A DNA stretch of 64,000 nucleotides. It comes from Lachnospiraceae bacterium. GTDB lineage: Bacteria > Bacillota > Clostridia > Lachnospirales > Lachnospiraceae. Each line of letters starts with the position of its first letter. Position 1 is the first letter of the stretch. Shown piece after piece: positions 1 through 64,000 of this stretch. The notes beneath the pieces were generated by a model, which did no database searches, was not told the DNA's origin, and saw only the letters and a program-made list of their open reading frames with translations. The translations under genes and the position numbers were made by a program. Location of the stretch: NCBI GenBank assembly GCA_015057085.1, contig SVFB01000036.1:1-64000 (forward strand), read 5' to 3'.

Positions 1-219
1 TACCCCGGAGAAAGAAAAATTCGGTAATAGAAGAAGCGAAACACGTTGGTGCAATTTTCGCAGCAAGACCTTGTGCGGGAAGAGGGAATGTTGGCGTGGT
101 TGCAAAACAAAATCCGCCAACAAAGTCTATGGAGCCTGCACAAATCATAAACTACAAAGACCTGTTGCTTTCGAAATACTTCAAAAGTGGACTTTGTCTA
201 AAATATGTTCTTGTTGTAA

Positions 220-235
220 TGTCATGCGATTGACA
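220..235. promoter_or_regulatory. Upstream LacI-type operator candidate
   Basis: TGTCA, six bases, TGACA. It has the same half-sites and the same spacing as the core of the palindrome at 338-361, and its centre lies 122 bp upstream of that one. The longer arms AATGTCA and TGACATT extend it to 218-237. Two like sites at this distance suggest repression by DNA looping. The binding protein is inferred to be the LacI-family protein encoded at 5033-6010. Confidence 0.5.
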
Positions 236-337
236 TTCGACAAGCGACAAAAGTGGGTTTGTTATGTGCATAATGCATAAATCCAGTGCGAATTTACTGT
301 GCGATACTGCCAAAATGTATGTAAAACATGTCAAAAT

Positions 338-361
338 CATATGTCAACCGGTTGACATATG
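338..361. promoter_or_regulatory. 24-bp perfect palindrome overlapping the -35 box, LacI-type operator
   Basis: The 24 bases are a perfect palindrome with core TGTCAACCGGTTGACA (342-357). The central CCGG and A/T-flanked symmetric arms are typical of LacI-family operators. It covers the -35 hexamer TTGACA at 352-357, so a bound repressor would block RNA polymerase. Extra TGTCA (329-333) and TGACA (360-364) half-sites flank it. Confidence 0.75.
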
Positions 362-380
362 ACATAGATGAGAGTAGGAT
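352..380 (+). promoter_or_regulatory. Sigma-A-type promoter of the sucrose operon
   Basis: The -35 box TTGACA (352-357) is a perfect consensus match, the spacer is 17 bases, and the -10 box is TAGGAT (375-380). The start codon of the first gene is at 424, leaving a leader of about 35 bases. The -35 box lies within the palindromic operator. Confidence 0.75.
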
Positions 381-423
381 ACGAAATGTAAACAAACAAC
401 GAACCAATTAAGGAGGGTTTCAA

Positions 424-1710
424 ATGAAAAAGAGAGTTGTATCGTTGATGCTCGTCGGTGTAATAGCATTATCACTGGCAGCATGTGGAAACAATGGCGG
501 AAGCACACAAGGCGGATCTGACTCCGGTGTCAAAATCACAATCTTAAATTCAAAGACAGAGATTCAGACACAGTTCGAAGAAATGGCAGAGAAATACTCT
601 GAAGAAAAGGGTGTAGAAGTCGAAGTTTACAACGCAGATACCGACACAACCGTAGCATCACAGGTCGCTACACAGTATGCATCAGGCAATCCGTACACCA
701 TCACAATGGTGGATGCAAAAGATATTTATTCTTTGGCAGATGAATATGCATACGACCTCTCAAACGAGGATTGGGCATCACACACAACCTTAGGCATCAC
801 AGTAAACGGAAAGTTGGCAGGCTTCCCTGTTTGTGTAGAGGCAAGAGGATTAATCTATAACGCTGATGCAATCGAAGCAATCACCGGCGAAGAATTCAAA
901 CCGGAAAACTATACCACATTAAAAGATTTCACAGCACTGTTGGATGAACTGGTTGCAGGCGGAATGGAATCACCGGTGGGAATCTTAAGCGAGTACTGGT
1001 CACTTGGCGCACATTACTTCGCAGAAGTATATGAGCAGCAGACAGATCCGGATGCATTTGTAAACGGATTGCTTGCAGGAACCGAGGATTTGGATTCAAA
1101 TGATAAGTTCAATCAGTTAATGGATACTTTTGATACTTTAAAGAAATACAATTATGCAAAAGACTCAGCTGCAAATGCTGATCGTGAAGAATCATCCATG
1201 AAGCTGGCAGAAGGTGAAATCGCATTTATGTTCGGTGGTAACTGGGATTGGTCAGTTATCAATCAGTATGATTACACAGAAAACATGGGAATCATGCCTG
1301 TACCGGAAGATACCACAGATGGAACCAATACTACACTTGTTGGTGGAGGTTCTAAGTACTTCTTTGTAGATTCATCAGATAGTACTTCAGATGACCAGAG
1401 AAAGGCAGCGCTTGATTTCTTGAACTGGTTGGTATCAGATGAAGAAGGAAATACCTTCTTAACAGAATCTTGTGCATTGGTACCTGCTTTCGACAACATC
1501 GATGCAGCATCCCTTGATCCACTTTCATCATCAGTTAAGTCTTACTCAGATTCAGGACTAATTGCAAACTATAACTTCCTTCCTGATGATCATATGACCG
1601 TTGTTGGACAGGAAATTATGCAGAAATACTTAGACGATGTCATTGACAGAGCAGAGCTTGCTTCTCAGGTAGAAGAATACTTCAAGGGCGCAACAGCAAT
1701 CCCTCACTAA
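424..1710 (+). CDS. Sugar-binding lipoprotein of an ABC importer (probably sucrose)
   Basis: A 428-residue extracellular solute-binding protein of family 1. It starts with a lipoprotein signal: basic MKKR, a hydrophobic stretch, then lipobox LAAC with the lipidated cysteine at residue 21, so the mature protein is tethered outside the membrane. It should capture the sugar and hand it to the permeases encoded just downstream. The sucrose assignment is an inference from the sucrose phosphorylase gene in the same cluster. A strong ribosome site (AGGAGG) lies 7 bases before the ATG. It is separated from the permeases by a GC-rich hairpin, which often keeps the binding protein at higher levels than the membrane subunits. 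Confidence 0.9.
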   Translation: MKKRVVSLMLVGVIALSLAACGNNGGSTQGGSDSGVKITILNSKTEIQTQFEEMAEKYSEEKGVEVEVYNADTDTTVASQVATQYASGNPYTITMVDAKDIYSLADEYAYDLSNEDWASHTTLGITVNGKLAGFPVCVEARGLIYNADAIEAITGEEFKPENYTTLKDFTALLDELVAGGMESPVGILSEYWSLGAHYFAEVYEQQTDPDAFVNGLLAGTEDLDSNDKFNQLMDTFDTLKKYNYAKDSAANADREESSMKLAEGEIAFMFGGNWDWSVINQYDYTENMGIMPVPEDTTDGTNTTLVGGGSKYFFVDSSDSTSDDQRKAALDFLNWLVSDEEGNTFLTESCALVPAFDNIDAASLDPLSSSVKSYSDSGLIANYNFLPDDHMTVVGQEIMQKYLDDVIDRAELASQVEEYFKGATAIPH

Positions 1711-1742
1711 TTACACTGCGTAATGTAAAAGCGAGTAAAAGT

Positions 1743-1764
1743 CCCGGGTCCAAACGGACCCGGG
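1743..1764 (+). promoter_or_regulatory. Intercistronic hairpin after the binding-protein gene
   Basis: A 9-bp perfect stem, CCCGGGTCC and GGACCCGGG, closes a 4-base loop (AAAC). No T-run follows, so it is probably not a full terminator. Such structures after binding-protein genes commonly stabilise the upstream mRNA or partly stop transcription, giving more binding protein than permease. Confidence 0.65.
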
Positions 1765-1783
1765 TTACTAAGAGGAAATAATT

Positions 1784-2662
1784 ATGAAGACAAATTCTTT
1801 TGGGTATAAATTCAGACAATATTTGCTATTTGCCGGTGTGACAACATTTTTGTTCACGGCCGTTGTAATCGTTCCGTTCTTTTACGGTTTATATCTTACA
1901 TTTACAAAATATGATGGCGTTTCCACAAGCAAACCGCTTGTTGGATTTGCAAATTATATCAGCGCTTTCAAGGACACAGACTATTGGGTATCCCTTGGAA
2001 GAACCTTTATCTTTTCTGCAATTGCAGTTGTTTTGGTAAACTTATTTGCCTTTGTTTTGGCCTACATGGTTACAACCGGTATCAAAGGACAAAATTTCTT
2101 CAGAACCGGTTTCTTTATTCCAAACTTAATCGGAGGAATTGTCCTCGGTTATGTATGGAAATTTGTATTTAATAAGGCTTTGGTAGAACTGACCGAGAAT
2201 ATCACTTCCGGAAATGCAAAGTCACTTTTGGCAACTCCCACCGGAGCAATCGCCGCTCTGATTATCGTATCTGTTTGGCAATATGCGGGCTATATGATGT
2301 TAATCTATGTGGCAGGATTTATGAGTGTCTCCGAGGATGTTATTGAAGCAGCGAAAATAGATGGCTGTACAGGAACACAGTCCATTATTCATATATCGAT
2401 TCCATTGATGTCAGCATCATTTGTGCAATGCTTATTCCTGACAATCACCAGATGTTTCATGGTATACGATGTCAACTTCTCTTTGACAAACGGAGATCCG
2501 TATGGAGAGAGTGCTCTTGCAGCAATGCACGTATTTAATACCGCCTTTACGAATAAGGATTACGGAACAGGACAGGCAGAGGCTTTGATCTTATTTGTAA
2601 TCTGCGCGGTAGTTGGAGGACTTCAGGTTTATGTTGGAAAGAAAGCGGAGGTGGAAGCATAA
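1784..2662 (+). CDS. ABC sugar permease, MalF/UgpA type
   Basis: A 292-residue integral membrane subunit with about six predicted membrane helices. The cytoplasmic ABC-docking loop (EAA motif) is visible as EAAKIDGCTGTQSIIH followed by IPL, around residues 187-206. It forms a heterodimeric channel with the next gene product. Its stop codon overlaps the next start by one base (TAATG), which suggests coupled translation. It belongs to the carbohydrate uptake transporter 1 family; substrate is inferred from context. Confidence 0.9.
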   Translation: MKTNSFGYKFRQYLLFAGVTTFLFTAVVIVPFFYGLYLTFTKYDGVSTSKPLVGFANYISAFKDTDYWVSLGRTFIFSAIAVVLVNLFAFVLAYMVTTGIKGQNFFRTGFFIPNLIGGIVLGYVWKFVFNKALVELTENITSGNAKSLLATPTGAIAALIIVSVWQYAGYMMLIYVAGFMSVSEDVIEAAKIDGCTGTQSIIHISIPLMSASFVQCLFLTITRCFMVYDVNFSLTNGDPYGESALAAMHVFNTAFTNKDYGTGQAEALILFVICAVVGGLQVYVGKKAEVEA

Positions 2663-3519
2663 TGGATCAAAATAAAAAAGCCGCAATCGCAAAAAGAATT
2701 CGCCATATTCTCATGATTCTTGTGCTGGCAATTCTGTTTATCATTGTCATCTTTCCATTTATTTTGGTATTGATTAATGCCTTTAAGGTGAAATCGGATA
2801 TCACAGCAGATCCTTTGCGTTTAATTGGAAAGCATGGATTTACATTAGATAACTTTACGAATGCAATGAAGAAGATGAACTTTTGGAAAGTGTTTGGTAA
2901 TTCATTGATTATTACTACATTTTCGACCATTTTGACCATCTTTTTATCTTCTATGACTGCGCATTTGATTGTGAGAAATAACTGGAAAGCAAATAAGATT
3001 TTATTTGTACTTATGATTGCATCTATGGTAATTCCGTTCCAGGTTTTGATGATTCCTTTGGTTTCTCTTTACGGCGGAGTGTTTGGAATATTGAACCATC
3101 GCATTACGCTGATATTGATGCATACAGGATTCTCTGTATCCATGGCTACATTTATGTTTCATGGTGCGATTAATACGAATGTTCCAATTTCACTGGAAGA
3201 AGCAGCGAAGATTGATGGTTGTACCAAGTGGCAGACCTTCTGGCGTATCGTATTTCCGATTTTAAAACCAACCGTTGCAACAGTTGCAATTATAGATGCT
3301 ATGGCATTCTGGAATGACTATTTGCTTCCGTCGTTGGTATTAAAGCAAAAAGATTTATTCACGATTCCAATTGCAACAAAAGTATTCTATGGAACTTATT
3401 CTACAGATACCGGATTAATTATGGCTGCTTTGCTTTTGGCAATGCTTCCGATTTTGATTTTATATCTGTTCCTTCAGAGATATATTGTGGAGGGAATTAC
3501 AGCCGGCGCTGTGAAATAA
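2662..3519 (+). CDS. ABC sugar permease, MalG/UgpE type
   Basis: A 285-residue partner permease with about six membrane helices and the EAA docking motif EEAAKIDGCTKWQTFWRI then FPIL near residues 184-205. It pairs with the preceding permease. No ABC ATPase gene occurs in the cluster, so the transporter probably uses a shared MsmK-like ATPase encoded elsewhere, as is common for carbohydrate uptake 1 systems in Firmicutes. Confidence 0.9.
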   Translation: MDQNKKAAIAKRIRHILMILVLAILFIIVIFPFILVLINAFKVKSDITADPLRLIGKHGFTLDNFTNAMKKMNFWKVFGNSLIITTFSTILTIFLSSMTAHLIVRNNWKANKILFVLMIASMVIPFQVLMIPLVSLYGGVFGILNHRITLILMHTGFSVSMATFMFHGAINTNVPISLEEAAKIDGCTKWQTFWRIVFPILKPTVATVAIIDAMAFWNDYLLPSLVLKQKDLFTIPIATKVFYGTYSTDTGLIMAALLLAMLPILILYLFLQRYIVEGITAGAVK

Positions 3520-3544
3520 TGCATTGAAAGATTTGAGAGGAATT

Positions 3545-4960
3545 ATGAAAAAACTGGAAAATAAATGTATGTTGATTACCTATGCGGACTGCATGGGAAG
3601 CGATTTAAAAGATTTAAAATATGTGTTGGATCGATACTTTCAGAAGGCTGTGGCAGGTGTCCATATTCTTCCGTTTTTCCCTTCTTCGGGAGATAGAGGA
3701 TTTGCACCGATGGACTACCATGTGGTGGATAAATCCTTCGGAGATTGGCATGATATCGAAGCTTTATCGGAGGAATATTATTTGATGGCGGATTATATGA
3801 TAAATCATATTTCCGCACATAGCACCTATTATCAGGATTTTTTGAAAAAGAAAGATGATTCGAAGTATCACGATTTGTTTTTGCGCTATCGTGATTTCTG
3901 GGACGGCGGAGAACCAACCGAGGAACAGGTGGATGCCATTTATAAGCGTAAGCCACGCGCTCCTTATGTGGATGCAAATTTTGCGGATGGAACCACTGAA
4001 AAAGTTTGGTGTACATTTGACGAAGAGCAAATTGATATCAATGTGAAGTCGGAGACTGCAAAAGAATTTATCAAAGACAATTTGGTGAATCTTTGCAAAC
4101 ACAATATTTCCTTGATTCGTTTGGATGCCTTTGCTTATGCAACCAAAAAGGCCGGTACAAGTTGTTTCTTTATTGAACCGGATGTGTGGGAATTGATGCG
4201 TTACTGTGAGGAAATTGTGGCACCTTATGGAGTGACTTTACTTCCGGAAATTCATGAGCATTACACAATGCAGCAAAAAATTGCAAAGGAAGATTATTAT
4301 GTATATGATTTTGCACTTCCGATGCTTTTAATTAACGCATTGTATTATGGACAAAGCCAGTATTTAAAGCATTGGCTGGAAATTTGTCCGCGCAAGCAGT
4401 TTACCACATTGGATACTCACGATGGAATCGGAGTGGTGGATGTAAAGGATCTGCTTCCGGATGAAGAAACAGAACGCACAAAAGAAGATATTTTCTCAAA
4501 GGGCGCAAATGTAAAGAAAATCTATAATACAAAGGCATATAATAACTTGGATATCTATCAGGTGAATTGTACCTATTATTCGGCATTGGGCGACGATGAT
4601 GATGCATATCTTTTGGCACGCGCCGTTCAGTTCTTTGCACCGGGAATTCCGCAAGTGTATTATGTGGGACTTCTGGCAGGAAAAAATGACTTGAAGCTAT
4701 TGGAAGAGACAAAGGTTGGTCGCAATATCAATCGTCATTATTATTCTTTGGATGAAATTGCGCAGGAAGTTCAGCGACCTGTAGTAGAAAAGTTATTGGA
4801 TTTGATGAAGTTTCGAAATACACATCCTGCATTTGACGGAGAATTTATACTCGAGGAATGCAGCGATGAAGAGCTTGTGATTTTGCGCAAAAATGGCGAT
4901 GATTATGCAAGACTTCATGCCAACTTTAAGACGAAAAAATATGAAATTACCTGTTCATAA
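3545..4960 (+). CDS. gtfA: Sucrose phosphorylase (glycoside hydrolase family 13)
   Basis: The 471-residue cytoplasmic enzyme splits sucrose with phosphate into glucose 1-phosphate and fructose, saving ATP. It closely resembles Streptococcus mutans GtfA from memory, including MLITYAD, LLPFFPS-like ILPFFPS, GDRGFAP and GRNINRHYYS. The nucleophile aspartate is in LIRLDAFAYA (residue 194), the acid/base glutamate in LPEIHEHY (235), and the transition-state aspartate in TLDTHDG (291). I chose ATG 3545 because GAGAGG lies just before it; an in-frame TTG at 3524 would add seven residues but lacks a ribosome site. Sucrose 6'-phosphate phosphorylases are close relatives, but an ABC importer delivers unphosphorylated sugar, which favours sucrose. 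Confidence 0.9.
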   Translation: MKKLENKCMLITYADCMGSDLKDLKYVLDRYFQKAVAGVHILPFFPSSGDRGFAPMDYHVVDKSFGDWHDIEALSEEYYLMADYMINHISAHSTYYQDFLKKKDDSKYHDLFLRYRDFWDGGEPTEEQVDAIYKRKPRAPYVDANFADGTTEKVWCTFDEEQIDINVKSETAKEFIKDNLVNLCKHNISLIRLDAFAYATKKAGTSCFFIEPDVWELMRYCEEIVAPYGVTLLPEIHEHYTMQQKIAKEDYYVYDFALPMLLINALYYGQSQYLKHWLEICPRKQFTTLDTHDGIGVVDVKDLLPDEETERTKEDIFSKGANVKKIYNTKAYNNLDIYQVNCTYYSALGDDDDAYLLARAVQFFAPGIPQVYYVGLLAGKNDLKLLEETKVGRNINRHYYSLDEIAQEVQRPVVEKLLDLMKFRNTHPAFDGEFILEECSDEELVILRKNGDDYARLHANFKTKKYEITCS

Positions 4961-5032
4961 AAGAGCTTAAAAAAGGTTTCCTATTCGATTCAGAATCAAC
5001 TATAATTAGATTTTGAACAAGGAGTTAAAGAA

Positions 5033-6010
5033 ATGGCAACATTAAAAGATGTGGCAGCAGAAACCGGGCTAACTGTCACAACGGTATCACGTGTATTAAA
5101 TAACAGAGGCTATATCAGCGACGAGACAAGAGAAAAAGTATATGCGGCGATGAAGAAACTGAACTATCGTCCAAATGAAGTGGCCCGCTCACTTTCAAAG
5201 CAAACCTCAAACACTATCGGTGTGATTGTGCCGCACATCAGTCATCCATATTTCTCTGAGATGATTAGTAACCTTGAAAATGCGGCAAGCAAAAAGGGGT
5301 ACAAAATCATTCTGTGCAATTCCAGAGGAAAGGATCAAAAGGAGCGAGAGTATCTCGAAATGTGCACCAGCAATCGTGTGGCAGGGATTATTCTTTGTTC
5401 TGCAGGTGTTGCAGTGGAGGAGTTTTCGGGTAGCAATATCCCACTTGTAACAGTTGAGAGATTTCTCGAGAATGGCACTGCTTCTGTGGAATGCGATAAT
5501 CTTCAGGGTGGCCGGCTTGCAGCGGAGCATTTGATTCAAAAGGGCTGTAAGCATCTGCTGCATATCAGTGGAGTGTGGGAGACTGCAATGCCCGCTGATG
5601 AACGTGCGAAAGGATTTGCCCTGGTTTGCGAAAAGGCAGGAGTCACCTTCCATGAGATTACAACAAACCGAGAACAATATGATAGCGAGGAATATCACGA
5701 ATTCATTGAACAAATCCTGATGCATTATCCGGATGTGGATGGAATCTTTGCAAGCTCAGATGTGATTGCAGCTCAAACCATTCAAGTCTGTGAAAGACTC
5801 GGAAAGCAGATTCCAAAGGATATTAAATTGGTGGGATTTGATGATGTAAAACTGGCGCGTATGCTTCATCCGCAGTTGACAACCATTCACCAACCAATTA
5901 AAGAAATGGCTACGGCAGCAGTGGAGTTGACTGTGTTGGCAGTAGAAGGCCAAACGGTCGCCAAACGGTCACTTCTTCCAGTTTCACTCGTAGAACGGGA
6001 AACAACCTAA
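5033..6010 (+). CDS. LacI-family transcription regulator (probable sucrose operon repressor)
   Basis: 325 residues. The N-terminus is a LacI helix-turn-helix, TLKDVAAETGLTVTTVSRVL (residues 3-22), followed by the hinge helix around YRPNEVARSLSKQ (46-58) and a periplasmic-binding-protein-like sugar domain to the end. It should bind the palindromic operators upstream of 424 and release on binding a sugar effector. The gene has its own likely -10 box (TATAAT, 5001-5006) with a weak -35, and AAGGAG 8 bases before the ATG. It is followed by a strong terminator. The effector cannot be read from the sequence. Confidence 0.9.
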   Translation: MATLKDVAAETGLTVTTVSRVLNNRGYISDETREKVYAAMKKLNYRPNEVARSLSKQTSNTIGVIVPHISHPYFSEMISNLENAASKKGYKIILCNSRGKDQKEREYLEMCTSNRVAGIILCSAGVAVEEFSGSNIPLVTVERFLENGTASVECDNLQGGRLAAEHLIQKGCKHLLHISGVWETAMPADERAKGFALVCEKAGVTFHEITTNREQYDSEEYHEFIEQILMHYPDVDGIFASSDVIAAQTIQVCERLGKQIPKDIKLVGFDDVKLARMLHPQLTTIHQPIKEMATAAVELTVLAVEGQTVAKRSLLPVSLVERETT

Positions 6011-6019
6011 AGATTTTAT

Positions 6020-6053
6020 AGAAGACTGCAGCTGTAGTCTTCTTTTTTTTTTT
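6020..6053 (+). terminator. Rho-independent terminator after the LacI gene
   Basis: AGAAGACT and AGTCTTCT form an 8-bp stem around a small inner loop that can also pair, followed by an unbroken T-run of about 11 bases. Confidence 0.92.
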
Positions 6054-6106
6054 GAAGGTTACGTTAATCTTAAGAAAAACTTAAAACACTTTTTCAATAA
6101 CGTGTA

Positions 6107-6146
6107 TATAATAAACGTAAAGGGTCAAAAATAATAAATAGAGGAG
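6107..6146 (+). promoter_or_regulatory. Promoter and ribosome site of the secreted protease gene
   Basis: A perfect -10 box TATAAT lies at 6107-6112; no good -35 box is seen. Upstream are an ACGTTA (6061-6066) and TAACGT (6098-6103) inverted pair and a small TTAAG/CTTAA repeat, which may be a control site. GAGGAG at 6141-6146 precedes the ATG at 6155. Confidence 0.5.
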
Positions 6147-6154
6147 TTTAAGTA

Positions 6155-8839
6155 ATGAAGAGAAAAAACTTTATGTCAAGAGCGTTAAGTGCGATTCTCG
6201 CTGCAGCCGTAGTGGTTACAGGTCTATCTGTTGATACCAAGCTTGCTGCTGCAACAACTGAGGATGCACAACCTAGTGTTTATGTTTCAGAACAAAGCAC
6301 TGAGGAAAACGAGGTCTTAGATTCAGAGACTGAAACAAGTGAATCTCAGGTGGAGCATGCCACCGGTGCAAAGGGACATCAAAATATTCATGTTGAAGCG
6401 GTCAAAGATGAATACGGCAGGACTTCTGCAGCAGTCAGTGACAAATACTACAGAAACAAGAAAGTAACGGCAGTGAAGAACCAGGGGGACTGGGGTTATT
6501 GCTGGGCATTTTCTTCAGCTTCTGCAATCGAAAGCGAATTATGGCAAAACAATGGAATTGCATATCCGGATATATCAGAACTTCAGACTGCCTATTTCGC
6601 ATTTAATCCTGCTCAGGATCCGCTTGGCCAAATGAAAGAGGGCGAATATACAACCGATGAGCCGATTGTAAACGAAGGCGGATATCAAGAACAGGTTATT
6701 GCAGCCCTTGCTTCAGGCATGTGTGGAACAGACGAAATGCGCGTGCCGTTTAAAGATGCAAATGAAAATACCGTTCTCAGCGCAGATAAGGCATATACAG
6801 GAGAATTGTGTTTAAAGAAAGCATTGTTCATTGATCAGTGGGATACAAAATCTATTAAGCAGGCCATTTTGGATTATGGCTCTGTGGTTATGAATTTTAG
6901 CTATTATAGCGAATGCTGTGATGATAGCAACGGAACCATTTATTATCATGGCATTCCTGCGGATGGAGGATCAGGACATGCTGTTCAAATCATCGGTTGG
7001 GATGATAATTTCAGCAGAAAGAAATTTACTTCCGGTACTCCGAAAAAGAATGGTGCTTGGATTATCAAGAATAGCTGGGGAACGGACTTCGGAGATAATG
7101 GTTATTATTATATGTCTTACGAGGATGAGTCTATGTGGCCTATCTTGTATGCATATGATGTGGGATTGGGTTCTCTATCCGATAATATTTATCAGCATGA
7201 TTTTGATTATAATCCGACTTATGATTTTAATCTTCCTTGCCCGGCGGCAAATGTGTTTACGGTACATGCAACAGGTAGTGACTATGAGATGTTAAGACAT
7301 GTGTCCTTTATGACATATGATGCAAATGTCAATTATCATATCGAGATATATACGAATTTGACAAGCGATTCTGATCCGACCAGTGGAACATTGGCAACGA
7401 CAATCAATGATAGTATTGGAGCAGCCGGATATTATACTGTGGATGTGAAAGATGATGTTCGACTAGATGCCGGAACAAAGTATTCAATTGTTGTTAGCTT
7501 GTCATATCCGAAAGAGCGAGAAGGATATTATGGACTTTCTGCTGAAGTTTCTGGTTGGATAGATGAAGGTGAAACCTTCGTTTATCTGGATAATACCTGG
7601 CAGGATTTAAAAACAGTAAAGGATTTGCCAACAGAAGAGGATTTGCCAACAGAAGAGGATTTGCCAACAGAAGAGGATGCTGCTCCAGGAAATGTAAAGA
7701 TTAAAGCATATACAGACACAGTACGTTCATCAACCGTTCCGAATAAGATTACTTTATCAAAGAACAATCTGGTTGTAGAGCGCGGAAATACTGCTACGTT
7801 GTCAGCTACTTTAAACGGAACTTCCTACGATCATTTATCATGGTCCTCAAGCAACGAATCTGTTGCAACCGTTTCAAGCAACGGAACAGTGACCGGTAAG
7901 AAAGATGGAATCAGTGTTGTGACTGTAAAGGCATTAGATTCCGGAAGTCATGTCTTAGCCACAAGAAAATGCTATGTCAGAGTTCATGAGAAGCCGACTT
8001 CTATCAAGTTGAATAAGACTTCACTTAAGAAAAAGTTGTATCAGTATGACACGTTGAAACCTACAGTTGGACCGTCTACGATTGATACCAGTCTTGGACA
8101 GTTTGAATGGAAGTCCTCAAATTCGGATGTGGCATGGGTTGATAGCTTTGGAAATATCTATCCGTTCGAAGAAGGTAAGGCTACAATTACGGTAACATAT
8201 AATGACCTTCGAGGCACAGCTTTATCTACCAAATGTACCGTGACAGTGGTTGACCAATATCAGACCAGAGCAAAGATGTCTAAGAGCACGAAGAATTCCA
8301 TTACATTAAAGTGGAACAAAGTGAATCAAGAAGACTACAACGGATATGCGATTTATCGTTCGACGAAAAAGGACAAAGGTTATAAGCTTGTAAAAGCCAT
8401 TCGCGGCAATAAGGTGACCTCTTATACAGATAAAAAGGAGTTAAAAGCAGGAACGACATATTATTACAAGGTAAAGGCTGCGCAGGTGACCAGTAAAGGA
8501 AAGGTGGAAGACTCCCACTATCTGCAAAAGGTAACAACTGCAATCACCAGACCGGATGCAGTAAAGAAACTAAAAGTGGCTTCTACCTCAAAGAATAAGA
8601 TCAAAGTCACTTGGAAAAAGTCAGCCGGAGCAAGCGGCTATTATGTATATGCAAAGTCTTCGAAGAACGGTAAATATAAGTTGATCAAGACCATTAAAAA
8701 CGGTAAAACACAGACCTTTACTTATAGCGGTTTGAAGAAGAATAAAGTGTATTATATTAAGGTTGTACCTTATAAGACTTGCGCAAAAAAGAACTATAAA
8801 GGTTCTGCTGCAGCTGTAAAAGGAAAGACCCAAAAGTAA
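6155..8839 (+). CDS. Secreted papain-like (C1) cysteine protease with Ig-like and Fn3-like repeats
   Basis: 894 residues. A signal peptide (about residues 1-33) is followed by an acidic low-complexity stretch and a C1 peptidase domain at about 95-330. The catalytic set is visible: Gln110 and Cys116 in VKNQGDWGYCWAFS, His275 in GSGHAVQIIGW, Asn306 in IIKNSWGT. A beta-rich lectin-like region follows (about 340-480), then a Pro/Glu linker with three DLPTEE repeats (about 490-507), two BIG2/Ig-like domains (about 525-710) and two fibronectin III-like domains (about 715-893). The C-terminus is lysine-rich and has no sortase signal, so it is likely released or held non-covalently. It probably digests extracellular protein or peptide; the substrate is unknown. 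The gene is a single-gene unit between two terminators. Confidence 0.88.
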   Translation: MKRKNFMSRALSAILAAAVVVTGLSVDTKLAAATTEDAQPSVYVSEQSTEENEVLDSETETSESQVEHATGAKGHQNIHVEAVKDEYGRTSAAVSDKYYRNKKVTAVKNQGDWGYCWAFSSASAIESELWQNNGIAYPDISELQTAYFAFNPAQDPLGQMKEGEYTTDEPIVNEGGYQEQVIAALASGMCGTDEMRVPFKDANENTVLSADKAYTGELCLKKALFIDQWDTKSIKQAILDYGSVVMNFSYYSECCDDSNGTIYYHGIPADGGSGHAVQIIGWDDNFSRKKFTSGTPKKNGAWIIKNSWGTDFGDNGYYYMSYEDESMWPILYAYDVGLGSLSDNIYQHDFDYNPTYDFNLPCPAANVFTVHATGSDYEMLRHVSFMTYDANVNYHIEIYTNLTSDSDPTSGTLATTINDSIGAAGYYTVDVKDDVRLDAGTKYSIVVSLSYPKEREGYYGLSAEVSGWIDEGETFVYLDNTWQDLKTVKDLPTEEDLPTEEDLPTEEDAAPGNVKIKAYTDTVRSSTVPNKITLSKNNLVVERGNTATLSATLNGTSYDHLSWSSSNESVATVSSNGTVTGKKDGISVVTVKALDSGSHVLATRKCYVRVHEKPTSIKLNKTSLKKKLYQYDTLKPTVGPSTIDTSLGQFEWKSSNSDVAWVDSFGNIYPFEEGKATITVTYNDLRGTALSTKCTVTVVDQYQTRAKMSKSTKNSITLKWNKVNQEDYNGYAIYRSTKKDKGYKLVKAIRGNKVTSYTDKKELKAGTTYYYKVKAAQVTSKGKVEDSHYLQKVTTAITRPDAVKKLKVASTSKNKIKVTWKKSAGASGYYVYAKSSKNGKYKLIKTIKNGKTQTFTYSGLKKNKVYYIKVVPYKTCAKKNYKGSAAAVKGKTQK
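7622..7675 (+). repeat. Three perfect 18-bp tandem repeats in the protease linker
   Basis: GATTTGCCAACAGAAGAG occurs three times without a mismatch (7622, 7640, 7658), encoding DLPTEE each time. The unit is a multiple of three, so copy-number change by slippage would lengthen or shorten the linker without breaking the frame. Confidence 0.95.
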
Positions 8840-8863
8840 AACATACACAAATGAAATATTTAG

Positions 8864-8906
8864 AAGGGAATTGGCACCTTATAGGGTGCACAATTCTCTT
8901 TTTTTG
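8864..8906 (+). terminator. Terminator after the protease gene
   Basis: A long stem, GAATTGGCACC at 8868-8878 paired with GGTGC and CAATTC at 8885-8896 with one bulged A, extended outward by AGG/TCT-type pairs, is followed by seven Ts. Confidence 0.88.
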
Positions 8907-8946
8907 TTATAAAATAAATCTATGTATGAAAGCGGAGGATTTTGGG

Positions 8947-9711
8947 ATGAAAAATGAGATTAGACAATTGTTGGAAAAAGTCCTAAGCAAAGAAATTGCA
9001 ATTGAAGAAGCGGAGTTGATTTTAAAGAAGGCACCCTTCGAGGACTTGGGATATGCAAAGGTGGATTTTCATCGCGCCTTGCGGCAGGGTGAACCGGAAG
9101 TGATTTACGGAGCGGGGAAGACTGCTGAGCAGATGATTGGAATCATAAGCGCTATGAAAGAGCGGGATGTGGAACCGATTCTGATTACCAGAATAAGCAA
9201 AGAGAAGGCAGAGGCTGTTGCGCAGGTACATAAAGATTTATGTTATCATGCGGACGCGCAGATTGGCATCATCGGGAAGGTACCGAAACCGGATGGTGTG
9301 GGAACCATTCTGGTATGCACCGGTGGCACCAGCGATATTCCGGTGGCGGAAGAAGCAGCTCTGACCGCGGAAATATATGGAAATCAAGTGACGAGAATAT
9401 ATGATGTGGGTGTGGCCGGATTGCACAGATTACTCCCGCATGTGGAAGAAATTATGAAGGCATCTGTCATCATTGCAATTGCGGGAATGGAGGGAGCCCT
9501 TGCCAGCGTGGTAGGAGGACTGGCCGATTGTCCGGTGATTGCGGTTCCGACCAGTGTAGGATATGGAGCGGCATTTGAGGGGCTTGCAGCCCTGCTTTCA
9601 ATGATGAACAGCTGTGCATCCGGTGTCTCCGTAGTCAATATAGATAACGGATTTGGCGCCGGCTATATGGCAAATATGATTAATCATACAGGAATTCGGG
9701 GAAGAGAATAA
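8947..9711 (+). CDS. larB: LarB, pyridinium-3,5-biscarboxylate mononucleotide synthase
   Basis: 254 residues. LarB carboxylates nicotinic acid adenine dinucleotide in the first step of the nickel-pincer cofactor used by lactate racemase and related enzymes. The C-terminal half is PurE/AIR-carboxylase-like (GGTSDIPVAEEAA, GMEGALASVVGGL, PTSVGYGAAFEG), and the N-terminus carries the LarB-type segment EDLGYAKVDFHRALRQG then PEVIYGAGKT. I chose ATG 8947 because GGAGG (8934-8938) sits 8 bases upstream; longer starts run into the terminator. No larA, larC or larE is nearby. The next gene starts 4 bases after the stop, so the two are probably cotranscribed. Confidence 0.88.
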   Translation: MKNEIRQLLEKVLSKEIAIEEAELILKKAPFEDLGYAKVDFHRALRQGEPEVIYGAGKTAEQMIGIISAMKERDVEPILITRISKEKAEAVAQVHKDLCYHADAQIGIIGKVPKPDGVGTILVCTGGTSDIPVAEEAALTAEIYGNQVTRIYDVGVAGLHRLLPHVEEIMKASVIIAIAGMEGALASVVGGLADCPVIAVPTSVGYGAAFEGLAALLSMMNSCASGVSVVNIDNGFGAGYMANMINHTGIRGRE

Positions 9712-9715
9712 AAAT

Positions 9716-11026
9716 ATGGCTAGAGTTGGGGTTGTGATTTGTAACTACAACAAAGAAGATGATGTATTAGATTGCATTCAATCGGTGTTGGAGAACAAAT
9801 ATCAGGATATTGATTTATATGTGGTGGATAATGCGTCGACAGATGGCTCGGTGGAGAAAATTGTGAGTACATACGGCGATCAAGACCATATGACGCTGAT
9901 CGTAAATGATGAGAACTTAGGAGGTTCAGGAGGGTTTAATACCGGACTTCGGGAAGCGCTTAAGCACGAACATGAATTTTTGATGTGCGTAGACAATGAT
10001 GCGCAGTTGGACGAAAATTGTATTGGCGCCTTGGTGGAGCATATGGATTCGGATGCAGAAACCGGAATCGCAGCTGCGAAAATATATCATTTGGAGAATT
10101 CGGATGCGATTCAAAATTACGGTTCCCTTATCAACTGGAAAGAGTTTACAGTGGAATCCATTTTTGCAAATCGGCAGGAGGATGGAAGTTTACCGGAAGT
10201 TATTTATTCTGATGCAGTTCCTGCCTGCGCGCTGATGATTCGAACATCTGTGGTGGAAAAAATCGGTTTGATGCCGGAGGAGAATTTCCTGTATTGGGAT
10301 GATACGGAATGGTGTGTGCGTTGCACGATGGCCGGATTTCAGGTGGCTTCGGTGGCAAAGGCGCAGGCGCTTCACGCCATGGGAGCAAAAAATGAGAAAA
10401 CAAATACCTTTCCGACTTATTATGCATGGAGAAATTGGTTGAAGTTTTTTCTGGATCATACGCCGGAGCATTTATTAGAGCAAATGGCAGAGGTGTTTTT
10501 GAATTCTGTTTTTAATCTCAACTATTCTTGCATGTATAGAAATGAGCCGAATGTTTCCCATACCGTGATGGCTGCCGTGGATGATGCGCTTCACGGAGTA
10601 TACGGGAAGGCAGGGGAGGCGCGAATCTTTCCGGTGGAAAAAGAGTATCAGGGGGTCAATCAGATACTAAAAGGAAAGGAGCGTGTACTCATTCGTACCA
10701 ATGAATTTCAGCTCTATGCAAATCAGGTGAAAGAGGAAATTTTGCATGAATATCCCTCGCTTCAAGTGCAAGTGCTTACACCGGATGAGGCAGCGCAAAA
10801 CAGCGAAATCAATCATGCGCAGACAGCAGTGATAGAACTGTGTGATACCATCTTTACTGTCACAGATTTATCACGGAAGAAATATTTCATGGATTTGGAT
10901 GGAAATGTTTTGATTTCCGAGGATGATGCTATTTCTGTCATGCATTATCATGCGGGAAGGGAGAATTTTATATTTTCTCATAAGCCGTTGTTTTTACAAT
11001 TAGCGAGAGAAATTGGCAAATGCTGA
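9716..11026 (+). CDS. Family 2 glycosyltransferase with an extra C-terminal domain
   Basis: 436 residues. The first 270 or so form a GT-A glycosyltransferase: VGVVICNYNKEDDVLDCI, YVVDNASTDGS, the NLGGSGGFNTG loop and a DXD-type metal site in MCVDNDAQLDE (about residues 91-101), plus a WDDTEWCVR motif. This resembles rhamnosyl- or galactofuranosyl-type transferases that build cell-surface polysaccharide. The last 150 residues are a Rossmann-like segment I do not recognise. No other polysaccharide genes are adjacent, so the acceptor is unknown. It follows larB by 4 bases. Confidence 0.8.
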   Translation: MARVGVVICNYNKEDDVLDCIQSVLENKYQDIDLYVVDNASTDGSVEKIVSTYGDQDHMTLIVNDENLGGSGGFNTGLREALKHEHEFLMCVDNDAQLDENCIGALVEHMDSDAETGIAAAKIYHLENSDAIQNYGSLINWKEFTVESIFANRQEDGSLPEVIYSDAVPACALMIRTSVVEKIGLMPEENFLYWDDTEWCVRCTMAGFQVASVAKAQALHAMGAKNEKTNTFPTYYAWRNWLKFFLDHTPEHLLEQMAEVFLNSVFNLNYSCMYRNEPNVSHTVMAAVDDALHGVYGKAGEARIFPVEKEYQGVNQILKGKERVLIRTNEFQLYANQVKEEILHEYPSLQVQVLTPDEAAQNSEINHAQTAVIELCDTIFTVTDLSRKKYFMDLDGNVLISEDDAISVMHYHAGRENFIFSHKPLFLQLAREIGKC

Positions 11027-11050
11027 ATCTATAAATCATGAATCTATAAA
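11024..11050 (+). repeat. 12-bp direct repeat with 15-bp period before the MFS gene
   Basis: TGAATCTATAAA occurs at 11024-11035 and again at 11039-11050, between the glycosyltransferase stop and the MFS gene ribosome site. It may be a small duplication or part of a control region. Confidence 0.6.
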
Positions 11051-11071
11051 ACGAGAAGGAGAACTTTGGGG

Positions 11072-12409
11072 ATGAAACTGAGATTAAACACATGGCAAAC
11101 AATTCGAGTTGGATTTGCATTTCTTGCAATCTGTGCCTTTTGGCAGATGTACAATAATATTATTCCGTTGATTTTGACAAATACCTTTGAGATGAACGAA
11201 AGCTTTTCCGGCGTGATTATGGCAGCGGATAATATTTTGGCATTGTTTTTGCTTCCGTTTTTCGGAAGCCTTTCGGATAAGTGCAATACCAGATTCGGTA
11301 AACGCAAGCCTTTTATTTTGGGCGGAACAGTGGCAGCAGTCTTTTTGATGCTTTTGATTCCTTTTATGGATAACACATATTTCAAGAATCCAAAGACAGC
11401 AATCGAGATCATATTCGTATGTATATTAGGTTGTCTTCTTGTGGCAATGGGAACCTACAGAAGCCCGGCAGTGGCATTGATGCCGGATGTGACTCCAAAG
11501 CCTCTTCGAAGCAAGGCGAATGCCATCATCAATTTGATGGGTGCGCTGGGCGGCATTATTTATCTGATTGTGGCAGCAGTATTATATCCTGCTTCAAAGA
11601 CAGAAAATGTAGAACATGTGGATTATCTGCCAATGTTTCTCGTGGTTGCAGGTATCATGATTATTTCATTATGCATTGTGATGTTTGCAGTGGATGAGGT
11701 TCGCCTGAATGCAAAGATGTTGGATTACGAGAAAGAACATCCGGAGGAGAACCTGGCAGAAGAGACCGAAGATCATAAAGAGAAACTGCCGACGGATGTG
11801 AAGCGAAGCCTTGCATTTTTGCTTTGCTCGATTGCATTATGGTTTATGGGCTATAATGCGATGGAAACCTGGTTTACGGTATATGCGGATGAGATGTGGA
11901 ATATGAAGGTGGGAGCAGCATCGATTTGCCTCACCATTGCAACCTTAGGCGCAATTATTTCTTATATTCCATCCGGTTTGGTTGCAAGTAAAATCGGCAG
12001 AAGAAAAACGATTATGGGAGGCGTTGTGGTGTTGGCAATGTGCTTTTTCGGAGGCTTTTTGTACACTCTGTTTTTTGACGAATTCCATAAGCCGTTATAT
12101 ATTTTGTTTGCATTTGTCGGTGTGGCATGGGCCTTTATCAATGTAAATTCGTTGCCGATGGTTCTTGAAATGTGTAAGGGCTCGGAGGTTGGACGCTTTA
12201 CCGGATTCTATTATACCTTTAGTATGGCTGCACAGATTGTGACACCGATTTTGGCAGGAACATTGCTTGGAAATGTAAGTTATATGACACTCTTCCCGTA
12301 TTGCGCAATATTTGTAATGCTTTCATTTGTCACCATGTTATTTGTCAAGCACGGGGATGCAAGGGTAGAGGCAAAGAGAGGCTTAGAAGCCTTCGAAGAT
12401 ATGGACTAG
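11072..12409 (+). CDS. MFS transporter, SLC45/GPH-like
   Basis: 445 residues with about 12 predicted membrane helices and a charged central loop (about residues 215-250). The conserved inter-helix motif FGSLSDKCNTRFGKRKPFILGG (residues about 70-91) is that of the sucrose/glycoside-type MFS branch. Start ATG 11072 is 10 bases after AAGGAG; the TTG at 11066 is less likely. It leads a run of tightly packed genes for glycerophosphodiester and lysolipid breakdown and a sensing system, so it may import a glycoside or a glycerol-linked compound. The substrate is not determined by the sequence. Confidence 0.82.
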   Translation: MKLRLNTWQTIRVGFAFLAICAFWQMYNNIIPLILTNTFEMNESFSGVIMAADNILALFLLPFFGSLSDKCNTRFGKRKPFILGGTVAAVFLMLLIPFMDNTYFKNPKTAIEIIFVCILGCLLVAMGTYRSPAVALMPDVTPKPLRSKANAIINLMGALGGIIYLIVAAVLYPASKTENVEHVDYLPMFLVVAGIMIISLCIVMFAVDEVRLNAKMLDYEKEHPEENLAEETEDHKEKLPTDVKRSLAFLLCSIALWFMGYNAMETWFTVYADEMWNMKVGAASICLTIATLGAIISYIPSGLVASKIGRRKTIMGGVVVLAMCFFGGFLYTLFFDEFHKPLYILFAFVGVAWAFINVNSLPMVLEMCKGSEVGRFTGFYYTFSMAAQIVTPILAGTLLGNVSYMTLFPYCAIFVMLSFVTMLFVKHGDARVEAKRGLEAFEDMD

Positions 12410-12426
12410 AAAAGAGGTAATAAAAA

Positions 12427-13218
12427 ATGAGAACAATCAAAGTGCTGGGGCATCGAGGCGCATCCGGATATGCACCGGAAAATAGTATGCAAGCATTTGA
12501 AATGGCATTGGACATGGGCGCAGATGGCATCGAATTGGATGTGCATTTGACAAAGGATGGAGAAATCGTGGTGATTCATGATGAGACCATTAATCGTACT
12601 TCCAACGGAACCGGCTGGGTTAAGGATATGACCTTGGAGGAATTAAGACAATATAATTATAATTATCAAAACAGAGTTGATGCATGGAGCGGAGCCACTG
12701 AATTGGGAGAGGTTTGCTTTCCGGAATACGATCATGTCGAAATTCCTACGATGCGCGAAGTGTTTGAACTCGTGGCTCCGACGGACAAGATGATCAATAT
12801 CGAATTAAAGACCGGAATTGTCTTTTATCCTATCGAGGAAAAAATCATGGAAATGGTGAAGGAATATCATATGCAGGACCGGGTTTGGTATTCTTCGTTT
12901 AACCATTACAGCATTATGAAAATCAAAGAACTGGATCCGAATGCATATGCCGGTTTCCTCTATATGGACGGAACGCTTCGGATGCCGGAATATGCAAGAG
13001 ATAACAAGGTGGAAGCACTTCATCCGGCACTTTATAATCTTCAGTATCCGGGATATTTGGAAGCATGCCATCAGTATGGAATTGATTTGAATGTATGGAC
13101 TGTGAACCAGCCTGAACATTTGCAAATGTGTAAGCAGGCAGGTGTGACTTCTGTAATCACGAATTATCCGGATCTGGCATTGGAGATTATGGAGAATGCG
13201 GATTTGAGTATGAAATAG
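12427..13218 (+). CDS. Glycerophosphodiester phosphodiesterase (GDPD family)
   Basis: 263 residues, no signal peptide, so cytoplasmic. It hydrolyses glycerophosphodiesters to sn-glycerol 3-phosphate and an alcohol. The metal and catalytic motif is present near the N-terminus: LGHRGASGYAPENSM (residues 7-21), then GADGIELDVHLTKDGEIVV and HDETINRT. The C-terminal VWTVNQPEHLQMCKQAGV is typical of UgpQ-like enzymes. It sits 17 bases after the MFS gene and 16 before a lysophospholipase-like gene, which suggests lipid head-group salvage. Confidence 0.92.
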   Translation: MRTIKVLGHRGASGYAPENSMQAFEMALDMGADGIELDVHLTKDGEIVVIHDETINRTSNGTGWVKDMTLEELRQYNYNYQNRVDAWSGATELGEVCFPEYDHVEIPTMREVFELVAPTDKMINIELKTGIVFYPIEEKIMEMVKEYHMQDRVWYSSFNHYSIMKIKELDPNAYAGFLYMDGTLRMPEYARDNKVEALHPALYNLQYPGYLEACHQYGIDLNVWTVNQPEHLQMCKQAGVTSVITNYPDLALEIMENADLSMK

Positions 13219-13234
13219 AAAGTAGGGTAGATAA

Positions 13235-14227
13235 ATGGATGATCGTTTCTTCTTGGGAGAAGATGATTTTCGTACATGGATGGATACGGAAGGGAAAGCA
13301 TTTCGGGAAGCACATTATTTGGAAGGAAATTTCCCCGGATGTGATTTTCGAAATATTCATTATACGCAAATCATTCATCCGGATGAGAAAGCTGCAATTG
13401 TGATTTCACATGGCTTTTGTGAGTTTATCCGAAAGTTTGATGAGGCAATTTATTATTTTTATCAGATGGGATATTCTGTATATTTTATCGAGCATCGAGG
13501 ACATGGCTTTTCCTATCGCTCGGTGGAAGAATTGGATAAAGTAGATGTGGAACGCTTTTATGATTATGTGGATGATCTCAATTGCTTTATCGATATGGTG
13601 GTAAAGCGAAATAGCCCGGGAAAGCCGCTGTTTCTCTACAGCCATTCAATGGGAGGCGCCATCGGTGCTGCTTATTTAGAGGAATATCCTTCGGTATTTG
13701 ATGCGGCAATTCTAAGCTCGCCTATGATGGAAATGACTTTGGGAAAATATCCGCGATGGGCAGTTTCGCTTTTGGCACTTTGGAAGAAGTTTCGCAAGAA
13801 GGGAACTGATTTTATCGTTGGAAGCCATGGTTTTGACGGTGTGGATGTCTTCGAAAGCAGCAGTGCACTTTCAAGGGCAAGATACGAATATGCCTTCGAT
13901 GCCAGAAAAGAAGTGAAAAACTACAGTACCTATGGCGGCACTTATAATTGGATTGATACTTCTCTTCGCGCGGAAAAGAAAATCATTCGAAATGCTGCGA
14001 AAATCAAAGTACCTGTCTTGCTGTTTCAGGCAGGGTTGGATGCAAAGGTACAGCCGGAGGGACAGGAGCGCTTTGCCGCAAAAAATCCTTTGGTAAAGAT
14101 CAGCCGCTATCCGGATTCAAAGCATGAGATTATGAATGCAACGACGGAAATTCGCGAGAAATATTATAGAGAAGTATTTGCTTTTTATGAGATGCAGTTG
14201 AATCAGCTTTTGTGGGTTAAGGAATGA
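13235..14227 (+). CDS. Alpha/beta hydrolase, lysophospholipase/monoacylglycerol lipase type
   Basis: 330 residues, no signal peptide. The oxyanion region is VISHGFCE (57-64), the cap motif is FIEHRGHGFS, and the nucleophile is Ser138 in YSHSMGG, a serine replacing the first glycine of the usual GxSxG. Likely acid and base are Asp in AGLDAKVQPEGQ and His in DSKHEI. This pattern is that of PldB-like lysophospholipases and monoglyceride lipases, which release a fatty acid from lysolipids. With the preceding glycerophosphodiesterase it could complete phospholipid breakdown. Its stop overlaps the next start (ATGA). Confidence 0.85.
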   Translation: MDDRFFLGEDDFRTWMDTEGKAFREAHYLEGNFPGCDFRNIHYTQIIHPDEKAAIVISHGFCEFIRKFDEAIYYFYQMGYSVYFIEHRGHGFSYRSVEELDKVDVERFYDYVDDLNCFIDMVVKRNSPGKPLFLYSHSMGGAIGAAYLEEYPSVFDAAILSSPMMEMTLGKYPRWAVSLLALWKKFRKKGTDFIVGSHGFDGVDVFESSSALSRARYEYAFDARKEVKNYSTYGGTYNWIDTSLRAEKKIIRNAAKIKVPVLLFQAGLDAKVQPEGQERFAAKNPLVKISRYPDSKHEIMNATTEIREKYYREVFAFYEMQLNQLLWVKE

Positions 14228-15846
14228 AAAAAGAGAAGTTAGTCAGCCTGATGCTCATTGCTTCTATGGCATTGGGAATGAGCGGATGTGGAACAAACAT
14301 TAAAAATACGGAAAGTGAAAAGGGACAGGTGACAGCGGAGACTCCGGCATGGCAGCAGTATGCCGATGATCCAATCACCTTGGATTGGTATGTCAATTAT
14401 TCCTGGTTTGTTACGGGCTGGGGAGAGAATCTGGTATCGAAGACCATCACGGAAGAAACAGGAGTATCGGTGAATTTTATCACTCCGCTGGGAACAGAGG
14501 AGGAGAAACTCAATGCTCTGATTTCTTCGGATACGCTGCCGGACATCATCACTTTGGGATGGTGGGAGCCGCAGTATATGCAGATGATTCAAAACGGACA
14601 GGTTTATGCATTGAATGAATTGGCTGATCAGTATGATCCATATTTTTACAATGTGGTGAATCAAAAAGTGGTGGATTGGTATACCGTAGAAGATGGAAAT
14701 ATTTATGCTTATCCAAACTCTTCGGTTACACCGGAAGATGTAGAGGAAAATCAGCGAATCACATCAAATGAAACCTTCCTTGTGAGAAAGGATATCTATG
14801 AGGCAATCGGAAGTCCGGATATGACCACACCGGAGGGATTTTATAGTGCAGTCGTTAAGGCAAAAGAGATGTTTCCGGAAGTGGACGGAGGCGACTTGAT
14901 TCCTATCGGCGCCCATGTATTCGAGGAAACAGGATGCACCTCCTTTGATCAGTATCTTCAGAATTTTTTGGCTGTCCCGTTTGAGAAGGATGGCGAATAT
15001 TATGACAGAAATACGGACCCGGAGTATATCAGATGGTTAAAGATGTTCCGTCAGCTTGGAGAGGATGGGTATCTGGCTGATGATATTTTCGTGGATTCCC
15101 GTACGCAGACCAGCGAGAAATTAGCTACCGGTCGATATTTTTGTTTGTTATATCAGTGGACGGATATGCAGGATCAGGAAAAGTTACTCTATGCAAATGA
15201 TCCGGATTCCATTTATATCGCAGTGGAAGGCCCGCGCAATTCAAATGGGGATGATCCGATTTTGCCAACGGGTGGAATCAACGGATGGACAGTCACTTTG
15301 ATTTCAAAAAACTGTGAGCATCCTGAGCGTGCCATTGCATTCATCGATTATTTGCTCAGCGAGCATGGTCAGATGGTGACCTATCTGGGGGTAGAAGGAG
15401 AAACCTATGATGTGGTGGATGGCGAATATGTGCTAAAGGATGATGTACTGGAAATTTTAAATACAAATCGCGAGGAATACGATCGGCTTTACGGAGCGGA
15501 TTTTACATATTGGATGCTTCAGGATATGGAAATGGAGACCAGGTGGAAATCACGATATCAGGAGCCGATTAAACAATTGGCGGAGTGGACGATGCAATAT
15601 GCCACTTATATCGGACAGTACGAGATTGCTGTTGATAGCAATTCGGAAGTTGGAATTGCGGTGGAGAAGACGGATCGCTTATGGAGCACGACCATAAAGG
15701 AGCTGCTTTTGGCAGAATCTGAGGAAGATTTTGATGAGATTCTGGCAGAATATGTGAAAAAGCGAGATGCAATGGGATGGAATCTGGTAATGGAAGAAAA
15801 AACCCGCCAGATGAAAGAAAACAAGAAACGATTGGGACTGGAGTAA
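14224..15846 (+). CDS. Extracellular solute-binding lipoprotein without adjacent permeases
   Basis: 540 residues. A lipoprotein signal ends in GMSGC with Cys22. The body is a large family 1 solute-binding fold similar to LplA-type proteins (PDIITLGWWEPQYMQ, GGINGWTVTLISKNCEHPERAIAFIDYLLS). It overlaps the hydrolase gene by 4 bases and is followed after 4 bases by a YesM-type sensor kinase, but no permease genes occur in the operon. It may deliver ligand to permeases encoded elsewhere or act as a ligand-sensing partner of the kinase. Ligand unknown. Confidence 0.87.
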   Translation: MKKEKLVSLMLIASMALGMSGCGTNIKNTESEKGQVTAETPAWQQYADDPITLDWYVNYSWFVTGWGENLVSKTITEETGVSVNFITPLGTEEEKLNALISSDTLPDIITLGWWEPQYMQMIQNGQVYALNELADQYDPYFYNVVNQKVVDWYTVEDGNIYAYPNSSVTPEDVEENQRITSNETFLVRKDIYEAIGSPDMTTPEGFYSAVVKAKEMFPEVDGGDLIPIGAHVFEETGCTSFDQYLQNFLAVPFEKDGEYYDRNTDPEYIRWLKMFRQLGEDGYLADDIFVDSRTQTSEKLATGRYFCLLYQWTDMQDQEKLLYANDPDSIYIAVEGPRNSNGDDPILPTGGINGWTVTLISKNCEHPERAIAFIDYLLSEHGQMVTYLGVEGETYDVVDGEYVLKDDVLEILNTNREEYDRLYGADFTYWMLQDMEMETRWKSRYQEPIKQLAEWTMQYATYIGQYEIAVDSNSEVGIAVEKTDRLWSTTIKELLLAESEEDFDEILAEYVKKRDAMGWNLVMEEKTRQMKENKKRLGLE

Positions 15847-15850
15847 TTCG

Positions 15851-17707
15851 ATGAAGAAGTTTCGCACCTGGGTGAACGGAAGAAAACTGAATATCAAATT
15901 CACTTTTGTCATCCTTATGATTACTGCGATTCCAATCGGGATTCTGGCAGGATTTCTGTTTCACAATATGGAACAGGATACTGTAAAAGAACACAAAAAT
16001 TATATGGAATACAAGATGGAGCAGGCACGAGAGGCGATATCCACCGGACTTGATTCCATCAATATGTCGACGCAGTTTTTCCTGTCGGATGATGAGCTGG
16101 TTGAAGTTTTGAACAAGGCTGCGACAGGCGAGAAGCTGACCACCAAGGAATTGATTGAATTTCAAAGCGGAGATATCACAAACCTGGAGAGACTGGTTTA
16201 CAACAACCCGCTTCTGTACGCGGTTCGTGTTTATTCTGTCACAGATGATGTACAGGAAGTCATGCCGGTTTTCTATGGCGCATCCCGTATGCAAAACTTA
16301 AGTTGGGCAACAGAAGAACCAATTGACGGCTGGCATTTTGGCTATTTTGATACGGCTTTTTATGCAGTATCCTCGGCGAAGGACCGGCAGGTGATGTCAC
16401 ATGTTACGGAGATTTCTGATTACCAAAACGGTGTCATCGGATATGTGGAATCTGCAGTTTATATGGATACCATGTTTTCGTGTATGTACGAAAATATTGA
16501 TACCGAATACAGCTGCTATGTGGACGAAGACGAAAATCTGTATTTCGGAGATCAACATTCCGATGAGCATGAGCAATCCATTCGTCAAATTCTAAAAGAA
16601 AATGACGGAAGTGAAGAAACCGTCTATTATCAAAACAGCAGAGGATCCAATCTGATTGTAACCATTTTGCCGATTGAGGAATTCGGCGGCTGCCTGATTC
16701 AGGTGGAAGATATCACGCAAGCAGTACAGCATGTCTATCATCAACGCAATATGTTTGTGACAGCAATGTTGTTTGTACTGGCATTTTTGGCAGTGATTAT
16801 CAATTTCATTGTCAGACGAATGTTGCGTCAGCTCTATATCATCATGAATGAAATGCATCGTGTCCAAAAGGGTGAGCTTGATACCAGAATCGAAGTGCAA
16901 ACGGAAGATGAGATGGGGGAACTTGGAACCCAGCTCAACAAGATGTTAGACCGCATTCAGGAATTGAATCAGGAAAATATGGATCGCGAAATTCTGGTGA
17001 AAAACTCCGAAATTCGCGCGCTGCAAAATCAAATCAATGCGCATTTTATTTATAATGTGTTAGAGTCCATCAAGATGATGGCAGAAATTGATGAAGAATA
17101 TGAGATCAGTGATGCCATTACAGCACTGGGCAAGCTTCTCCGCTACAGTATGCGCTGGGTATCGGGAAATGTCAGCTTGCGCGAGGAATTGGAGTATATC
17201 AAGAGTTATCTGGTATTGATTAATCTGCGTTATGATTTCACTGTGTATTTGTCTTTGAATTTGCAGGAATCGTTGATGAATCAGGAACTTCCGAAGATGT
17301 CTCTGCAGCCGATTGTGGAGAATGCGGTTTTGCACGGAATTGAGCCTTTGGCGGAGGATGCCACAATCTATATTAAAGGTTGGTACGAAGGCGACGATTG
17401 CGTGATTGAAATCACGGACGCCGGTGGCGGCATGACGGATGAAGCTTTTGAAAAATTACAAAAGCGGATGGAAGGCGCCGTGGAACCGAAGGGTGGTGGA
17501 AGCAAGAGCAACGGAATCGGTCTGAAGAATGTACACGACCGCATCCAGATGGCCTTTGGCAAGAATTACGGATTATCTTTTGCAACACAACTTGGCTGCT
17601 ATACCAAGGTTGCTGTGCGTATTCCAAAGAAGCAGGCAAAACTCAACAGCGCTTCAGATATGGAAGCAATCAAGAAGGCTGCGAAAGCAATGGAGGAATC
17701 AAAGTGA
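15851..17707 (+). CDS. YesM-type sensor histidine kinase
   Basis: 618 residues. Membrane segments at about 17-36 and 301-321 enclose an extracellular sensor domain of about 260 residues. A HAMP domain (about 322-375) leads to a His_kinase domain with His398 in QINAHFIYNVLE, then a HATPase domain with the N-box VENAVLHGIEPL and G-boxes DAGGGMT and GGGSKSNGIGLKNV. Alanine replaces the usual proline before the histidine (QINPHF in most relatives). It pairs with the response regulator whose GTG start overlaps its stop by 4 bases, and probably reads the ligand-loaded binding protein encoded just upstream. Confidence 0.92.
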   Translation: MKKFRTWVNGRKLNIKFTFVILMITAIPIGILAGFLFHNMEQDTVKEHKNYMEYKMEQAREAISTGLDSINMSTQFFLSDDELVEVLNKAATGEKLTTKELIEFQSGDITNLERLVYNNPLLYAVRVYSVTDDVQEVMPVFYGASRMQNLSWATEEPIDGWHFGYFDTAFYAVSSAKDRQVMSHVTEISDYQNGVIGYVESAVYMDTMFSCMYENIDTEYSCYVDEDENLYFGDQHSDEHEQSIRQILKENDGSEETVYYQNSRGSNLIVTILPIEEFGGCLIQVEDITQAVQHVYHQRNMFVTAMLFVLAFLAVIINFIVRRMLRQLYIIMNEMHRVQKGELDTRIEVQTEDEMGELGTQLNKMLDRIQELNQENMDREILVKNSEIRALQNQINAHFIYNVLESIKMMAEIDEEYEISDAITALGKLLRYSMRWVSGNVSLREELEYIKSYLVLINLRYDFTVYLSLNLQESLMNQELPKMSLQPIVENAVLHGIEPLAEDATIYIKGWYEGDDCVIEITDAGGGMTDEAFEKLQKRMEGAVEPKGGGSKSNGIGLKNVHDRIQMAFGKNYGLSFATQLGCYTKVAVRIPKKQAKLNSASDMEAIKKAAKAMEESK

Positions 17708-19179
17708 AATCAATTTTGATCGTAGAAGATGAAAAGTTAATCAGACAAGGCATTCGCACCATGATTCAACGAAGCGGTGTGCCCGTTGATTTGATAATGG
17801 AATGCGCCAATGGTGAGATGGCGCTTGAAACTGTCAAAAGTCAGGATATCGAGGTCATGTTTACCGATATCCGTATGCCGAAAATGGACGGAATTGAATT
17901 GGTGCGCCGCATCCATGAAGAAGTAGAGAATCCGCCGATGATTGTGGCAATCAGCGGATATGATGATTTTGCATATGCAGTGGAAATGATGCGAAATGGT
18001 GTGCGCGAATATATTTTAAAGCCGGTGGAGCGCGAAAAAATTGTCGAGGTTTTGAATATGCTTGAGCGCGAACTCTCGCAAAAAAAGGAGCATTATCAAA
18101 AAGAGAGAAAAATCGGAATCAACCAGATTCGCCATGTGTTTACGGATGATGTGACATCGGAAGAAATGTCTTTGTTGATTCAAAAATACGAAAAGGCATT
18201 TTTCCCGGAGCCGTATGTGGTTGTATGTGCATGCGGCGCCTGCGATATTGCGGATAGAGACAGTTACTTTTTAGTGCCGGATATGGACGAAGGTGCTGTG
18301 GCTATCGTTTTAGAATCGGATGTTTCTGCTTTTATTCGCAACGAGTTGGGAGAAAATTGCATCGGAATCAGTAATCCGCACCGTGGAATCGCAGAACTAA
18401 AAGCTGCATTTCGCGAGGCATTTTGCGCGAGAAAAAAAGCTTTCTGCATTGGCGCAGGCAAACAATTGACTTACGAAAATCTTATGAATCTTCCGCCGGT
18501 GCGGGAGGAACTACGTGCCATAGGGGAGTCTTTGTTGGATGAAAGTTCCAGAATGCAGCGTATGCAGCGAATTGGAACGGATAAGACCGAAGAATTGACG
18601 CAACTTTGGGATAAGTTTTTTCAAACCGTTTCTAAAGGTTATATTGAGCCGGATGAATTTATTGATGAGATGACAAACTTTTTGGCAGAGGCTAGTCGGT
18701 TCTATCGCAATTCCTTTGGGGATGAAGATGAGAAAAACGTAGCCAAACTCCAAAAGATTCTAAGATATGAAACATTAGATGAGTTTGAAGAAGATTTCTC
18801 ATCATGGATGATGGAAATTCATGAACGAATCAATCAACATGATGATGAAGATAAGAACAGGCATAAGATAGAGAAAGCCATTGAATTTGTCCGTGAAAAT
18901 TATAAGAGCAACTTGAATATGGCAGTGGTATCAAATCAGATTTCCATGAATTATACCTTGTTTTCTTATAGCTTTAAGCAGTACACAGGGAAAAACTTTA
19001 CCACTTATTTAAAAGAGGTTCGCGTGAATGAGGCGAAGCGCCTTTTAGAAGAAACAGATATGAAAATTATGGATATCAGTAGTGAAGTCGGCTTTGAAAA
19101 TGAGAAAAACTTCATGAAGGTATTTAAAAAAGAATGTGGTGTTTCAGCATCTGAATACAGAAAAAATGTGTTGCGCTAG
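17704..19179 (+). CDS. YesN-type response regulator with AraC DNA-binding domain
   Basis: 491 residues from a GTG start (17704) overlapping the kinase stop. The receiver domain (2-120) has the acidic pair ED at 8-9, phosphorylated Asp55 in MFTDIRMPKMDG and Lys in YILKPVE. A middle region of unknown fold follows, then two AraC-type helix-turn-helices at about 390-490 (LNMAVVSNQISMNYTLFSYS, MKIMDISSEVGFENEKNFMK). It should activate genes for uptake or use of the sensed compound. The gene ends inside a 34-bp perfect palindrome and overlaps the convergent GGDEF gene by 4 bases. Confidence 0.93.
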   Translation: MKSILIVEDEKLIRQGIRTMIQRSGVPVDLIMECANGEMALETVKSQDIEVMFTDIRMPKMDGIELVRRIHEEVENPPMIVAISGYDDFAYAVEMMRNGVREYILKPVEREKIVEVLNMLERELSQKKEHYQKERKIGINQIRHVFTDDVTSEEMSLLIQKYEKAFFPEPYVVVCACGACDIADRDSYFLVPDMDEGAVAIVLESDVSAFIRNELGENCIGISNPHRGIAELKAAFREAFCARKKAFCIGAGKQLTYENLMNLPPVREELRAIGESLLDESSRMQRMQRIGTDKTEELTQLWDKFFQTVSKGYIEPDEFIDEMTNFLAEASRFYRNSFGDEDEKNVAKLQKILRYETLDEFEEDFSSWMMEIHERINQHDDEDKNRHKIEKAIEFVRENYKSNLNMAVVSNQISMNYTLFSYSFKQYTGKNFTTYLKEVRVNEAKRLLEETDMKIMDISSEVGFENEKNFMKVFKKECGVSASEYRKNVLR

Positions 19180-19194
19180 CGCAACACATTTTTT
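19161..19194. terminator. 34-bp perfect palindrome, bidirectional terminator of two convergent genes
   Basis: AAAAAATGTGTTGCGCT and its exact reverse complement adjoin with no loop base between, giving an A-run/T-run on both strands. It should stop both the yesN-type transcript and the opposing GGDEF transcript. Both stop codons lie inside it and overlap at CTAG (19176-19179), so both proteins end in Lys-Asn-Val-Leu-Arg. Confidence 0.93.
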
Positions 19195-21116
19195 GTTTTA
19201 TGATTCTTTTGTTCATACATCATTTCTGTTGCATAATCAAAGGCCGAATCAATCGCTCCCGCGTCTGGAAGATGATTACAGGAAAGGCAATGAAATCCGG
19301 CGGAAATATGAATCAAATAAGGCTTGGAACTAAGCTGGTTAAAATGATTCAAATATTCTTCGATGCGAGAAATGAATTTCTCGCCATCCTTTTGTGAAGC
19401 TGCTTTCATTAAAATATAGAATTCATCACCGCTAAAGCGTGCGCTGACAGTATTTTCGTCAGCTGCCTGCAAAATGGCCTGGCCAATGGCACGAATTGCA
19501 AAATCTCCTTCATTATGTCCAAATTGCTCATTGATCGTCTTTAACAAATCCAAATCAATCTTGATGGCAATCAGCTCATCTGTCGGAGCACATGAGGCAA
19601 TCAATGCCTGACTCTTTAGCATGAAATCATGATGGTTAGAAAGTCCGGTCAAAACATCTTTCAGATAAATATCTTCTAAATGTTTGGCTAAGGCCTGTGT
19701 ATGCTTCGCTTCGCACAGACTTTGCAACAGTTGTGTGATATTGGTCATCCACTGCACAAGCTTGAATTGAAAATTCAGTTTGTTTCCGCGAAAGCCCATG
19801 GCTGCATAGCCAAACACACGATTTTCAAAAAATAGCGGACAAACCAAATAGGACAAAGATGAATCCTTTTGGAGAAATTCCGGAAGCAGTGATGTCTTCG
19901 AGAAGGAGCATTCCGGAAGTCGTGCGCCTTGACGAAGACCCAGCGCAAGAAGCATCGTATCATCTTCAGAATTGGAGAATGCTTCCTCATCCTCCGGCAA
20001 TGAAGCATCGGCCAGTGCCAAAACCCGGCTGGAAATGTTGTCCCAATCGCTGTACAAGCAGAGGTAAAATTCTTCGCATCCTTCAATGAGTTTTGCGTAT
20101 TCTTCTAAGATGTCCATTCCGCTGTCCAAGTCTGAGACATGAGAGAGGGCGGCAGACATTTTTATTGATGTAAACATCGAATTTTCCAAGGTGGAAATTC
20201 GCTGGTTTAATGCGCGATTGTATTTAAAACCCATATGTGTGTGCTGATAGTTGCAGCCGCATGAACCGCCGAAAACCGGTTCTGCAAAGATTGTGGCAGT
20301 CTGATCAGAGCACCCTTTTGCATATTTCATCAGCATATCAACAGCTGCCACGCCAACCTGATAGGATGGAAAGGTGACAGTGGTCAATGGCGGATCGGAA
20401 TTTTGGCCGGCGTCGGACAAATCGCATCCGGTTAATGCAAAATCCTTTGGAATTTCATAGCCGTTTTCGCCGGCAATATACCAAAACGATAAAGCCACAT
20501 CATCATTGTAGCAGACAATTGCATCAGGCTTGTTGGTTCCGTTTTCAGTAAAGAAATTCAAGGCATCCAAATACTCACTTTCATTTCTTACATCTGTCAA
20601 TTCATAAACGTCCCTGGGACCAACAGGAAGCATGCGGTGCGCCATTGCATTTTCATAAGCCTGTTTTCTCATATTAGAAAAATAGTTGTCGGGGCCAATC
20701 CCCAAAAAGCAGATGCGTTTTGCTTGATGAACCGTAATCAAATGCTCGGTCAGTGCGCCGGCTGTGAGATTATTTTCCATGCAAATTGCCGGGAAATCGG
20801 ACGGATGTTCCGTGATTTCTACCACCTGACAATGTTTCTGGTTCTTCAGGCGACGTCGGAGTTTGTCGCAAAGTGCCTGAGATGAATAGGTGCCCGGTGC
20901 AAAAATGATGCCATCAAGATCCGAAAAGTTTGGGATATCCATTATGATTTCTTCCCCTTTTGAATAATCACCCAAATCTTCCCCGTCATTAGTGGCATAG
21001 ATCTCGGTACGATAGCCGAATTCCTCTGCTCTTCGAATGACACCTTGACATAGATTCTTTTGATAATCCCCATATACATGGGAAATAAACAAGGCAATAT
21101 TTTTCTTTTGATACAT
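19176..21116 (-). CDS. Cytoplasmic sugar-receptor-like protein fused to a GGDEF domain
   Basis: 646 residues. The N-terminal half (about 1-290) is a LacI/periplasmic-binding-protein-like ligand domain with no DNA-binding helix-turn-helix and no signal peptide (KNIALFISHVYGDYQKNLCQGV, DAIVCYNDDVALSF, FALTGCDLSD). A middle region (about 310-480) looks GAF-like. The C-terminus (about 490-640) is a GGDEF domain: DVLTGLSNHHDFM, IKIDLDLLKTINEQFGHNEGD and active-site ARFSGDEFYIL. The SGDEF variant is compatible with diguanylate cyclase activity; no RxxD inhibition site is seen upstream. It may couple a sugar-like ligand to cyclic di-GMP. ATG 21116 was chosen for its GGAGG site; a TTG at 21137 is less likely. 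It has its own promoter. Confidence 0.87.
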   Translation of the reverse strand: MYQKKNIALFISHVYGDYQKNLCQGVIRRAEEFGYRTEIYATNDGEDLGDYSKGEEIIMDIPNFSDLDGIIFAPGTYSSQALCDKLRRRLKNQKHCQVVEITEHPSDFPAICMENNLTAGALTEHLITVHQAKRICFLGIGPDNYFSNMRKQAYENAMAHRMLPVGPRDVYELTDVRNESEYLDALNFFTENGTNKPDAIVCYNDDVALSFWYIAGENGYEIPKDFALTGCDLSDAGQNSDPPLTTVTFPSYQVGVAAVDMLMKYAKGCSDQTATIFAEPVFGGSCGCNYQHTHMGFKYNRALNQRISTLENSMFTSIKMSAALSHVSDLDSGMDILEEYAKLIEGCEEFYLCLYSDWDNISSRVLALADASLPEDEEAFSNSEDDTMLLALGLRQGARLPECSFSKTSLLPEFLQKDSSLSYLVCPLFFENRVFGYAAMGFRGNKLNFQFKLVQWMTNITQLLQSLCEAKHTQALAKHLEDIYLKDVLTGLSNHHDFMLKSQALIASCAPTDELIAIKIDLDLLKTINEQFGHNEGDFAIRAIGQAILQAADENTVSARFSGDEFYILMKAASQKDGEKFISRIEEYLNHFNQLSSKPYLIHISAGFHCLSCNHLPDAGAIDSAFDYATEMMYEQKNHKTKNVLR

Positions 21117-21139
21117 AAAAACCTCCACAATTCTCAATT

Positions 21140-21168
21140 ATTATACACGGCAAAGTGAGACACTTCAA
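21140..21168 (-). promoter_or_regulatory. Promoter of the GGDEF gene
   Basis: On the minus strand, TTGAAG (21168-21163), a 17-base spacer and perfect TATAAT (21145-21140). The ATG is 24 bases further on at 21116. Confidence 0.8.
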
Positions 21169-21249
21169 GGAAATAACTGACTCAAAAGTAAGTAAAGTAT
21201 TGAATTGAAGTAAAACGAAAAAACGATATGGGTTTGTGGAAATCGACTA

Positions 21250-21290
21250 TTGTATTTCAAAATATGCAGTGATATACTAACTGAAGTTAG
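21250..21290 (+). promoter_or_regulatory. Promoter and operator candidate of the MacB/FtsX-type ABC operon
   Basis: TTGTAT (21250-21255), a 17-base spacer and TATACT (21273-21278). An inverted repeat, CTAACT, GA, AGTTAG (21277-21290), overlaps the end of the -10 box and the likely start point, as expected for a repressor site. The regulator is not in this window. Confidence 0.65.
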
Positions 21291-21344
21291 AATGGACTAA
21301 CAAGTCGATTACGATGGGTTTTATAAAGAAAATGGAGGCGTATT

Positions 21345-22043
21345 ATGTTTCTTGAAATTAAGGACATTCGAAAAAGTTTTGGAGAAAAAGATGCGAAAGT
21401 CGATGTGCTAAAAGGCATAGATATTTCGCTGAACAAAGGTGAAATCTGTGTATTGCTGGGACCATCCGGGTCGGGAAAATCGACGCTGCTTAATATTGTG
21501 GGCGGAATCGATACTGCGGATGCCGGTTATATCTCAATTGATGGGCAAAAGACAAAAGATATGAGCGAGAAGGCGCTGACCAATTATCGCCGCGAACATT
21601 TGGGATATGTCTTTCAACAATACAATCTCATTCCGAATCTTAATATTCGAGAGAATATCGAAGTGGGATCTTATCTTTCCAAAAATCCTTTGGATGTAGA
21701 AGAAATCATCCAGACATTAGGACTCTATGAGCACCGTCACAAGCTGCCGAATCAGCTATCCGGAGGACAACAGCAACGAACCTCTATTGGTCGTGCAATC
21801 GTCAAAAATCCAAATATCTTATTATGTGATGAACCAACAGGTGCGCTGGATTATAATACTTCCCGCGAAATTTTAAAGCTGATTGAGTTGGTGAACCAAA
21901 AATACAATACGACCATGATTATTGTAACGCACAATGAAGCAATCACGCAGATGGCGGACCGGATTGTCACAATGCGAGACGGAAAGGTTCGCAAGAATTA
22001 TATCAACGAGAACAAGATTCCGGCAGAGCAAATAGAGTGGTAA
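21345..22043 (+). CDS. ABC transporter ATPase, MacB/LolD family
   Basis: 232 residues. Walker A GPSGSGKST (about 39-47), Q-loop YVFQQYNLIP, signature LSGGQQQR, Walker B ILLCDEPTGALD and the switch histidine in IVTHNE are all present. This family powers FtsX-like permeases that mostly do mechanical work on, or export of, peptides, lipoproteins or antibiotics rather than import. The permease gene begins 13 bases downstream. GGAGG precedes the ATG. Confidence 0.93.
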   Translation: MFLEIKDIRKSFGEKDAKVDVLKGIDISLNKGEICVLLGPSGSGKSTLLNIVGGIDTADAGYISIDGQKTKDMSEKALTNYRREHLGYVFQQYNLIPNLNIRENIEVGSYLSKNPLDVEEIIQTLGLYEHRHKLPNQLSGGQQQRTSIGRAIVKNPNILLCDEPTGALDYNTSREILKLIELVNQKYNTTMIIVTHNEAITQMADRIVTMRDGKVRKNYINENKIPAEQIEW

Positions 22044-22056
22044 GAGGGAGGCAGAT

Positions 22057-24345
22057 ATGAAGAATCCGTTAAATAAACGCTTTCCAAAAGAATTGTTGGG
22101 CGATTTGGGAAAATATATTGTCATATTTGTGTTTGTCACTGCGATGATTGCTGCCGTCAGTGGATTTTTTGCTTCGGATGACAATATGTATCAGACTTAT
22201 ACATCCGGTTTTGAAACTTATCATATTGAAAGTGGACATTTCTCCACTTATACAGAGTTAGACGAAGAAACCATAGAACAAATCGAGGCTGAAGAATTCT
22301 CTTACAAAGACCAAGTCTATCAAATGGAAATTTGTAATGCTGATTATTACAATATGGAATCGGAAGGAACTGATGGAGATAACACCGTGCGCGTTTATCA
22401 AAATCGTGAAAGCCAAAACCTTTTGGATATTTTCGAAGGAGAATATGCCTCAAAGGAGGACGAAATCACATTAGACCGAATGTATGCGGCCAATAATGAT
22501 ATCAAAGTCGGAGATACCATCAAGGTTGGAAGCTTATCATATACCGTCACAGGTTTGGTGGCTGCGCCGGATTACAGTTGTCTGTTTGAGGATAATACTT
22601 CTGTCATGTTTGATGCTTTTCATTTTGGTGTGGGATTTATGTCTGAGGGAGGAATCAACAGACTTCCTCAAGAGAAGATAACCTATAATTACAGCTGGCG
22701 TTATAGCACCTGGATCGAGGATGATAAGATTGCAAAAGAAGTGGGAGATGAGGTGCTTGAATATCTGAAAGACACCGTGGTTCTCACAAATTTTGTCCCG
22801 GAATATTCTAATAATGCCATTATTTTCACCGGAGATGATATGGGAAGCGATAAGGCAATGTTTGGTGTATTCTATGTCATCGTCATGGTTATTATCGCAT
22901 TTATATTTGCAGTATCATCCGTTGGAACCATTGAGAAAGAAGCCGGTGTCATCGGAACGCTGCGCGCATCGGGATATCGGAAAGCAGAATTGGTGCGCCA
23001 CTATCTCTTCCTTCCGACAGCAGTGATTGTATTGGCGGGAATTATTGGAAACATTTTGGGATATACAGTATTTGAAGATATCTTTGCGGAACTATATTAC
23101 AACAGCTATAGTCTTGCACCTTATCAAAGAAGCTTCCACTGGCCAAGCTTTTTGATGACAACGCTGCTTCCGGTTGCAATGATGCTTGTCATCAATCTGG
23201 TGGTTTTGAATTCGAAACTGAAATTGTCGCCACTTCGTTTCCTGCGCCATGATTTAAGCAGACGCGGCAGGAAAAAGTCAATTTATCTGCCGAAGAAAAG
23301 ACCATTTATGCATCGCTTCCGCCTGCGCATTCTATTCCAAAATATAGGTAATTATATCGTGCTGGTTCTTGGGGTGATTTTGGCCGGCGTGATTGTCATC
23401 TTCGGTCTCATGTTTGAACCGATGCTGGACTCATACGGCGAGCTAGTTGCAGATGATGCCATCGCAAGCCATCAGTATGTACTCAAAACACCGGCGGAAA
23501 CGGAAACCAAAGGCGCAGAAAAGTATGGAATGTACAGTCTGAACCTTCATATGGAAGGCTATGTCGAGGACTCTGTCTTGATTTACGGAATTCAGGAGGA
23601 CAGCGAATATCTGGACCTCGACTTTTCCGAACATCAAATATATTATTCAAACGGATTGGCTGACAAATATAAAATCAAAGCAGGCGATACATTGAAACTG
23701 GACGAAGCTTATGTCGACAAATCCTATGAATTTGTGCTGTCGGAGGAAGTGGAATACTATCCAAGTTTTGCCATCTTTATGAGCATTGATGACTTCAATG
23801 AATTCTTTGATTACGAAAAGGATTCATTTACCGGATACTTCTCAAACAAGGAAATCACTGATATTGATAGCATTTATATCTCAACAGACATCACTGTTTC
23901 AGACTTAACACATTTATCAGACCAGCTCGATCACTCAATCGGAGGATTCGTGAAAATCTTCCAGATTTTAGGAGTTGTGATGTTTTTACTTCTGATGTAT
24001 CTGCTGTCAAAACAGATCATCGAAAAGAATGCCAAGAGTATTTCTATGGTAAAAATCTTGGGATATCGCAACGGAGAAGTTGCAAGGCTCTATATTATTG
24101 CGACTGCGGTAGTGGTACTGGGAGCGCTGCTGGTGGCGATACCGATTGTAAGTACCCTGCTGCATTGGGTGTTTGATACATACATTTACACCATGATGGC
24201 GGGATATATACCGTATCTCATACCGACGGCGGTGTATGTGAAAATGTTTGTGATGGGTGTGGGATCCTATGCGGTGGTGTCCGTGGTGCTGATGCACAAA
24301 ATCAATCGCATTCCCAAAAGCGATGCCCTCAAAAACATGGAATAG
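22057..24345 (+). CDS. FtsX-like ABC permease
   Basis: 762 residues with a membrane helix near 17-37, a long extracellular region, three helices around 272-390, then a second half repeating the pattern (helix about 425-450, extracellular domain, three helices about 635-755). The last cluster shows the conserved FtsX pattern with ISMVKILGYRNGEVARLYI; the same element appears in the first half as GVIGTLRASGYRKAELVRHYL. It works with the preceding ATPase. The substrate is not evident. No extra membrane-fusion partner gene is adjacent. Confidence 0.9.
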   Translation: MKNPLNKRFPKELLGDLGKYIVIFVFVTAMIAAVSGFFASDDNMYQTYTSGFETYHIESGHFSTYTELDEETIEQIEAEEFSYKDQVYQMEICNADYYNMESEGTDGDNTVRVYQNRESQNLLDIFEGEYASKEDEITLDRMYAANNDIKVGDTIKVGSLSYTVTGLVAAPDYSCLFEDNTSVMFDAFHFGVGFMSEGGINRLPQEKITYNYSWRYSTWIEDDKIAKEVGDEVLEYLKDTVVLTNFVPEYSNNAIIFTGDDMGSDKAMFGVFYVIVMVIIAFIFAVSSVGTIEKEAGVIGTLRASGYRKAELVRHYLFLPTAVIVLAGIIGNILGYTVFEDIFAELYYNSYSLAPYQRSFHWPSFLMTTLLPVAMMLVINLVVLNSKLKLSPLRFLRHDLSRRGRKKSIYLPKKRPFMHRFRLRILFQNIGNYIVLVLGVILAGVIVIFGLMFEPMLDSYGELVADDAIASHQYVLKTPAETETKGAEKYGMYSLNLHMEGYVEDSVLIYGIQEDSEYLDLDFSEHQIYYSNGLADKYKIKAGDTLKLDEAYVDKSYEFVLSEEVEYYPSFAIFMSIDDFNEFFDYEKDSFTGYFSNKEITDIDSIYISTDITVSDLTHLSDQLDHSIGGFVKIFQILGVVMFLLLMYLLSKQIIEKNAKSISMVKILGYRNGEVARLYIIATAVVVLGALLVAIPIVSTLLHWVFDTYIYTMMAGYIPYLIPTAVYVKMFVMGVGSYAVVSVVLMHKINRIPKSDALKNME

Positions 24346-24476
24346 TACGGGCGCTGAATGGGGTATCGCGGTGGATGCAAGATGAAAAGCAGTACACACA
24401 TACTTGATTCCATGATCGAAAAGAGGGCATGTCTAATTCCTTTGCCTTAGGTTAACGAAAGCCGACAGAGCCGGTC

Positions 24477-24532
24477 GTTCCGAATCGCCATCCATGGCTT
24501 CCGCGGAACTAAACCGGCATCCCTGCCGGTTT
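24477..24532 (+). repeat. Two-hairpin module, copy A
   Basis: Hairpin 1: GTTCCG (24477-24482) pairs with CGGAAC (24504-24509), enclosing GCCA-TCCA-TGGC. Hairpin 2: AAACCGGCA (24511-24519), loop TCCC, TGCCGGTTT (24524-24532). The same arrangement occurs in inverted orientation at 24673-24728, with base changes that keep the pairing. Confidence 0.85.
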
Positions 24533-24570
24533 CTGCTTTGCGCTCTCGCTTGTTGGGGCAGAGGGGGTGC

Positions 24571-24841
24571 TTTGCGGGTTGCGATGGAGGGGAGGATATG
24601 CGTGTAGCCTTGGTGGAATTAAAGAAAAACAGCGAATAGGTCTTTTTGTTTTGCGTAAGGAGCCAGTAGGGGAAAACAGCATGGATGCTGTTTTAGCTCC
24701 GTGACAGCCATGGATGGCGGTTCGGAGCGGCCCCGCATGAAAAGATATAGAAAAACTGAGCAAAATGAAATAGACCTATCTGTTTTTCGGCCATGAAACC
24801 AAGGCTACACGCATATCCCCCCGTAAATAGCAACCTGCAAA
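24571..24841. mobile_element. MITE-like element with long terminal inverted repeats
   Basis: The ends TTTGCGGGTTGC (24571-24582) and GCAACCTGCAAA (24830-24841) are imperfect inverted copies. Inside, 21 bases are perfectly inverted (24594-24614 with 24798-24818), followed by AAAAACAG and ATAGGTCT on the left (24625-24643) and their complements on the right (24772-24787). Arms of roughly 80 bases flank a core carrying two-hairpin module B. There is no transposase frame. It could be a non-autonomous mobile element or a structured RNA; no clear target duplication is seen. Confidence 0.6.
24673..24728 (-). repeat. Two-hairpin module, copy B (inverted)
   Basis: Read on the minus strand, GCTCCG and CGGAGC enclose GCCA-TCCA-TGGC, and AAAACAGCA, TCCA, TGCTGTTTT form the second stem. 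Compared with copy A, at least three pairs have changed on both sides (T-A to C-G in hairpin 1; C-G to A-T and G-C to A-T in hairpin 2), so the structure rather than the sequence has been kept. Confidence 0.85.
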
Positions 24842-24858
24842 GTAGTAGAAATGGAGGA

Positions 24859-24887
24859 TGGAAAGCGGGGAGGAAATTTAGTATAAT
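24859..24887 (+). promoter_or_regulatory. Promoter of dnaE
   Basis: A perfect -10 box TATAAT (24882-24887) lies 17 bases after a weak -35 (TGGAAA, 24859-24864). The ribosome site AAGGAG (24922-24927) and ATG (24935) follow. Confidence 0.6.
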
Positions 24888-24934
24888 AGAGCATGGTGTC
24901 GTTCGCACCTATTAGGAAAGTAAGGAGCAATTAT

Positions 24935-27900
24935 ATGGCATTTGCACATCTACATACACATACAGAATATTCCCTCTTAGACGGTTCAAATAAAATCAAA
25001 GACTACGTGGCACGTGTCAAAGAACTTGGCATGACCAGCGCCGCAATCACGGACCATGGAAACATGTATGGTGTGGTTCAATTTTATAAAGAAGCAAAAG
25101 CACAGGGCATTAACCCGGTCATCGGTTGTGAAATTTATGTTGCTCCGGGTTCGCGTTTCGACAGAGAATTGGGACATGGCGATGATCGTTATTATCACTT
25201 GGTGCTCCTTGCAGAAAATAATACAGGTTATTCAAATTTGATGAAGATTGTATCCGTCGGTTTCACCGAGGGATATTATTATAAGCCGCGTGTGGATTTC
25301 GAAACACTCGAGAAATATCATGAGGGTATTATCGCGCTTTCCGCCTGCCTGGCTGGTGAGATTCCGAGAAATCTTGTCAGAGGATTTTATGACGAGGCAA
25401 AGGCGGTTGCACAGAAATATCTGGAATGTTTCGGAAAGGATCATTTTTATCTGGAATTGCAGGATCATGGGATTTCAGAGCAAAAGATGATTAATCCGCA
25501 GTTGATACGCATGAGTCAGGAGCTGGGTATTGAGCTTGTTTGCACGAATGATTGTCATTATACCTTGGCTGAGGATGCGGAAGCACATGATGTATTGCTT
25601 TGCATTCAGACAGGAAAGCTTGTGACAGATGAAGACCGTATGCGCTATGAGGGCGGTCAATATTATGTAAAAAGCGAGGAGGAAATGCGTGAGCGTTTCC
25701 CTTATGCGTTAGAAGCAATTGAAAATACAGACAAGATTGCATCACGATGTCATGTGGAATTGAAATTTGGTGATTATAAGATCCCGAAGTATGAAGTGCC
25801 GGATGGATATGACAGTGCATGGGAATTCTTAAATGCACTATGTGACAAGGGATTCGAAGAAAAATACCGCAATACCGGTGAATATACGGATGAAGAGTGT
25901 CAGAAGATTTATGAGGATATGCAATATGAGCTCGGTATCATCAAAAAGATGGGATTCGTTGAATACATTCTGATCGTATGGGATTATATCAATTGGGCTC
26001 GTACCCATGATTGCTGGGTTGGCCCGGGACGTGGTTCTGCGGCGGGCAGTCGTGTTTGCTATTGTACCGGAATTACGAATATTGATCCGGTGCGATATCA
26101 GTTACTCTTTGAACGTTTCCTGAACCCGGAACGTGTCTCCATGCCTGATATTGACGTGGATTTCGAGTACGCAGAGCGCTATCGTGCGATTGAATATGTA
26201 CAGGAAAAGTATGGTAAGGATTCAGTAACGCAGATTGTGACATTTGGAACCATGGCTGCGCGCGGTGTAATTAAATCCGTTGGAAAGGCTTTGGATTTTC
26301 CGTATTCAGAGACCGACCGACTGGCAAAGATGGTGCCGCAGGAACTGAATATCACTATCGAAAAAGCATTGCAGAAGAATCCGGAATTCCGCGGAATCTA
26401 TGAATCCGACCCGCAGATTCACGAGATGATTGATATGTGCAAGCGTCTGGAAGGACTTCCAAACCATACCTCCGTCCATGCGGCCGGTGTGGTTATTTAT
26501 CCCGGAGTGGCAAGCGATTATGTGCCGCTTGGAAGAGCAAATGACGGAAGCCCGACAGCAGAATACAATATGGTGCAGCTGGAGGAGCTGGGCCTTTTGA
26601 AGATGGACTTTTTGGGCCTACGTACGCTGACCGTATTAAAGGATGCTGTGAAAAATATCAAGAAATCCAAAGGGATTGATGTGGATATTGATCATATTGA
26701 TTTCAATGATAAGGGAACTTTGGATTTCATCGGTACAGGTAAGACTGCCGGCGTGTTCCAGCTGGAATCAGGCGGTATGCAAGGCTTCATGAAGGAATTA
26801 AAGCCGCAGAGTTTTGAAGATATTGTGGCAGGAATTTCTCTTTATCGTCCGGGCCCGATGGACTTTATTCCGGATTATATCAAAGGCAAAAACAGCGGGG
26901 AAGAAGTGCAATATGCCACACCAATGTTAAAGCCGATTCTTGAGCCAACCTACGGTTGCATTGTCTATCAGGAGCAGGTTATGCAAATCGTGCAGCAGCT
27001 TGCAGGATATACCATGGGACAGGCGGATAACATTCGACGTGCCATGAGTAAGAAAAAGAAATATGTCATCGATGAGGAACGTCAGTATTTCGTATACGGC
27101 AGCAAGGAACGCAAGATCAAAGGCTGCGTGAACAATGGCATTCCGGAGGATGTGGCAAATGGAATCTATGATCGCATGGTAAGTTTCGCGGAATATGCGT
27201 TTAATAAATCCCATGCAGCAGCTTATGCAGTAATCAGTATGCAGACTGCGTGGCTGAAATATTATTATCCGGTGGAATATATGGCAGCACTGATGACATC
27301 AGTAATCGACAATTCCACGAAGCTGGCAGAATATCTGGCTCAGACACGCGAGATGGGAATTCAGGTATTGCCGCCGGATATTAACAGCGGAACAGGAGAA
27401 TTCTCTGCAGAAAACGGTTGCGTACGCTATGGCCTGTATGCCATTCGCAGCTTGGGAAGACCGGTCATCGATGCGATTTTTGAGGAGCGCGAAAGTGGCG
27501 GACCCTTTACGACACTACAGGATTTCGTACGCCGTGTGACAGGAAGAGATATCAATAAGCGAGCCGTGGAAAATTTGATTAAAGCCGGTGCCTGCGATAG
27601 TTTAGATGGCACCAGAAAGCAGATGATCACGATTCATGCACAGCTGATTGATTCTGTGAATAAAGAGAAAAAGGATTCGCTGTCAGGGCAGATGAGCCTC
27701 TTTGATTTGGTAGGAGAAGAAGAGAAAAAAGAATTTGAACTTTCTTATCCGGATGTGGGCGAATTTGACAAAGAAATCATGCTTGGATTCGAAAAGGAAG
27801 TGCTTGGCATTTATCTAAGCGGTCATCCGTTGGAAGAATATATTGATAAGATGAAGAAAAGTGTCACGGCGCAGGCGACAGATTTTATGATTGATGCCGA

Positions 27901-28426
27901 TACTAATGAGACCAAGATTGCCGATGGCGAGAAGGTGATTGTGGGTGGCTTGATTTCGGAAAAAACCGAGAAATATACGAAGCGCAATCAGGCCATGGGA
28001 ATCTTCACATTAGAAGACCTTTCCGGAGCGGTGGAAGTGCTGGTATTTGCGAAATCCTATGAACGTTACAAGCCTTATATTCAGACGGATGCAAAGGTCT
28101 TTGTGACAGGTCGCGCTTCTGTGGAAGCGGATTCGGAAGGCAAGATTATTTGTGATCGCATCATTCCATTTGATGAGACGCAAAAGGATTTGTGGCTGAG
28201 ATTTGAAACTGTGGAAGATTACGAAGCAAAGGAAACAGAGATTATGAATTTGCTACGTGGCTCAGACGGAAGAGATGAGGTCATCATCTATATCAATGCG
28301 GATAAAGCAATGAAGCGCTTGGGAAGCAGAATGTCTGTGAAAGCAGATTCTGATTTGATTGCATTGTTGTCGCAGGTGATTCCGGAGAAAGATATCGTGG
28401 TGCAGGAAAAGAAAATAACGACTTAA
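24935..28426 (+). CDS. dnaE: DNA polymerase III alpha subunit (DnaE)
   Basis: 1163 residues, the usual DnaE length. The N-terminal PHP domain starts with AHLHTHTEYSLLDG; the catalytic palm has the acidic motif MPDIDVDFEY and GPGRGSAAGS; the C-terminal part has the helix-hairpin-helix region and an OB-fold (VGGLISEKTEKYTKRNQAMGIFTLEDLSG). It copies DNA at the replication fork. A longer start at 24893 would begin only 6 bases after the -10 box and has no ribosome site, so ATG 24935 with AAGGAG was chosen. It is a single gene with its own promoter, followed by pfkA with a separate promoter. Confidence 0.95.
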   Translation: MAFAHLHTHTEYSLLDGSNKIKDYVARVKELGMTSAAITDHGNMYGVVQFYKEAKAQGINPVIGCEIYVAPGSRFDRELGHGDDRYYHLVLLAENNTGYSNLMKIVSVGFTEGYYYKPRVDFETLEKYHEGIIALSACLAGEIPRNLVRGFYDEAKAVAQKYLECFGKDHFYLELQDHGISEQKMINPQLIRMSQELGIELVCTNDCHYTLAEDAEAHDVLLCIQTGKLVTDEDRMRYEGGQYYVKSEEEMRERFPYALEAIENTDKIASRCHVELKFGDYKIPKYEVPDGYDSAWEFLNALCDKGFEEKYRNTGEYTDEECQKIYEDMQYELGIIKKMGFVEYILIVWDYINWARTHDCWVGPGRGSAAGSRVCYCTGITNIDPVRYQLLFERFLNPERVSMPDIDVDFEYAERYRAIEYVQEKYGKDSVTQIVTFGTMAARGVIKSVGKALDFPYSETDRLAKMVPQELNITIEKALQKNPEFRGIYESDPQIHEMIDMCKRLEGLPNHTSVHAAGVVIYPGVASDYVPLGRANDGSPTAEYNMVQLEELGLLKMDFLGLRTLTVLKDAVKNIKKSKGIDVDIDHIDFNDKGTLDFIGTGKTAGVFQLESGGMQGFMKELKPQSFEDIVAGISLYRPGPMDFIPDYIKGKNSGEEVQYATPMLKPILEPTYGCIVYQEQVMQIVQQLAGYTMGQADNIRRAMSKKKKYVIDEERQYFVYGSKERKIKGCVNNGIPEDVANGIYDRMVSFAEYAFNKSHAAAYAVISMQTAWLKYYYPVEYMAALMTSVIDNSTKLAEYLAQTREMGIQVLPPDINSGTGEFSAENGCVRYGLYAIRSLGRPVIDAIFEERESGGPFTTLQDFVRRVTGRDINKRAVENLIKAGACDSLDGTRKQMITIHAQLIDSVNKEKKDSLSGQMSLFDLVGEEEKKEFELSYPDVGEFDKEIMLGFEKEVLGIYLSGHPLEEYIDKMKKSVTAQATDFMIDADTNETKIADGEKVIVGGLISEKTEKYTKRNQAMGIFTLEDLSGAVEVLVFAKSYERYKPYIQTDAKVFVTGRASVEADSEGKIICDRIIPFDETQKDLWLRFETVEDYEAKETEIMNLLRGSDGRDEVIIYINADKAMKRLGSRMSVKADSDLIALLSQVIPEKDIVVQEKKITT

Positions 28427-28452
28427 TATTGTTATTTGTTTAACGACCACAC

Positions 28453-28480
28453 TTGAAAAACAAAAATTATAATGTATAAT
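28453..28480 (+). promoter_or_regulatory. Promoter of pfkA
   Basis: TTGAAA (28453-28458), a 16-base spacer and perfect TATAAT (28475-28480). The coding start is at 28535. Confidence 0.75.
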
Positions 28481-28534
28481 AGAATAGATTTGACTGAGTT
28501 TATAATTTTGTGAAATTAAGGAGATACAATCAGA

Positions 28535-29506
28535 ATGGCTAAGGAAATTAATACAATCGCCGTATTGACCAGTGGTGGGGATGCACCTGGAATGAATGCT
28601 GCAATTCGTGCCGTTGTTCGTCAGGCTCTTTCGAAAGGAAAGAAAGTAAAAGGAATCAAGAGAGGATATGCAGGTCTCTTGAACGAAGAAATTATTGATA
28701 TGGACACTACAAGCGTTTCAGATACAATTTCTCGCGGTGGTACAATTTTACAGACCGCTCGTTGCATGGAATTTATCACCGAAAAGGGTCAGCAGCAGGG
28801 TGCTGAAATTTGTAAGAAGCACGGAATCGATGCAATCGTAGTAATCGGTGGAGATGGTTCTTTCCAGGGCGCACAGAAGTTGGCTGCTTTAGGAATCAAC
28901 ACAATCGGACTTCCGGGAACCATCGATTTGGATATTGCTTGTACCGATTACACCATCGGATTTGATACTGCTGTGAATACAGCTATGGAAGCAATTGACA
29001 AGATTCGTGATACTTCTACTTCTCATGAGAGATGTTCCATTATCGAAGTTATGGGCCGTGGAGCCGGACATATCGCATTATGGTGCGGTCTTGCAAACGG
29101 AGCAGAAGAGATTCTTCTTCCTGAAAAATATGATTATGATGAGCAGCGCATCATCGATCGAGTTGCAAATGCAAGAAAGATGGGCAAGCAGCATTTCATT
29201 ATCATTAATGCAGAAGGTGTTGGACATTCTCAGAGCATGGCGAAGAGAATCGAAGAGGCAACCGGTGTTGAAACTCGTGCAACTATTTTAGGACATATGC
29301 AAAGAGGTGGAAGCCCAACATGTAAGGATCGTGTTTATGCGACTACTATGGGTGCTATGGCCGTTGATCTTCTTTGCGAAGGAAAGACAAACCGCGTAAT
29401 CGCACATTCTCACGGAGAATTTGTTGACTATGATATTGACGAAGCACTTGCTATGAAGAAGTCAGTTGATGATTACATGGTTGAAATTTCAAAGTCATTG
29501 GTTTAA
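28535..29506 (+). CDS. pfkA: 6-phosphofructokinase, ATP-type
   Basis: 323 residues. It phosphorylates fructose 6-phosphate to the 1,6-bisphosphate in glycolysis. The N-terminal LTSGGDAPGMNAAIR and the phosphate-donor loop IGGDGSFQG are present; glycine at position 108 in GGDGS predicts ATP rather than pyrophosphate as donor. The active-site motif reads PGTIDLD (127-133) instead of the usual PGTIDND, keeping Thr129, Asp131 and Asp133 but replacing the asparagine by leucine. The substrate motif MGRGAGHIALWCGLANG is normal. AAGGAG is 11 bases from the ATG, a little long. It ends in a strong terminator. Confidence 0.94.
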   Translation: MAKEINTIAVLTSGGDAPGMNAAIRAVVRQALSKGKKVKGIKRGYAGLLNEEIIDMDTTSVSDTISRGGTILQTARCMEFITEKGQQQGAEICKKHGIDAIVVIGGDGSFQGAQKLAALGINTIGLPGTIDLDIACTDYTIGFDTAVNTAMEAIDKIRDTSTSHERCSIIEVMGRGAGHIALWCGLANGAEEILLPEKYDYDEQRIIDRVANARKMGKQHFIIINAEGVGHSQSMAKRIEEATGVETRATILGHMQRGGSPTCKDRVYATTMGAMAVDLLCEGKTNRVIAHSHGEFVDYDIDEALAMKKSVDDYMVEISKSLV

Positions 29507-29529
29507 TTGCCGAAACATTAGAATTTGAG

Positions 29530-29563
29530 AAAGAGCCTGCACCAAAATGCAGGCTCTTTTTTT
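29530..29563 (+). terminator. Terminator after pfkA
   Basis: AAAGAGCCTGCA and TGCAGGCTCTTT form a 12-bp perfect stem around CCAAAA, followed by more Ts. It lies just before the methyltransferase start. Confidence 0.93.
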
Positions 29564-29581
29564 GAGAACGAGGTTTTTTGG

Positions 29582-30385
29582 ATGATCACAAGCAAAGACA
29601 ATAAGCATATCAAAAATCTAATTGCATTGCAGACCAAGGCGAAAGAGCGCAGAAATCAAGGTGCTTTTGTGACTGAGGGAAGCAAGATGGTGGAAGAGAC
29701 ACCGACAGAATTGCTTAAGGAAATCTATGTATCCGAAAGCTTTCTTGCAAAAGAAGCAGACAAATATCATCAGATTACGGATGCACTCAGCAATCAGATT
29801 GCAAAGGGAGAAATTCTACTTGAGACCTTATCGGATGCGCTTTTTAAGATGGTTTCAGATACCCAGACTCCGCAAGGAATTCTCGCTGTGGTAAGAAAGC
29901 CTGTCTACTTGTTGGAGAAGCTATTAAAAGCAGATTGTCCAATGTTTTTGATCTTAGAAGATATTCAGGATCCGGGAAATCTCGGGACGATGATGCGTAC
30001 GGGAGAGGGCGCCGGAGTGACGGCGGTTATCATGTCCAAAAATACAGTGGATTTATTTAATCCTAAAACCATTCGTTCCACAATGGGAAGCATTTATCGT
30101 GTGCCTTTTGTGGTCGCAGAGAATCTGCCGGATACCATTGCGCAGTTAAAGGCAGCAGGCGTGTCATTATATGCGGCACATCTGAAGGGGGAAAATTCCT
30201 ATGATGGCTATGATTATACAAAGCCCACAGGATTTTTGATTGGAAATGAAGGGAACGGCTTATCTAAAGAAATTGCAGATTTAGCCGATATTTATATTCG
30301 GATTCCGATGGAAGGCAAGTTAGAATCATTAAATGCTGCCATTTCCGCGGGACTTTTGATGTATGAGTGCCACAGACAAAGGTAA
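29582..30385 (+). CDS. TrmH/SpoU-family RNA 2'-O-methyltransferase
   Basis: 267 residues. A small N-terminal substrate-binding domain (ITSKDNKHIKNLIALQTKAKERRNQGAF) precedes a SPOUT knotted methyltransferase domain with the three family motifs: LEDIQDPGNLGTMMRTGEGAGV, IGNEGNGLSKEI and IPMEGKLESLNAAISAGLLMYE. It uses S-adenosylmethionine to methylate a ribose in tRNA or 23S rRNA; the exact target is unclear. The ATG at 29582 has GAGG 8 bases before it; a TTG inside the terminator at 29525 is rejected. Confidence 0.9.
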   Translation: MITSKDNKHIKNLIALQTKAKERRNQGAFVTEGSKMVEETPTELLKEIYVSESFLAKEADKYHQITDALSNQIAKGEILLETLSDALFKMVSDTQTPQGILAVVRKPVYLLEKLLKADCPMFLILEDIQDPGNLGTMMRTGEGAGVTAVIMSKNTVDLFNPKTIRSTMGSIYRVPFVVAENLPDTIAQLKAAGVSLYAAHLKGENSYDGYDYTKPTGFLIGNEGNGLSKEIADLADIYIRIPMEGKLESLNAAISAGLLMYECHRQR

Positions 30386-30416
30386 CAGGTTACACTACCG
30401 AAGGGAATCAGGAAGT

Positions 30417-30683
30417 ATGAAAGTATGGTTTCGTATGTACCGGGGAGCAAAACTCCTAAAACAGGATGTCGTTGAAGATATCACAAAAGATACCAGGACA
30501 CATAAGGTGCTACATGCCTTAGAAGCAATTTGTCATAAATGGAATCTGGCAGAGCCATATTGGTTAAAGAAAAATGAGCAGGATTTCCTTGCTCATGCAA
30601 AGACCCGCTTTACAAAGCATAACTTTATGGAAGCGGTGGAGTTTGACTATTTGGAAATGTCGATTCTGGAAGAAGATGATTAA
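30417..30683 (+). CDS. Small conserved-looking protein of unknown function
   Basis: 88 residues, soluble, rich in lysine and glutamate with an acidic end (LEEDD). ATG 30417 has AGGGA and AGGAAG just upstream. It begins 31 bases after the methyltransferase stop and probably shares its transcript. I do not recognise a domain. The sequence MKVWFRMYRGAKLLKQDVVE suggests a small alpha/beta fold. Confidence 0.65.
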   Translation: MKVWFRMYRGAKLLKQDVVEDITKDTRTHKVLHALEAICHKWNLAEPYWLKKNEQDFLAHAKTRFTKHNFMEAVEFDYLEMSILEEDD

Positions 30684-30773
30684 AACTAGTACTTTCTTAT
30701 CATATGACAAATTGCTATAATAGAGATAGGGATTATTCTTTTTAAAAATAAAGAGAGAAAGGAACCATTCAAC

Positions 30774-31418
30774 ATGGATGATTCAAAAATAATTTTGCAG
30801 GATGGAATTGATGATTGGGAAACCGTCATGTTTCTTTATAATTCTGCATTGAAAGAAGTGGGAACAAAACTCGAAATATTAAATGACGAATTTGTTCATA
30901 TTCATAACTATAATCCAATTGAATATATTAAAAGACGTATCAAATCGCCGGAAAGCATCGTAAAGAAGCTGAAAAGAGGCGGTTATGAGAGTACGATTGA
31001 AAATATGATTGACCACTGCAATGATATCGCAGGAATTCGAGTGGTTTGCTCATTTAACTCGGATATTTATCGCTTGGCAGAAATGATTGGTGCACAGAAC
31101 GATTTAACTGTCGTTTCAGTAAAAGATTATATTAAGCATCCAAAGGACAGCGGATATAAGAGTTATCATATGTTGGTGACCGTTCCGATTTTTTTATCGG
31201 ATCGCGTCATTAATACGAAGGTTGAAATCCAGATTCGAACCATCGCCATGGATTTCTGGGCAAGTCTTGAGCACAAGATCTACTACAAGTTTGAGGGAGA
31301 TGCGCCGGAGTATATCAGCCGTGATTTGCGTACTTGTGCGGCAATCGTATCTGATTTGGACGAAAAGATGCTTCAATTGAATCAGGCAATTATGGAAGCA
31401 AAAAAAGAAAGCGAGTAA
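30774..31418 (+). CDS. relQ: Small alarmone synthetase, RelQ/YjbM type
   Basis: 214 residues. A stand-alone (p)ppGpp synthetase domain without hydrolase, TGS or ACT domains. Visible motifs are IKSPESIVKKLKRGG, DIAGIRVVCSF (with the catalytic-region arginine), HPKDSGYKSYHMLV and VEIQIRTIAMDFWASLEHKIYYK, all typical of RelQ. It makes alarmone from GTP or GDP and ATP under stress. A TATA-type -10 box lies about 55 bases upstream of the ATG. The 3' end of the gene forms part of a terminator hairpin. Confidence 0.92.
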   Translation: MDDSKIILQDGIDDWETVMFLYNSALKEVGTKLEILNDEFVHIHNYNPIEYIKRRIKSPESIVKKLKRGGYESTIENMIDHCNDIAGIRVVCSFNSDIYRLAEMIGAQNDLTVVSVKDYIKHPKDSGYKSYHMLVTVPIFLSDRVINTKVEIQIRTIAMDFWASLEHKIYYKFEGDAPEYISRDLRTCAAIVSDLDEKMLQLNQAIMEAKKESE

Positions 31419-31441
31419 CGCTATGCGTTATGCTCGCTTTC
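31401..31441. terminator. Terminator made from the ends of relQ and the opposing exporter gene
   Basis: GAAAGCGAG (31407-31415) and TAACGC (31416-31421) pair with GCGTTA (31425-31430) and CTCGCTTTC (31433-31441). On the minus strand the stem is followed by a T-run complementary to the A-run at 31401-31406, so it best terminates the exporter transcript; on the plus strand no T-run follows. Confidence 0.82.
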
Positions 31442-31889
31442 CGAATAGTTTGTGAAATAATACCTGCGGAATCGCAGTTCCGAAGATGATACCGAAGACG
31501 ATTGCAATCGCAATCTCGAGGGTTTCGGTTCCCTTTGCGGCAAAAGCAGCTCGATCTCCGGAAATTAAATAATATGCGGTGTAGTAAATTCCTGCACCCG
31601 GTACTAATGGGAAGATTCCCGTCATCAGATATATGGTGACGGGATTTTGTCGTTTTACGGCAAAAATCCGGGCAAAGATGGTCAGGATTCCTGTGGCAAT
31701 CAAAGAAGCCGCCACCGGATTGAAATCCGCACAGTAGAATGAAATATAATACACCAGCCAACCGATTGCACCGGTAAGGCCGCATAAAGCCATTTCTTTT
31801 CTCGGTGCGTTAAAGATGAATGCAAATCCGATGGTGGCAACAGCTGCAACGATAAATTGTATGATAAAAGTCAATAACGTACTGAACAT
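31428..31889 (-). CDS. Threonine/serine exporter-like subunit, YjjB/ThrE C-terminal type
   Basis: 153 residues with about five hydrophobic segments and the motif IFPLVPGAGIYYTAYYLISGD. It corresponds to the second half of ThrE (ThrE_2/DUF3815). ATG 31889 is chosen for GGAGG upstream and a one-base TAATG overlap with the partner gene; a longer frame to 31958 has no support. Together with the next gene it should form an exporter of threonine, serine or a small organic acid such as succinate, as in YjjPB. Confidence 0.87.
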   Translation of the reverse strand: MFSTLLTFIIQFIVAAVATIGFAFIFNAPRKEMALCGLTGAIGWLVYYISFYCADFNPVAASLIATGILTIFARIFAVKRQNPVTIYLMTGIFPLVPGAGIYYTAYYLISGDRAAFAAKGTETLEIAIAIVFGIIFGTAIPQVLFHKLFGKRA

Positions 31890-32680
31890 TATAATGCCAC
31901 CTCCATTCCAAAATGCTGAAACAAAAAGATCATAATGACCACGCCGGCAGCAATGCAAAGTGCGGTTAAAAGGGCATCCAATAGGTGGATGGCACCGCTT
32001 AAGTAATCACCGTTATAGATATCGCGAATGGCAGTTGTAAACATAATTCCCGGAACCAGAATCATAATCGCTCCGATAATGATTTTGTCGCGTTGCAACG
32101 CAAGCCCTGCTAAGAAAGAGGTCAAAAAGCTGCCTGCTGTCACAAACATACTTCCAAAAATTTGAGCGATGGAGCGGGAGAATCTTGCACGATTCATCTG
32201 AATTAGCAAAAATTCTTCTAAGGCGCCTAAGATAAAAGCGAAGATGCTATCGAGAGGCGAACCACCGAACAGATAGCAGAAGCAACCGCTGCCGATGGCG
32301 CAGGATAAAATCAAAACCTTGTTTGAATAAGTGTCCTGTACGCGAATGGCTTTCAATCGCTTCCAACCTTCTTCGAGATCTATTTTTCTGTCGCAGATTT
32401 CGCGGCTGAGCTGATTTAAATCTGCAATTCGTCCTAAATTGACCGAATTTTTCGGCATGTGACGAACGAGAGAGCAAGCATCATCCGCATCCTCATTTGC
32501 ACTGGCGAAGATTCCGTTAGAGAGCACATATACATCAAAATGCTTTATTTCATATGCTTGAAGAATTCGGATAATGGATTCCTCGATTCGAAAAATCTCC
32601 GCGCCGCTTTCTAGCATTGTCAGCCCAAGCTCGACAGCGAAGGTCAAAATATCCTTTGTCTGCAGTTTCATTGGTGTCAT
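31889..32680 (-). CDS. Threonine/serine exporter-like subunit, YjjP/ThrE N-terminal type
   Basis: 263 residues. The soluble N-terminal part (about 1-115) has the DUF1212 signature LTMLESGAEIFRIEESI, and the rest has about five membrane helices (PGIMFTTAIRDIYNGDYLSG near the end). It is the partner of the downstream gene. ATG 32680 follows AAAGGA at a good distance. A promoter candidate lies upstream. Confidence 0.88.
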   Translation of the reverse strand: MTPMKLQTKDILTFAVELGLTMLESGAEIFRIEESIIRILQAYEIKHFDVYVLSNGIFASANEDADDACSLVRHMPKNSVNLGRIADLNQLSREICDRKIDLEEGWKRLKAIRVQDTYSNKVLILSCAIGSGCFCYLFGGSPLDSIFAFILGALEEFLLIQMNRARFSRSIAQIFGSMFVTAGSFLTSFLAGLALQRDKIIIGAIMILVPGIMFTTAIRDIYNGDYLSGAIHLLDALLTALCIAAGVVIMIFLFQHFGMEVAL

Positions 32681-32715
32681 GTTATTATTCCTTTTTATTA
32701 TATTAAGTATTATTA

Positions 32716-32745
32716 AATTTATGCCGATAAGGTATGATTTGTCAA
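32716..32745 (-). promoter_or_regulatory. Promoter of the exporter operon
   Basis: On the minus strand a perfect -35 TTGACA (32745-32740), an 18-base spacer and TAAATT (32721-32716). A second -10-like stretch, TATAAT, lies closer to the gene. Confidence 0.6.
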
Positions 32746-32819
32746 CCAAATGCGATAATTTCCTCTTTTTTGAAGGGAAAGTATGGTGTATAATTTAGAA
32801 TTAGTTTGGAGGATTATGC

Positions 32820-33479
32820 ATGTTTGAACAAATGAAAGGACTCACACCAAAGAAAAAGGTGGAGTATTATATACAATATTATGGATTGGTTACAGTAATC
32901 ATCATTGCAGCAATTGCATTTGTGGGCTATTGGATTCATCATTTGGTTGTCCATAAGGATCCGGCTGTAAGCATGATGGTAATCAATGCCAGTTCAACTG
33001 AAGAAACAGAAGAATTACAGTCTTATCTGGATCAGTTACTGGCAGAATGTGATTTTGATGCTTCAGATTATCAGATTGATGTGGAAAACGGAATCTATAT
33101 AGGCGATGAGTATGAAGCCAGTTCTTCAAATGCCGGTCGTATTAAGGTGCAGACGGTATTGGCGGCTCAGACAGTGGATGTCATGTTCTTTGATGAAAGT
33201 TACAGTGAAGCCATGTTGGAATTTGGCGCATTCGCAGATATTACGGATTTTCTACCGGAGGGATATATAAAATCCCATCCGGATGATATTTTGTATTATC
33301 ATGATGAGGAAACAGATCGCACATTTCCTGTGGCAGTTAAGATTTCTTCTGATTCGAAGATGATGAAGGCAGCGGGGTGGTATGTGGAAAGAGATGCCTA
33401 CGTAGGAATTTGTTACAATCGATTAAGCAGCGAGGATACAATCTACAAGACGATTATAAAAGATTCTTTGGAGGAGTAG
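32820..33479 (+). CDS. Membrane-anchored protein of unknown function
   Basis: 219 residues. A short cytoplasmic N-terminus (MFEQMKGLTPKKKVEYYIQYY) is followed by one membrane helix at about 23-42 and an acidic extracellular domain. The outer part (ADITDFLPEGYI, FPVAVKISSDSK) vaguely resembles fragments of solute-binding proteins, but I cannot assign it. A TATAAT box (32789-32794) and GGAGG (32808-32812) precede it. hisA starts 3 bases after its stop, so it leads an operon with hisA, glnA and the ANTAR regulator. Confidence 0.75.
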   Translation: MFEQMKGLTPKKKVEYYIQYYGLVTVIIIAAIAFVGYWIHHLVVHKDPAVSMMVINASSTEETEELQSYLDQLLAECDFDASDYQIDVENGIYIGDEYEASSSNAGRIKVQTVLAAQTVDVMFFDESYSEAMLEFGAFADITDFLPEGYIKSHPDDILYYHDEETDRTFPVAVKISSDSKMMKAAGWYVERDAYVGICYNRLSSEDTIYKTIIKDSLEE

Positions 33480-33482
33480 AAA

Positions 33483-34277
33483 ATGCAGTTTCGTCCATGT
33501 ATTGATATTCATGATGGAAAAGTGAAACAAATTGTGGGGAGCACGCTGAAGGACAAAAGCGGGGCGCAAAAAGAAAATTTCGTATCTCAAAAGGATGCGG
33601 CCTATTATGCGAAACTTTATGCAAGCCACGGACTTTCCGGCGGTCATGTCATTTTGTTAAACAAGGAAGGCACTGATGGGTATGAGGCCACTAAGAAAGC
33701 TGCCCTATCCGCGCTGAAGGCTTATCCGGGCGGATTGCAGGTAGGCGGCGGTATCACGCCGGAGAATGCGGATGAGTTCTTAGATGCAGGAGCAAGCCAT
33801 GTGATTGTCACAAGCTATGTCTTTTCGGGTGGAAGCGTAAATTATGAGAATTTGCGTCGCCTGTATGAGGCTGTTGGAAAAAAGCATTTGGTACTGGATT
33901 TATCCTGTCGCTACTGTGAGGCAAAGGAAGGAGTGGGTCCTGCCGGATATTATATCGTAACGGACCGATGGCAAAATCTGACAAAGGAACGTATCTGTGT
34001 CCCGGTATTAGAAGAATTTGCAACATATTGTAATGAGTTCTTGATTCATGCAGTGGATGTGGAAGGCAAGAATAATGGAATTGAGAAACGTTTGGTGCAG
34101 CTGTTATCGGATTGGGATCAGATTCCGGTGACATATGCAGGCGGAATTCATAATTTAGAGGATATTGAAACCATTCGAAATCTAGGGCGCAATCGCATGA
34201 ATTTTACAGTGGGCAGTGCTTTGGATTTGTTTGGGGGAAACCTTTCTTTTGACGAAATCCGCAAACTATGCGAATAA
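33483..34277 (+). CDS. hisA: Eukaryote-type HisA (HIS6-like ProFAR isomerase)
   Basis: 264 residues. It isomerises ProFAR to PRFAR in histidine synthesis. The sequence follows the yeast and plant HIS6 pattern rather than the usual bacterial HisA: CIDIHDGKVKQIVGSTL, ENFVSQKDAAYYAKLYASHG, LQVGGGI, VLDLSCRY, TNEFLIHA-like CNEFLIHAVDVEG and FTVGSALDLFGGNL. The (beta-alpha)8 barrel catalytic aspartate is in CIDIHDG (Asp8). No other his gene is near; it is embedded with glnA. I recall that this HisA subfamily is known mainly from fungi and plants and a few gut or rumen bacteria, which suggests past lateral transfer. Confidence 0.88.
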   Translation: MQFRPCIDIHDGKVKQIVGSTLKDKSGAQKENFVSQKDAAYYAKLYASHGLSGGHVILLNKEGTDGYEATKKAALSALKAYPGGLQVGGGITPENADEFLDAGASHVIVTSYVFSGGSVNYENLRRLYEAVGKKHLVLDLSCRYCEAKEGVGPAGYYIVTDRWQNLTKERICVPVLEEFATYCNEFLIHAVDVEGKNNGIEKRLVQLLSDWDQIPVTYAGGIHNLEDIETIRNLGRNRMNFTVGSALDLFGGNLSFDEIRKLCE

Positions 34278-34288
34278 AGGAGAGTACG

Positions 34289-35617
34289 ATGAAATATACG
34301 AAAGAGGATATTATCCGATTGGCGGAAGAAGAGGATGTGGAATTTATCCGTCTTCAGTTTACAGATATTTTCGGCACATTAAAGAATGTTGCAATCACAG
34401 TGAGCCAGCTGGAAAAGGCTTTAAACAATGAAATCATGTTTGACGGTTCTTCCATCGAGGGATTTGTCAGAATCGAAGAGAGTGATATGTATTTGTATCC
34501 TGATCCTGACACCTTTGTGATTTTTCCGTGGAGACCGCAGCAGGGCCGTGTGGCGCGTTTGATCTGTGATGTGTATCGAGCAGATCGCACACCTTTCGAA
34601 GGCGATCCGCGATATATTTTGAAACAGCAATTAAAAAAAGTGGAAGAGGCAGGATATACCATTAACGTGGGACCGGAGTTGGAATTCTTTTTATTCCATC
34701 AGGATGAGAATGGTCAGCCGACTACGATCACTCATGAAAAGGGTGGATATTTTGACCTTGGACCGGTGGATTTAGGCGAGAATGCCAGACGTGATATGGT
34801 TTTGAATCTTCAGGATATGGATTTTGAAGTGGAATCATCTCATCATGAGACTGCACCGGCACAACACGAAATTGATTTCAAATACGAAGAGGGACTGGTG
34901 ACAGCAGATAATATTATGACATTTAAACTTGCAGTGAAAACCATTGCAAAGCGTCATGGATTGTTTGCCAGCTTTATGCCAAAGCCAAAGACGGAATATG
35001 CCGGAAGCGGTATGCATATCAATATGTCTCTCTCAAAAGATGGAAAGGATATCTTTGATGATCCGGATTCGGAACTGGGTATCAGCTCAGAGGCTTATTA
35101 TTTTATCGGTGGCTTGATGAAGCATATCAAAGGAATGAGTCTGATTACGAATCCAATCGTCAATTCCTATAAAAGACTGGTTCCGGGATACGAGGCACCG
35201 ACTTATATCGCCTGGTCTTCCGCAAACCGAAGCCCGCTGATTCGTATTCCTGCATCTCGCGGGGAATCAACGAGAATTGAATTGAGAAATCCGGATGCGG
35301 CAGCAAATCCATATCTTGCGCTTGCAGTATGCATTGCGGCCGGTATGGATGGAATTACCAATCGCATTGCACCGCCTGCGGAAATTCAAGGAAATATTTT
35401 TGATTTATCTTCTTTGGGCAAAGAGCAATACGGAATCGAAGCGCTACCTTCTAATCTGGAAGAGGCAATTGACGAATTGACAAAGGACAGATTTATACAG
35501 GACGTTTTGGGAGATCATATTGTCTCAACCTATGTTCGTGCAAAGAAAGAAGAGTGGGAGACTTATCGAAAGCAAGTATCCCAATGGGAATTGGATGAAT
35601 ATTTGTATAAAATCTAA
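34289..35617 (+). CDS. glnA: Glutamine synthetase type I (alpha)
   Basis: 442 residues. It joins ammonia and glutamate using ATP. Motifs seen: MFDGSSIEGF, the metal/active-site GPELEFF, GSGMHINMSL, and the substrate region SSANRSPLIRIPASRGESTRIELRNPD. Length and absence of the adenylylation tyrosine (NIFDLSS in place of NLY) match the Gram-positive GSI-alpha form, regulated by feedback rather than adenylylation. ATG 34289 follows AAGGAG; the frame upstream overlaps hisA and is not needed. It lies 11 bases after hisA and 17 before the ANTAR regulator. Confidence 0.95.
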   Translation: MKYTKEDIIRLAEEEDVEFIRLQFTDIFGTLKNVAITVSQLEKALNNEIMFDGSSIEGFVRIEESDMYLYPDPDTFVIFPWRPQQGRVARLICDVYRADRTPFEGDPRYILKQQLKKVEEAGYTINVGPELEFFLFHQDENGQPTTITHEKGGYFDLGPVDLGENARRDMVLNLQDMDFEVESSHHETAPAQHEIDFKYEEGLVTADNIMTFKLAVKTIAKRHGLFASFMPKPKTEYAGSGMHINMSLSKDGKDIFDDPDSELGISSEAYYFIGGLMKHIKGMSLITNPIVNSYKRLVPGYEAPTYIAWSSANRSPLIRIPASRGESTRIELRNPDAAANPYLALAVCIAAGMDGITNRIAPPAEIQGNIFDLSSLGKEQYGIEALPSNLEEAIDELTKDRFIQDVLGDHIVSTYVRAKKEEWETYRKQVSQWELDEYLYKI

Positions 35618-35634
35618 ATGGGAGAGATCATCCT

Positions 35635-36180
35635 TTGAGTAGTTTAGTAGTTGCGTTTCCGAAACAGGAAGTGGCTTTGAAAATCAAAAAGTTGCTCGGA
35701 CAAAGTGGCTATACCGTAACGGCAGCAGTTTCTTCCGGTGCGGCTGCGCTGCAAGCAATGGCTGCATTGGACCATTCGATATTGATCTGCGGACCACGCT
35801 TTTCGGATATGATGTATTCGGAATTAAACGAGTATCTGACCAATGATAACCGAATGCTTCTTGTGGCATCCGCGGAAATCTGCGACAGTGCTCCGGAATC
35901 CGTTGTGGTTTTGGGGATGCCGCTTCAGGTACATGACCTGTTAGAAACAGTTCGCATGATGGATGAGTCCTTGTATCGGTTGCGCAAAAAGCAAAAGCGA
36001 AAGCCTAAGGTGCGAACGAAGGAAGATCAAGCCCTGTTAAATCAGGCAAAAGCCTTGTTGATGGAGCGAAACAAAATGTCGGAAGATGCCGCTCATCGAT
36101 ATATTCAGCAACGTTCGATGGAGAACGGAACCGGTCTTATTGAAACCGCGCAAATGATTGTCGCGTTGAACAGTAATTGA
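35635..36180 (+). CDS. ANTAR-domain RNA-binding regulator with a degenerate receiver
   Basis: 181 residues from a TTG start preceded by GGGAG. The N-terminal part is receiver-like, but the acidic pair is missing and the phosphate-acceptor position reads ICGP (Gly53) instead of Asp. A lysine/arginine linker leads to an ANTAR domain (about 125-178): ALLNQAKALLMERNKMSEDAAHRYIQQRSMENGTGLIETAQMIV. ANTAR proteins bind paired hexaloop hairpins in RNA and prevent termination, often for nitrogen genes. Location after glnA suggests a nitrogen role; the lost phosphorylation site suggests control by another signal. Confidence 0.88.
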   Translation: MSSLVVAFPKQEVALKIKKLLGQSGYTVTAAVSSGAAALQAMAALDHSILICGPRFSDMMYSELNEYLTNDNRMLLVASAEICDSAPESVVVLGMPLQVHDLLETVRMMDESLYRLRKKQKRKPKVRTKEDQALLNQAKALLMERNKMSEDAAHRYIQQRSMENGTGLIETAQMIVALNSN

Positions 36181-36243
36181 TAATAAGGGGATTAGATACT
36201 GTAACAATGAAATAATCATCTAAAGGTTTAAGGAGACTTTACT

Positions 36244-37458
36244 ATGTACAAAGTGAATGAAAATTATTTGAAACTGCCTGGAAGCTATCTTTTCAGCACC
36301 ATTGCCAAAAAGGTAAATGCCTATCAGGAGGCAAATCCGGATGCAAAGATTATTCGTCTGGGCATCGGAGATGTGACGCAGCCGATTGCTCCGGCGATTA
36401 TCGAGGCGTTGCACAAGGCAGTAGATGAAATGGGACAGGCAGAAACCTTTCATGGATATGCTCCGGATTTGGGATATGCCTTTTTGAGAGAAACCATTGC
36501 AAAGAATGATTATATTGCAAGAGGCTGTGATATTTCCGCAGATGAGATTTTCGTATCTGATGGAGCAAAAAGTGACTCTGCCAATATTCAGGAAATTTTT
36601 GCGACTGACAACAAGATTGCTGTATGCGATCCGGTTTATCCTGTATATGTAGATTCCAATGCCATGGCCGGACGCTGTGGAGATTATGATTTCAAGACAG
36701 AAACCTGGTCAAAGGTTATTTATATGCCAACAACAGCAGAAAACGGATTTGTGCCGGAATTTCCAAAGGAAACACCGGATTTGATATATATCTGCTGCCC
36801 GAATAATCCTACCGGTACCACCTTGACCAAGGCGCAGTTGCAGGAATGGGTTGATTATGCAAATCGTATCGGAGCCGTGATTTTGTATGATGCTGCTTAT
36901 GAAGCATATATTTCAGAGGCCGATGTTGTGCATTCGATTTATGAATGTAACGGAGCAAGAAGCTGTGCAATCGAGTTGAGAAGCTTTTCAAAAAATGCGG
37001 GATTTACTGGTGTGAGACTTGGATTTACGGTTGTGCCAAAGGACTTAAAGTGCGGTGATGTTTCACTTCATGGGTTATGGGCACGTCGCCACGGTACGAA
37101 ATTCAATGGCGCACCGTATATTGTACAACGTGCAGGAGAAGCAGTTTATTCAGAAGCAGGAAAGGCTCAGCTGAAGGAACAGGTTGCTTACTATATGAAA
37201 AATGCCAAGGCAATTAAAGAAGGCCTCTCAAAGGCGGGATATACAGTTTATGGCGGAGTAAACGCACCATATATTTGGCTGAAAACTCCGGAGCAGATGT
37301 CCTCCTGGGATTTCTTTGATGACCTTTTGAATCGTGCAAATGTGGTTGGAACGCCGGGATCAGGCTTTGGACCACACGGTGAAGGATATTTTAGATTGAC
37401 TGCATTCGGTAATTACGAAAATACATTGGAAGCCCTTGAACGAATTCAAAAACTATAG
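36244..37458 (+). CDS. dapL: LL-diaminopimelate aminotransferase
   Basis: 404 residues. A fold type I PLP enzyme converting tetrahydrodipicolinate directly to LL-diaminopimelate for lysine and peptidoglycan. Key segments: [50 protein letters not shown] and the PLP lysine in [16 protein letters not shown]. Length matches DapL. AAGGAG precedes the ATG. dapA and dapB lie about 2.5 kb downstream, so the lysine route is nearly complete in this region. Confidence 0.95.
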
Positions 37459-37475
37459 TTCAAAAGGCGAGACTC

Positions 37476-37504
37476 TTGACCGACTGTATTTTTTGTACTA
37501 AAAT
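37476..37504 (+). promoter_or_regulatory. Promoter of typA
   Basis: TTGACC (37476-37481), a 17-base spacer and TAAAAT (37499-37504), with the start codon at 37551. Confidence 0.78.
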
Positions 37505-37550
37505 GAGTAACCGTGTGATTTTAGGATGAATTAGATTAGAGGTAAAATAC

Positions 37551-39386
37551 ATGATTACAAAGAGAGAAGATATCAGAAACATTGCGATTATTGCCCATGT
37601 AGACCATGGTAAAACCACGCTGGTAGACGAACTGTTAAAGCAGTCCGGTGTTTTCAGAGAAAACCAGGAAGTACAAGAGCGTGTCATGGATTCAAATGAT
37701 ATTGAGCGTGAGCGTGGGATCACAATTCTTTCAAAAAATACATCGGTTTGGTACAAGGGAACCAAGATTAATATCATCGACACCCCGGGTCATGCTGATT
37801 TCGGTGGTGAAGTAGAACGTGTACTGAAGATGGTAAACGGAGTGGTATTGGTGGTTGATGCCTTTGAAGGAACCATGCCACAGACAAAATTCGTATTGAT
37901 GAAGGCTTTGGCACTCAATCTGCCGGTTATTGTCTGCATCAACAAGATTGACCGTCCGGAGGCAAGACCGGATGAGGTTATCGACGAAGTATTGGAATTA
38001 TTCATGGATCTGGATGCTTCTGATGAGCAGTTGGATTGCCCATTTGTATATGCATCTGCAAGAGATGGATATGCAATGTTAAATCTCGATGATGAAAGAA
38101 AAGATATGATTCCTCTCTTTGAGACCATCGTAGATTATATTCCTGCTCCGGAAGGTGATCCGGAACTTGGAACCCAGGTATTGATTTCTACCATTGATTA
38201 TAATGAATATGTAGGACGTATCGGTATCGGAAAGGTGGACAATGGTTCCATTAAAGTAAACCAGGAAGCCATCGTAGTGAACCATCATGAGCCGGACCGC
38301 AAGGAGAAGGTTCGCATCAGCAAGCTTTACGAATTTGAAGGCTTGAATCGTGTGGATGTAAATGAAGCAGGAATTGGTTCGATTGTAGCAATTTCCGGTA
38401 TCGCAGATTTGAAAATCGGAGATACCATCTGTGCAGTGGATGCACCGAATGCAATTCCATTCCAGAAGATTTCCGAGCCGACGATTTCTATGAACTTCAT
38501 TGTAAACGATAGTCCGTTTGCAGGACAGGAGGGAAAATATGTAACCTCCCGCCATATCAGAGAGCGTTTGATGAGGGAATTAAATACAGATGTTTCATTG
38601 CGTGTGGAAGATACGGACAGCCCGGATTCATTAAAGGTTTCCGGTCGTGGAGAATTACATTTATCGGTATTAATCGAGAATATGCGTCGTGAGGGATATG
38701 AGTTTGCAGTATCCAAGGCGGAAGTTCTTTATAAGAAAGACGAAAACGGAAAACTGTTAGAGCCGATGGAAATTGCTTACGTAGATGTACCGGACGAATT
38801 CTCCGGTGCTGTAATCAGTAAGCTTCAGCAGAGAAAGGGCGAGCTGCAGAATATGGGTTCCATCGCAGGTGGTTATACCAGAATTGAATTCCGCATTCCA
38901 GCCCGTGGATTGATTGGATACCGCGGTGAATTTATGACCGATACAAAGGGAAATGGTATTATCAATACGATTTTTGACGGATATGACAGTTATCGCGGCG
39001 ATATTGCTTATCGTTCGACAGGATCTTTGATTGCGTTTGAAACAGGAGAATCTGTTGCATACGGATTGTTCTCAGCGCAGGATCGAGGAACCTTGTTTAT
39101 CGGAGCAGGCGAGAAAGTATATTCCGGAATGGTTATCGGACAGTCTGCAAGAGCAGAGGATATTGAATTAAACGTATGCAAAAAGAAACATCTCACAAAT
39201 ACACGTTCTTCTTCGGCTGATGAGGCATTGACTCTGGTTCCGCCGAAGGTGCTTAGTTTGGAACAGGCGTTGGATTTTATTGATACGGATGAACTTTTGG
39301 AGGTAACTCCTGAAAATCTTCGTATTCGTAAGAGAATCTTAGATCCGACCCTTCGCAAGCGTGCGAATATTGCAAAGAAACAGTAA
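37551..39386 (+). CDS. typA: Ribosome-associated GTPase TypA/BipA
   Basis: 611 residues, normal length. The GTPase domain has G1 AHVDHGKTTL, G2 region with RGITI, G3 DTPGHADF and G4 NKID. Domains II, III and V and the BipA-specific C-terminal domain follow (GELHLSVLIENMRREG, ARGLIGYRGEFMTDTKG). It is a translational GTPase involved in ribosome assembly and stress adaptation. It has its own promoter and is followed by the BtuR-like gene after 51 bases. Confidence 0.95.
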   Translation: MITKREDIRNIAIIAHVDHGKTTLVDELLKQSGVFRENQEVQERVMDSNDIERERGITILSKNTSVWYKGTKINIIDTPGHADFGGEVERVLKMVNGVVLVVDAFEGTMPQTKFVLMKALALNLPVIVCINKIDRPEARPDEVIDEVLELFMDLDASDEQLDCPFVYASARDGYAMLNLDDERKDMIPLFETIVDYIPAPEGDPELGTQVLISTIDYNEYVGRIGIGKVDNGSIKVNQEAIVVNHHEPDRKEKVRISKLYEFEGLNRVDVNEAGIGSIVAISGIADLKIGDTICAVDAPNAIPFQKISEPTISMNFIVNDSPFAGQEGKYVTSRHIRERLMRELNTDVSLRVEDTDSPDSLKVSGRGELHLSVLIENMRREGYEFAVSKAEVLYKKDENGKLLEPMEIAYVDVPDEFSGAVISKLQQRKGELQNMGSIAGGYTRIEFRIPARGLIGYRGEFMTDTKGNGIINTIFDGYDSYRGDIAYRSTGSLIAFETGESVAYGLFSAQDRGTLFIGAGEKVYSGMVIGQSARAEDIELNVCKKKHLTNTRSSSADEALTLVPPKVLSLEQALDFIDTDELLEVTPENLRIRKRILDPTLRKRANIAKKQ

Positions 39387-39437
39387 TGCTTTGATGATTG
39401 CAAAGTATCAGGGAATGTGATAAATTTGGAGGTAATT

Positions 39438-39926
39438 ATGGGAAAGGGTGCCATTATTATTTATTACGGCGATGGCCGTGGTAAATCTACAGCCGCATTC
39501 GGTGCAGCAATCCGCGCGGCTTGCGAGGGACAAAACGTAATTATAACCCAGTTTTTAAAGAAAAAAGAAGACGAAGCAGAAGGTGCATTTCTGGACAGAT
39601 TAGAGCCGGAGATTAAGCGATTCCGCTTTGCAAAAATGGATGCTTGTTTTGATGATCTTTCTCCGGAAGAAAAAGAAGAAGAAAGCGTTAATCTGGTAAA
39701 TGGTTTTCAATACGGAAAAAAGGTTGTGACCACAGGGGAAAGCACTTTTGTTGTATTTGATGAGCTTTTGGGTCTGGTAGACAGAGGGCTGATTTCTATG
39801 GATCTCATCAAGAATCTGGTGAATTCAAAACCGGAAGAGACCACTTTGATCTTTACAGGACGTGTTTTAAATGATGAACTTCGCGATTTGGCAGACGAAA
39901 TCTACCATATTGCCTCAGAAAAATAA
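39438..39926 (+). CDS. BtuR/CobO-like P-loop ATPase
   Basis: 162 residues. The P-loop YYGDGRGKSTAAFGAAIRAA and Walker B-like VVFDELLGLVDRGLI match the cob(I)alamin adenosyltransferase family BtuR/CobO, which moves an adenosyl group from ATP to corrinoid. It is somewhat short, and no other cobalamin gene is nearby, so the corrinoid role is not certain. ATG 39438 follows GGAGG; the earlier in-frame start at 39417 lacks one. dapA starts 17 bases after the stop. Confidence 0.78.
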   Translation: MGKGAIIIYYGDGRGKSTAAFGAAIRAACEGQNVIITQFLKKKEDEAEGAFLDRLEPEIKRFRFAKMDACFDDLSPEEKEEESVNLVNGFQYGKKVVTTGESTFVVFDELLGLVDRGLISMDLIKNLVNSKPEETTLIFTGRVLNDELRDLADEIYHIASEK

Positions 39927-39943
39927 TCTAGGAGGATAAGAGG

Positions 39944-40828
39944 ATGGCAATTTTTAACGGCGCAGGTGTTGCAATTGTTACACCGATGAAGGCGAACGGA
40001 GACGTTAATTTTGATAAGTTAGAAGAAATGATTAACCGACAGATTGACGGTGGTACAGACTGTATTGTAATCGCAGGAACCACCGGTGAAAGCGCAACTC
40101 TTACAATGGAAGAGCACGCTGATGTAATCAAGGCTGCGGTAGAATTTACAAAGCATCGTGTACCTGTAGTGGCAGGAACCGGTTCTAATTGTACAAAGAC
40201 TGCAATTCAGCTTTCAAAGGAAGCTGAAGGTTTTGGCGCAGACGGATTACTGATTGTAACACCTTATTATAATAAGGCAACTCAGGCCGGTTTAATTGCG
40301 CATTATTCTGAAATTGCAGACAATACAAAATTGCCAATCATTCTTTATAACGTGCCAAGCCGTACAGGCACAAATATTTTACCTGAAACAGTTGCAGAAT
40401 TGGTTAAGACCAAGAGCAATATCGTAGGTTTAAAAGAAGCAACAGGAAATATGGCTCAGGCTTCTAAGACAATGTATTTAACAGACGGAAAGTTGGAGCT
40501 TTATTCCGGAGAAGACGGACTTGTGGTTCCTTTGATGTCCATCGGTGGAATCGGTGTAATTTCCGTATGGAGTAATATTGAGCCAAAGAATGTACACGAT
40601 ATGTGTCAGGCATTCTTTGATGGAAATCTTGAGAAAGCCCGCGAAATCCAGTTGGCAGGATTACCACTTGTAGATGCATTATTCTCAGAGGTAAACCCGA
40701 TTCCTGTTAAGACTGCTATGAACCTGATGGGACTTGATGTCGGACCGCTTCGTATGCCTATGAGCCCGATGGGCGAGGCTGCAAAGGCAAAGCTTGCTGA
40801 AGTTTTAAAGAGCAGAGGTTTGATGTAG
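39944..40828 (+). CDS. dapA: 4-hydroxy-tetrahydrodipicolinate synthase
   Basis: 294 residues, (beta-alpha)8 aldolase. It condenses pyruvate with aspartate semialdehyde, the first committed step to lysine. Motifs: GTTGESATLT, PYYNKATQAG, YNVPSRTGTNI with the catalytic tyrosine, and GLKEATGN with the Schiff-base lysine. It is followed after 13 bases by dapB. AGGAGG is well placed. Confidence 0.95.
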   Translation: MAIFNGAGVAIVTPMKANGDVNFDKLEEMINRQIDGGTDCIVIAGTTGESATLTMEEHADVIKAAVEFTKHRVPVVAGTGSNCTKTAIQLSKEAEGFGADGLLIVTPYYNKATQAGLIAHYSEIADNTKLPIILYNVPSRTGTNILPETVAELVKTKSNIVGLKEATGNMAQASKTMYLTDGKLELYSGEDGLVVPLMSIGGIGVISVWSNIEPKNVHDMCQAFFDGNLEKAREIQLAGLPLVDALFSEVNPIPVKTAMNLMGLDVGPLRMPMSPMGEAAKAKLAEVLKSRGLM

Positions 40829-40841
40829 GGAGATTTGGCAA

Positions 40842-41603
40842 ATGACTAGAATTATTATGCACGGCTGCAACGGTCGTATGGGACAGTGCATCAGCGCGAT
40901 TTGCAAAGAAGATGCAGATGTAGAAATCGTTGCAGGTATTGATTTATATGATGGAATTCAAAATGATTATCCTGTATTTAAGAGCATCAAGGAATGTGAT
41001 GTGGCTGCCGATGTGGTAATCGATTTCTCCAATGCCAATGCAGTGGATGACCTGTTGGATTTTTGTGAAGAAAATGCTATGCCGGTGGTACTTTGTTCAA
41101 CAGGACTTTCTGATGAGCAATTGGCAAGAGTGGAAGAAGCTGCAAAGCATTGTGCAGTTTTGAAATCCGCAAATATGTCACTTGGTATCAATACTTTAAT
41201 GGATTTATTAAAGAAGGCTGCAAAGGTATTTGCAACCTCAGGTTTTGATATTGAAATCGTTGAGAAGCATCATAATCAAAAGCTTGATGCACCAAGCGGT
41301 ACTGCAATCGCTTTGGCAGACTGCATCAATGAAGCATTAGATGATGATTATGAATATGTATATGACAGAAGTCAGGTGCGCAAGAAGAGAGATCCGCATG
41401 AAATCGGGATTTCCGCAGTGCGCGGCGGTAGTATCGTAGGTGAGCATGATGTCATCTTTGCCGGACAGGACGAAGTCATTACGTTACAGCATACAGCATA
41501 TTCCAGAAGCATTTTTGGAAAGGGAGCTGTGGAAGCTGCAAAATTTTTGTGTGGCAAAAGCGAGGGACGTTTTGATATGTCTGATGTCATAGCAGCAAAA
41601 TAA
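40842..41603 (+). CDS. dapB: 4-hydroxy-tetrahydrodipicolinate reductase
   Basis: 253 residues. NAD(P)H-dependent reductase following DapA. The Rossmann loop is GCNGRMGQCI, and the catalytic/substrate motif is EKHHNQKLDAPSGTAIALA, with RGGSIVGEHDVIFAG later. It forms an operon with dapA and ends at a terminator. Confidence 0.95.
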   Translation: MTRIIMHGCNGRMGQCISAICKEDADVEIVAGIDLYDGIQNDYPVFKSIKECDVAADVVIDFSNANAVDDLLDFCEENAMPVVLCSTGLSDEQLARVEEAAKHCAVLKSANMSLGINTLMDLLKKAAKVFATSGFDIEIVEKHHNQKLDAPSGTAIALADCINEALDDDYEYVYDRSQVRKKRDPHEIGISAVRGGSIVGEHDVIFAGQDEVITLQHTAYSRSIFGKGAVEAAKFLCGKSEGRFDMSDVIAAK

Positions 41604-41621
41604 TAGGCAAAAAATTGTATG

Positions 41622-41649
41622 ACGGAGATGCATTTGCATCTCCGTTTTT
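41622..41649 (+). terminator. Terminator between dapB and pyrF
   Basis: ACGGAGATGC and GCATCTCCGT form a 10-bp stem around ATTT, followed by five Ts. It lies in the short gap, so pyrF expression may depend on read-through or a start site I cannot see. Confidence 0.88.
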
Positions 41650-41680
41650 GCAGACAAGAAGAGAAAGGATATCCAAAAAC

Positions 41681-42607
41681 ATGATCAACAAATTAGTAGA
41701 GAAAATCAAAAAGACCAATGCCCCAATCGTAGTAGGACTTGATCCGATGCTTTCTTATGTACCGGAACATATTCAAAAGGCTGCATTTGCAGAATTTGGA
41801 GAAACACCTGCAGGAGCTGCAGAAGCAATTTTTCAGTTCAACAAAGCAATTGTAGATGCAACTTATGATTTAATCCCTGCTGTTAAGCCTCAGATTGCAA
41901 TGTATGAGCAGTTTGGCGTAGAAGGTGTAAAAGCGTTCCAGAAGACTGTTGATTATTGTCACGAGAAAGATTTGGTTGTCATCGGTGATGTAAAGCGTGG
42001 TGATATCGGTTCCACATCAGCAGCTTATGCAACCGGACATCTCGGAAAAGTTCAAATCGGAAGCAAATCCTTTTCTACTTTTTCAGAGGATTTTGCCACA
42101 GTCAATCCATATCTTGGAACAGACGGAATCAAGCCGTTTGTGGATGTATGTAAAGAAGAGAAGAAGGGTATCTTCATCCTCGTTAAGACTTCGAATCCAT
42201 CCAGCGGAGAATTCCAGGACAGAGAGATTGATGGTAAGCCATTGTATCAGTTGGTAGGCGAGAAGGTCGCTGAGTGGGGCGCAGATTGCATGGGCGATTC
42301 CTATAGCTATGTGGGCGCTGTTGTAGGTGCAACATATCCTGAGCAGGGAAAACTCTTGCGTAAGGTGATGCCAAAGTCCTTTATTCTTGTGCCTGGATAT
42401 GGTGCACAGGGTGGAAAGGGTGCAGATTTGGTACACTTCTTTAACGAAGATGGATTGGGTGCTATTATCAATTCATCAAGAGGTATCATTGCTGCATACA
42501 AGCAGGAGAAATATCAGAATCAGGGAATCACACCTGAAAATTTTGCAGATGCATCTCGTATGGCAGTTGTGGATATGATTGAAGATATTGCATCCGCATT
42601 GAAATAA
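41681..42607 (+). CDS. pyrF: Orotidine 5'-phosphate decarboxylase
   Basis: 308 residues, the longer type 2 PyrF. It decarboxylates OMP to UMP. The active-site motif is VIGDVKRGDIGSTSAAYA with the Asp-Lys-Asp set, plus VGLDPML near the N-terminus and LVPGYGAQGGKG near the phosphate loop. ATG 41681 follows AAAGGAT; a frame reaching back to 41615 overlaps the terminator. pyrK starts 22 bases later. Confidence 0.94.
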   Translation: MINKLVEKIKKTNAPIVVGLDPMLSYVPEHIQKAAFAEFGETPAGAAEAIFQFNKAIVDATYDLIPAVKPQIAMYEQFGVEGVKAFQKTVDYCHEKDLVVIGDVKRGDIGSTSAAYATGHLGKVQIGSKSFSTFSEDFATVNPYLGTDGIKPFVDVCKEEKKGIFILVKTSNPSSGEFQDREIDGKPLYQLVGEKVAEWGADCMGDSYSYVGAVVGATYPEQGKLLRKVMPKSFILVPGYGAQGGKGADLVHFFNEDGLGAIINSSRGIIAAYKQEKYQNQGITPENFADASRMAVVDMIEDIASALK

Positions 42608-42629
42608 TCAACGATTAAGGGAGAGTATC

Positions 42630-43421
42630 ATGGCTAAGATAGAAGAATTTGCACAGGTGATTTCACAGAAATCGCTGGGAAGCAATATCTTTGATTTAAC
42701 ATTAAAAGCTCCGCAGATTGCTGCGGCTGCAAAAGCAGGACAGTTTGTATCGGTCTATACAAACAATGCTGCAAAATTGTTGCCGAGACCAATTAGCCTC
42801 TGCGGTTTTGATTCGAAAGAAGGAACACTTCGTCTGGTTTATCGTGTAACCGGAGAGCATACAGGAACAGAAGAATTTTCACGATTAAAAGAGGGCGATA
42901 CCATTCGACTGCTGGGACCGTTAGGAAATGGATTTGTAATCGAAGAAGGCAAAAAGGCCCTTGTCATCGGTGGCGGAATCGGCGTGCCTCCGATGCTTCA
43001 GCTTGCAAAGGCAATCAATGACTGCAATTGCCGGACCCCGATGGAAATTGTAATGGGCTATCGTGATGACAATACGTTTCTTTTGGATGAATTTCAAGAG
43101 CAGGGCGCATGCTTCATCTCTTCTGACAATGGTGCAGTCGGCACAAAGGGAACGGTTGTGGATGCCATTCGTGAAAACGGCTTAACTGCTGATGTGATTT
43201 ATGCATGTGGCCCGAAACCGATGCTTCGTGCACTGCGTGATTATGCGAACGAGAATGGAATTACCTGCTATGTTTCCATGGAAGAGCGTATGGCCTGCGG
43301 AATCGGTGCATGTCTGGCCTGTGTATGCAACAGTACGGATACCGATGACCATTCTAAGGTGAAGAACAAGCGTGTCTGCGCCGATGGACCGGTCTTCCTA
43401 GCTAACGAAATCGAACTGTAG
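42630..43421 (+). CDS. pyrK: Dihydroorotate dehydrogenase electron-transfer subunit
   Basis: 263 residues. It carries FAD and a [2Fe-2S] cluster and passes electrons from orotate formation to NAD. The FAD-binding RPISLCGF and NAD-binding GGGIGVPPM segments are present, and cluster cysteines are seen at 223, 228, 231 and 250 (MACGIGACLAC then RVCADGPVF). It pairs with pyrD, which starts 14 bases later. Confidence 0.95.
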   Translation: MAKIEEFAQVISQKSLGSNIFDLTLKAPQIAAAAKAGQFVSVYTNNAAKLLPRPISLCGFDSKEGTLRLVYRVTGEHTGTEEFSRLKEGDTIRLLGPLGNGFVIEEGKKALVIGGGIGVPPMLQLAKAINDCNCRTPMEIVMGYRDDNTFLLDEFQEQGACFISSDNGAVGTKGTVVDAIRENGLTADVIYACGPKPMLRALRDYANENGITCYVSMEERMACGIGACLACVCNSTDTDDHSKVKNKRVCADGPVFLANEIEL

Positions 43422-43435
43422 AAAGGGACTAAAAT

Positions 43436-44353
43436 ATGTCAGATGTAAAAATCAATACTGCAGTGGATTTCTGCGGTATTCAAATGAAAAATCCGATTAC
43501 GGTCGCATCCGGAACCTTTGGAAGCGGTATGGAATTTGATGAACTGGTGGATTTAAATAAGCTTGGCGCTGTTACCACAAAGGGTGTTGCAAATCAGCCA
43601 TGGGCCGGAAATCCGACCCCTCGCGTTGCGGAAACTTCTGCAGGTATGCTCAATGCCATCGGTCTTCAAAATCCGGGAATTGATACCTTTATTCAGCGAG
43701 ATTTGGCCTTTTTAGAGAAATATGATACAAAGATTATCGTGAATGTCTGTGGCCATAGCGAAGAAGAATATGTGGATGTGGTAGAGCGTTTGCGCGATAC
43801 CAACGCAGACCTTCTCGAAATCAATATTTCCTGTCCGAATGTAAAAGAAGGCGGAATTGCTTTTGGTCAGGACCCAAAGCAGGCTGAGCATATTACACGT
43901 TTATTAAAGGATCGGGCAAAGCAACCAATCATAATGAAGTTAAGCCCGAATGTTACGGATATTGCTGAAATGGCCCGTGCTTGTGAAGCCGGTGGTGCAG
44001 ATGCGGTATCCTTAATCAATACATTGACCGGTATGAAAATTGATGTCCATCGCAGAACCTTTGCATTGGCAAATAAGACCGGCGGAATGAGCGGTCCGGC
44101 TGTTCATCCAATTGCGGTTCGCATGGTTTATCAGGTGGCTTCGGCAATCAAACTTCCGATTATCGGAATGGGCGGCGTCGCTTCGACTGAAGATGCGCTA
44201 GAGATGATTTTGGCAGGCGCAACCATGGTTTCTGTGGGCACTGCAAATTTCTTTGATCCGAAGATTACGGAGAAAATTGTAGCAGGAATCGAGGATTATA
44301 TGAGAACCTATCATATTTCCGATATCAAAGATTTGATAGGAGCGGTTCGCTAG
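43436..44353 (+). CDS. pyrD: Dihydroorotate dehydrogenase, catalytic subunit (type 1B)
   Basis: 305 residues. FMN-dependent oxidation of dihydroorotate to orotate. Catalytic Cys133 is in EINISCPNVKEGGIAFGQ, and the FMN region is MGGVASTEDALEMILAGATMVSVGT. Presence of pyrK makes it the NAD-linked type B enzyme. Confidence 0.95.
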   Translation: MSDVKINTAVDFCGIQMKNPITVASGTFGSGMEFDELVDLNKLGAVTTKGVANQPWAGNPTPRVAETSAGMLNAIGLQNPGIDTFIQRDLAFLEKYDTKIIVNVCGHSEEEYVDVVERLRDTNADLLEINISCPNVKEGGIAFGQDPKQAEHITRLLKDRAKQPIIMKLSPNVTDIAEMARACEAGGADAVSLINTLTGMKIDVHRRTFALANKTGGMSGPAVHPIAVRMVYQVASAIKLPIIGMGGVASTEDALEMILAGATMVSVGTANFFDPKITEKIVAGIEDYMRTYHISDIKDLIGAVR

Positions 44354-44371
44354 ACGTAAGAGAGAGATGGG

Positions 44372-45016
44372 ATGAGATTAGATACACGAATTACAGAGAT
44401 TTCTGATGGAAAACTCTATGATGCAGCAGACATGGTGCGCATTGGATGCCATGATTGTGAAGGTTGCTCGGAGTGTTGCAAAGGAATGGGAGATACCATT
44501 TTGTTAGATCCATATGATATCCATCGGATGACAAAGGGATTAAACAAAAAATTCGAACAGTTATTATTAGAACAAAAAGTAGATATGCATGTGGAAGATG
44601 GCTTGATTTTGCCGCATTTGCGCATGAACGCCGAAGGGGCTTGCAGATTTTTGAATGATGCTGGTCGTTGCAGTATTCATGCAAATCGTCCGGGCATCTG
44701 CAGGCTATTTCCGTTGGGACGTCAATATGATGAGGATAAGGTTTCATATTTCGTCTTAAAGGATGGTTGCCCGGCAACCAATCGAACCAAGATGAAGCTG
44801 GAGAAATGGCTGGATACACCAAATCTAAAAGAATATGAAAACTATTTGGTAGCTTGGCATAATCTGACGAAGAAATTGCGTGCAGAGCTTGCTGAAAATC
44901 AGGATGAAACATATCAAAAGCAGGTTAGTACCCTGTTTCTTCAGTTGTTTTTTATTCGGCCTTACGGAGAAGATTTCTTTACTGATTTTTATGAGAGAAA
45001 GAACCTTTTAGGATAA
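44372..45016 (+). CDS. YkgJ-family cysteine-cluster protein
   Basis: 214 residues. Eight or so cysteines arranged as CHDCEGCSECC near residues 27-37 and CRFLNDAGRCSIHANRPGICRLFPLG near 91-116 form the zinc- or iron-binding cluster of the YkgJ/UPF0153 family. Biochemical role is unknown. It starts 18 bases after pyrD and may be cotranscribed. GAGAGAGATGGG precedes the ATG. Confidence 0.85.
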   Translation: MRLDTRITEISDGKLYDAADMVRIGCHDCEGCSECCKGMGDTILLDPYDIHRMTKGLNKKFEQLLLEQKVDMHVEDGLILPHLRMNAEGACRFLNDAGRCSIHANRPGICRLFPLGRQYDEDKVSYFVLKDGCPATNRTKMKLEKWLDTPNLKEYENYLVAWHNLTKKLRAELAENQDETYQKQVSTLFLQLFFIRPYGEDFFTDFYERKNLLG

Positions 45017-45072
45017 AAGTTGAAAAATCATAAACAAATGAGATATGATAGAAAAAAACAAGGAGTGATAAT

Positions 45073-45444
45073 ATGGCAAACAGAGAAGAGTTAATCAAAG
45101 AATTGTATTCCAATATTGTTGGAGATGCGCCGACTCCAAAGGATGATGGACATAGATATCACGCAGATACCAATACGTTAACAACAGGAAAGACAATCGA
45201 ATTGACGGAGTCCAATCATCGTCATGAAATCGGATTGGAAAAAGAGCAGTATGCAGAGATTATGATGGGCGTACGCGATTACTTCCTGTGCAAAGATACA
45301 GACTTCCAGGTTGGCGATGTGATTGCATTTCGTGAGACAGCCGGTTTTCAGTTGACAGGAAATGATTCTCTTAGAACCATTAAGTATGTAGAGCGCAATC
45401 GCGATGGTTTGAAGGACGGATATTGCATTGTAAGCTGGAAATAA
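45073..45444 (+). CDS. Small protein with a DUF3850/ASCH-like segment
   Basis: 123 residues. The middle and end (residues about 42-120) resemble the DUF3850 fold related to ASCH/PUA RNA-binding domains: HRHEIGLEKEQYAEIMMGVRDYF, then FQVGDVIAFRETAGFQLTG and a final GLKDGYCIVSW. The usual lysine-rich front motif is weak, so the assignment is tentative. Its AAGGAG is 10 bases from the ATG. A terminator follows. Confidence 0.6.
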   Translation: MANREELIKELYSNIVGDAPTPKDDGHRYHADTNTLTTGKTIELTESNHRHEIGLEKEQYAEIMMGVRDYFLCKDTDFQVGDVIAFRETAGFQLTGNDSLRTIKYVERNRDGLKDGYCIVSWK

Positions 45445-45462
45445 TAATTTAAAAATTTTTTT

Positions 45463-45506
45463 AAAAAAGAGAAAAATTTTTCGAAAGATGAATTTTTCTC
45501 TTTTTT
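45463..45506 (+). terminator. Terminator after the DUF3850-like gene
   Basis: AAAAAAGAGAAAAATT (45463-45478) pairs with AATTTTTCTCTTTTTT (45491-45506). The A- and T-runs on both sides make it potentially bidirectional. Confidence 0.88.
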
Positions 45507-45566
45507 GTTTAATAAAGCAAGTTGCATAAAAAAATAAGTGTGATATCAAATAAAATCGTCGCTCTT

Positions 45567-45611
45567 ATTTTCGGGCTTCTTCTTCCCAAGAACCCGAAAC
45601 TGTGCTAAACT
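45567..45611 (+). promoter_or_regulatory. pyrE leader: hairpin and promoter candidate
   Basis: TTTCGGG and CCCGAAA enclose TTCTT and AAGAA, giving a stem with one bulged C between about 45567 and 45598. A likely promoter overlaps it (TTCCCA, 17 bases, TAAACT). Further on, TGTGCA occurs twice near 45625-45640. No PyrR-type attenuator is seen. Confidence 0.4.
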
Positions 45612-45660
45612 ACAAGGGAAATTGTGCAAATGATGTGCACATATAAAGAAGGAGAATACC

Positions 45661-46341
45661 ATGGAACAGTATAAGTCAGAGTTTATTGAATTTATGATAG
45701 AAAGTGATGTATTAAAGTTTGGAGATTTTACCCTTAAGAGTGGGAGAAAGTCTCCGTTTTTTATGAATGCAGGCGCATATGTAACCGGTGCGCAGTTGAA
45801 ACGTCTCGGAGAATATTATGCAAAAGCAATTCATGATTGCTATGGAGATGACTTTGATGTGCTCTTCGGACCGGCATACAAAGGAATTCCGCTTGCAGTT
45901 GTAACAGCCATCGCATACAGCGAACTTTATGGAAAAGAAGTACGCTATTGCTCAGATAGAAAAGAAGAAAAAGATCATGGCGCAGACAAGGGAAGCTTCC
46001 TTGGTACAAAGTTAAAAGACGGCGATCGCGTAATCATGATTGAAGATGTGACCACCTCCGGTAAATCAATGGAAGAAACCGTGCCAAAGGTAAAGGGTGC
46101 TGCAGATGTGACCATCGTAGGTTTGATGGTTTCATTGAATCGTATGGAAGTCGGACTTGGTGGAAAAGTATCTGCTTTGGACGAAATCAAAGAGAAATAT
46201 GGTTTTGAAGGCAATGCCATTGTAACAATGGAAGAAGTAGTAGAATGCCTGTACAACAGAGATTGCCAGGGCAGAGTGGTAATTGATGATGCTTTAAAGG
46301 CTTCCATCGATGCTTACTACGAACAGTATGGTTGCCACTAG
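45661..46341 (+). CDS. pyrE: Orotate phosphoribosyltransferase
   Basis: 226 residues. It joins orotate and PRPP to give OMP. The PRPP motif is VIMIEDVTTSGKSMEE and the orotate region is LKSGRKSPFFMNAG; the KEEKDHG loop is also present. It is separated from the pyrF-K-D genes by two other genes and a terminator. Confidence 0.95.
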   Translation: MEQYKSEFIEFMIESDVLKFGDFTLKSGRKSPFFMNAGAYVTGAQLKRLGEYYAKAIHDCYGDDFDVLFGPAYKGIPLAVVTAIAYSELYGKEVRYCSDRKEEKDHGADKGSFLGTKLKDGDRVIMIEDVTTSGKSMEETVPKVKGAADVTIVGLMVSLNRMEVGLGGKVSALDEIKEKYGFEGNAIVTMEEVVECLYNRDCQGRVVIDDALKASIDAYYEQYGCH

Positions 46342-46810
46342 ACCATGCAATAGAGACAGAAGACGCACAATCATTGGGGTTTGTATTTTCATCGTTTATT
46401 TAATGTTTCTGTTTTATTTTTTGTTTTTTGCTGAGGCGATGGGGAGAGGCCCAAAAGGAGAATATCGCTATAATCTGACTCTGCTCAAGGAGATTAAGCG
46501 ATTCTGGAATCATATTGATATCATAGGATGGAAGGCGTTTCTGTTAAATGTATTCGGGAATGTAATAGCCTTTGTACCATTTGGATTTTTCTTTCCGATG
46601 CTGATGAAAAAGACAAAAAGCATATTGCTGACCACGTTGACAGGATTTTGTTTCAGTCTCCTGGTGGAATCACTTCAATTATGTTTGAGACTTGGAATCT
46701 TCGATGTGGATGATATGCTTTTAAACACCATCGGTACGTTTGTAGGAGCAGTGGTTTATGCAATCGCTCACCGGGTGTGGAACAAATATAGATCCGTGGA
46801 GAATGAATAA
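46310..46810 (+). CDS. VanZ-like membrane protein
   Basis: 166 residues with about four membrane helices and the family pattern NVFGNVIAFVPFGFFFPML, then LLVESLQLCLRLGIFDVDDMLLNTIGTFVGA. Function in this family is poorly known; some members affect teicoplanin tolerance. The frame overlaps the end of pyrE by 32 bases. The start is uncertain: 46310 has AAAGG upstream, 46328 is an alternative. Stop overlaps the next start (TAATG). Confidence 0.85.
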   Translation: MLTTNSMVATRPCNRDRRRTIIGVCIFIVYLMFLFYFLFFAEAMGRGPKGEYRYNLTLLKEIKRFWNHIDIIGWKAFLLNVFGNVIAFVPFGFFFPMLMKKTKSILLTTLTGFCFSLLVESLQLCLRLGIFDVDDMLLNTIGTFVGAVVYAIAHRVWNKYRSVENE

Positions 46811-47133
46811 TGCCATTTCGCAAAAAAAATCGGTTTAAATTTACAGAGAAAACGCAATCGAAAAAAGGAATTGTTGCCTTATGTGTGGCAGGCGTTCTGT
46901 TGCTGTTGTATATCATCATGATTTATCTTGCCTATCGGGCAAAGGGACAGCTTTCGACTTATTATGGAAGTGTGGGAATTTTGGCAATTCTGATATTATT
47001 AGTCAATCTTGTAGTTTCTTTTCAGAGCACAAGAGAAGAGAATTCATTTCAGTTAATCCCGCACATCGCGTTGATTGCGACAATTCTTGCAGGAGTTTGC
47101 TGGATCGGCACATTTGTGCTTGGAATGCGTTGA
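46810..47133 (+). CDS. Small membrane protein of unknown function
   Basis: 107 residues with a basic N-terminus and three predicted membrane helices (about 20-42, 52-72, 83-105). It follows the VanZ-like gene with a one-base overlap. I do not recognise the family for certain. Confidence 0.75.
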   Translation: MPFRKKNRFKFTEKTQSKKGIVALCVAGVLLLLYIIMIYLAYRAKGQLSTYYGSVGILAILILLVNLVVSFQSTREENSFQLIPHIALIATILAGVCWIGTFVLGMR

Positions 47134-47170
47134 TAAAATTTTAAGGGAAAATTATCATAAAGGAAAAATT

Positions 47171-49228
47171 ATGAACTACTACGAATTTAACAAAAAAAAT
47201 AACGAAGAGTATAAAGAACGCTTTGAACTTGTTTCAGAGCGATTGAAAGAGATTGCGGCAAATCCGGAAATAAAAGCTCCGTATGATGCTTATTTCAAAA
47301 AAGTTGCAAGCTTTTCATTGGAATTAAAGAAGGTTGCGGAAGGAGTCTTGGAGAATCCTGATTATGCAGCAGGTGACAAGGGAAGAGAACTCAATGAAAC
47401 CATCTTTATCAATGAATTAAGAGGAAAGAATTATGAGACAAGTTTCTTTAATCCAACCTATTGCGTAAAGGAACTTGGCCAGGAGCTTGGCGGTGCCTGT
47501 GCAGCAGTATACGCTTTATTCCGCAAAGATATTAGCGGTGTATATCAGGGCGATTACAGAAGTCTTTGTTTACATTCAGAACTTTTGGTGGAATTGTATG
47601 TGATTTTAATGGACGATGATGCGACAGCGGAGCAGTTTATCGAAGCAATTTCATCCTTTATGCATGACAATATCGAATTTGAGATGGAGAATCTTGTATC
47701 AGCAAGATTTGGTAGAAATGCAGATTTGAATCGTACGATTTTGATGGAATCAGATTTATCAAATTCAGATTTCCTTTACAAATACGGACAGCATATCAGC
47801 GACAATGAACTAAAGATTTTTGAATTTTTAAAGAATATGTCGCAGGAAGAACTTCAGTCAATGGCTGATACTTATACAGAAGGTTTCCGTCTTGGTTTTA
47901 TCGCATGCAATAAGCCATTGGAAAAGAAGAATCTGGTAGAAGTGATGTATCCGATTGGATTTGAGCCGATGGTTCGTCTGGCGGTCAAAAACTTTGAAAA
48001 GATGAATCTTTACTCAAGATGTATTGCGATATCCACCCCATTAAACAAGCAGTATGTTAACGATCATGGTTATAAAGCTACATTGCCGGAAGGTGATAAG
48101 GATATGGCTCTCTGGTTGGATAAATCTTATGTGGAGAGACAGGAAGAGTTTTATAAGAAAGCATTAGAAAGTTATAAGGAAGAAGCTGCAAAATATGCAG
48201 GTCCTGCGGTAATTGAGACTTTCGGAGAGGTTCCCTTTGAACCGGAAAGCCGCGAGGCAAATCTAAAGATGAGTGCAAAGCAGCAGGAACTTGCAGTTAC
48301 ACTTATTTCCGCAAAGCAGCGTTTGTTGAATCAATATATTCATGGAGAAGAGAGAAGTTTTACAATTATCTCTTATCCAATTCCGGAAATCGGAGATAAA
48401 TTCAGTGAAATCTTTGCAGAGACAGTTAAGGTAAACACCTTAGATTACAAGAAATATCAGAGCATTCAGCAGAAGTTGATAGATGTCCTAGATACTGCAG
48501 ATCATGTGCATGTGCTGGGAAAGGGCGAAAACAAAACCGATATCACAGTTAAGATTCATGAATTGAAGAATCCAAGTAAGGAAACGGCTTTTGAAAACTG
48601 TGTTGCGGATGTAAATATTCCGGTTGGTGAAGTATTTACCTCTCCTGTTTTGGAGGGCACAAACGGAAAGCTGCATGTGACTCAGGTTTATCTTGAGGGT
48701 CGCAATTTCTTAAATCTCGAAATTGATTTTAAGGATGGTATGATTTGCGATTATACCTGCACCAATTTTGAGGATGAAAAAGAATGCAAGCGCTATATCG
48801 AGGATGAGATTTTATATAATCATGAGAGTCTTCCAATCGGTGAGTTTGCAATCGGTACAAATACAACTGCATATCGCATGGGAATCGAATATGGAATCCA
48901 GGATAAACTCCCAATCTTAATTGCAGAGAAAACGGGTCCGCATTTTGCAGTAGGCGATACCTGTTATACCTATGATGAAGACAATGAGACCTTTAATCCT
49001 GACGGAAAGGCCATTGTAGCGAGAGATAATTCTGTTTCTATTCTTCGCAAAACTGATATTTCTAAAGCATATTTTAATTGTCATACCGATATTACCATCC
49101 CGTACAATGAGTTAAAGAGCATTGTAGCAATTGCAAAGGATGGAACCGAAACTCCGATTATTTTGGACGGTCGTTTCGTAGTGCCGGGAACAGAAGAATT
49201 AAATGTGCCATTAGAAGGATTGCTATAA
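47171..49228 (+). CDS. Aminopeptidase, M29-like with a long N-terminal extension
   Basis: 685 residues. The C-terminal 390 or so match AmpS/PepS (M29) metallo-aminopeptidases: LGKGENKTDI, a metal-ligand glutamate in DVNIPVGEVFTSPVLEG, IGTNTTAYRMG and AEKTGPHFAVGDTCY with the metal-binding histidine. The first 280 or so residues are not part of usual M29 enzymes (about 410 residues) and have no clear domain. No signal peptide, so probably cytoplasmic peptide breakdown. ATG 47171 with AAAGGA is preferred over an upstream in-frame start at 47075 inside the previous gene. Confidence 0.82.
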   Translation: MNYYEFNKKNNEEYKERFELVSERLKEIAANPEIKAPYDAYFKKVASFSLELKKVAEGVLENPDYAAGDKGRELNETIFINELRGKNYETSFFNPTYCVKELGQELGGACAAVYALFRKDISGVYQGDYRSLCLHSELLVELYVILMDDDATAEQFIEAISSFMHDNIEFEMENLVSARFGRNADLNRTILMESDLSNSDFLYKYGQHISDNELKIFEFLKNMSQEELQSMADTYTEGFRLGFIACNKPLEKKNLVEVMYPIGFEPMVRLAVKNFEKMNLYSRCIAISTPLNKQYVNDHGYKATLPEGDKDMALWLDKSYVERQEEFYKKALESYKEEAAKYAGPAVIETFGEVPFEPESREANLKMSAKQQELAVTLISAKQRLLNQYIHGEERSFTIISYPIPEIGDKFSEIFAETVKVNTLDYKKYQSIQQKLIDVLDTADHVHVLGKGENKTDITVKIHELKNPSKETAFENCVADVNIPVGEVFTSPVLEGTNGKLHVTQVYLEGRNFLNLEIDFKDGMICDYTCTNFEDEKECKRYIEDEILYNHESLPIGEFAIGTNTTAYRMGIEYGIQDKLPILIAEKTGPHFAVGDTCYTYDEDNETFNPDGKAIVARDNSVSILRKTDISKAYFNCHTDITIPYNELKSIVAIAKDGTETPIILDGRFVVPGTEELNVPLEGLL

Positions 49229-49310
49229 TCGTTATATACTTCGTTGGAATCGCATACCCAAATGCGCCAAAATAAATCAGTCACGAAAAGAGTAATAAAG
49301 GAGAGAAATC

Positions 49311-49823
49311 ATGCCACAGGTAGGAATTGTAATGGGCTCTGATTCAGATATGCCCGTAATGGCGAAAGCCGCAGACATTTTGGACAAGTTAGGTGTCAGT
49401 TATGAGATGACTATTATCTCAGCACACAGAGAACCGGATGTGTTCTTTGAGTATGCCAAGTCCGCGGAAGAAAGAGGTTTTAAAGTTATTATTGCAGGAG
49501 CTGGTATGGCAGCTCATTTACCTGGCATGTGTGCAGCAATCTTTCCGCTTCCGGTCATCGGAATCCCGATGCATACCACATCCCTTGGAGGAAGAGATTC
49601 CTTGTACAGCATTGTTCAGATGCCAAGCGGAATTCCGGTTGCAACCGTAGCAATCAACGGCGGTGCGAATGCCGGTCTTCTTGCAGCTAAAATCCTTGCA
49701 ACTTCAGATGCAGCGCTTTTGGAAAAGTTAAAAGCCTATTCGAAAGAGTTAAAGGAACAGGTGGAAGCAAAAGACGCAAAGTTGAAAGAAGTTGGTTACA
49801 AAGAGTATTTAGCAAACAAATAG
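49311..49823 (+). CDS. purE: N5-carboxyaminoimidazole ribonucleotide mutase
   Basis: 170 residues, class I PurE. Motifs GSDSDMPVM, SAHREPD and AGAGMAAHLPGM are typical. It interconverts N5-CAIR and CAIR in purine synthesis. No purK lies next to it. It leads a purE-M-N-D run. Confidence 0.95.
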   Translation: MPQVGIVMGSDSDMPVMAKAADILDKLGVSYEMTIISAHREPDVFFEYAKSAEERGFKVIIAGAGMAAHLPGMCAAIFPLPVIGIPMHTTSLGGRDSLYSIVQMPSGIPVATVAINGGANAGLLAAKILATSDAALLEKLKAYSKELKEQVEAKDAKLKEVGYKEYLANK

Positions 49824-49855
49824 GCAATGAGTCTGTAGTATAGGAGGAATTATAA

Positions 49856-50881
49856 ATGGATTACAAGTCATCCGGTGTAGATATCGAAGCAGGATACGAG
49901 TCAGTAGAATTAATGAAGAAGTTCGTAAAGAGAACTATGAGACCTGAAGTATTAGGCGGTCTCGGCGGATTCTCAGGCGCTTTTTCTTTGGAAAAGATTA
50001 AGGATATGGAGGAGCCGGTTCTTCTCTCAGGAACAGATGGATGTGGTACAAAGGTTAAGCTTGCCATGATTTTGGACAAGCATGATACCATCGGAATTGA
50101 TGCAGTAGCTATGTGTGTAAACGATGTGGCATGTGCAGGTGGAGAGCCTTTATTCTTCTTGGATTATATTGCTTGTGGCAAGAATTATCCGGAAAAAATT
50201 GCAACCATCGTCAGCGGTGTGGCTGAAGGTTGTGTGCAGTCTGATTGCGCTTTAATCGGAGGAGAAACTGCAGAGCATCCGGGACTTATGCCAGAAGATG
50301 ACTACGATTTAGCTGGTTTCGCAGTTGGCGTGGTAGACAAAAAAGATATTATCACAGGAAAAGAATTAAAGGATGGAGATGTGCTCATCGGCATGGCTTC
50401 TACCGGTGTGCATTCCAATGGATTCTCTCTTGTGCGTAAGATTTTCCGTATGAACAAAGAAACTTTGGAGACCTATTTTGATGAACTCGGAACAACTCTT
50501 GGAGAGGCACTTCTCGCTCCAACCAGAATTTATGTAAAGGCATTGAAAGAAGTCAAAAATGCCGGTGTTCGTGTGAAGGCTTGCAGCCATATCACCGGTG
50601 GTGGTTTCTATGAGAATATTCCGCGTATGCTTCCGGAAGGAAAGCGTGCAGTTATCGAAAAAGGATCCTATCCAATCCCGCCAATCTTTACCATGATGCA
50701 GCGCGAAGGAAATGTGGCTGAGGAAATGATGTACAACACCTATAATATGGGACTTGGAATGATTGTAGCAGTTGATCCTGCCGATGTTGATCGTGCGATG
50801 GAAGCCATGAAGGCAGCCGGAGATCATCCATATGTTGTTGGTAAAATTGTAGATGGTGAAAAGGGTGTTGATTTAGTATGA
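49856..50881 (+). CDS. purM: Phosphoribosylformylglycinamidine cyclo-ligase
   Basis: 341 residues. It closes the imidazole ring to give AIR, using ATP. Motifs: [61 protein letters not shown] and [14 protein letters not shown]. The stop overlaps the purN start by 4 bases (ATGA). Confidence 0.95.
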
Positions 50882-51501
50882 GAATAGCAGTATGCGTTTC
50901 AGGTGGCGGAACCAATCTTCAGGCCATCATCGATGCCATTGAGGCAGGAACAGTTACCAATACCGAAATTGCGGTTGTCATTGCAAACAATCCTGGTGCC
51001 TATGCTTTAGAGCGTGCAAAAAATCATGGAATTGAAGCTGTTTGCGTTTCGCCGAAATCCTTCGAAAGTCGCGATGCATTTAACCGGGCGTTGCTTGAGA
51101 CTGTGGATTCCTATCATGTGGATTTGATTGTTTTGGCAGGCTTTTTGGTTGTGATTCCGGAGGAAATGATTCGCCGCTATCGCAATCGTATTATCAATAT
51201 TCATCCATCTTTGATTCCTTCCTTCTGCGGAACAGGATTCTATGGATTGAAGGTGCATGAGGGTGCTTTGGCAAGAGGCGTAAAAGTGACCGGAGCGACC
51301 TGCCATTTCGTGGATGAAGGAACCGATACAGGCCCGATTATTTTGCAGAAAGCAGTGGAAGTATTGGAAAATGATACGCCGGAGGTGCTTCAGCGTCGTG
51401 TGATGGAGCAGGCCGAGTGGATTATCATGCCAAAGGCAATTGATTTGATTGCCAATGGAAAAGTATCTGTTTCTGATGGAAAAGTACATATCGAAAACTA
51501 G
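50878..51501 (+). CDS. purN: Phosphoribosylglycinamide formyltransferase
   Basis: 207 residues. It transfers a formyl group from 10-formyltetrahydrofolate to GAR. The catalytic set is in [18 protein letters not shown] (Asn, His) and [11 protein letters not shown] (Asp). The formyl-loop reads [13 protein letters not shown], a less common variant. Confidence 0.94.
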
Positions 51502-51538
51502 GGCAATGGATTTTTTGAAATTCAGGAAGGATTAGACA

Positions 51539-52813
51539 ATGAAAGTATTAGTAGTTGGAAGCGGTGGACGTGAGCATGCAATTGTAACAGCAGTCGCAAA
51601 AAGTCCACGTGTAGATAAGATTTATTGTGCACCGGGCAATGCGGGAATTGCTGCACTTGCAGAATGCGTCAATATCGGTGCAATGGAATTTGATAAACTG
51701 CTTGCATTTGCAAAAGAAAATGCAATTGATTTCACAATCATAGGAATGGACGATCCGTTGGTTGGCGGAATTGTAGATTTATTTGAAGCAGAAGGTTTAA
51801 AGGTATTTGGCCCACGCAAAAATGCTGCAATCCTCGAGGGATCAAAGGCTTTCTCTAAGGATTTGATGAAGAAATATCATATTCCGACAGCTGCCTATGA
51901 AAACTTTACGGATCCTGAAGCCGCACTGAAATATCTCGAGACAGCAAAGATGCCAATCGTATTAAAGGCAGATGGTTTAGCTCTTGGAAAGGGCGTTTTG
52001 ATTTGCGAAACACTTGAAGAGGCAAAAGCCGGTGTAAAGGAAATCATGGAGGACAAGAAATTCGGAACTGCCGGAAATACTATGGTAGTAGAAGAATTTA
52101 TGACCGGCCGTGAAGTATCTGTACTTTCCTTTGTAGACGGAAAGACAGTTAAGATTATGGATTCTGCTCAGGATCATAAGAGAGCAGGAGACGGAGATAC
52201 CGGATTAAATACAGGCGGTATGGGTAATTTCTCTCCGAGTCCGTTCTATACAAAGGAAGTGGATGAGTTTTGTCAAAAGAATATCTTCCAGCCGACTGTA
52301 GATGCAATGGCAGCTGAGGGAAGACCGTTTAAGGGTGTTATTTTCTTTGGCTTGATGTTGACTCCGGAAGGACCAAAGGTATTAGAATATAATGCACGTT
52401 TCGGTGATCCGGAAGCACAGGTTGTACTTCCAAGATTAAAGAATGACATCATTGATGTGATGGAAGCTTGTGTAGATGGAAAGTTAGACCAGATTGATTT
52501 ACAGTTTGAAGATCGCGCAACCGTATGCGTTGTGCTTGCTTCCGACGGTTATCCTGTAAAATATGAGAAGGGATTCCCGATTACCGGTTTGGAGAAGTTT
52601 GATTCCAAGAAGGATTATTATTGTTTCCATGCCGGAACCAAGTTTGATGAACAGGGCCGAATCGTTACAAACGGCGGTCGCGTTCTGGGTATAACCGCAA
52701 CTGCGGATACTTTAAAAGAAGCTCGTGCAAAAGCATACGAAGCAACTGAGTGGGTACAATTTGATAATAAATATATGCGTCACGATATCGGAAAAGCCAT
52801 CGACGAAGCATAA
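51539..52813 (+). CDS. purD: Phosphoribosylamine-glycine ligase
   Basis: 424 residues, ATP-grasp enzyme. Motifs: VVGSGGREHAI at the start, KADGLALGKGV, TGGMGNFSPSPFY and LEYNARFGDPEAQVV. It makes GAR from phosphoribosylamine and glycine. A terminator follows. Confidence 0.96.
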   Translation: MKVLVVGSGGREHAIVTAVAKSPRVDKIYCAPGNAGIAALAECVNIGAMEFDKLLAFAKENAIDFTIIGMDDPLVGGIVDLFEAEGLKVFGPRKNAAILEGSKAFSKDLMKKYHIPTAAYENFTDPEAALKYLETAKMPIVLKADGLALGKGVLICETLEEAKAGVKEIMEDKKFGTAGNTMVVEEFMTGREVSVLSFVDGKTVKIMDSAQDHKRAGDGDTGLNTGGMGNFSPSPFYTKEVDEFCQKNIFQPTVDAMAAEGRPFKGVIFFGLMLTPEGPKVLEYNARFGDPEAQVVLPRLKNDIIDVMEACVDGKLDQIDLQFEDRATVCVVLASDGYPVKYEKGFPITGLEKFDSKKDYYCFHAGTKFDEQGRIVTNGGRVLGITATADTLKEARAKAYEATEWVQFDNKYMRHDIGKAIDEA

Positions 52814-52816
52814 AAA

Positions 52817-52849
52817 ATAGGCCGTATGACACAGAGTCTTACGGCCTAT
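52817..52849 (+). terminator. Terminator after purD
   Basis: ATAGGCCGTA and TACGGCCTAT pair, with GAC and GTC pairing further inside. The T-run is short and broken, so it may act as a stabilising or partial terminator. Confidence 0.75.
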
Positions 52850-52909
52850 ATTATGTTATACTTATCATTGTAGGAACTTATAAAACAATAAGTAAAGGAG
52901 AAAACGTAT

Positions 52910-53590
52910 ATGAACTACACAATTGAAGGGGAACCATTACCGGTCGTAATCTGCAACTTGGATGCAAATGAGACAATGATCACCGAAAAGGGCGCTATGT
53001 CCTGGATGACTCCAAATATGCAAATGGAGACAACTTCTAACGGTGGTATTGGTAAAATGTTCGGACGCGCTTTCACGGGGGAGGCAATGTTCCAGAATCG
53101 TTATACCGCTATGGGCGGACCTGGACAGATTGCATTCGCTTCCAGCTTCCCGGGATGTGTACGTGCTTTTGAAATCGGACCTGGACAGGAGCTTATCGCT
53201 CAGAAATCAGCATTCCTTGCTTCAACCGCAGGAGTAGAACTTTCATTACACTTCCGCAAGAAGCTGGGTGCAGGCTTGTTCGGTGGAGAAGGCTTTATTA
53301 TGCAAAGACTTTCAGGACAGGGTCTTGCATTCCTTGAGTTTGACGGATATATCAAGGAATATGATCTTGGACCGGGCCAGCAGATGGTAATCGATACCGG
53401 ATATCTCGCTGCTATGACAGCAACCTGCCAGATGGATATTCAGACCGTACCTGGTGTAAAGAATGCATTATTTGGCGGCGAAGGATTATTTAATACTGTC
53501 GTAACCGGACCGGGACATATCTGGTTACAGAGTATGCCTGTTTCACAGCTCGCCGGCGCAATTCAGCCGTTTATTGTAACAGGTAAATAA
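52910..53590 (+). CDS. AIM24-family protein
   Basis: 226 residues, beta-rich with repeated GPGQ-type turns (IGPGQELIAQ, LGPGQQMVID, TGPGHIWLQ) and GGEGF/GGEGLF segments, as in the AIM24/TIGR00266 family. The fold resembles tryptophan-RNA attenuation-like barrels; the bacterial role is unknown. AAGGAG precedes the ATG at a normal distance. Confidence 0.88.
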   Translation: MNYTIEGEPLPVVICNLDANETMITEKGAMSWMTPNMQMETTSNGGIGKMFGRAFTGEAMFQNRYTAMGGPGQIAFASSFPGCVRAFEIGPGQELIAQKSAFLASTAGVELSLHFRKKLGAGLFGGEGFIMQRLSGQGLAFLEFDGYIKEYDLGPGQQMVIDTGYLAAMTATCQMDIQTVPGVKNALFGGEGLFNTVVTGPGHIWLQSMPVSQLAGAIQPFIVTGK

Positions 53591-53607
53591 AATTGGAGTT
53601 TGTAGCA

Positions 53608-53802
53608 ATGACAAGCGTATTAATTCTATGTATTATCATGAGCATCATTTTTATGATGATGCCGCTCATTATCATAATCGTTGGATTGGCAAAGCAACAG
53701 CCGTCTATTTTAAAGGCGGCACTGATATGGTTGATCGTAAATCTTTTATTGATCATCTTCTTATGGGTACTATATGCAGTAAAGCTTCGCTATCTTGTAT
53801 AA
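53608..53802 (+). CDS. Small two-helix membrane protein
   Basis: 64 residues, almost entirely two hydrophobic helices (about 3-27 and 36-58). ATG 53608 has TTGGAG 9 bases before it; the in-frame TTG at 53593 lies in that ribosome site. It follows the AIM24 gene by 17 bases and is ended by a strong terminator. Function unknown. Confidence 0.7.
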   Translation: MTSVLILCIIMSIIFMMMPLIIIIVGLAKQQPSILKAALIWLIVNLLLIIFLWVLYAVKLRYLV

Positions 53803-53817
53803 TTGTCATGCGAATCC

Positions 53818-53857
53818 AAAGAACCGGAAAGAGAATTTCTTTCCGGTTCTTTTTTTG
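53818..53857 (+). terminator. Terminator before the ATP synthase operon
   Basis: AAAGAACCGGAAAG and CTTTCCGGTTCTTT form a long perfect stem, followed by seven Ts. Confidence 0.94.
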
Positions 53858-53942
53858 GATTGTTAAATCTGGATTTACGGAGGATGTGCCACATTTTGTG
53901 ACATGAATTTGAATAAATGTTGTTTAATTTGTTTTTGTAATC

Positions 53943-53998
53943 CTATAATTTGACGAAATTATAGAATGATGTGAAATGGATTTTGTTACTTTTATACT
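53943..53998 (+). promoter_or_regulatory. ATP synthase operon control region
   Basis: CTATAATTT (53943-53951), GACG, AAATTATAG (53956-53964) is a perfect 9-bp inverted repeat. A possible -10 box TATACT lies at 53993-53998, about 60 bases before the first start codon; its -35 is weak. A second -10-like TAAAAT is at 54021-54026. Confidence 0.5.
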
Positions 53999-54058
53999 AT
54001 TTTTTTGTTTGAAAGTGGTTTAAAATAAGTACATCTATTAAAAAAGGAGGTGTTTTCT

Positions 54059-54748
54059 TTGAGTTCGGATTTAGCAACTGAGCTAGTCGAGGAGCTGAAT
54101 TGTGAAACGGTCTTTACCATACCATTATTCGGTGGGATTAAGGTGATGGAATCTGTCGTGGTTACATGGATTGTAATGGCGGTTCTGATACTGATCGCAT
54201 TTATTATGACCAGAAATCTTAAGACCCAGAATATCAGCAAACGCCAGGCTGTGGCAGAATTGATTTACACGAAGCTGACAGGTATGGTTGGGAACATGCT
54301 TGGAGAAGAAGGTAAGCGTTATACCACTTACCTGATTACGGTGCTTTTGTACATTGGCTTATCCAATATCATTGGTCTATTCGGATTTAAATCTCCGACA
54401 AAAGACTTAAATGTCACATTAGCACTTGCAATTATGAGCATTATTCTGGTGGAAGCTGCAGGCATCTATCAGAAAGGTGTCAAAAAATGGCTGAAAAGTT
54501 TTACACAGCCAATCGCCATTGTCACACCATTCAACATTCTCGATGTATTTACAAGACCTTTGTCTTTGTGTATGCGACTCTTCGGAAATGTACTTGGTGC
54601 CTTCGTTATTATGGAACTCTTAAAGATTGTAGTGCCGGCGGTGGTTCCGGCCGTATTTTGTCTTTATTTTGATTTGTTTGATGGTTTACTTCAGGCATAT
54701 GTATTCGTATTCTTAACTTCTTTGTATATAAAAGAAGCAGTGGAATAA
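54059..54748 (+). CDS. atpB: ATP synthase subunit a (F0)
   Basis: 229 residues with about six membrane helices. The essential helix is visible as PLSLCMRLFGNVLGAFVIMELLK with the ion-channel arginine. The start is probably TTG 54059, 8 bases after a near-perfect ribosome site AAAGGAGG (54043-54050); GTG 54050 overlaps that site. No atpI gene precedes it. It opens the canonical order a, c, b, delta, alpha, gamma, beta, epsilon. Confidence 0.93.
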   Translation: MSSDLATELVEELNCETVFTIPLFGGIKVMESVVVTWIVMAVLILIAFIMTRNLKTQNISKRQAVAELIYTKLTGMVGNMLGEEGKRYTTYLITVLLYIGLSNIIGLFGFKSPTKDLNVTLALAIMSIILVEAAGIYQKGVKKWLKSFTQPIAIVTPFNILDVFTRPLSLCMRLFGNVLGAFVIMELLKIVVPAVVPAVFCLYFDLFDGLLQAYVFVFLTSLYIKEAVE

Positions 54749-54814
54749 AGAAGATAAAGCAAGAGACACAGTATAACGATTCAATTTATTTTAAGATTAA
54801 AGGAGAACAACAAA

Positions 54815-55036
54815 ATGAGTACACTTATTGCAATTGGAGCTGGTATCGCAGTTTTAACAGGTTTAGGAGCAGGAATCGGTATCGGTATTGCCACAGGTAA
54901 GGCATGTGAGGCAACCGCACGTCAGCCGGAAGCAGATGGTAAGATTACAAAGAACCTGATTTTAGGTTGTGCACTTGCAGAGGCAACCGCAATCTATGGT
55001 TTCGTTATCGCATTGATGGTTATTGTAATGTTATAA
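54815..55036 (+). CDS. atpE: ATP synthase subunit c (F0)
   Basis: 73 residues, two membrane helices joined by the polar loop ARQPEADG. The ion-binding carboxylate is Glu56 in [10 protein letters not shown]. Helix 1 has the tight-packing glycines [13 protein letters not shown]. By alignment with the sodium-type c subunit of Ilyobacter, the glutamine is replaced by Ile23 and the serine by Ala57, while Thr58 and Tyr61 are kept, which points to protons rather than sodium. Confidence 0.95.
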
Positions 55037-55053
55037 AAGGATAGGTAAATAAT

Positions 55054-55536
55054 ATGATCTCGATTGATTTTTGGAATATTGGATTTACAGTAATCAATCT
55101 GCTGATTTTATTCGTCGCATTTAGAATCTTTTTCTTTAAGCCAATCCGTAAAATCATTGAACAGCGTCAGGCAGAAGTGGATGCTATGTACAATGAAGTT
55201 ACCGATAAGCAAAACGAGGCAAATTCGCTGAAGTTAGAGTATGAAGAGAAAGTCATGATTGCGGAGACCGAGAAGAAGCAAATTCTTTCAGAGGCACGCA
55301 AGAGCGCAGATGGAGAATATCAGCATATTGTGACAGATGCGAAGCATGAAGCGAACAGAATTCACAGAGATGCTGTCGCAGCAGCAGAACATGAGAAAGA
55401 AGAAATCATTGGTTCTGCAAGAAAAGAAATTGCACAGATGGTTGTGGAAGCAACCACTAAGGTGGTCGGCAGCAAAGCGGCCGCTGAAATTGACAGTGAA
55501 TTGTATGACAAATTTTTAGGCAAAGCAGGTGAATAA
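55054..55536 (+). CDS. atpF: ATP synthase subunit b (F0)
   Basis: 160 residues. One N-terminal membrane helix (about 8-28) followed by a long charged helix for the stator stalk. Normal length. The next gene starts 2 bases after its stop. Confidence 0.93.
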   Translation: MISIDFWNIGFTVINLLILFVAFRIFFFKPIRKIIEQRQAEVDAMYNEVTDKQNEANSLKLEYEEKVMIAETEKKQILSEARKSADGEYQHIVTDAKHEANRIHRDAVAAAEHEKEEIIGSARKEIAQMVVEATTKVVGSKAAAEIDSELYDKFLGKAGE

Positions 55537-55538
55537 GC

Positions 55539-57554
55539 GTGAGAGAAAAGTCTATGGAATACGCCCGTAATCTGCGTAGTTTGGCGAATGCAAAAGAATA
55601 CTTAGAGACAGCTGCATCTATGTTAGACGCAGTGCCTGCAATCGGTGAAGAATTAAGCGATCCAACTGTTGCGCTCAGCAAGAAACTGATTGTAATCGAT
55701 CGCATCTTCCCGAAGGAAATTCGCAACTTTTTAAAACTACTTTGTGATAACGGCGATTTTGAATGCTTTGATGAAGTGCGTAAGGCTTTGGAAGAACTCT
55801 CCAAAACACCGGACGCAAAAGTTGAGCATGCAAAACTTACATATGTGACTCATCCGACAGAGGAGCAATTAAGCGGCATCCGACAGTTTGCCGCAAAAGA
55901 AACCGATAATCCTGACATTGTATTGGATTTGGAAGAGGATCCTTCTTTAAAGAGTGGTTTCGTCCTTGATATCGGTTCAAAAGAATACGACTGGAGTGAG
56001 CAAGGTCGTATTGAACAATTAAAAGAGCAGTTAAATAAGGCTGTCAATGTCACAGCCAGCGAAAAAGAAATTCTGTCCATCTTGCAAGCAAGTGTGGAAG
56101 ATTTTGAACTGGAAGCAAAAAATAATGAAGTCGGCGTCGTTAACTGGGTCGGTGACGGAATTGCAAACGTAGATGGTATTGATCATGCCTTTTATGGAGA
56201 AATCGTAGTCTTTGACTGCGGTGTAAAGGGAATGGTTCAAGATGTGCGCCGCGATGAAATCGGTGTTATCTTATTTGGACGCGATACCGAAATCAAAGAG
56301 GGAAGCCGTGTGGTTCGTACCGGTAAAATGGCTGGACTTCCAACCGGTGAAGGATTCCTTGGACGTATCGTGGATGCTTTGGGAAGCCCATTGGATGGAC
56401 TTGGCGAAATTGATGCAGATGATTTCAGACCGGTTGAAACTCCGGCTCCAAGCATTGTAGACAGAAAGTCCGTTACAGTTCCGATGGAGACCGGTATTTT
56501 GGCAATTGATTCCATGTTCCCAATTGGACGTGGACAGCGTGAATTAATTATCGGAGATCGTCAGACCGGTAAAACCAGTATTGCGACAGATACCATCATT
56601 AACCAAAAGGGAAAGGATGTTATCTGTGTCTATGTTGCCATCGGTCAGAAGGCTTCTACAATAGCAAAACTGGTGAACACATTACGTGAGAGAGATGCGA
56701 TGTCTTATACCATTGTGGTATCCGCAACAGCATCTGATCCGGCACCACTTCAGTATCTTGCTCCATATGCAGGAACTGCATTGGCAGAATATTTTATGTA
56801 TAAAGGAAAAGATGTTTTGATTATCTATGATGATTTATCAAAGCATGCTGTGGCATATCGTGCCATTTCCTTATTGCTCGAGCGCTCTCCGGGACGAGAG
56901 GCATATCCGGGTGACGTATTCTATCTTCACTCAAGATTGTTGGAGCGTTCAGCTCGATTGACTCCGGAAGCAGGAGGTGGTTCGATTACAGCCCTTCCGA
57001 TTATTGAGACACAAGCGGGAGACCTTTCTGCATATATTCCGACCAATGTTATTTCTATTACAGACGGTCAGATTTTCTTAGAGTCTGAATTGTTCTTCTC
57101 AGGTCAGAGACCGGCTGTTAATGTCGGTTTGTCCGTATCCCGTGTCGGTGGCGCGGCTCAGACCAAGGCAATGAAGAAAGCGGCAGGATCAATTCGTATC
57201 GATTTGGCGCAATACCGTGAGATGGAAGTGTTTACACAGTTCTCTTCAGACTTAGATGATGCAACCAAGCAACAGTTGGCACATGGACGCTCTTTGATGA
57301 ATCTTTTGAAGCAGCCATTGAATCATCCGCTTTCTATGGCAGAGCAAGTCATTCTTTTGGTTGTGGCAAATGCGCATCTCATTTCAAATATGGATGAGGC
57401 ACAGATTAAGAAGTTCCGCAGTGATGTACTCGAATTCTTCCAGACAGAGCATAAAGAAATCGTCAGTGGATTAGAATCTGCAAAAGATTTGTCTGAAGAA
57501 ATGAGAGACAATATCATTGATGCGGCAACGGAGTTTATAAACAGTCAGGAGTAG
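55539..57554 (+). CDS. atpH-atpA: Fused ATP synthase delta and alpha subunits
   Basis: 671 residues. Residues about 1-165 are a full delta (OSCP) subunit: MEYARNLRSLA, LCDNGDFECFDEV, LTYVTHPTEEQLSGIRQFAAK, then SLKSGFVLDIG. From about 168 on comes a full alpha subunit: EILSILQASVEDFELE, VGDGIANVDGIDHAFYGE, P-loop GDRQTGKTSIATD, LLLERSPGREAYPGDVFYLHSR and AGGGSITALPIIETQAGDLSAYIPTNVISI. The two are joined without a stop, frame change or ribosome site, and I find no in-frame ATG near the junction. GTG 55539 is preceded by AGGTGA; ATG 55554 is an alternative. Since F1 has three alpha and normally one delta, the complex may carry extra delta domains or the protein may be cut. Confidence 0.92.
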   Translation: MREKSMEYARNLRSLANAKEYLETAASMLDAVPAIGEELSDPTVALSKKLIVIDRIFPKEIRNFLKLLCDNGDFECFDEVRKALEELSKTPDAKVEHAKLTYVTHPTEEQLSGIRQFAAKETDNPDIVLDLEEDPSLKSGFVLDIGSKEYDWSEQGRIEQLKEQLNKAVNVTASEKEILSILQASVEDFELEAKNNEVGVVNWVGDGIANVDGIDHAFYGEIVVFDCGVKGMVQDVRRDEIGVILFGRDTEIKEGSRVVRTGKMAGLPTGEGFLGRIVDALGSPLDGLGEIDADDFRPVETPAPSIVDRKSVTVPMETGILAIDSMFPIGRGQRELIIGDRQTGKTSIATDTIINQKGKDVICVYVAIGQKASTIAKLVNTLRERDAMSYTIVVSATASDPAPLQYLAPYAGTALAEYFMYKGKDVLIIYDDLSKHAVAYRAISLLLERSPGREAYPGDVFYLHSRLLERSARLTPEAGGGSITALPIIETQAGDLSAYIPTNVISITDGQIFLESELFFSGQRPAVNVGLSVSRVGGAAQTKAMKKAAGSIRIDLAQYREMEVFTQFSSDLDDATKQQLAHGRSLMNLLKQPLNHPLSMAEQVILLVVANAHLISNMDEAQIKKFRSDVLEFFQTEHKEIVSGLESAKDLSEEMRDNIIDAATEFINSQE

Positions 57555-57557
57555 GCT

Positions 57558-59965
<2,408 letters not shown>

Positions 59966-59968
59966 CTT

Positions 59969-60388
59969 ATGGCATCAGCATATAATCTGAAAATTATAGC
60001 GTGCAATGGCGTGTTCTTTGATGGTGATTGTGAGTCATTGATTTTTCCGGGGACAGATGGTCAGATTGAGATCATGAATCATCATGAGACGATGACAGGT
60101 GTGATTGAAATCGGAGAAATCAAGTATAAGACACCGGATCAGGAGTGGCATAGGGCTGTCATATCTGATGGACTTTTGACAGTTTATAAGGATGGAAGCG
60201 TGAAGCTAATTGTATACTCTTGCGAGAAGCCGGAGAACATCGATACGTTCCGTGCTCAGGAAGCACTCGAGCGCGCACAAGAGCAGTTACGCCAGAAACA
60301 GAGCATTCAGGAATACCACATTTCAACCGCCAATATGGCGCGTGCCATGGCACGACTTAAAGGCGCCGGAAAAAGCCCAAATCTATAA
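59969..60388 (+). CDS. atpC: ATP synthase epsilon subunit
   Basis: 139 residues. The N-terminal beta-sandwich (LKIIACNGVFFDGDCESLIFPGTDGQIEIM) and the C-terminal two-helix domain (EALERAQEQLRQ to ARAMARLKGAG) are both present, so the inhibitory helical domain is intact. Last gene of the operon. Confidence 0.94.
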   Translation: MASAYNLKIIACNGVFFDGDCESLIFPGTDGQIEIMNHHETMTGVIEIGEIKYKTPDQEWHRAVISDGLLTVYKDGSVKLIVYSCEKPENIDTFRAQEALERAQEQLRQKQSIQEYHISTANMARAMARLKGAGKSPNL

Positions 60389-60405
60389 TATAAAAGTATA
60401 AAAGG

Positions 60406-60442
60406 AGCCCACCGCTTAGAGTTAAGTGGTGGGCTTGTTTTT
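60406..60442 (+). terminator. Terminator of the ATP synthase operon
   Basis: AGCCCACC, G, CTTA pairs with TAAG, T, GGTGGGCT around GAGT, followed by TG and five Ts. The opposing ABC-2 gene ends at 60441, and the stem may serve both directions. Confidence 0.9.
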
Positions 60443-61616
60443 AACTAAGTTCTTTGCGCTTGTGCTGCATACTTACTACAAGGTAGATTGTGAAGAATGC
60501 AACTGCAAAGAGTAGTTGAATTCCAATTCCTTGCGCATACTTTGTAGCGGAAAAGGCTTCATCGGTGAATCCCGCCAGCATATTGTTGGAATTAATATAC
60601 CAGTAGAATGGCAGGAATCGTGAAAATGCAATTACATGATCTGAAAGCATCCAAAGCGGTACAAACACTCCGCAGATGAAGCTGCTTCCCAGACCGATGG
60701 TATTTGCAATCAGATTTAAACCATGCTCTTCAACATCAAAGGATCCAATCAGTAAGGTTAAGGATACGACGACTACAAGCAGTGCCAAACCGTTTAGCAT
60801 CATCATAAATCCGGTTGCGGTAAATAGTTTGCCCGGTCCATAGGAAATCAGGCTGGCAACCATGAATACAAGCCAGAGAAGTAAGGAGTAGCAAATTGCA
60901 CCAAGCCCGATTCCGAATCCGCGCTTGCGGGAGGAAAGAGAACTGCAGTTGATGCGCTCGGCCAGATCCTTTTTGTGGAAGACCATCAGGATTGGAGCCA
61001 TTGCAAGAAGCATAACGGTCACTAAAATATAAGAGTAGTATTGGAAGTAGTATCCAATCTTTGAAAATCCATTGGTTATTTGCTCGAAGGAAATGACAGA
61101 TACTTCTGAAGAAAATGCCTCTTCTGCGGTACTTGCTGTTTTTGTCAGTGCCTCATCTAAGGAAAAACCACCGCGTAAATAGAGCGTCAGTGTTGAAAAG
61201 TATGCATTCACGTCTTCATTAAAGAAATATCCTGCAGCGGAGTCTGTTCGCATTGCATGTGATACAAGATGTTCGGTTTCTCCGGCTAACAGTTTTTCTT
61301 CGTATCCTTCCGGTATGGTGAGTACATATTGGATATTTTCGTAATAAAGGTTATCCTGTAGTAATTCCAAATTGTTTTCTTCATATTCCACATAGTTGTG
61401 CTTTTGAGATAAATAATCAATCAATGCCTGGCTGGAGGCAGTTTGATCTTCATCTAATACTGTAAAGTCAACGGTAGAAGCTTTAAATTTGTCTGTGGTT
61501 TGGCTGCTTCCCAAAGAGGACATAATCAGCATAAGTACAATGTAGACACTTACATAAATGATGCAAGAGCGAATATATTTTTTTGAAATTTTGAAGAAGG
61601 TTTTAAAGTTGAGCAT
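60441..61616 (-). CDS. ABC-2 type permease, second of a pair
   Basis: 391 residues: a helix near 17-37, a large extracellular domain with a VDFTVLDEDQTASSQALIDYL segment, then about five helices in the C-terminal half. This is the ABC-2 exporter layout seen for peptide, antibiotic or lipid exporters. AAGGAG precedes the ATG at 61616, which overlaps the preceding gene by 14 bases. Substrate unknown. Confidence 0.88.
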   Translation of the reverse strand: MLNFKTFFKISKKYIRSCIIYVSVYIVLMLIMSSLGSSQTTDKFKASTVDFTVLDEDQTASSQALIDYLSQKHNYVEYEENNLELLQDNLYYENIQYVLTIPEGYEEKLLAGETEHLVSHAMRTDSAAGYFFNEDVNAYFSTLTLYLRGGFSLDEALTKTASTAEEAFSSEVSVISFEQITNGFSKIGYYFQYYSYILVTVMLLAMAPILMVFHKKDLAERINCSSLSSRKRGFGIGLGAICYSLLLWLVFMVASLISYGPGKLFTATGFMMMLNGLALLVVVVSLTLLIGSFDVEEHGLNLIANTIGLGSSFICGVFVPLWMLSDHVIAFSRFLPFYWYINSNNMLAGFTDEAFSATKYAQGIGIQLLFAVAFFTIYLVVSMQHKRKELS

Positions 61617-62748
61617 ATTTCTTTCTCCTTGTCATAAAAAATCCAAGTAAGCAAAAGGCGATAGACAAAATAACAAGTGTAATCATGTTGCAAGCATAAC
61701 GTGTCAAAGTATGATACTGAGACAATCGATAGAAGCAGTCAGTCAATAAGGAAGCCGGATTGATACGATTCAATATCGGAACATGATTTTCAATGAGAAT
61801 CATCATATTTCCAAACATCAGACCACTTAAGAAGCAAAGCGGCATGGTGACTGCAAATACAAGTCCCTGCTTGGAACCGCGATCCATACGGCCGATACAG
61901 CCGATGCAAAATCCCAGTGTTGTTCCAACTGCACAACCTAAAAACATAGTCAGAAGTGTTAGAGGAAGGCGGCTGGTTAAATCTATTTTCAAAACGAGGG
62001 CTAAGTACGCAAAGCCTACCAGATTAAATACAAATTCATACAGAACGGATGCAATTAATTCTCCCACGATGGTTTTTAACTTATGTGTTGGAGAAATACT
62101 TCTTCTCATTGCCAGATCCGAAAGGTTGGCCTGATTATCACAGGCTACGGATACGCCGCCTACTGCTGTGAAAAGGCAGGTCATGGCAAGCAGGTTATAG
62201 AAATACTGTGTCAGAGGGTTCTGGTCAGGATTGCGGCTAAGGGACGCAGTTTCATTGTATTCAATATCATTTGTCATTTCTGAAACAGCCGTCTGCAGTT
62301 GCTCCGGATGATTTTCTGCAATATCAATCAAGACAGTTTGATACATATTATATTCATTTACAAAGGACTCTAAAATGCTTTGCATCATGCTTTGATTTGT
62401 CATATTTCCGGATACAGTCAAAGTAACTTGCTTGCCGGAAGTAATCATGCCAACAATTTCTTTGTCCTCTAAGAGTGCGGTGGCTTTTTCTTCATCACAG
62501 TAGGTGACATCTAAAAAGGGCTCTTCACCTGTTGCTAAAGAATCGCAGGTGGATTGAAGCGCGTCACCATAGGCATCATCTGATAAGATGACAGCCACAG
62601 GAATGGTTTCCATATTTTCGGAAGCGGCTGCATTTGAGAAGGCAATATGAAAGAAGGTTCCCAAAATAATCGGAAATAGTAAAATCCAAAAAGTATTGGC
62701 TTTGTCGCGGATTAACCGTTTCCAACGATAGTAAATAATGCGTAACAT
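61603..62748 (-). CDS. ABC-2 type permease, first of a pair
   Basis: 381 residues with the same layout: N-terminal helix (about 20-40), an extracellular domain with IPVAVILSDDAYGDAL, and about five helices after residue 180 with GCAVGTTLGFCIGCIGRMDRGSK and FLSGLMFGNMM. It probably forms a heterodimer with the next gene product and uses the ATPase encoded at 62769-63710. Confidence 0.88.
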   Translation of the reverse strand: MLRIIYYRWKRLIRDKANTFWILLFPIILGTFFHIAFSNAAASENMETIPVAVILSDDAYGDALQSTCDSLATGEEPFLDVTYCDEEKATALLEDKEIVGMITSGKQVTLTVSGNMTNQSMMQSILESFVNEYNMYQTVLIDIAENHPEQLQTAVSEMTNDIEYNETASLSRNPDQNPLTQYFYNLLAMTCLFTAVGGVSVACDNQANLSDLAMRRSISPTHKLKTIVGELIASVLYEFVFNLVGFAYLALVLKIDLTSRLPLTLLTMFLGCAVGTTLGFCIGCIGRMDRGSKQGLVFAVTMPLCFLSGLMFGNMMILIENHVPILNRINPASLLTDCFYRLSQYHTLTRYACNMITLVILSIAFCLLGFFMTRRKKYAQL

Positions 62749-62768
62749 ATTTCATTTCCTCCCCATGA

Positions 62769-63710
62769 TTAGTCTCGAAGTTCTTTTCCGGTAATTTCCA
62801 GGAATACATCATTTAATGTTGGAAGTGCGGAATGCACATGTCCAAATGAATATTCCTGATCCTGCAGATAATTGAGTGCGCGAACCAGATTATGTTTACC
62901 GCCGTCGCACAAAATTGTAAGCTTTTGTTCTGCAAAGGAGACATCATACACATGTGGCAAATTCCTGATGGCTACCAGATCTTCCTCGGTAATAGATAAA
63001 ATATCAATGGTGATGATTTCGCGTTTCTTAATCATTTTCTTTAATTCATCCTTTGTGCCAAGGGCGATGCATTTTCCGTGGTCAAGGATGGCGATGCGGC
63101 TGCAAATTTGTTCGACTTCCTCCATATAATGTGAAGTATAAATAATGGTTGCACCCTGTCGATTTAATTCCTGGATCCCCTCTAAAATTTTGTTGCGGCT
63201 CTGTGGATCCACAGCCACTGTTGGCTCATCGAGAATGATCAATTTTGGTTTGTGTGCAATTCCACAAGCAATGTTCAGTCGGCGCAGCAAACCGCCGGAT
63301 AATTTTTTCGGATAAAACTTTTTATAATCTTCAAGCCCGGTAAAGTTGATCGCGTCTTCAACATAAGTCTTTCGCAATGCTTTGTCGTTAATGTAAAGAC
63401 CGCAGAAATAATCAATGTTTTCGTAGACTGTCAATTCGTCGAAGACTGCCACATTTTGCATTACGACACCGATGTCCTTTTTGAGATTGTATTGATCGGG
63501 TGCCATTGGCTTTCCGAAAATTTCAATTTCTCCGTTGTTATAATCTAAAAGAGATAGGATACAGTTGATCGTGGTGGTTTTGCCTGATCCATTTGGACCC
63601 AATAGACCAAAGATTTCTCCGCGACGAATCTCCAAAGAAAGATGATCAACAGCAATTAATTCCTTATATCGCTTTACCAATTCGTTCACTTTTACAGCGG
63701 TTTCAATCAT
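62769..63710 (-). CDS. ABC exporter ATPase, DrrA/CcmA type
   Basis: 313 residues. Walker A GPNGSGKTT, signature LSGGLLRR, Walker B LIILDEPTVAVDP and switch histidine in IIYTSHYMEEVE are present. The last 90 residues form the C-terminal domain typical of DrrA-like ATPases. GGAGG lies 11 bases before the ATG. It leads the three-gene exporter operon. A -10-like TATAAT (63780-63775, minus strand) lies upstream. Confidence 0.92.
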   Translation of the reverse strand: MIETAVKVNELVKRYKELIAVDHLSLEIRRGEIFGLLGPNGSGKTTTINCILSLLDYNNGEIEIFGKPMAPDQYNLKKDIGVVMQNVAVFDELTVYENIDYFCGLYINDKALRKTYVEDAINFTGLEDYKKFYPKKLSGGLLRRLNIACGIAHKPKLIILDEPTVAVDPQSRNKILEGIQELNRQGATIIYTSHYMEEVEQICSRIAILDHGKCIALGTKDELKKMIKKREIITIDILSITEEDLVAIRNLPHVYDVSFAEQKLTILCDGGKHNLVRALNYLQDQEYSFGHVHSALPTLNDVFLEITGKELRD

Positions 63711-63824
63711 AATTTACATTTCCTCCCAGGTATTTTTTACAAAGTGTTTTTGTGTTTCTTTTGTACAATATCAGATTATAGAAAAATGCTTTCGGAGGGT
63801 AGTGAACAATGTCAGAAAACCGAA

Positions 63825-63838
63825 ATGACATTTGTCAT
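63825..63838. promoter_or_regulatory. Palindrome between divergent genes, operator candidate
   Basis: ATGACA, TT, TGTCAT. It sits in the 195-bp gap between the exporter operon and the gene starting at 63906 and may bind a regulator of either or both. Confidence 0.4.
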
Positions 63839-63905
63839 GTTTTATGATAGATTTATCTCAGGTGGGTTTACAATCTCCGTCTGAATAAGGAATAAGGAGT
63901 GTAGA

Positions 63906-64000
63906 ATGATAAAAATTGGGGAGATGCATATTGCTTTTCTTGCGGGATGTGCATTGTTGCTGGCTTTTTTTGAGGCAGATAAAAGTGTATTCATATTTTT
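63906..64000 (+). CDS. Start of a membrane protein gene, cut by the window edge
   Basis: ATG 63906 follows AAGGAG at 8 bases. The visible 31 codons read MIKIGEMHIAFLAGCALLLA then FFEADKSVFIF, a short head and a hydrophobic helix. It is divergent from the ABC exporter, where two-component sensors are often found, but the family cannot be told from this much. Confidence 0.55.
   Translation, partial: MIKIGEMHIAFLAGCALLLAFFEADKSVFIF

Follow-up and report, generated by a model that had tools for sequence, protein, structure and literature searches.

A full-length delta subunit fused in frame to the alpha subunit of a second F-type ATP synthase in Lachnospiraceae

In known F-type ATP synthases, the C-terminal domain of the delta subunit is the part that holds subunit b. 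A fusion of b with delta is known from mycobacteria. The system closest to the one described here is an engineered PS3 enzyme in which a delta subunit without its N-domain is fused to alpha and which has up to three stalks and a subunits, according to the accessible text of PMC12229609 (2025). The engineered fusion had an H+/ATP ratio of 5.8, against 3.0, and ATP synthesis at a low proton-motive force was shown. The same text cites Acidaminococcus fermentans and two UniProt entries for naturally occurring delta-alpha fusions that lack the delta N-domain (hereafter N-less, as opposed to full-length, fusions), argues that the delta N-domain, through its position on the threefold axis, restricts the enzyme to a single stalk, and ventures the guess that a multi-stalk F-ATPase may exist in nature. 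In addition, Pseudobutyrivibrio ruminis is stated in the accessible text of PMC11187502, citing Schoelmerich 2020, to make ATP with two ATP synthases, one using Na+ and one using H+. An earlier note on the DNA analysed here knew of no described delta-alpha fusion, which needs correction since the N-less form is in print both as an engineered and as a natural protein (PMC12229609, accessible text).

The window, a stretch of 64,000 nucleotides from a Lachnospiraceae bacterium (GCA_015057085.1, contig SVFB01000036.1), contains, at 55539-57554 on the forward strand, one intact frame of 671 codons with a GTG start, a ribosome-site-like AGGTG 7 bases upstream of it, and a TAG stop at 57552-57554 (Table 1). 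Pfam places OSCP/delta at residues 7-165 (73.4 bits against a cut-off of 22.3, covering positions 11-172 of the 172 in the PF00213 profile) and the alpha domains ATP-synt_ab_N, ATP-synt_ab, and ATP-synt_ab_C at residues 197-262, 319-534, and 541-666, while the cut-off for TIGR00962 (atpA), which the alpha part exceeds, is 484. The delta N-domain is present, with PF00213 aligning from profile position 11, a custom delta model (the window being one of its seven seeds) aligning from position 4, and the chloroplast delta 22vl_d aligning over residues 7-165; the delta C-domain is joined to the alpha N-terminus. At the gene level, delta and alpha share one frame with no internal start rather than being separate polypeptides made at 1:3. 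The observation of a full-length delta fused to a full-length alpha is confirmed, and the earlier note was right that delta runs into alpha in one frame without a stop and that the ATG at 56047 belongs to another frame.

Table 1. Coordinates of the F-ATPase genes and of the parts of the delta-alpha fusion in the window
Feature	Position	Strand	Evidence or remark
atpB, subunit a, 232 aa	54050..54748	+	PF00119, 150 bits
atpE, subunit c, 73 aa	54815..55036	+	PF00137, 73 bits; without the Q of the Na+ site, reads ALAEATAIY
atpF, subunit b, 160 aa, own gene	55054..55536	+	PF00430, 68 bits
atpH-atpA fusion, full-length delta and full-length alpha, 671 aa	55539..57554	+	ORF, Pfam, NCBIfam
Delta N-terminal domain (residues 1-88)	55539..55802	+	PF00213 match from residue 7
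Delta C-terminal domain (residues 97-165)	55827..56033	+	Pfam; PS3 delta 6n2y_I aligned over 39-165
Junction, about 6 residues	56034..56051	+	Variable among relatives; no stop, start, or ribosome site
Alpha N-terminal helix (helix by analogy) TASEKEILSILQASVEDF	56052..56105	+	I-S-I-L core retained in forms that have the delta N-domain
Alpha subunit (residues 172-671)	56052..57551	+	TIGR00962, 748 bits
atpG, gamma, 333 aa	57558..58559	+	PF00231, 289 bits; long loop at about 58143-58298 (loop lengths)
atpD, beta	58556..59965	+	TIGR01039, 811 bits
atpC, epsilon	59969..60388	+	PF02823, PF00401

All F-type subunits are encoded in one operon with the order a-c-b-(delta-alpha)-gamma-beta-epsilon (ORFs and Pfam), which puts the fusion, as had been claimed, in the normal operon place of atpH and atpA. 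The gamma subunit is unusually long, as was also noticed from the sequence, and its extra length is one loop (approximately residues 196-247) with 52 residues, compared to 21 to 24 in 7 housekeeping F-ATPases and 22 to 36 in 50 loci with separate delta and alpha genes; the loop measures 24 to 62 residues (median, 43) in 62 full-length fusions and 22 to 49 in 60 N-less ones. It lies near what we take to be the site of the regulatory insert of chloroplast gamma. An AIM24-family protein gene lies upstream of the operon (52910-53590, forward strand), and two ABC-2 permease genes lie downstream on the opposite strand (60441-62748, reverse strand).

The genome to which the window belongs (128 contigs, 96.7% complete) encodes a second, ordinary F-ATPase on contig C123 (locus L023, genome G000), with separate delta and alpha genes and an alpha subunit 55% identical to that of the window. 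The c subunit on C123 has the Na+-type motif GIGPGVGQG ... AETTGLY, which the c subunit of the window lacks. We take the Na+-type motif to consist of the Q plus the E-S/T-T-Y ligands and assume that the ALAEATAIY of the window is proton-like. The Na+-type motif was present in 7/7 housekeeping loci and in none of 82 full-length, 70 N-less, and 64 separate-gene loci. Judged by its c subunit sequence, the fused F-ATPase of the window looks like a proton-type enzyme, and Na+ coupling was rejected on the count of 0/82 in full-length loci. Two further candidates were rejected, namely, an N-ATPase (alternate F1F0), for which the alpha part scored 608.9 bits with TIGR03324, below the cut-off of 750.5, and carriage of the operon on a plasmid, for which there was no near match among 72,556 plasmid records.

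How widespread the fusion is had been left by the earlier note to a search for homologues. A profile (A2) of the delta C-domain, the junction, and the alpha N-terminus, built from three rows and giving lower bounds, was searched against 397 family genomes and recovered at least 73 stop-free fused loci from many genera, the window included, of which 27 were full-length and 46 N-less; G150 and G208 were dropped from the fused count for their short open frames (270 and 192 aa). In a search of genome contigs, the best 80 of 200 relatives were all fused (66 full-length and 14 N-less), although these were ranked by likeness to the window, so that the full-length proportion is no census. Among these 80 were Agathobacter ruminis, Pseudobutyrivibrio ruminis, Pseudobutyrivibrio xylanivorans, Butyrivibrio fibrisolvens 16/4, Eubacterium uniforme, and a record labelled Lactobacillus rogosae. 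Outside the family, at least 11 fused loci were found in 398 genomes of the phylum; all 11 examined were N-less and may be the counterpart of the Acidaminococcus fermentans type. Fused loci fell into two clear classes by the custom delta model, with the window among its seven seeds, as the delta match started either at model position 1-9 (one at 23) or at 71-120; L177 and L182, which had no delta match over the threshold, were called N-less by length. One full-length fusion (L039 in G354, with the same alpha as Eubacterium uniforme L107) has a 758-aa frame with an alpha C-terminal extension of approximately 80 residues.

Within the same genus as the window, Agathobacter ruminis (G009) has the same full-length fusion, 84% identical overall and 66% and 70% identical in the delta N-domain and C-domain, respectively, and G042 has a fusion without the delta N-domain. 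The latter belongs to a second F-ATPase of another kind (L025), whose a and c subunits are quite divergent and which was possibly acquired from elsewhere. A related operon with separate genes occurs in 11 other genomes among the 62 searched. In two further genomes of the genus (G037 and G001), delta and alpha lie in one frame with a single TAG between them, which overlaps the alpha ribosome site: TAGGAGGTG. This TAG directly before alpha in the same frame would speak for a sequencing or assembly error that removed a stop codon from the window; however, the fusion is found in independent genomes of many genera, cultured strains included, and the alpha start codon and ribosome site are also gone in the window. 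We rejected a sequencing artefact on these grounds and give an error of this kind practically no credence.

A normal enzyme with three alpha subunits and one delta could also result if the chain were cut after translation or if alpha were additionally made from an internal start; both had been named in the earlier note, which also offered three delta domains per enzyme or the displacement of two of them. Over codons 1-215 of the window fusion, no in-frame ATG, GTG, or TTG occurs between codons 131 and 182, and there is no ribosome site at TTG 182 or GTG 186, on which basis an internal alpha start in the window was rejected. The region from -10 to +8 codons around the alpha start was scanned in all loci, with an energy of -6 or better counted as a strong ribosome site. 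Separate-gene loci had a start codon with such a site in 65/65 cases (median best, -10.6), compared to 7/82 full-length fusions, of which 54 had no start codon near the junction and 28 had some start; among N-less fusions, 43/71 had no start codon and 9/71 had a start at -6 or better. The fusion reading frames' own starts had an energy of -6 or better in 74/81 full-length cases. All seven housekeeping alpha genes have a start in the scanned range and one of them reaches -6, so the cut-off misses real starts. The seven full-length fusions with a start and ribosome site, and the in-frame ATG at the junction of Agathobacter ruminis, lend this alternative something, but the energy at that ATG is -1.1, meaning that there is no ribosome site, and the junction sequence is variable, with no shared motif seen. 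Separate production of alpha from an internal start is not supported, and we consider it unlikely that either process restores the normal subunit ratio. The full-length fusion is seen at the level of the gene, and proteolysis of its chain would leave no trace in the sequence.

Second copies of delta and alpha were sought with PF00213 and TIGR00962 in 30 genomes, comprising 26 fused genomes with a single profile match and the two-copy genomes G000, G009, G451, and G354. None of the 26 contained a second delta (PF00213) or a second alpha over the TIGR00962 cut-off, although the 26 were chosen for their single match, so that this result is a confirmation and not a sample, and at completeness values of 81 to 100% a second copy may have escaped notice in some of them. 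The delta match of G353 was just below the Pfam cut-off. Eight of the 26 sole-copy genomes are full-length (G385, G309, G289, G297, G143, G111, G380, and G283; 83 to 100% complete). In G385, which is rated 100% complete, there were just three TIGR00962 matches, these being alpha, beta, and a weak match of 20.6 bits; the extra TIGR00962 matches of many other sole-copy genomes look, from their lengths, like V-type subunits. The fused protein thus seems, from the gene content, to serve as the sole delta and F-type alpha in these relatives. Because no other delta or F-type alpha was found, three deltas per F1 would be the plain expectation from the genes, provided that the chain is not cut and no second start operates, and the ratio of three alpha to one delta, which the earlier note had singled out as the puzzle that a real fusion would pose, is indeed the puzzle here.

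A decaying N-domain was rejected for the full-length form. In 20 full-length pairs, the dN/dS values were 0.19 for the N-domain, 0.14 for the C-domain, and 0.08 for the alpha body; the corresponding values in 6 separate-gene pairs were 0.24, 0.25, and 0.06. Protein change relative to the alpha body was 4.8 for the N-domain and 3.1 for the C-domain in full-length fusions, the corresponding values for same-type relatives with separate genes being 5.8 and 5.0, and the mean column entropies of the two domains were 1.76 and 1.38 in full-length and 2.09 and 1.93 in separate-gene sequences, sets that are not matched for diversity. By these sequence measures, the delta N-domain is under purifying selection in full-length fusions. 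Its conserved positions include Y8, P33, F57, R62, L68, and C69, which would lie in helices I and V, the alpha-binding groove of known deltas. The alpha-body dN/dS of 0.08 also bears on the idea that the operon is merely a decaying spare copy. The ordinary F-ATPase operon on C123 of the same genome would allow for that, but all seven ORFs of the window operon are intact and relatives live with the fused copy alone, which makes a decaying spare very improbable.

The other side of this contact, the alpha N-terminal helix, was compared between sets thinned to similar diversity (30 of 82 full-length, 23 N-less, and 28 separate-gene sequences; mean alpha distances of 0.232, 0.257, and 0.214), the 23 N-less rows coming from a hand-picked list of up to 29 of 71 that nest among full-length ones. 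The helix core of I, S, I, and L is kept in the full-length and separate forms and loosened in N-less fusions. The excess at the four core columns was 1.07 bits in N-less fusions, against 0.07 ± 0.16 for a null drawn from alpha-body columns of similar conservation (0/5,000 draws), where the core columns were chosen by conservation in the full-length set and the rows are not independent; separate-gene compared with full-length sequences showed no excess at these four columns (2,877/5,000 draws). Over 14 helix columns, the mean entropy was 0.76 in separate, 1.43 in full-length, and 1.79 in N-less sequences, and the relative rate of the alpha N-terminus rose in the same order (2.3 to 2.9, 3.2 to 3.6, and 4.1 to 4.8). 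Since the full-length helix is intermediate, being looser than that of separate-gene loci, docking of the N-domain may be partly relaxed. Our reading of these patterns is that the N-domain, where present, would grip the helix core, with perhaps just some copies docked, and that the helix would be freed once the N-domain is gone.

Phylogenies of alpha suggest that the N-domain was lost more than once. A FastTree tree of 225 distinct sequences (82 full-length, 71 N-less, 65 separate, and 7 housekeeping, from 257 loci before deduplication, with four copies of the window and C123 removed first) showed the full-length and N-less forms mixed. In an IQ-TREE tree of 68 hand-picked rows, 60 fused rows formed one clade (97/92), and well-supported branches forced at least nine changes of the N-less label, with the bootstrap not fully settled. 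A single clade for 15 N-less rows was rejected by an AU test on 42 hand-picked rows (p-AU, 1.8e-50), with the groups named after the first tree was seen, and one single loss of the N-domain is rejected on that same test. Regain of a homologous domain is implausible, and we therefore read the label changes as losses. A direct example is N-less L088, in which, relative to its full-length sister L079, a clean 219-base in-frame deletion has removed the delta N-domain and left the first 24 codons. The best explanation is that the N-domain was later deleted in several lineages, giving the N-less form that is already in print. A tree of 53 rows, with several inner branches unresolved, requires at least three changes between fused and separate genes, represented by the Lachnospiraceae fusions, the out-of-family N-less clade, and L184 (that is, G111); it favours a separate origin for seven out-of-family fusions, with weak support at their attachment (84/47). 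FastTree puts a separate-gene clade inside the fusions, whereas the careful trees give no support to such nesting; from the sequences, these separate genes may stem from a later split of the fused gene.

One genome (G129) goes a step further, with b, the delta C-domain, and alpha in one 778-aa reading frame (L185:2956-5289). This frame contains the only b (PF00430), delta, and F-type alpha detected in the genome, which is 96% complete, and from its genes one would expect three b subunits per F1. Inside the alpha N-helix of this triple fusion lies an in-frame ATG with a ribosome-site energy of -7.7. The arrangement was found in this single genome and not again among 144 other genomes searched; we see in it the strongest hint beyond the window toward a threefold stator.

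Our best explanation, which we hold to be moderately probable, is that the gene yields one chain of approximately 73 kDa that would be both the delta and the alpha of a second, proton-type F-ATPase. As F1 has three alpha subunits, each enzyme would carry three deltas, and each delta C-domain would be able to hold b2, making more than one stalk possible. One delta N-domain at a time could occupy the central place on the alpha crown, with the other two pushed aside or kept at another site. With additional stalks, the enzyme would use more ions per ATP and could synthesise ATP at a low proton-motive force, as for the engineered fusion (PMC12229609, accessible text). The same protein could also assemble with one ordinary stalk, in which case one delta would work canonically, placing its N-domain on the axis and binding b2 through its C-domain, and two deltas would be passengers. 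The N-domain and the alpha N-helix core are conserved together in full-length fusions, and according to the accessible text of PMC12229609 the N-domain restricts the stalk number to one; the window fusion keeps the N-domain, and an equally good reading of this conservation is a classical single-stalk enzyme in which two deltas are spare. However, carrying two unused tethered deltas on every enzyme across dozens of genera would appear costly, the b-holding C-domain is better conserved than the N-domain in full-length fusions, and N-less fusions, which fall outside the one-stalk rule, arose repeatedly. We regard the single ordinary stalk as a real possibility but a doubtful one.

Three deltas per F1 could form part of a wider picture, in which a large group of gut Lachnospiraceae runs natural multi-stalk F-ATPases, each F1 carrying three delta-alpha chains together with as many as three b dimers and a subunits, and so has a raised ion-to-ATP ratio. 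The full-length fusion would be ancestral among the fused forms, its three N-domains sharing or capping the alpha crown, and the N-less and b-delta-alpha forms would be later steps to a threefold stator. We propose this picture tentatively, as falling just short of probable. If it is true, multi-stalk F-ATPases with a raised ion-to-ATP ratio would suit life at a low proton-motive force. The window and its relatives offer many natural multi-stalk candidates in culturable gut anaerobes and an evolutionary series from separate genes through the full-length fusion to the N-less fusion. They also allow a sharp test of whether stalk number is set by the N-domain, as has been claimed, because a protein expected in three copies per enzyme here retains an N-domain that is under selection.

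In the accessible open-licence literature on fusions, stalks, and butyrivibrio ATP synthases, we found no description of a full-length delta-alpha fusion. The accessible parts of the COGcollator paper and of a peripheral-stalk review contain nothing on a delta-alpha fusion, the word "fused" is absent from the main text of the 2015 butyrivibrio paper, and the accessible text of PMC11187502 on the ATP synthases of P. ruminis makes no mention of one. Three P. ruminis loci (L066, L067, and L103) nevertheless have the full-length fusion and a proton-like c subunit as in the window, and the fused enzyme is, on the strength of that pairing, probably the H+ ATP synthase of P. ruminis. New here are the selection on the N-domain in full-length fusions, its loss at least nine times on well-supported branches, the loosening of the helix on loss, and the b-delta-alpha triple fusion.

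The described systems each share part of the arrangement in the window. The mycobacterial b-delta fusion (PRK13428, NF009961) likewise joins a stator subunit to delta but places delta on b, whereas in the window b is a reading frame of its own, b and delta are not in one chain, and delta is on alpha. The Acidaminococcus fermentans fusion is, like that of the window, a natural in-frame delta-alpha fusion in an F-ATPase operon, but it is without the delta N-domain (PMC12229609, accessible text). The engineered fusion (PDB 9JC1), whose chain I was matched in a sequence search with the window (E value, 0.049), connects the delta C-terminus to the alpha N-terminus via a short link, as in the window, and has the three deltas per F1 that would be expected of the window enzyme from its genes; its delta N-domain (residues 2-104) was deleted on purpose (PMC12229609, accessible text), whereas the fusion in the window keeps it.
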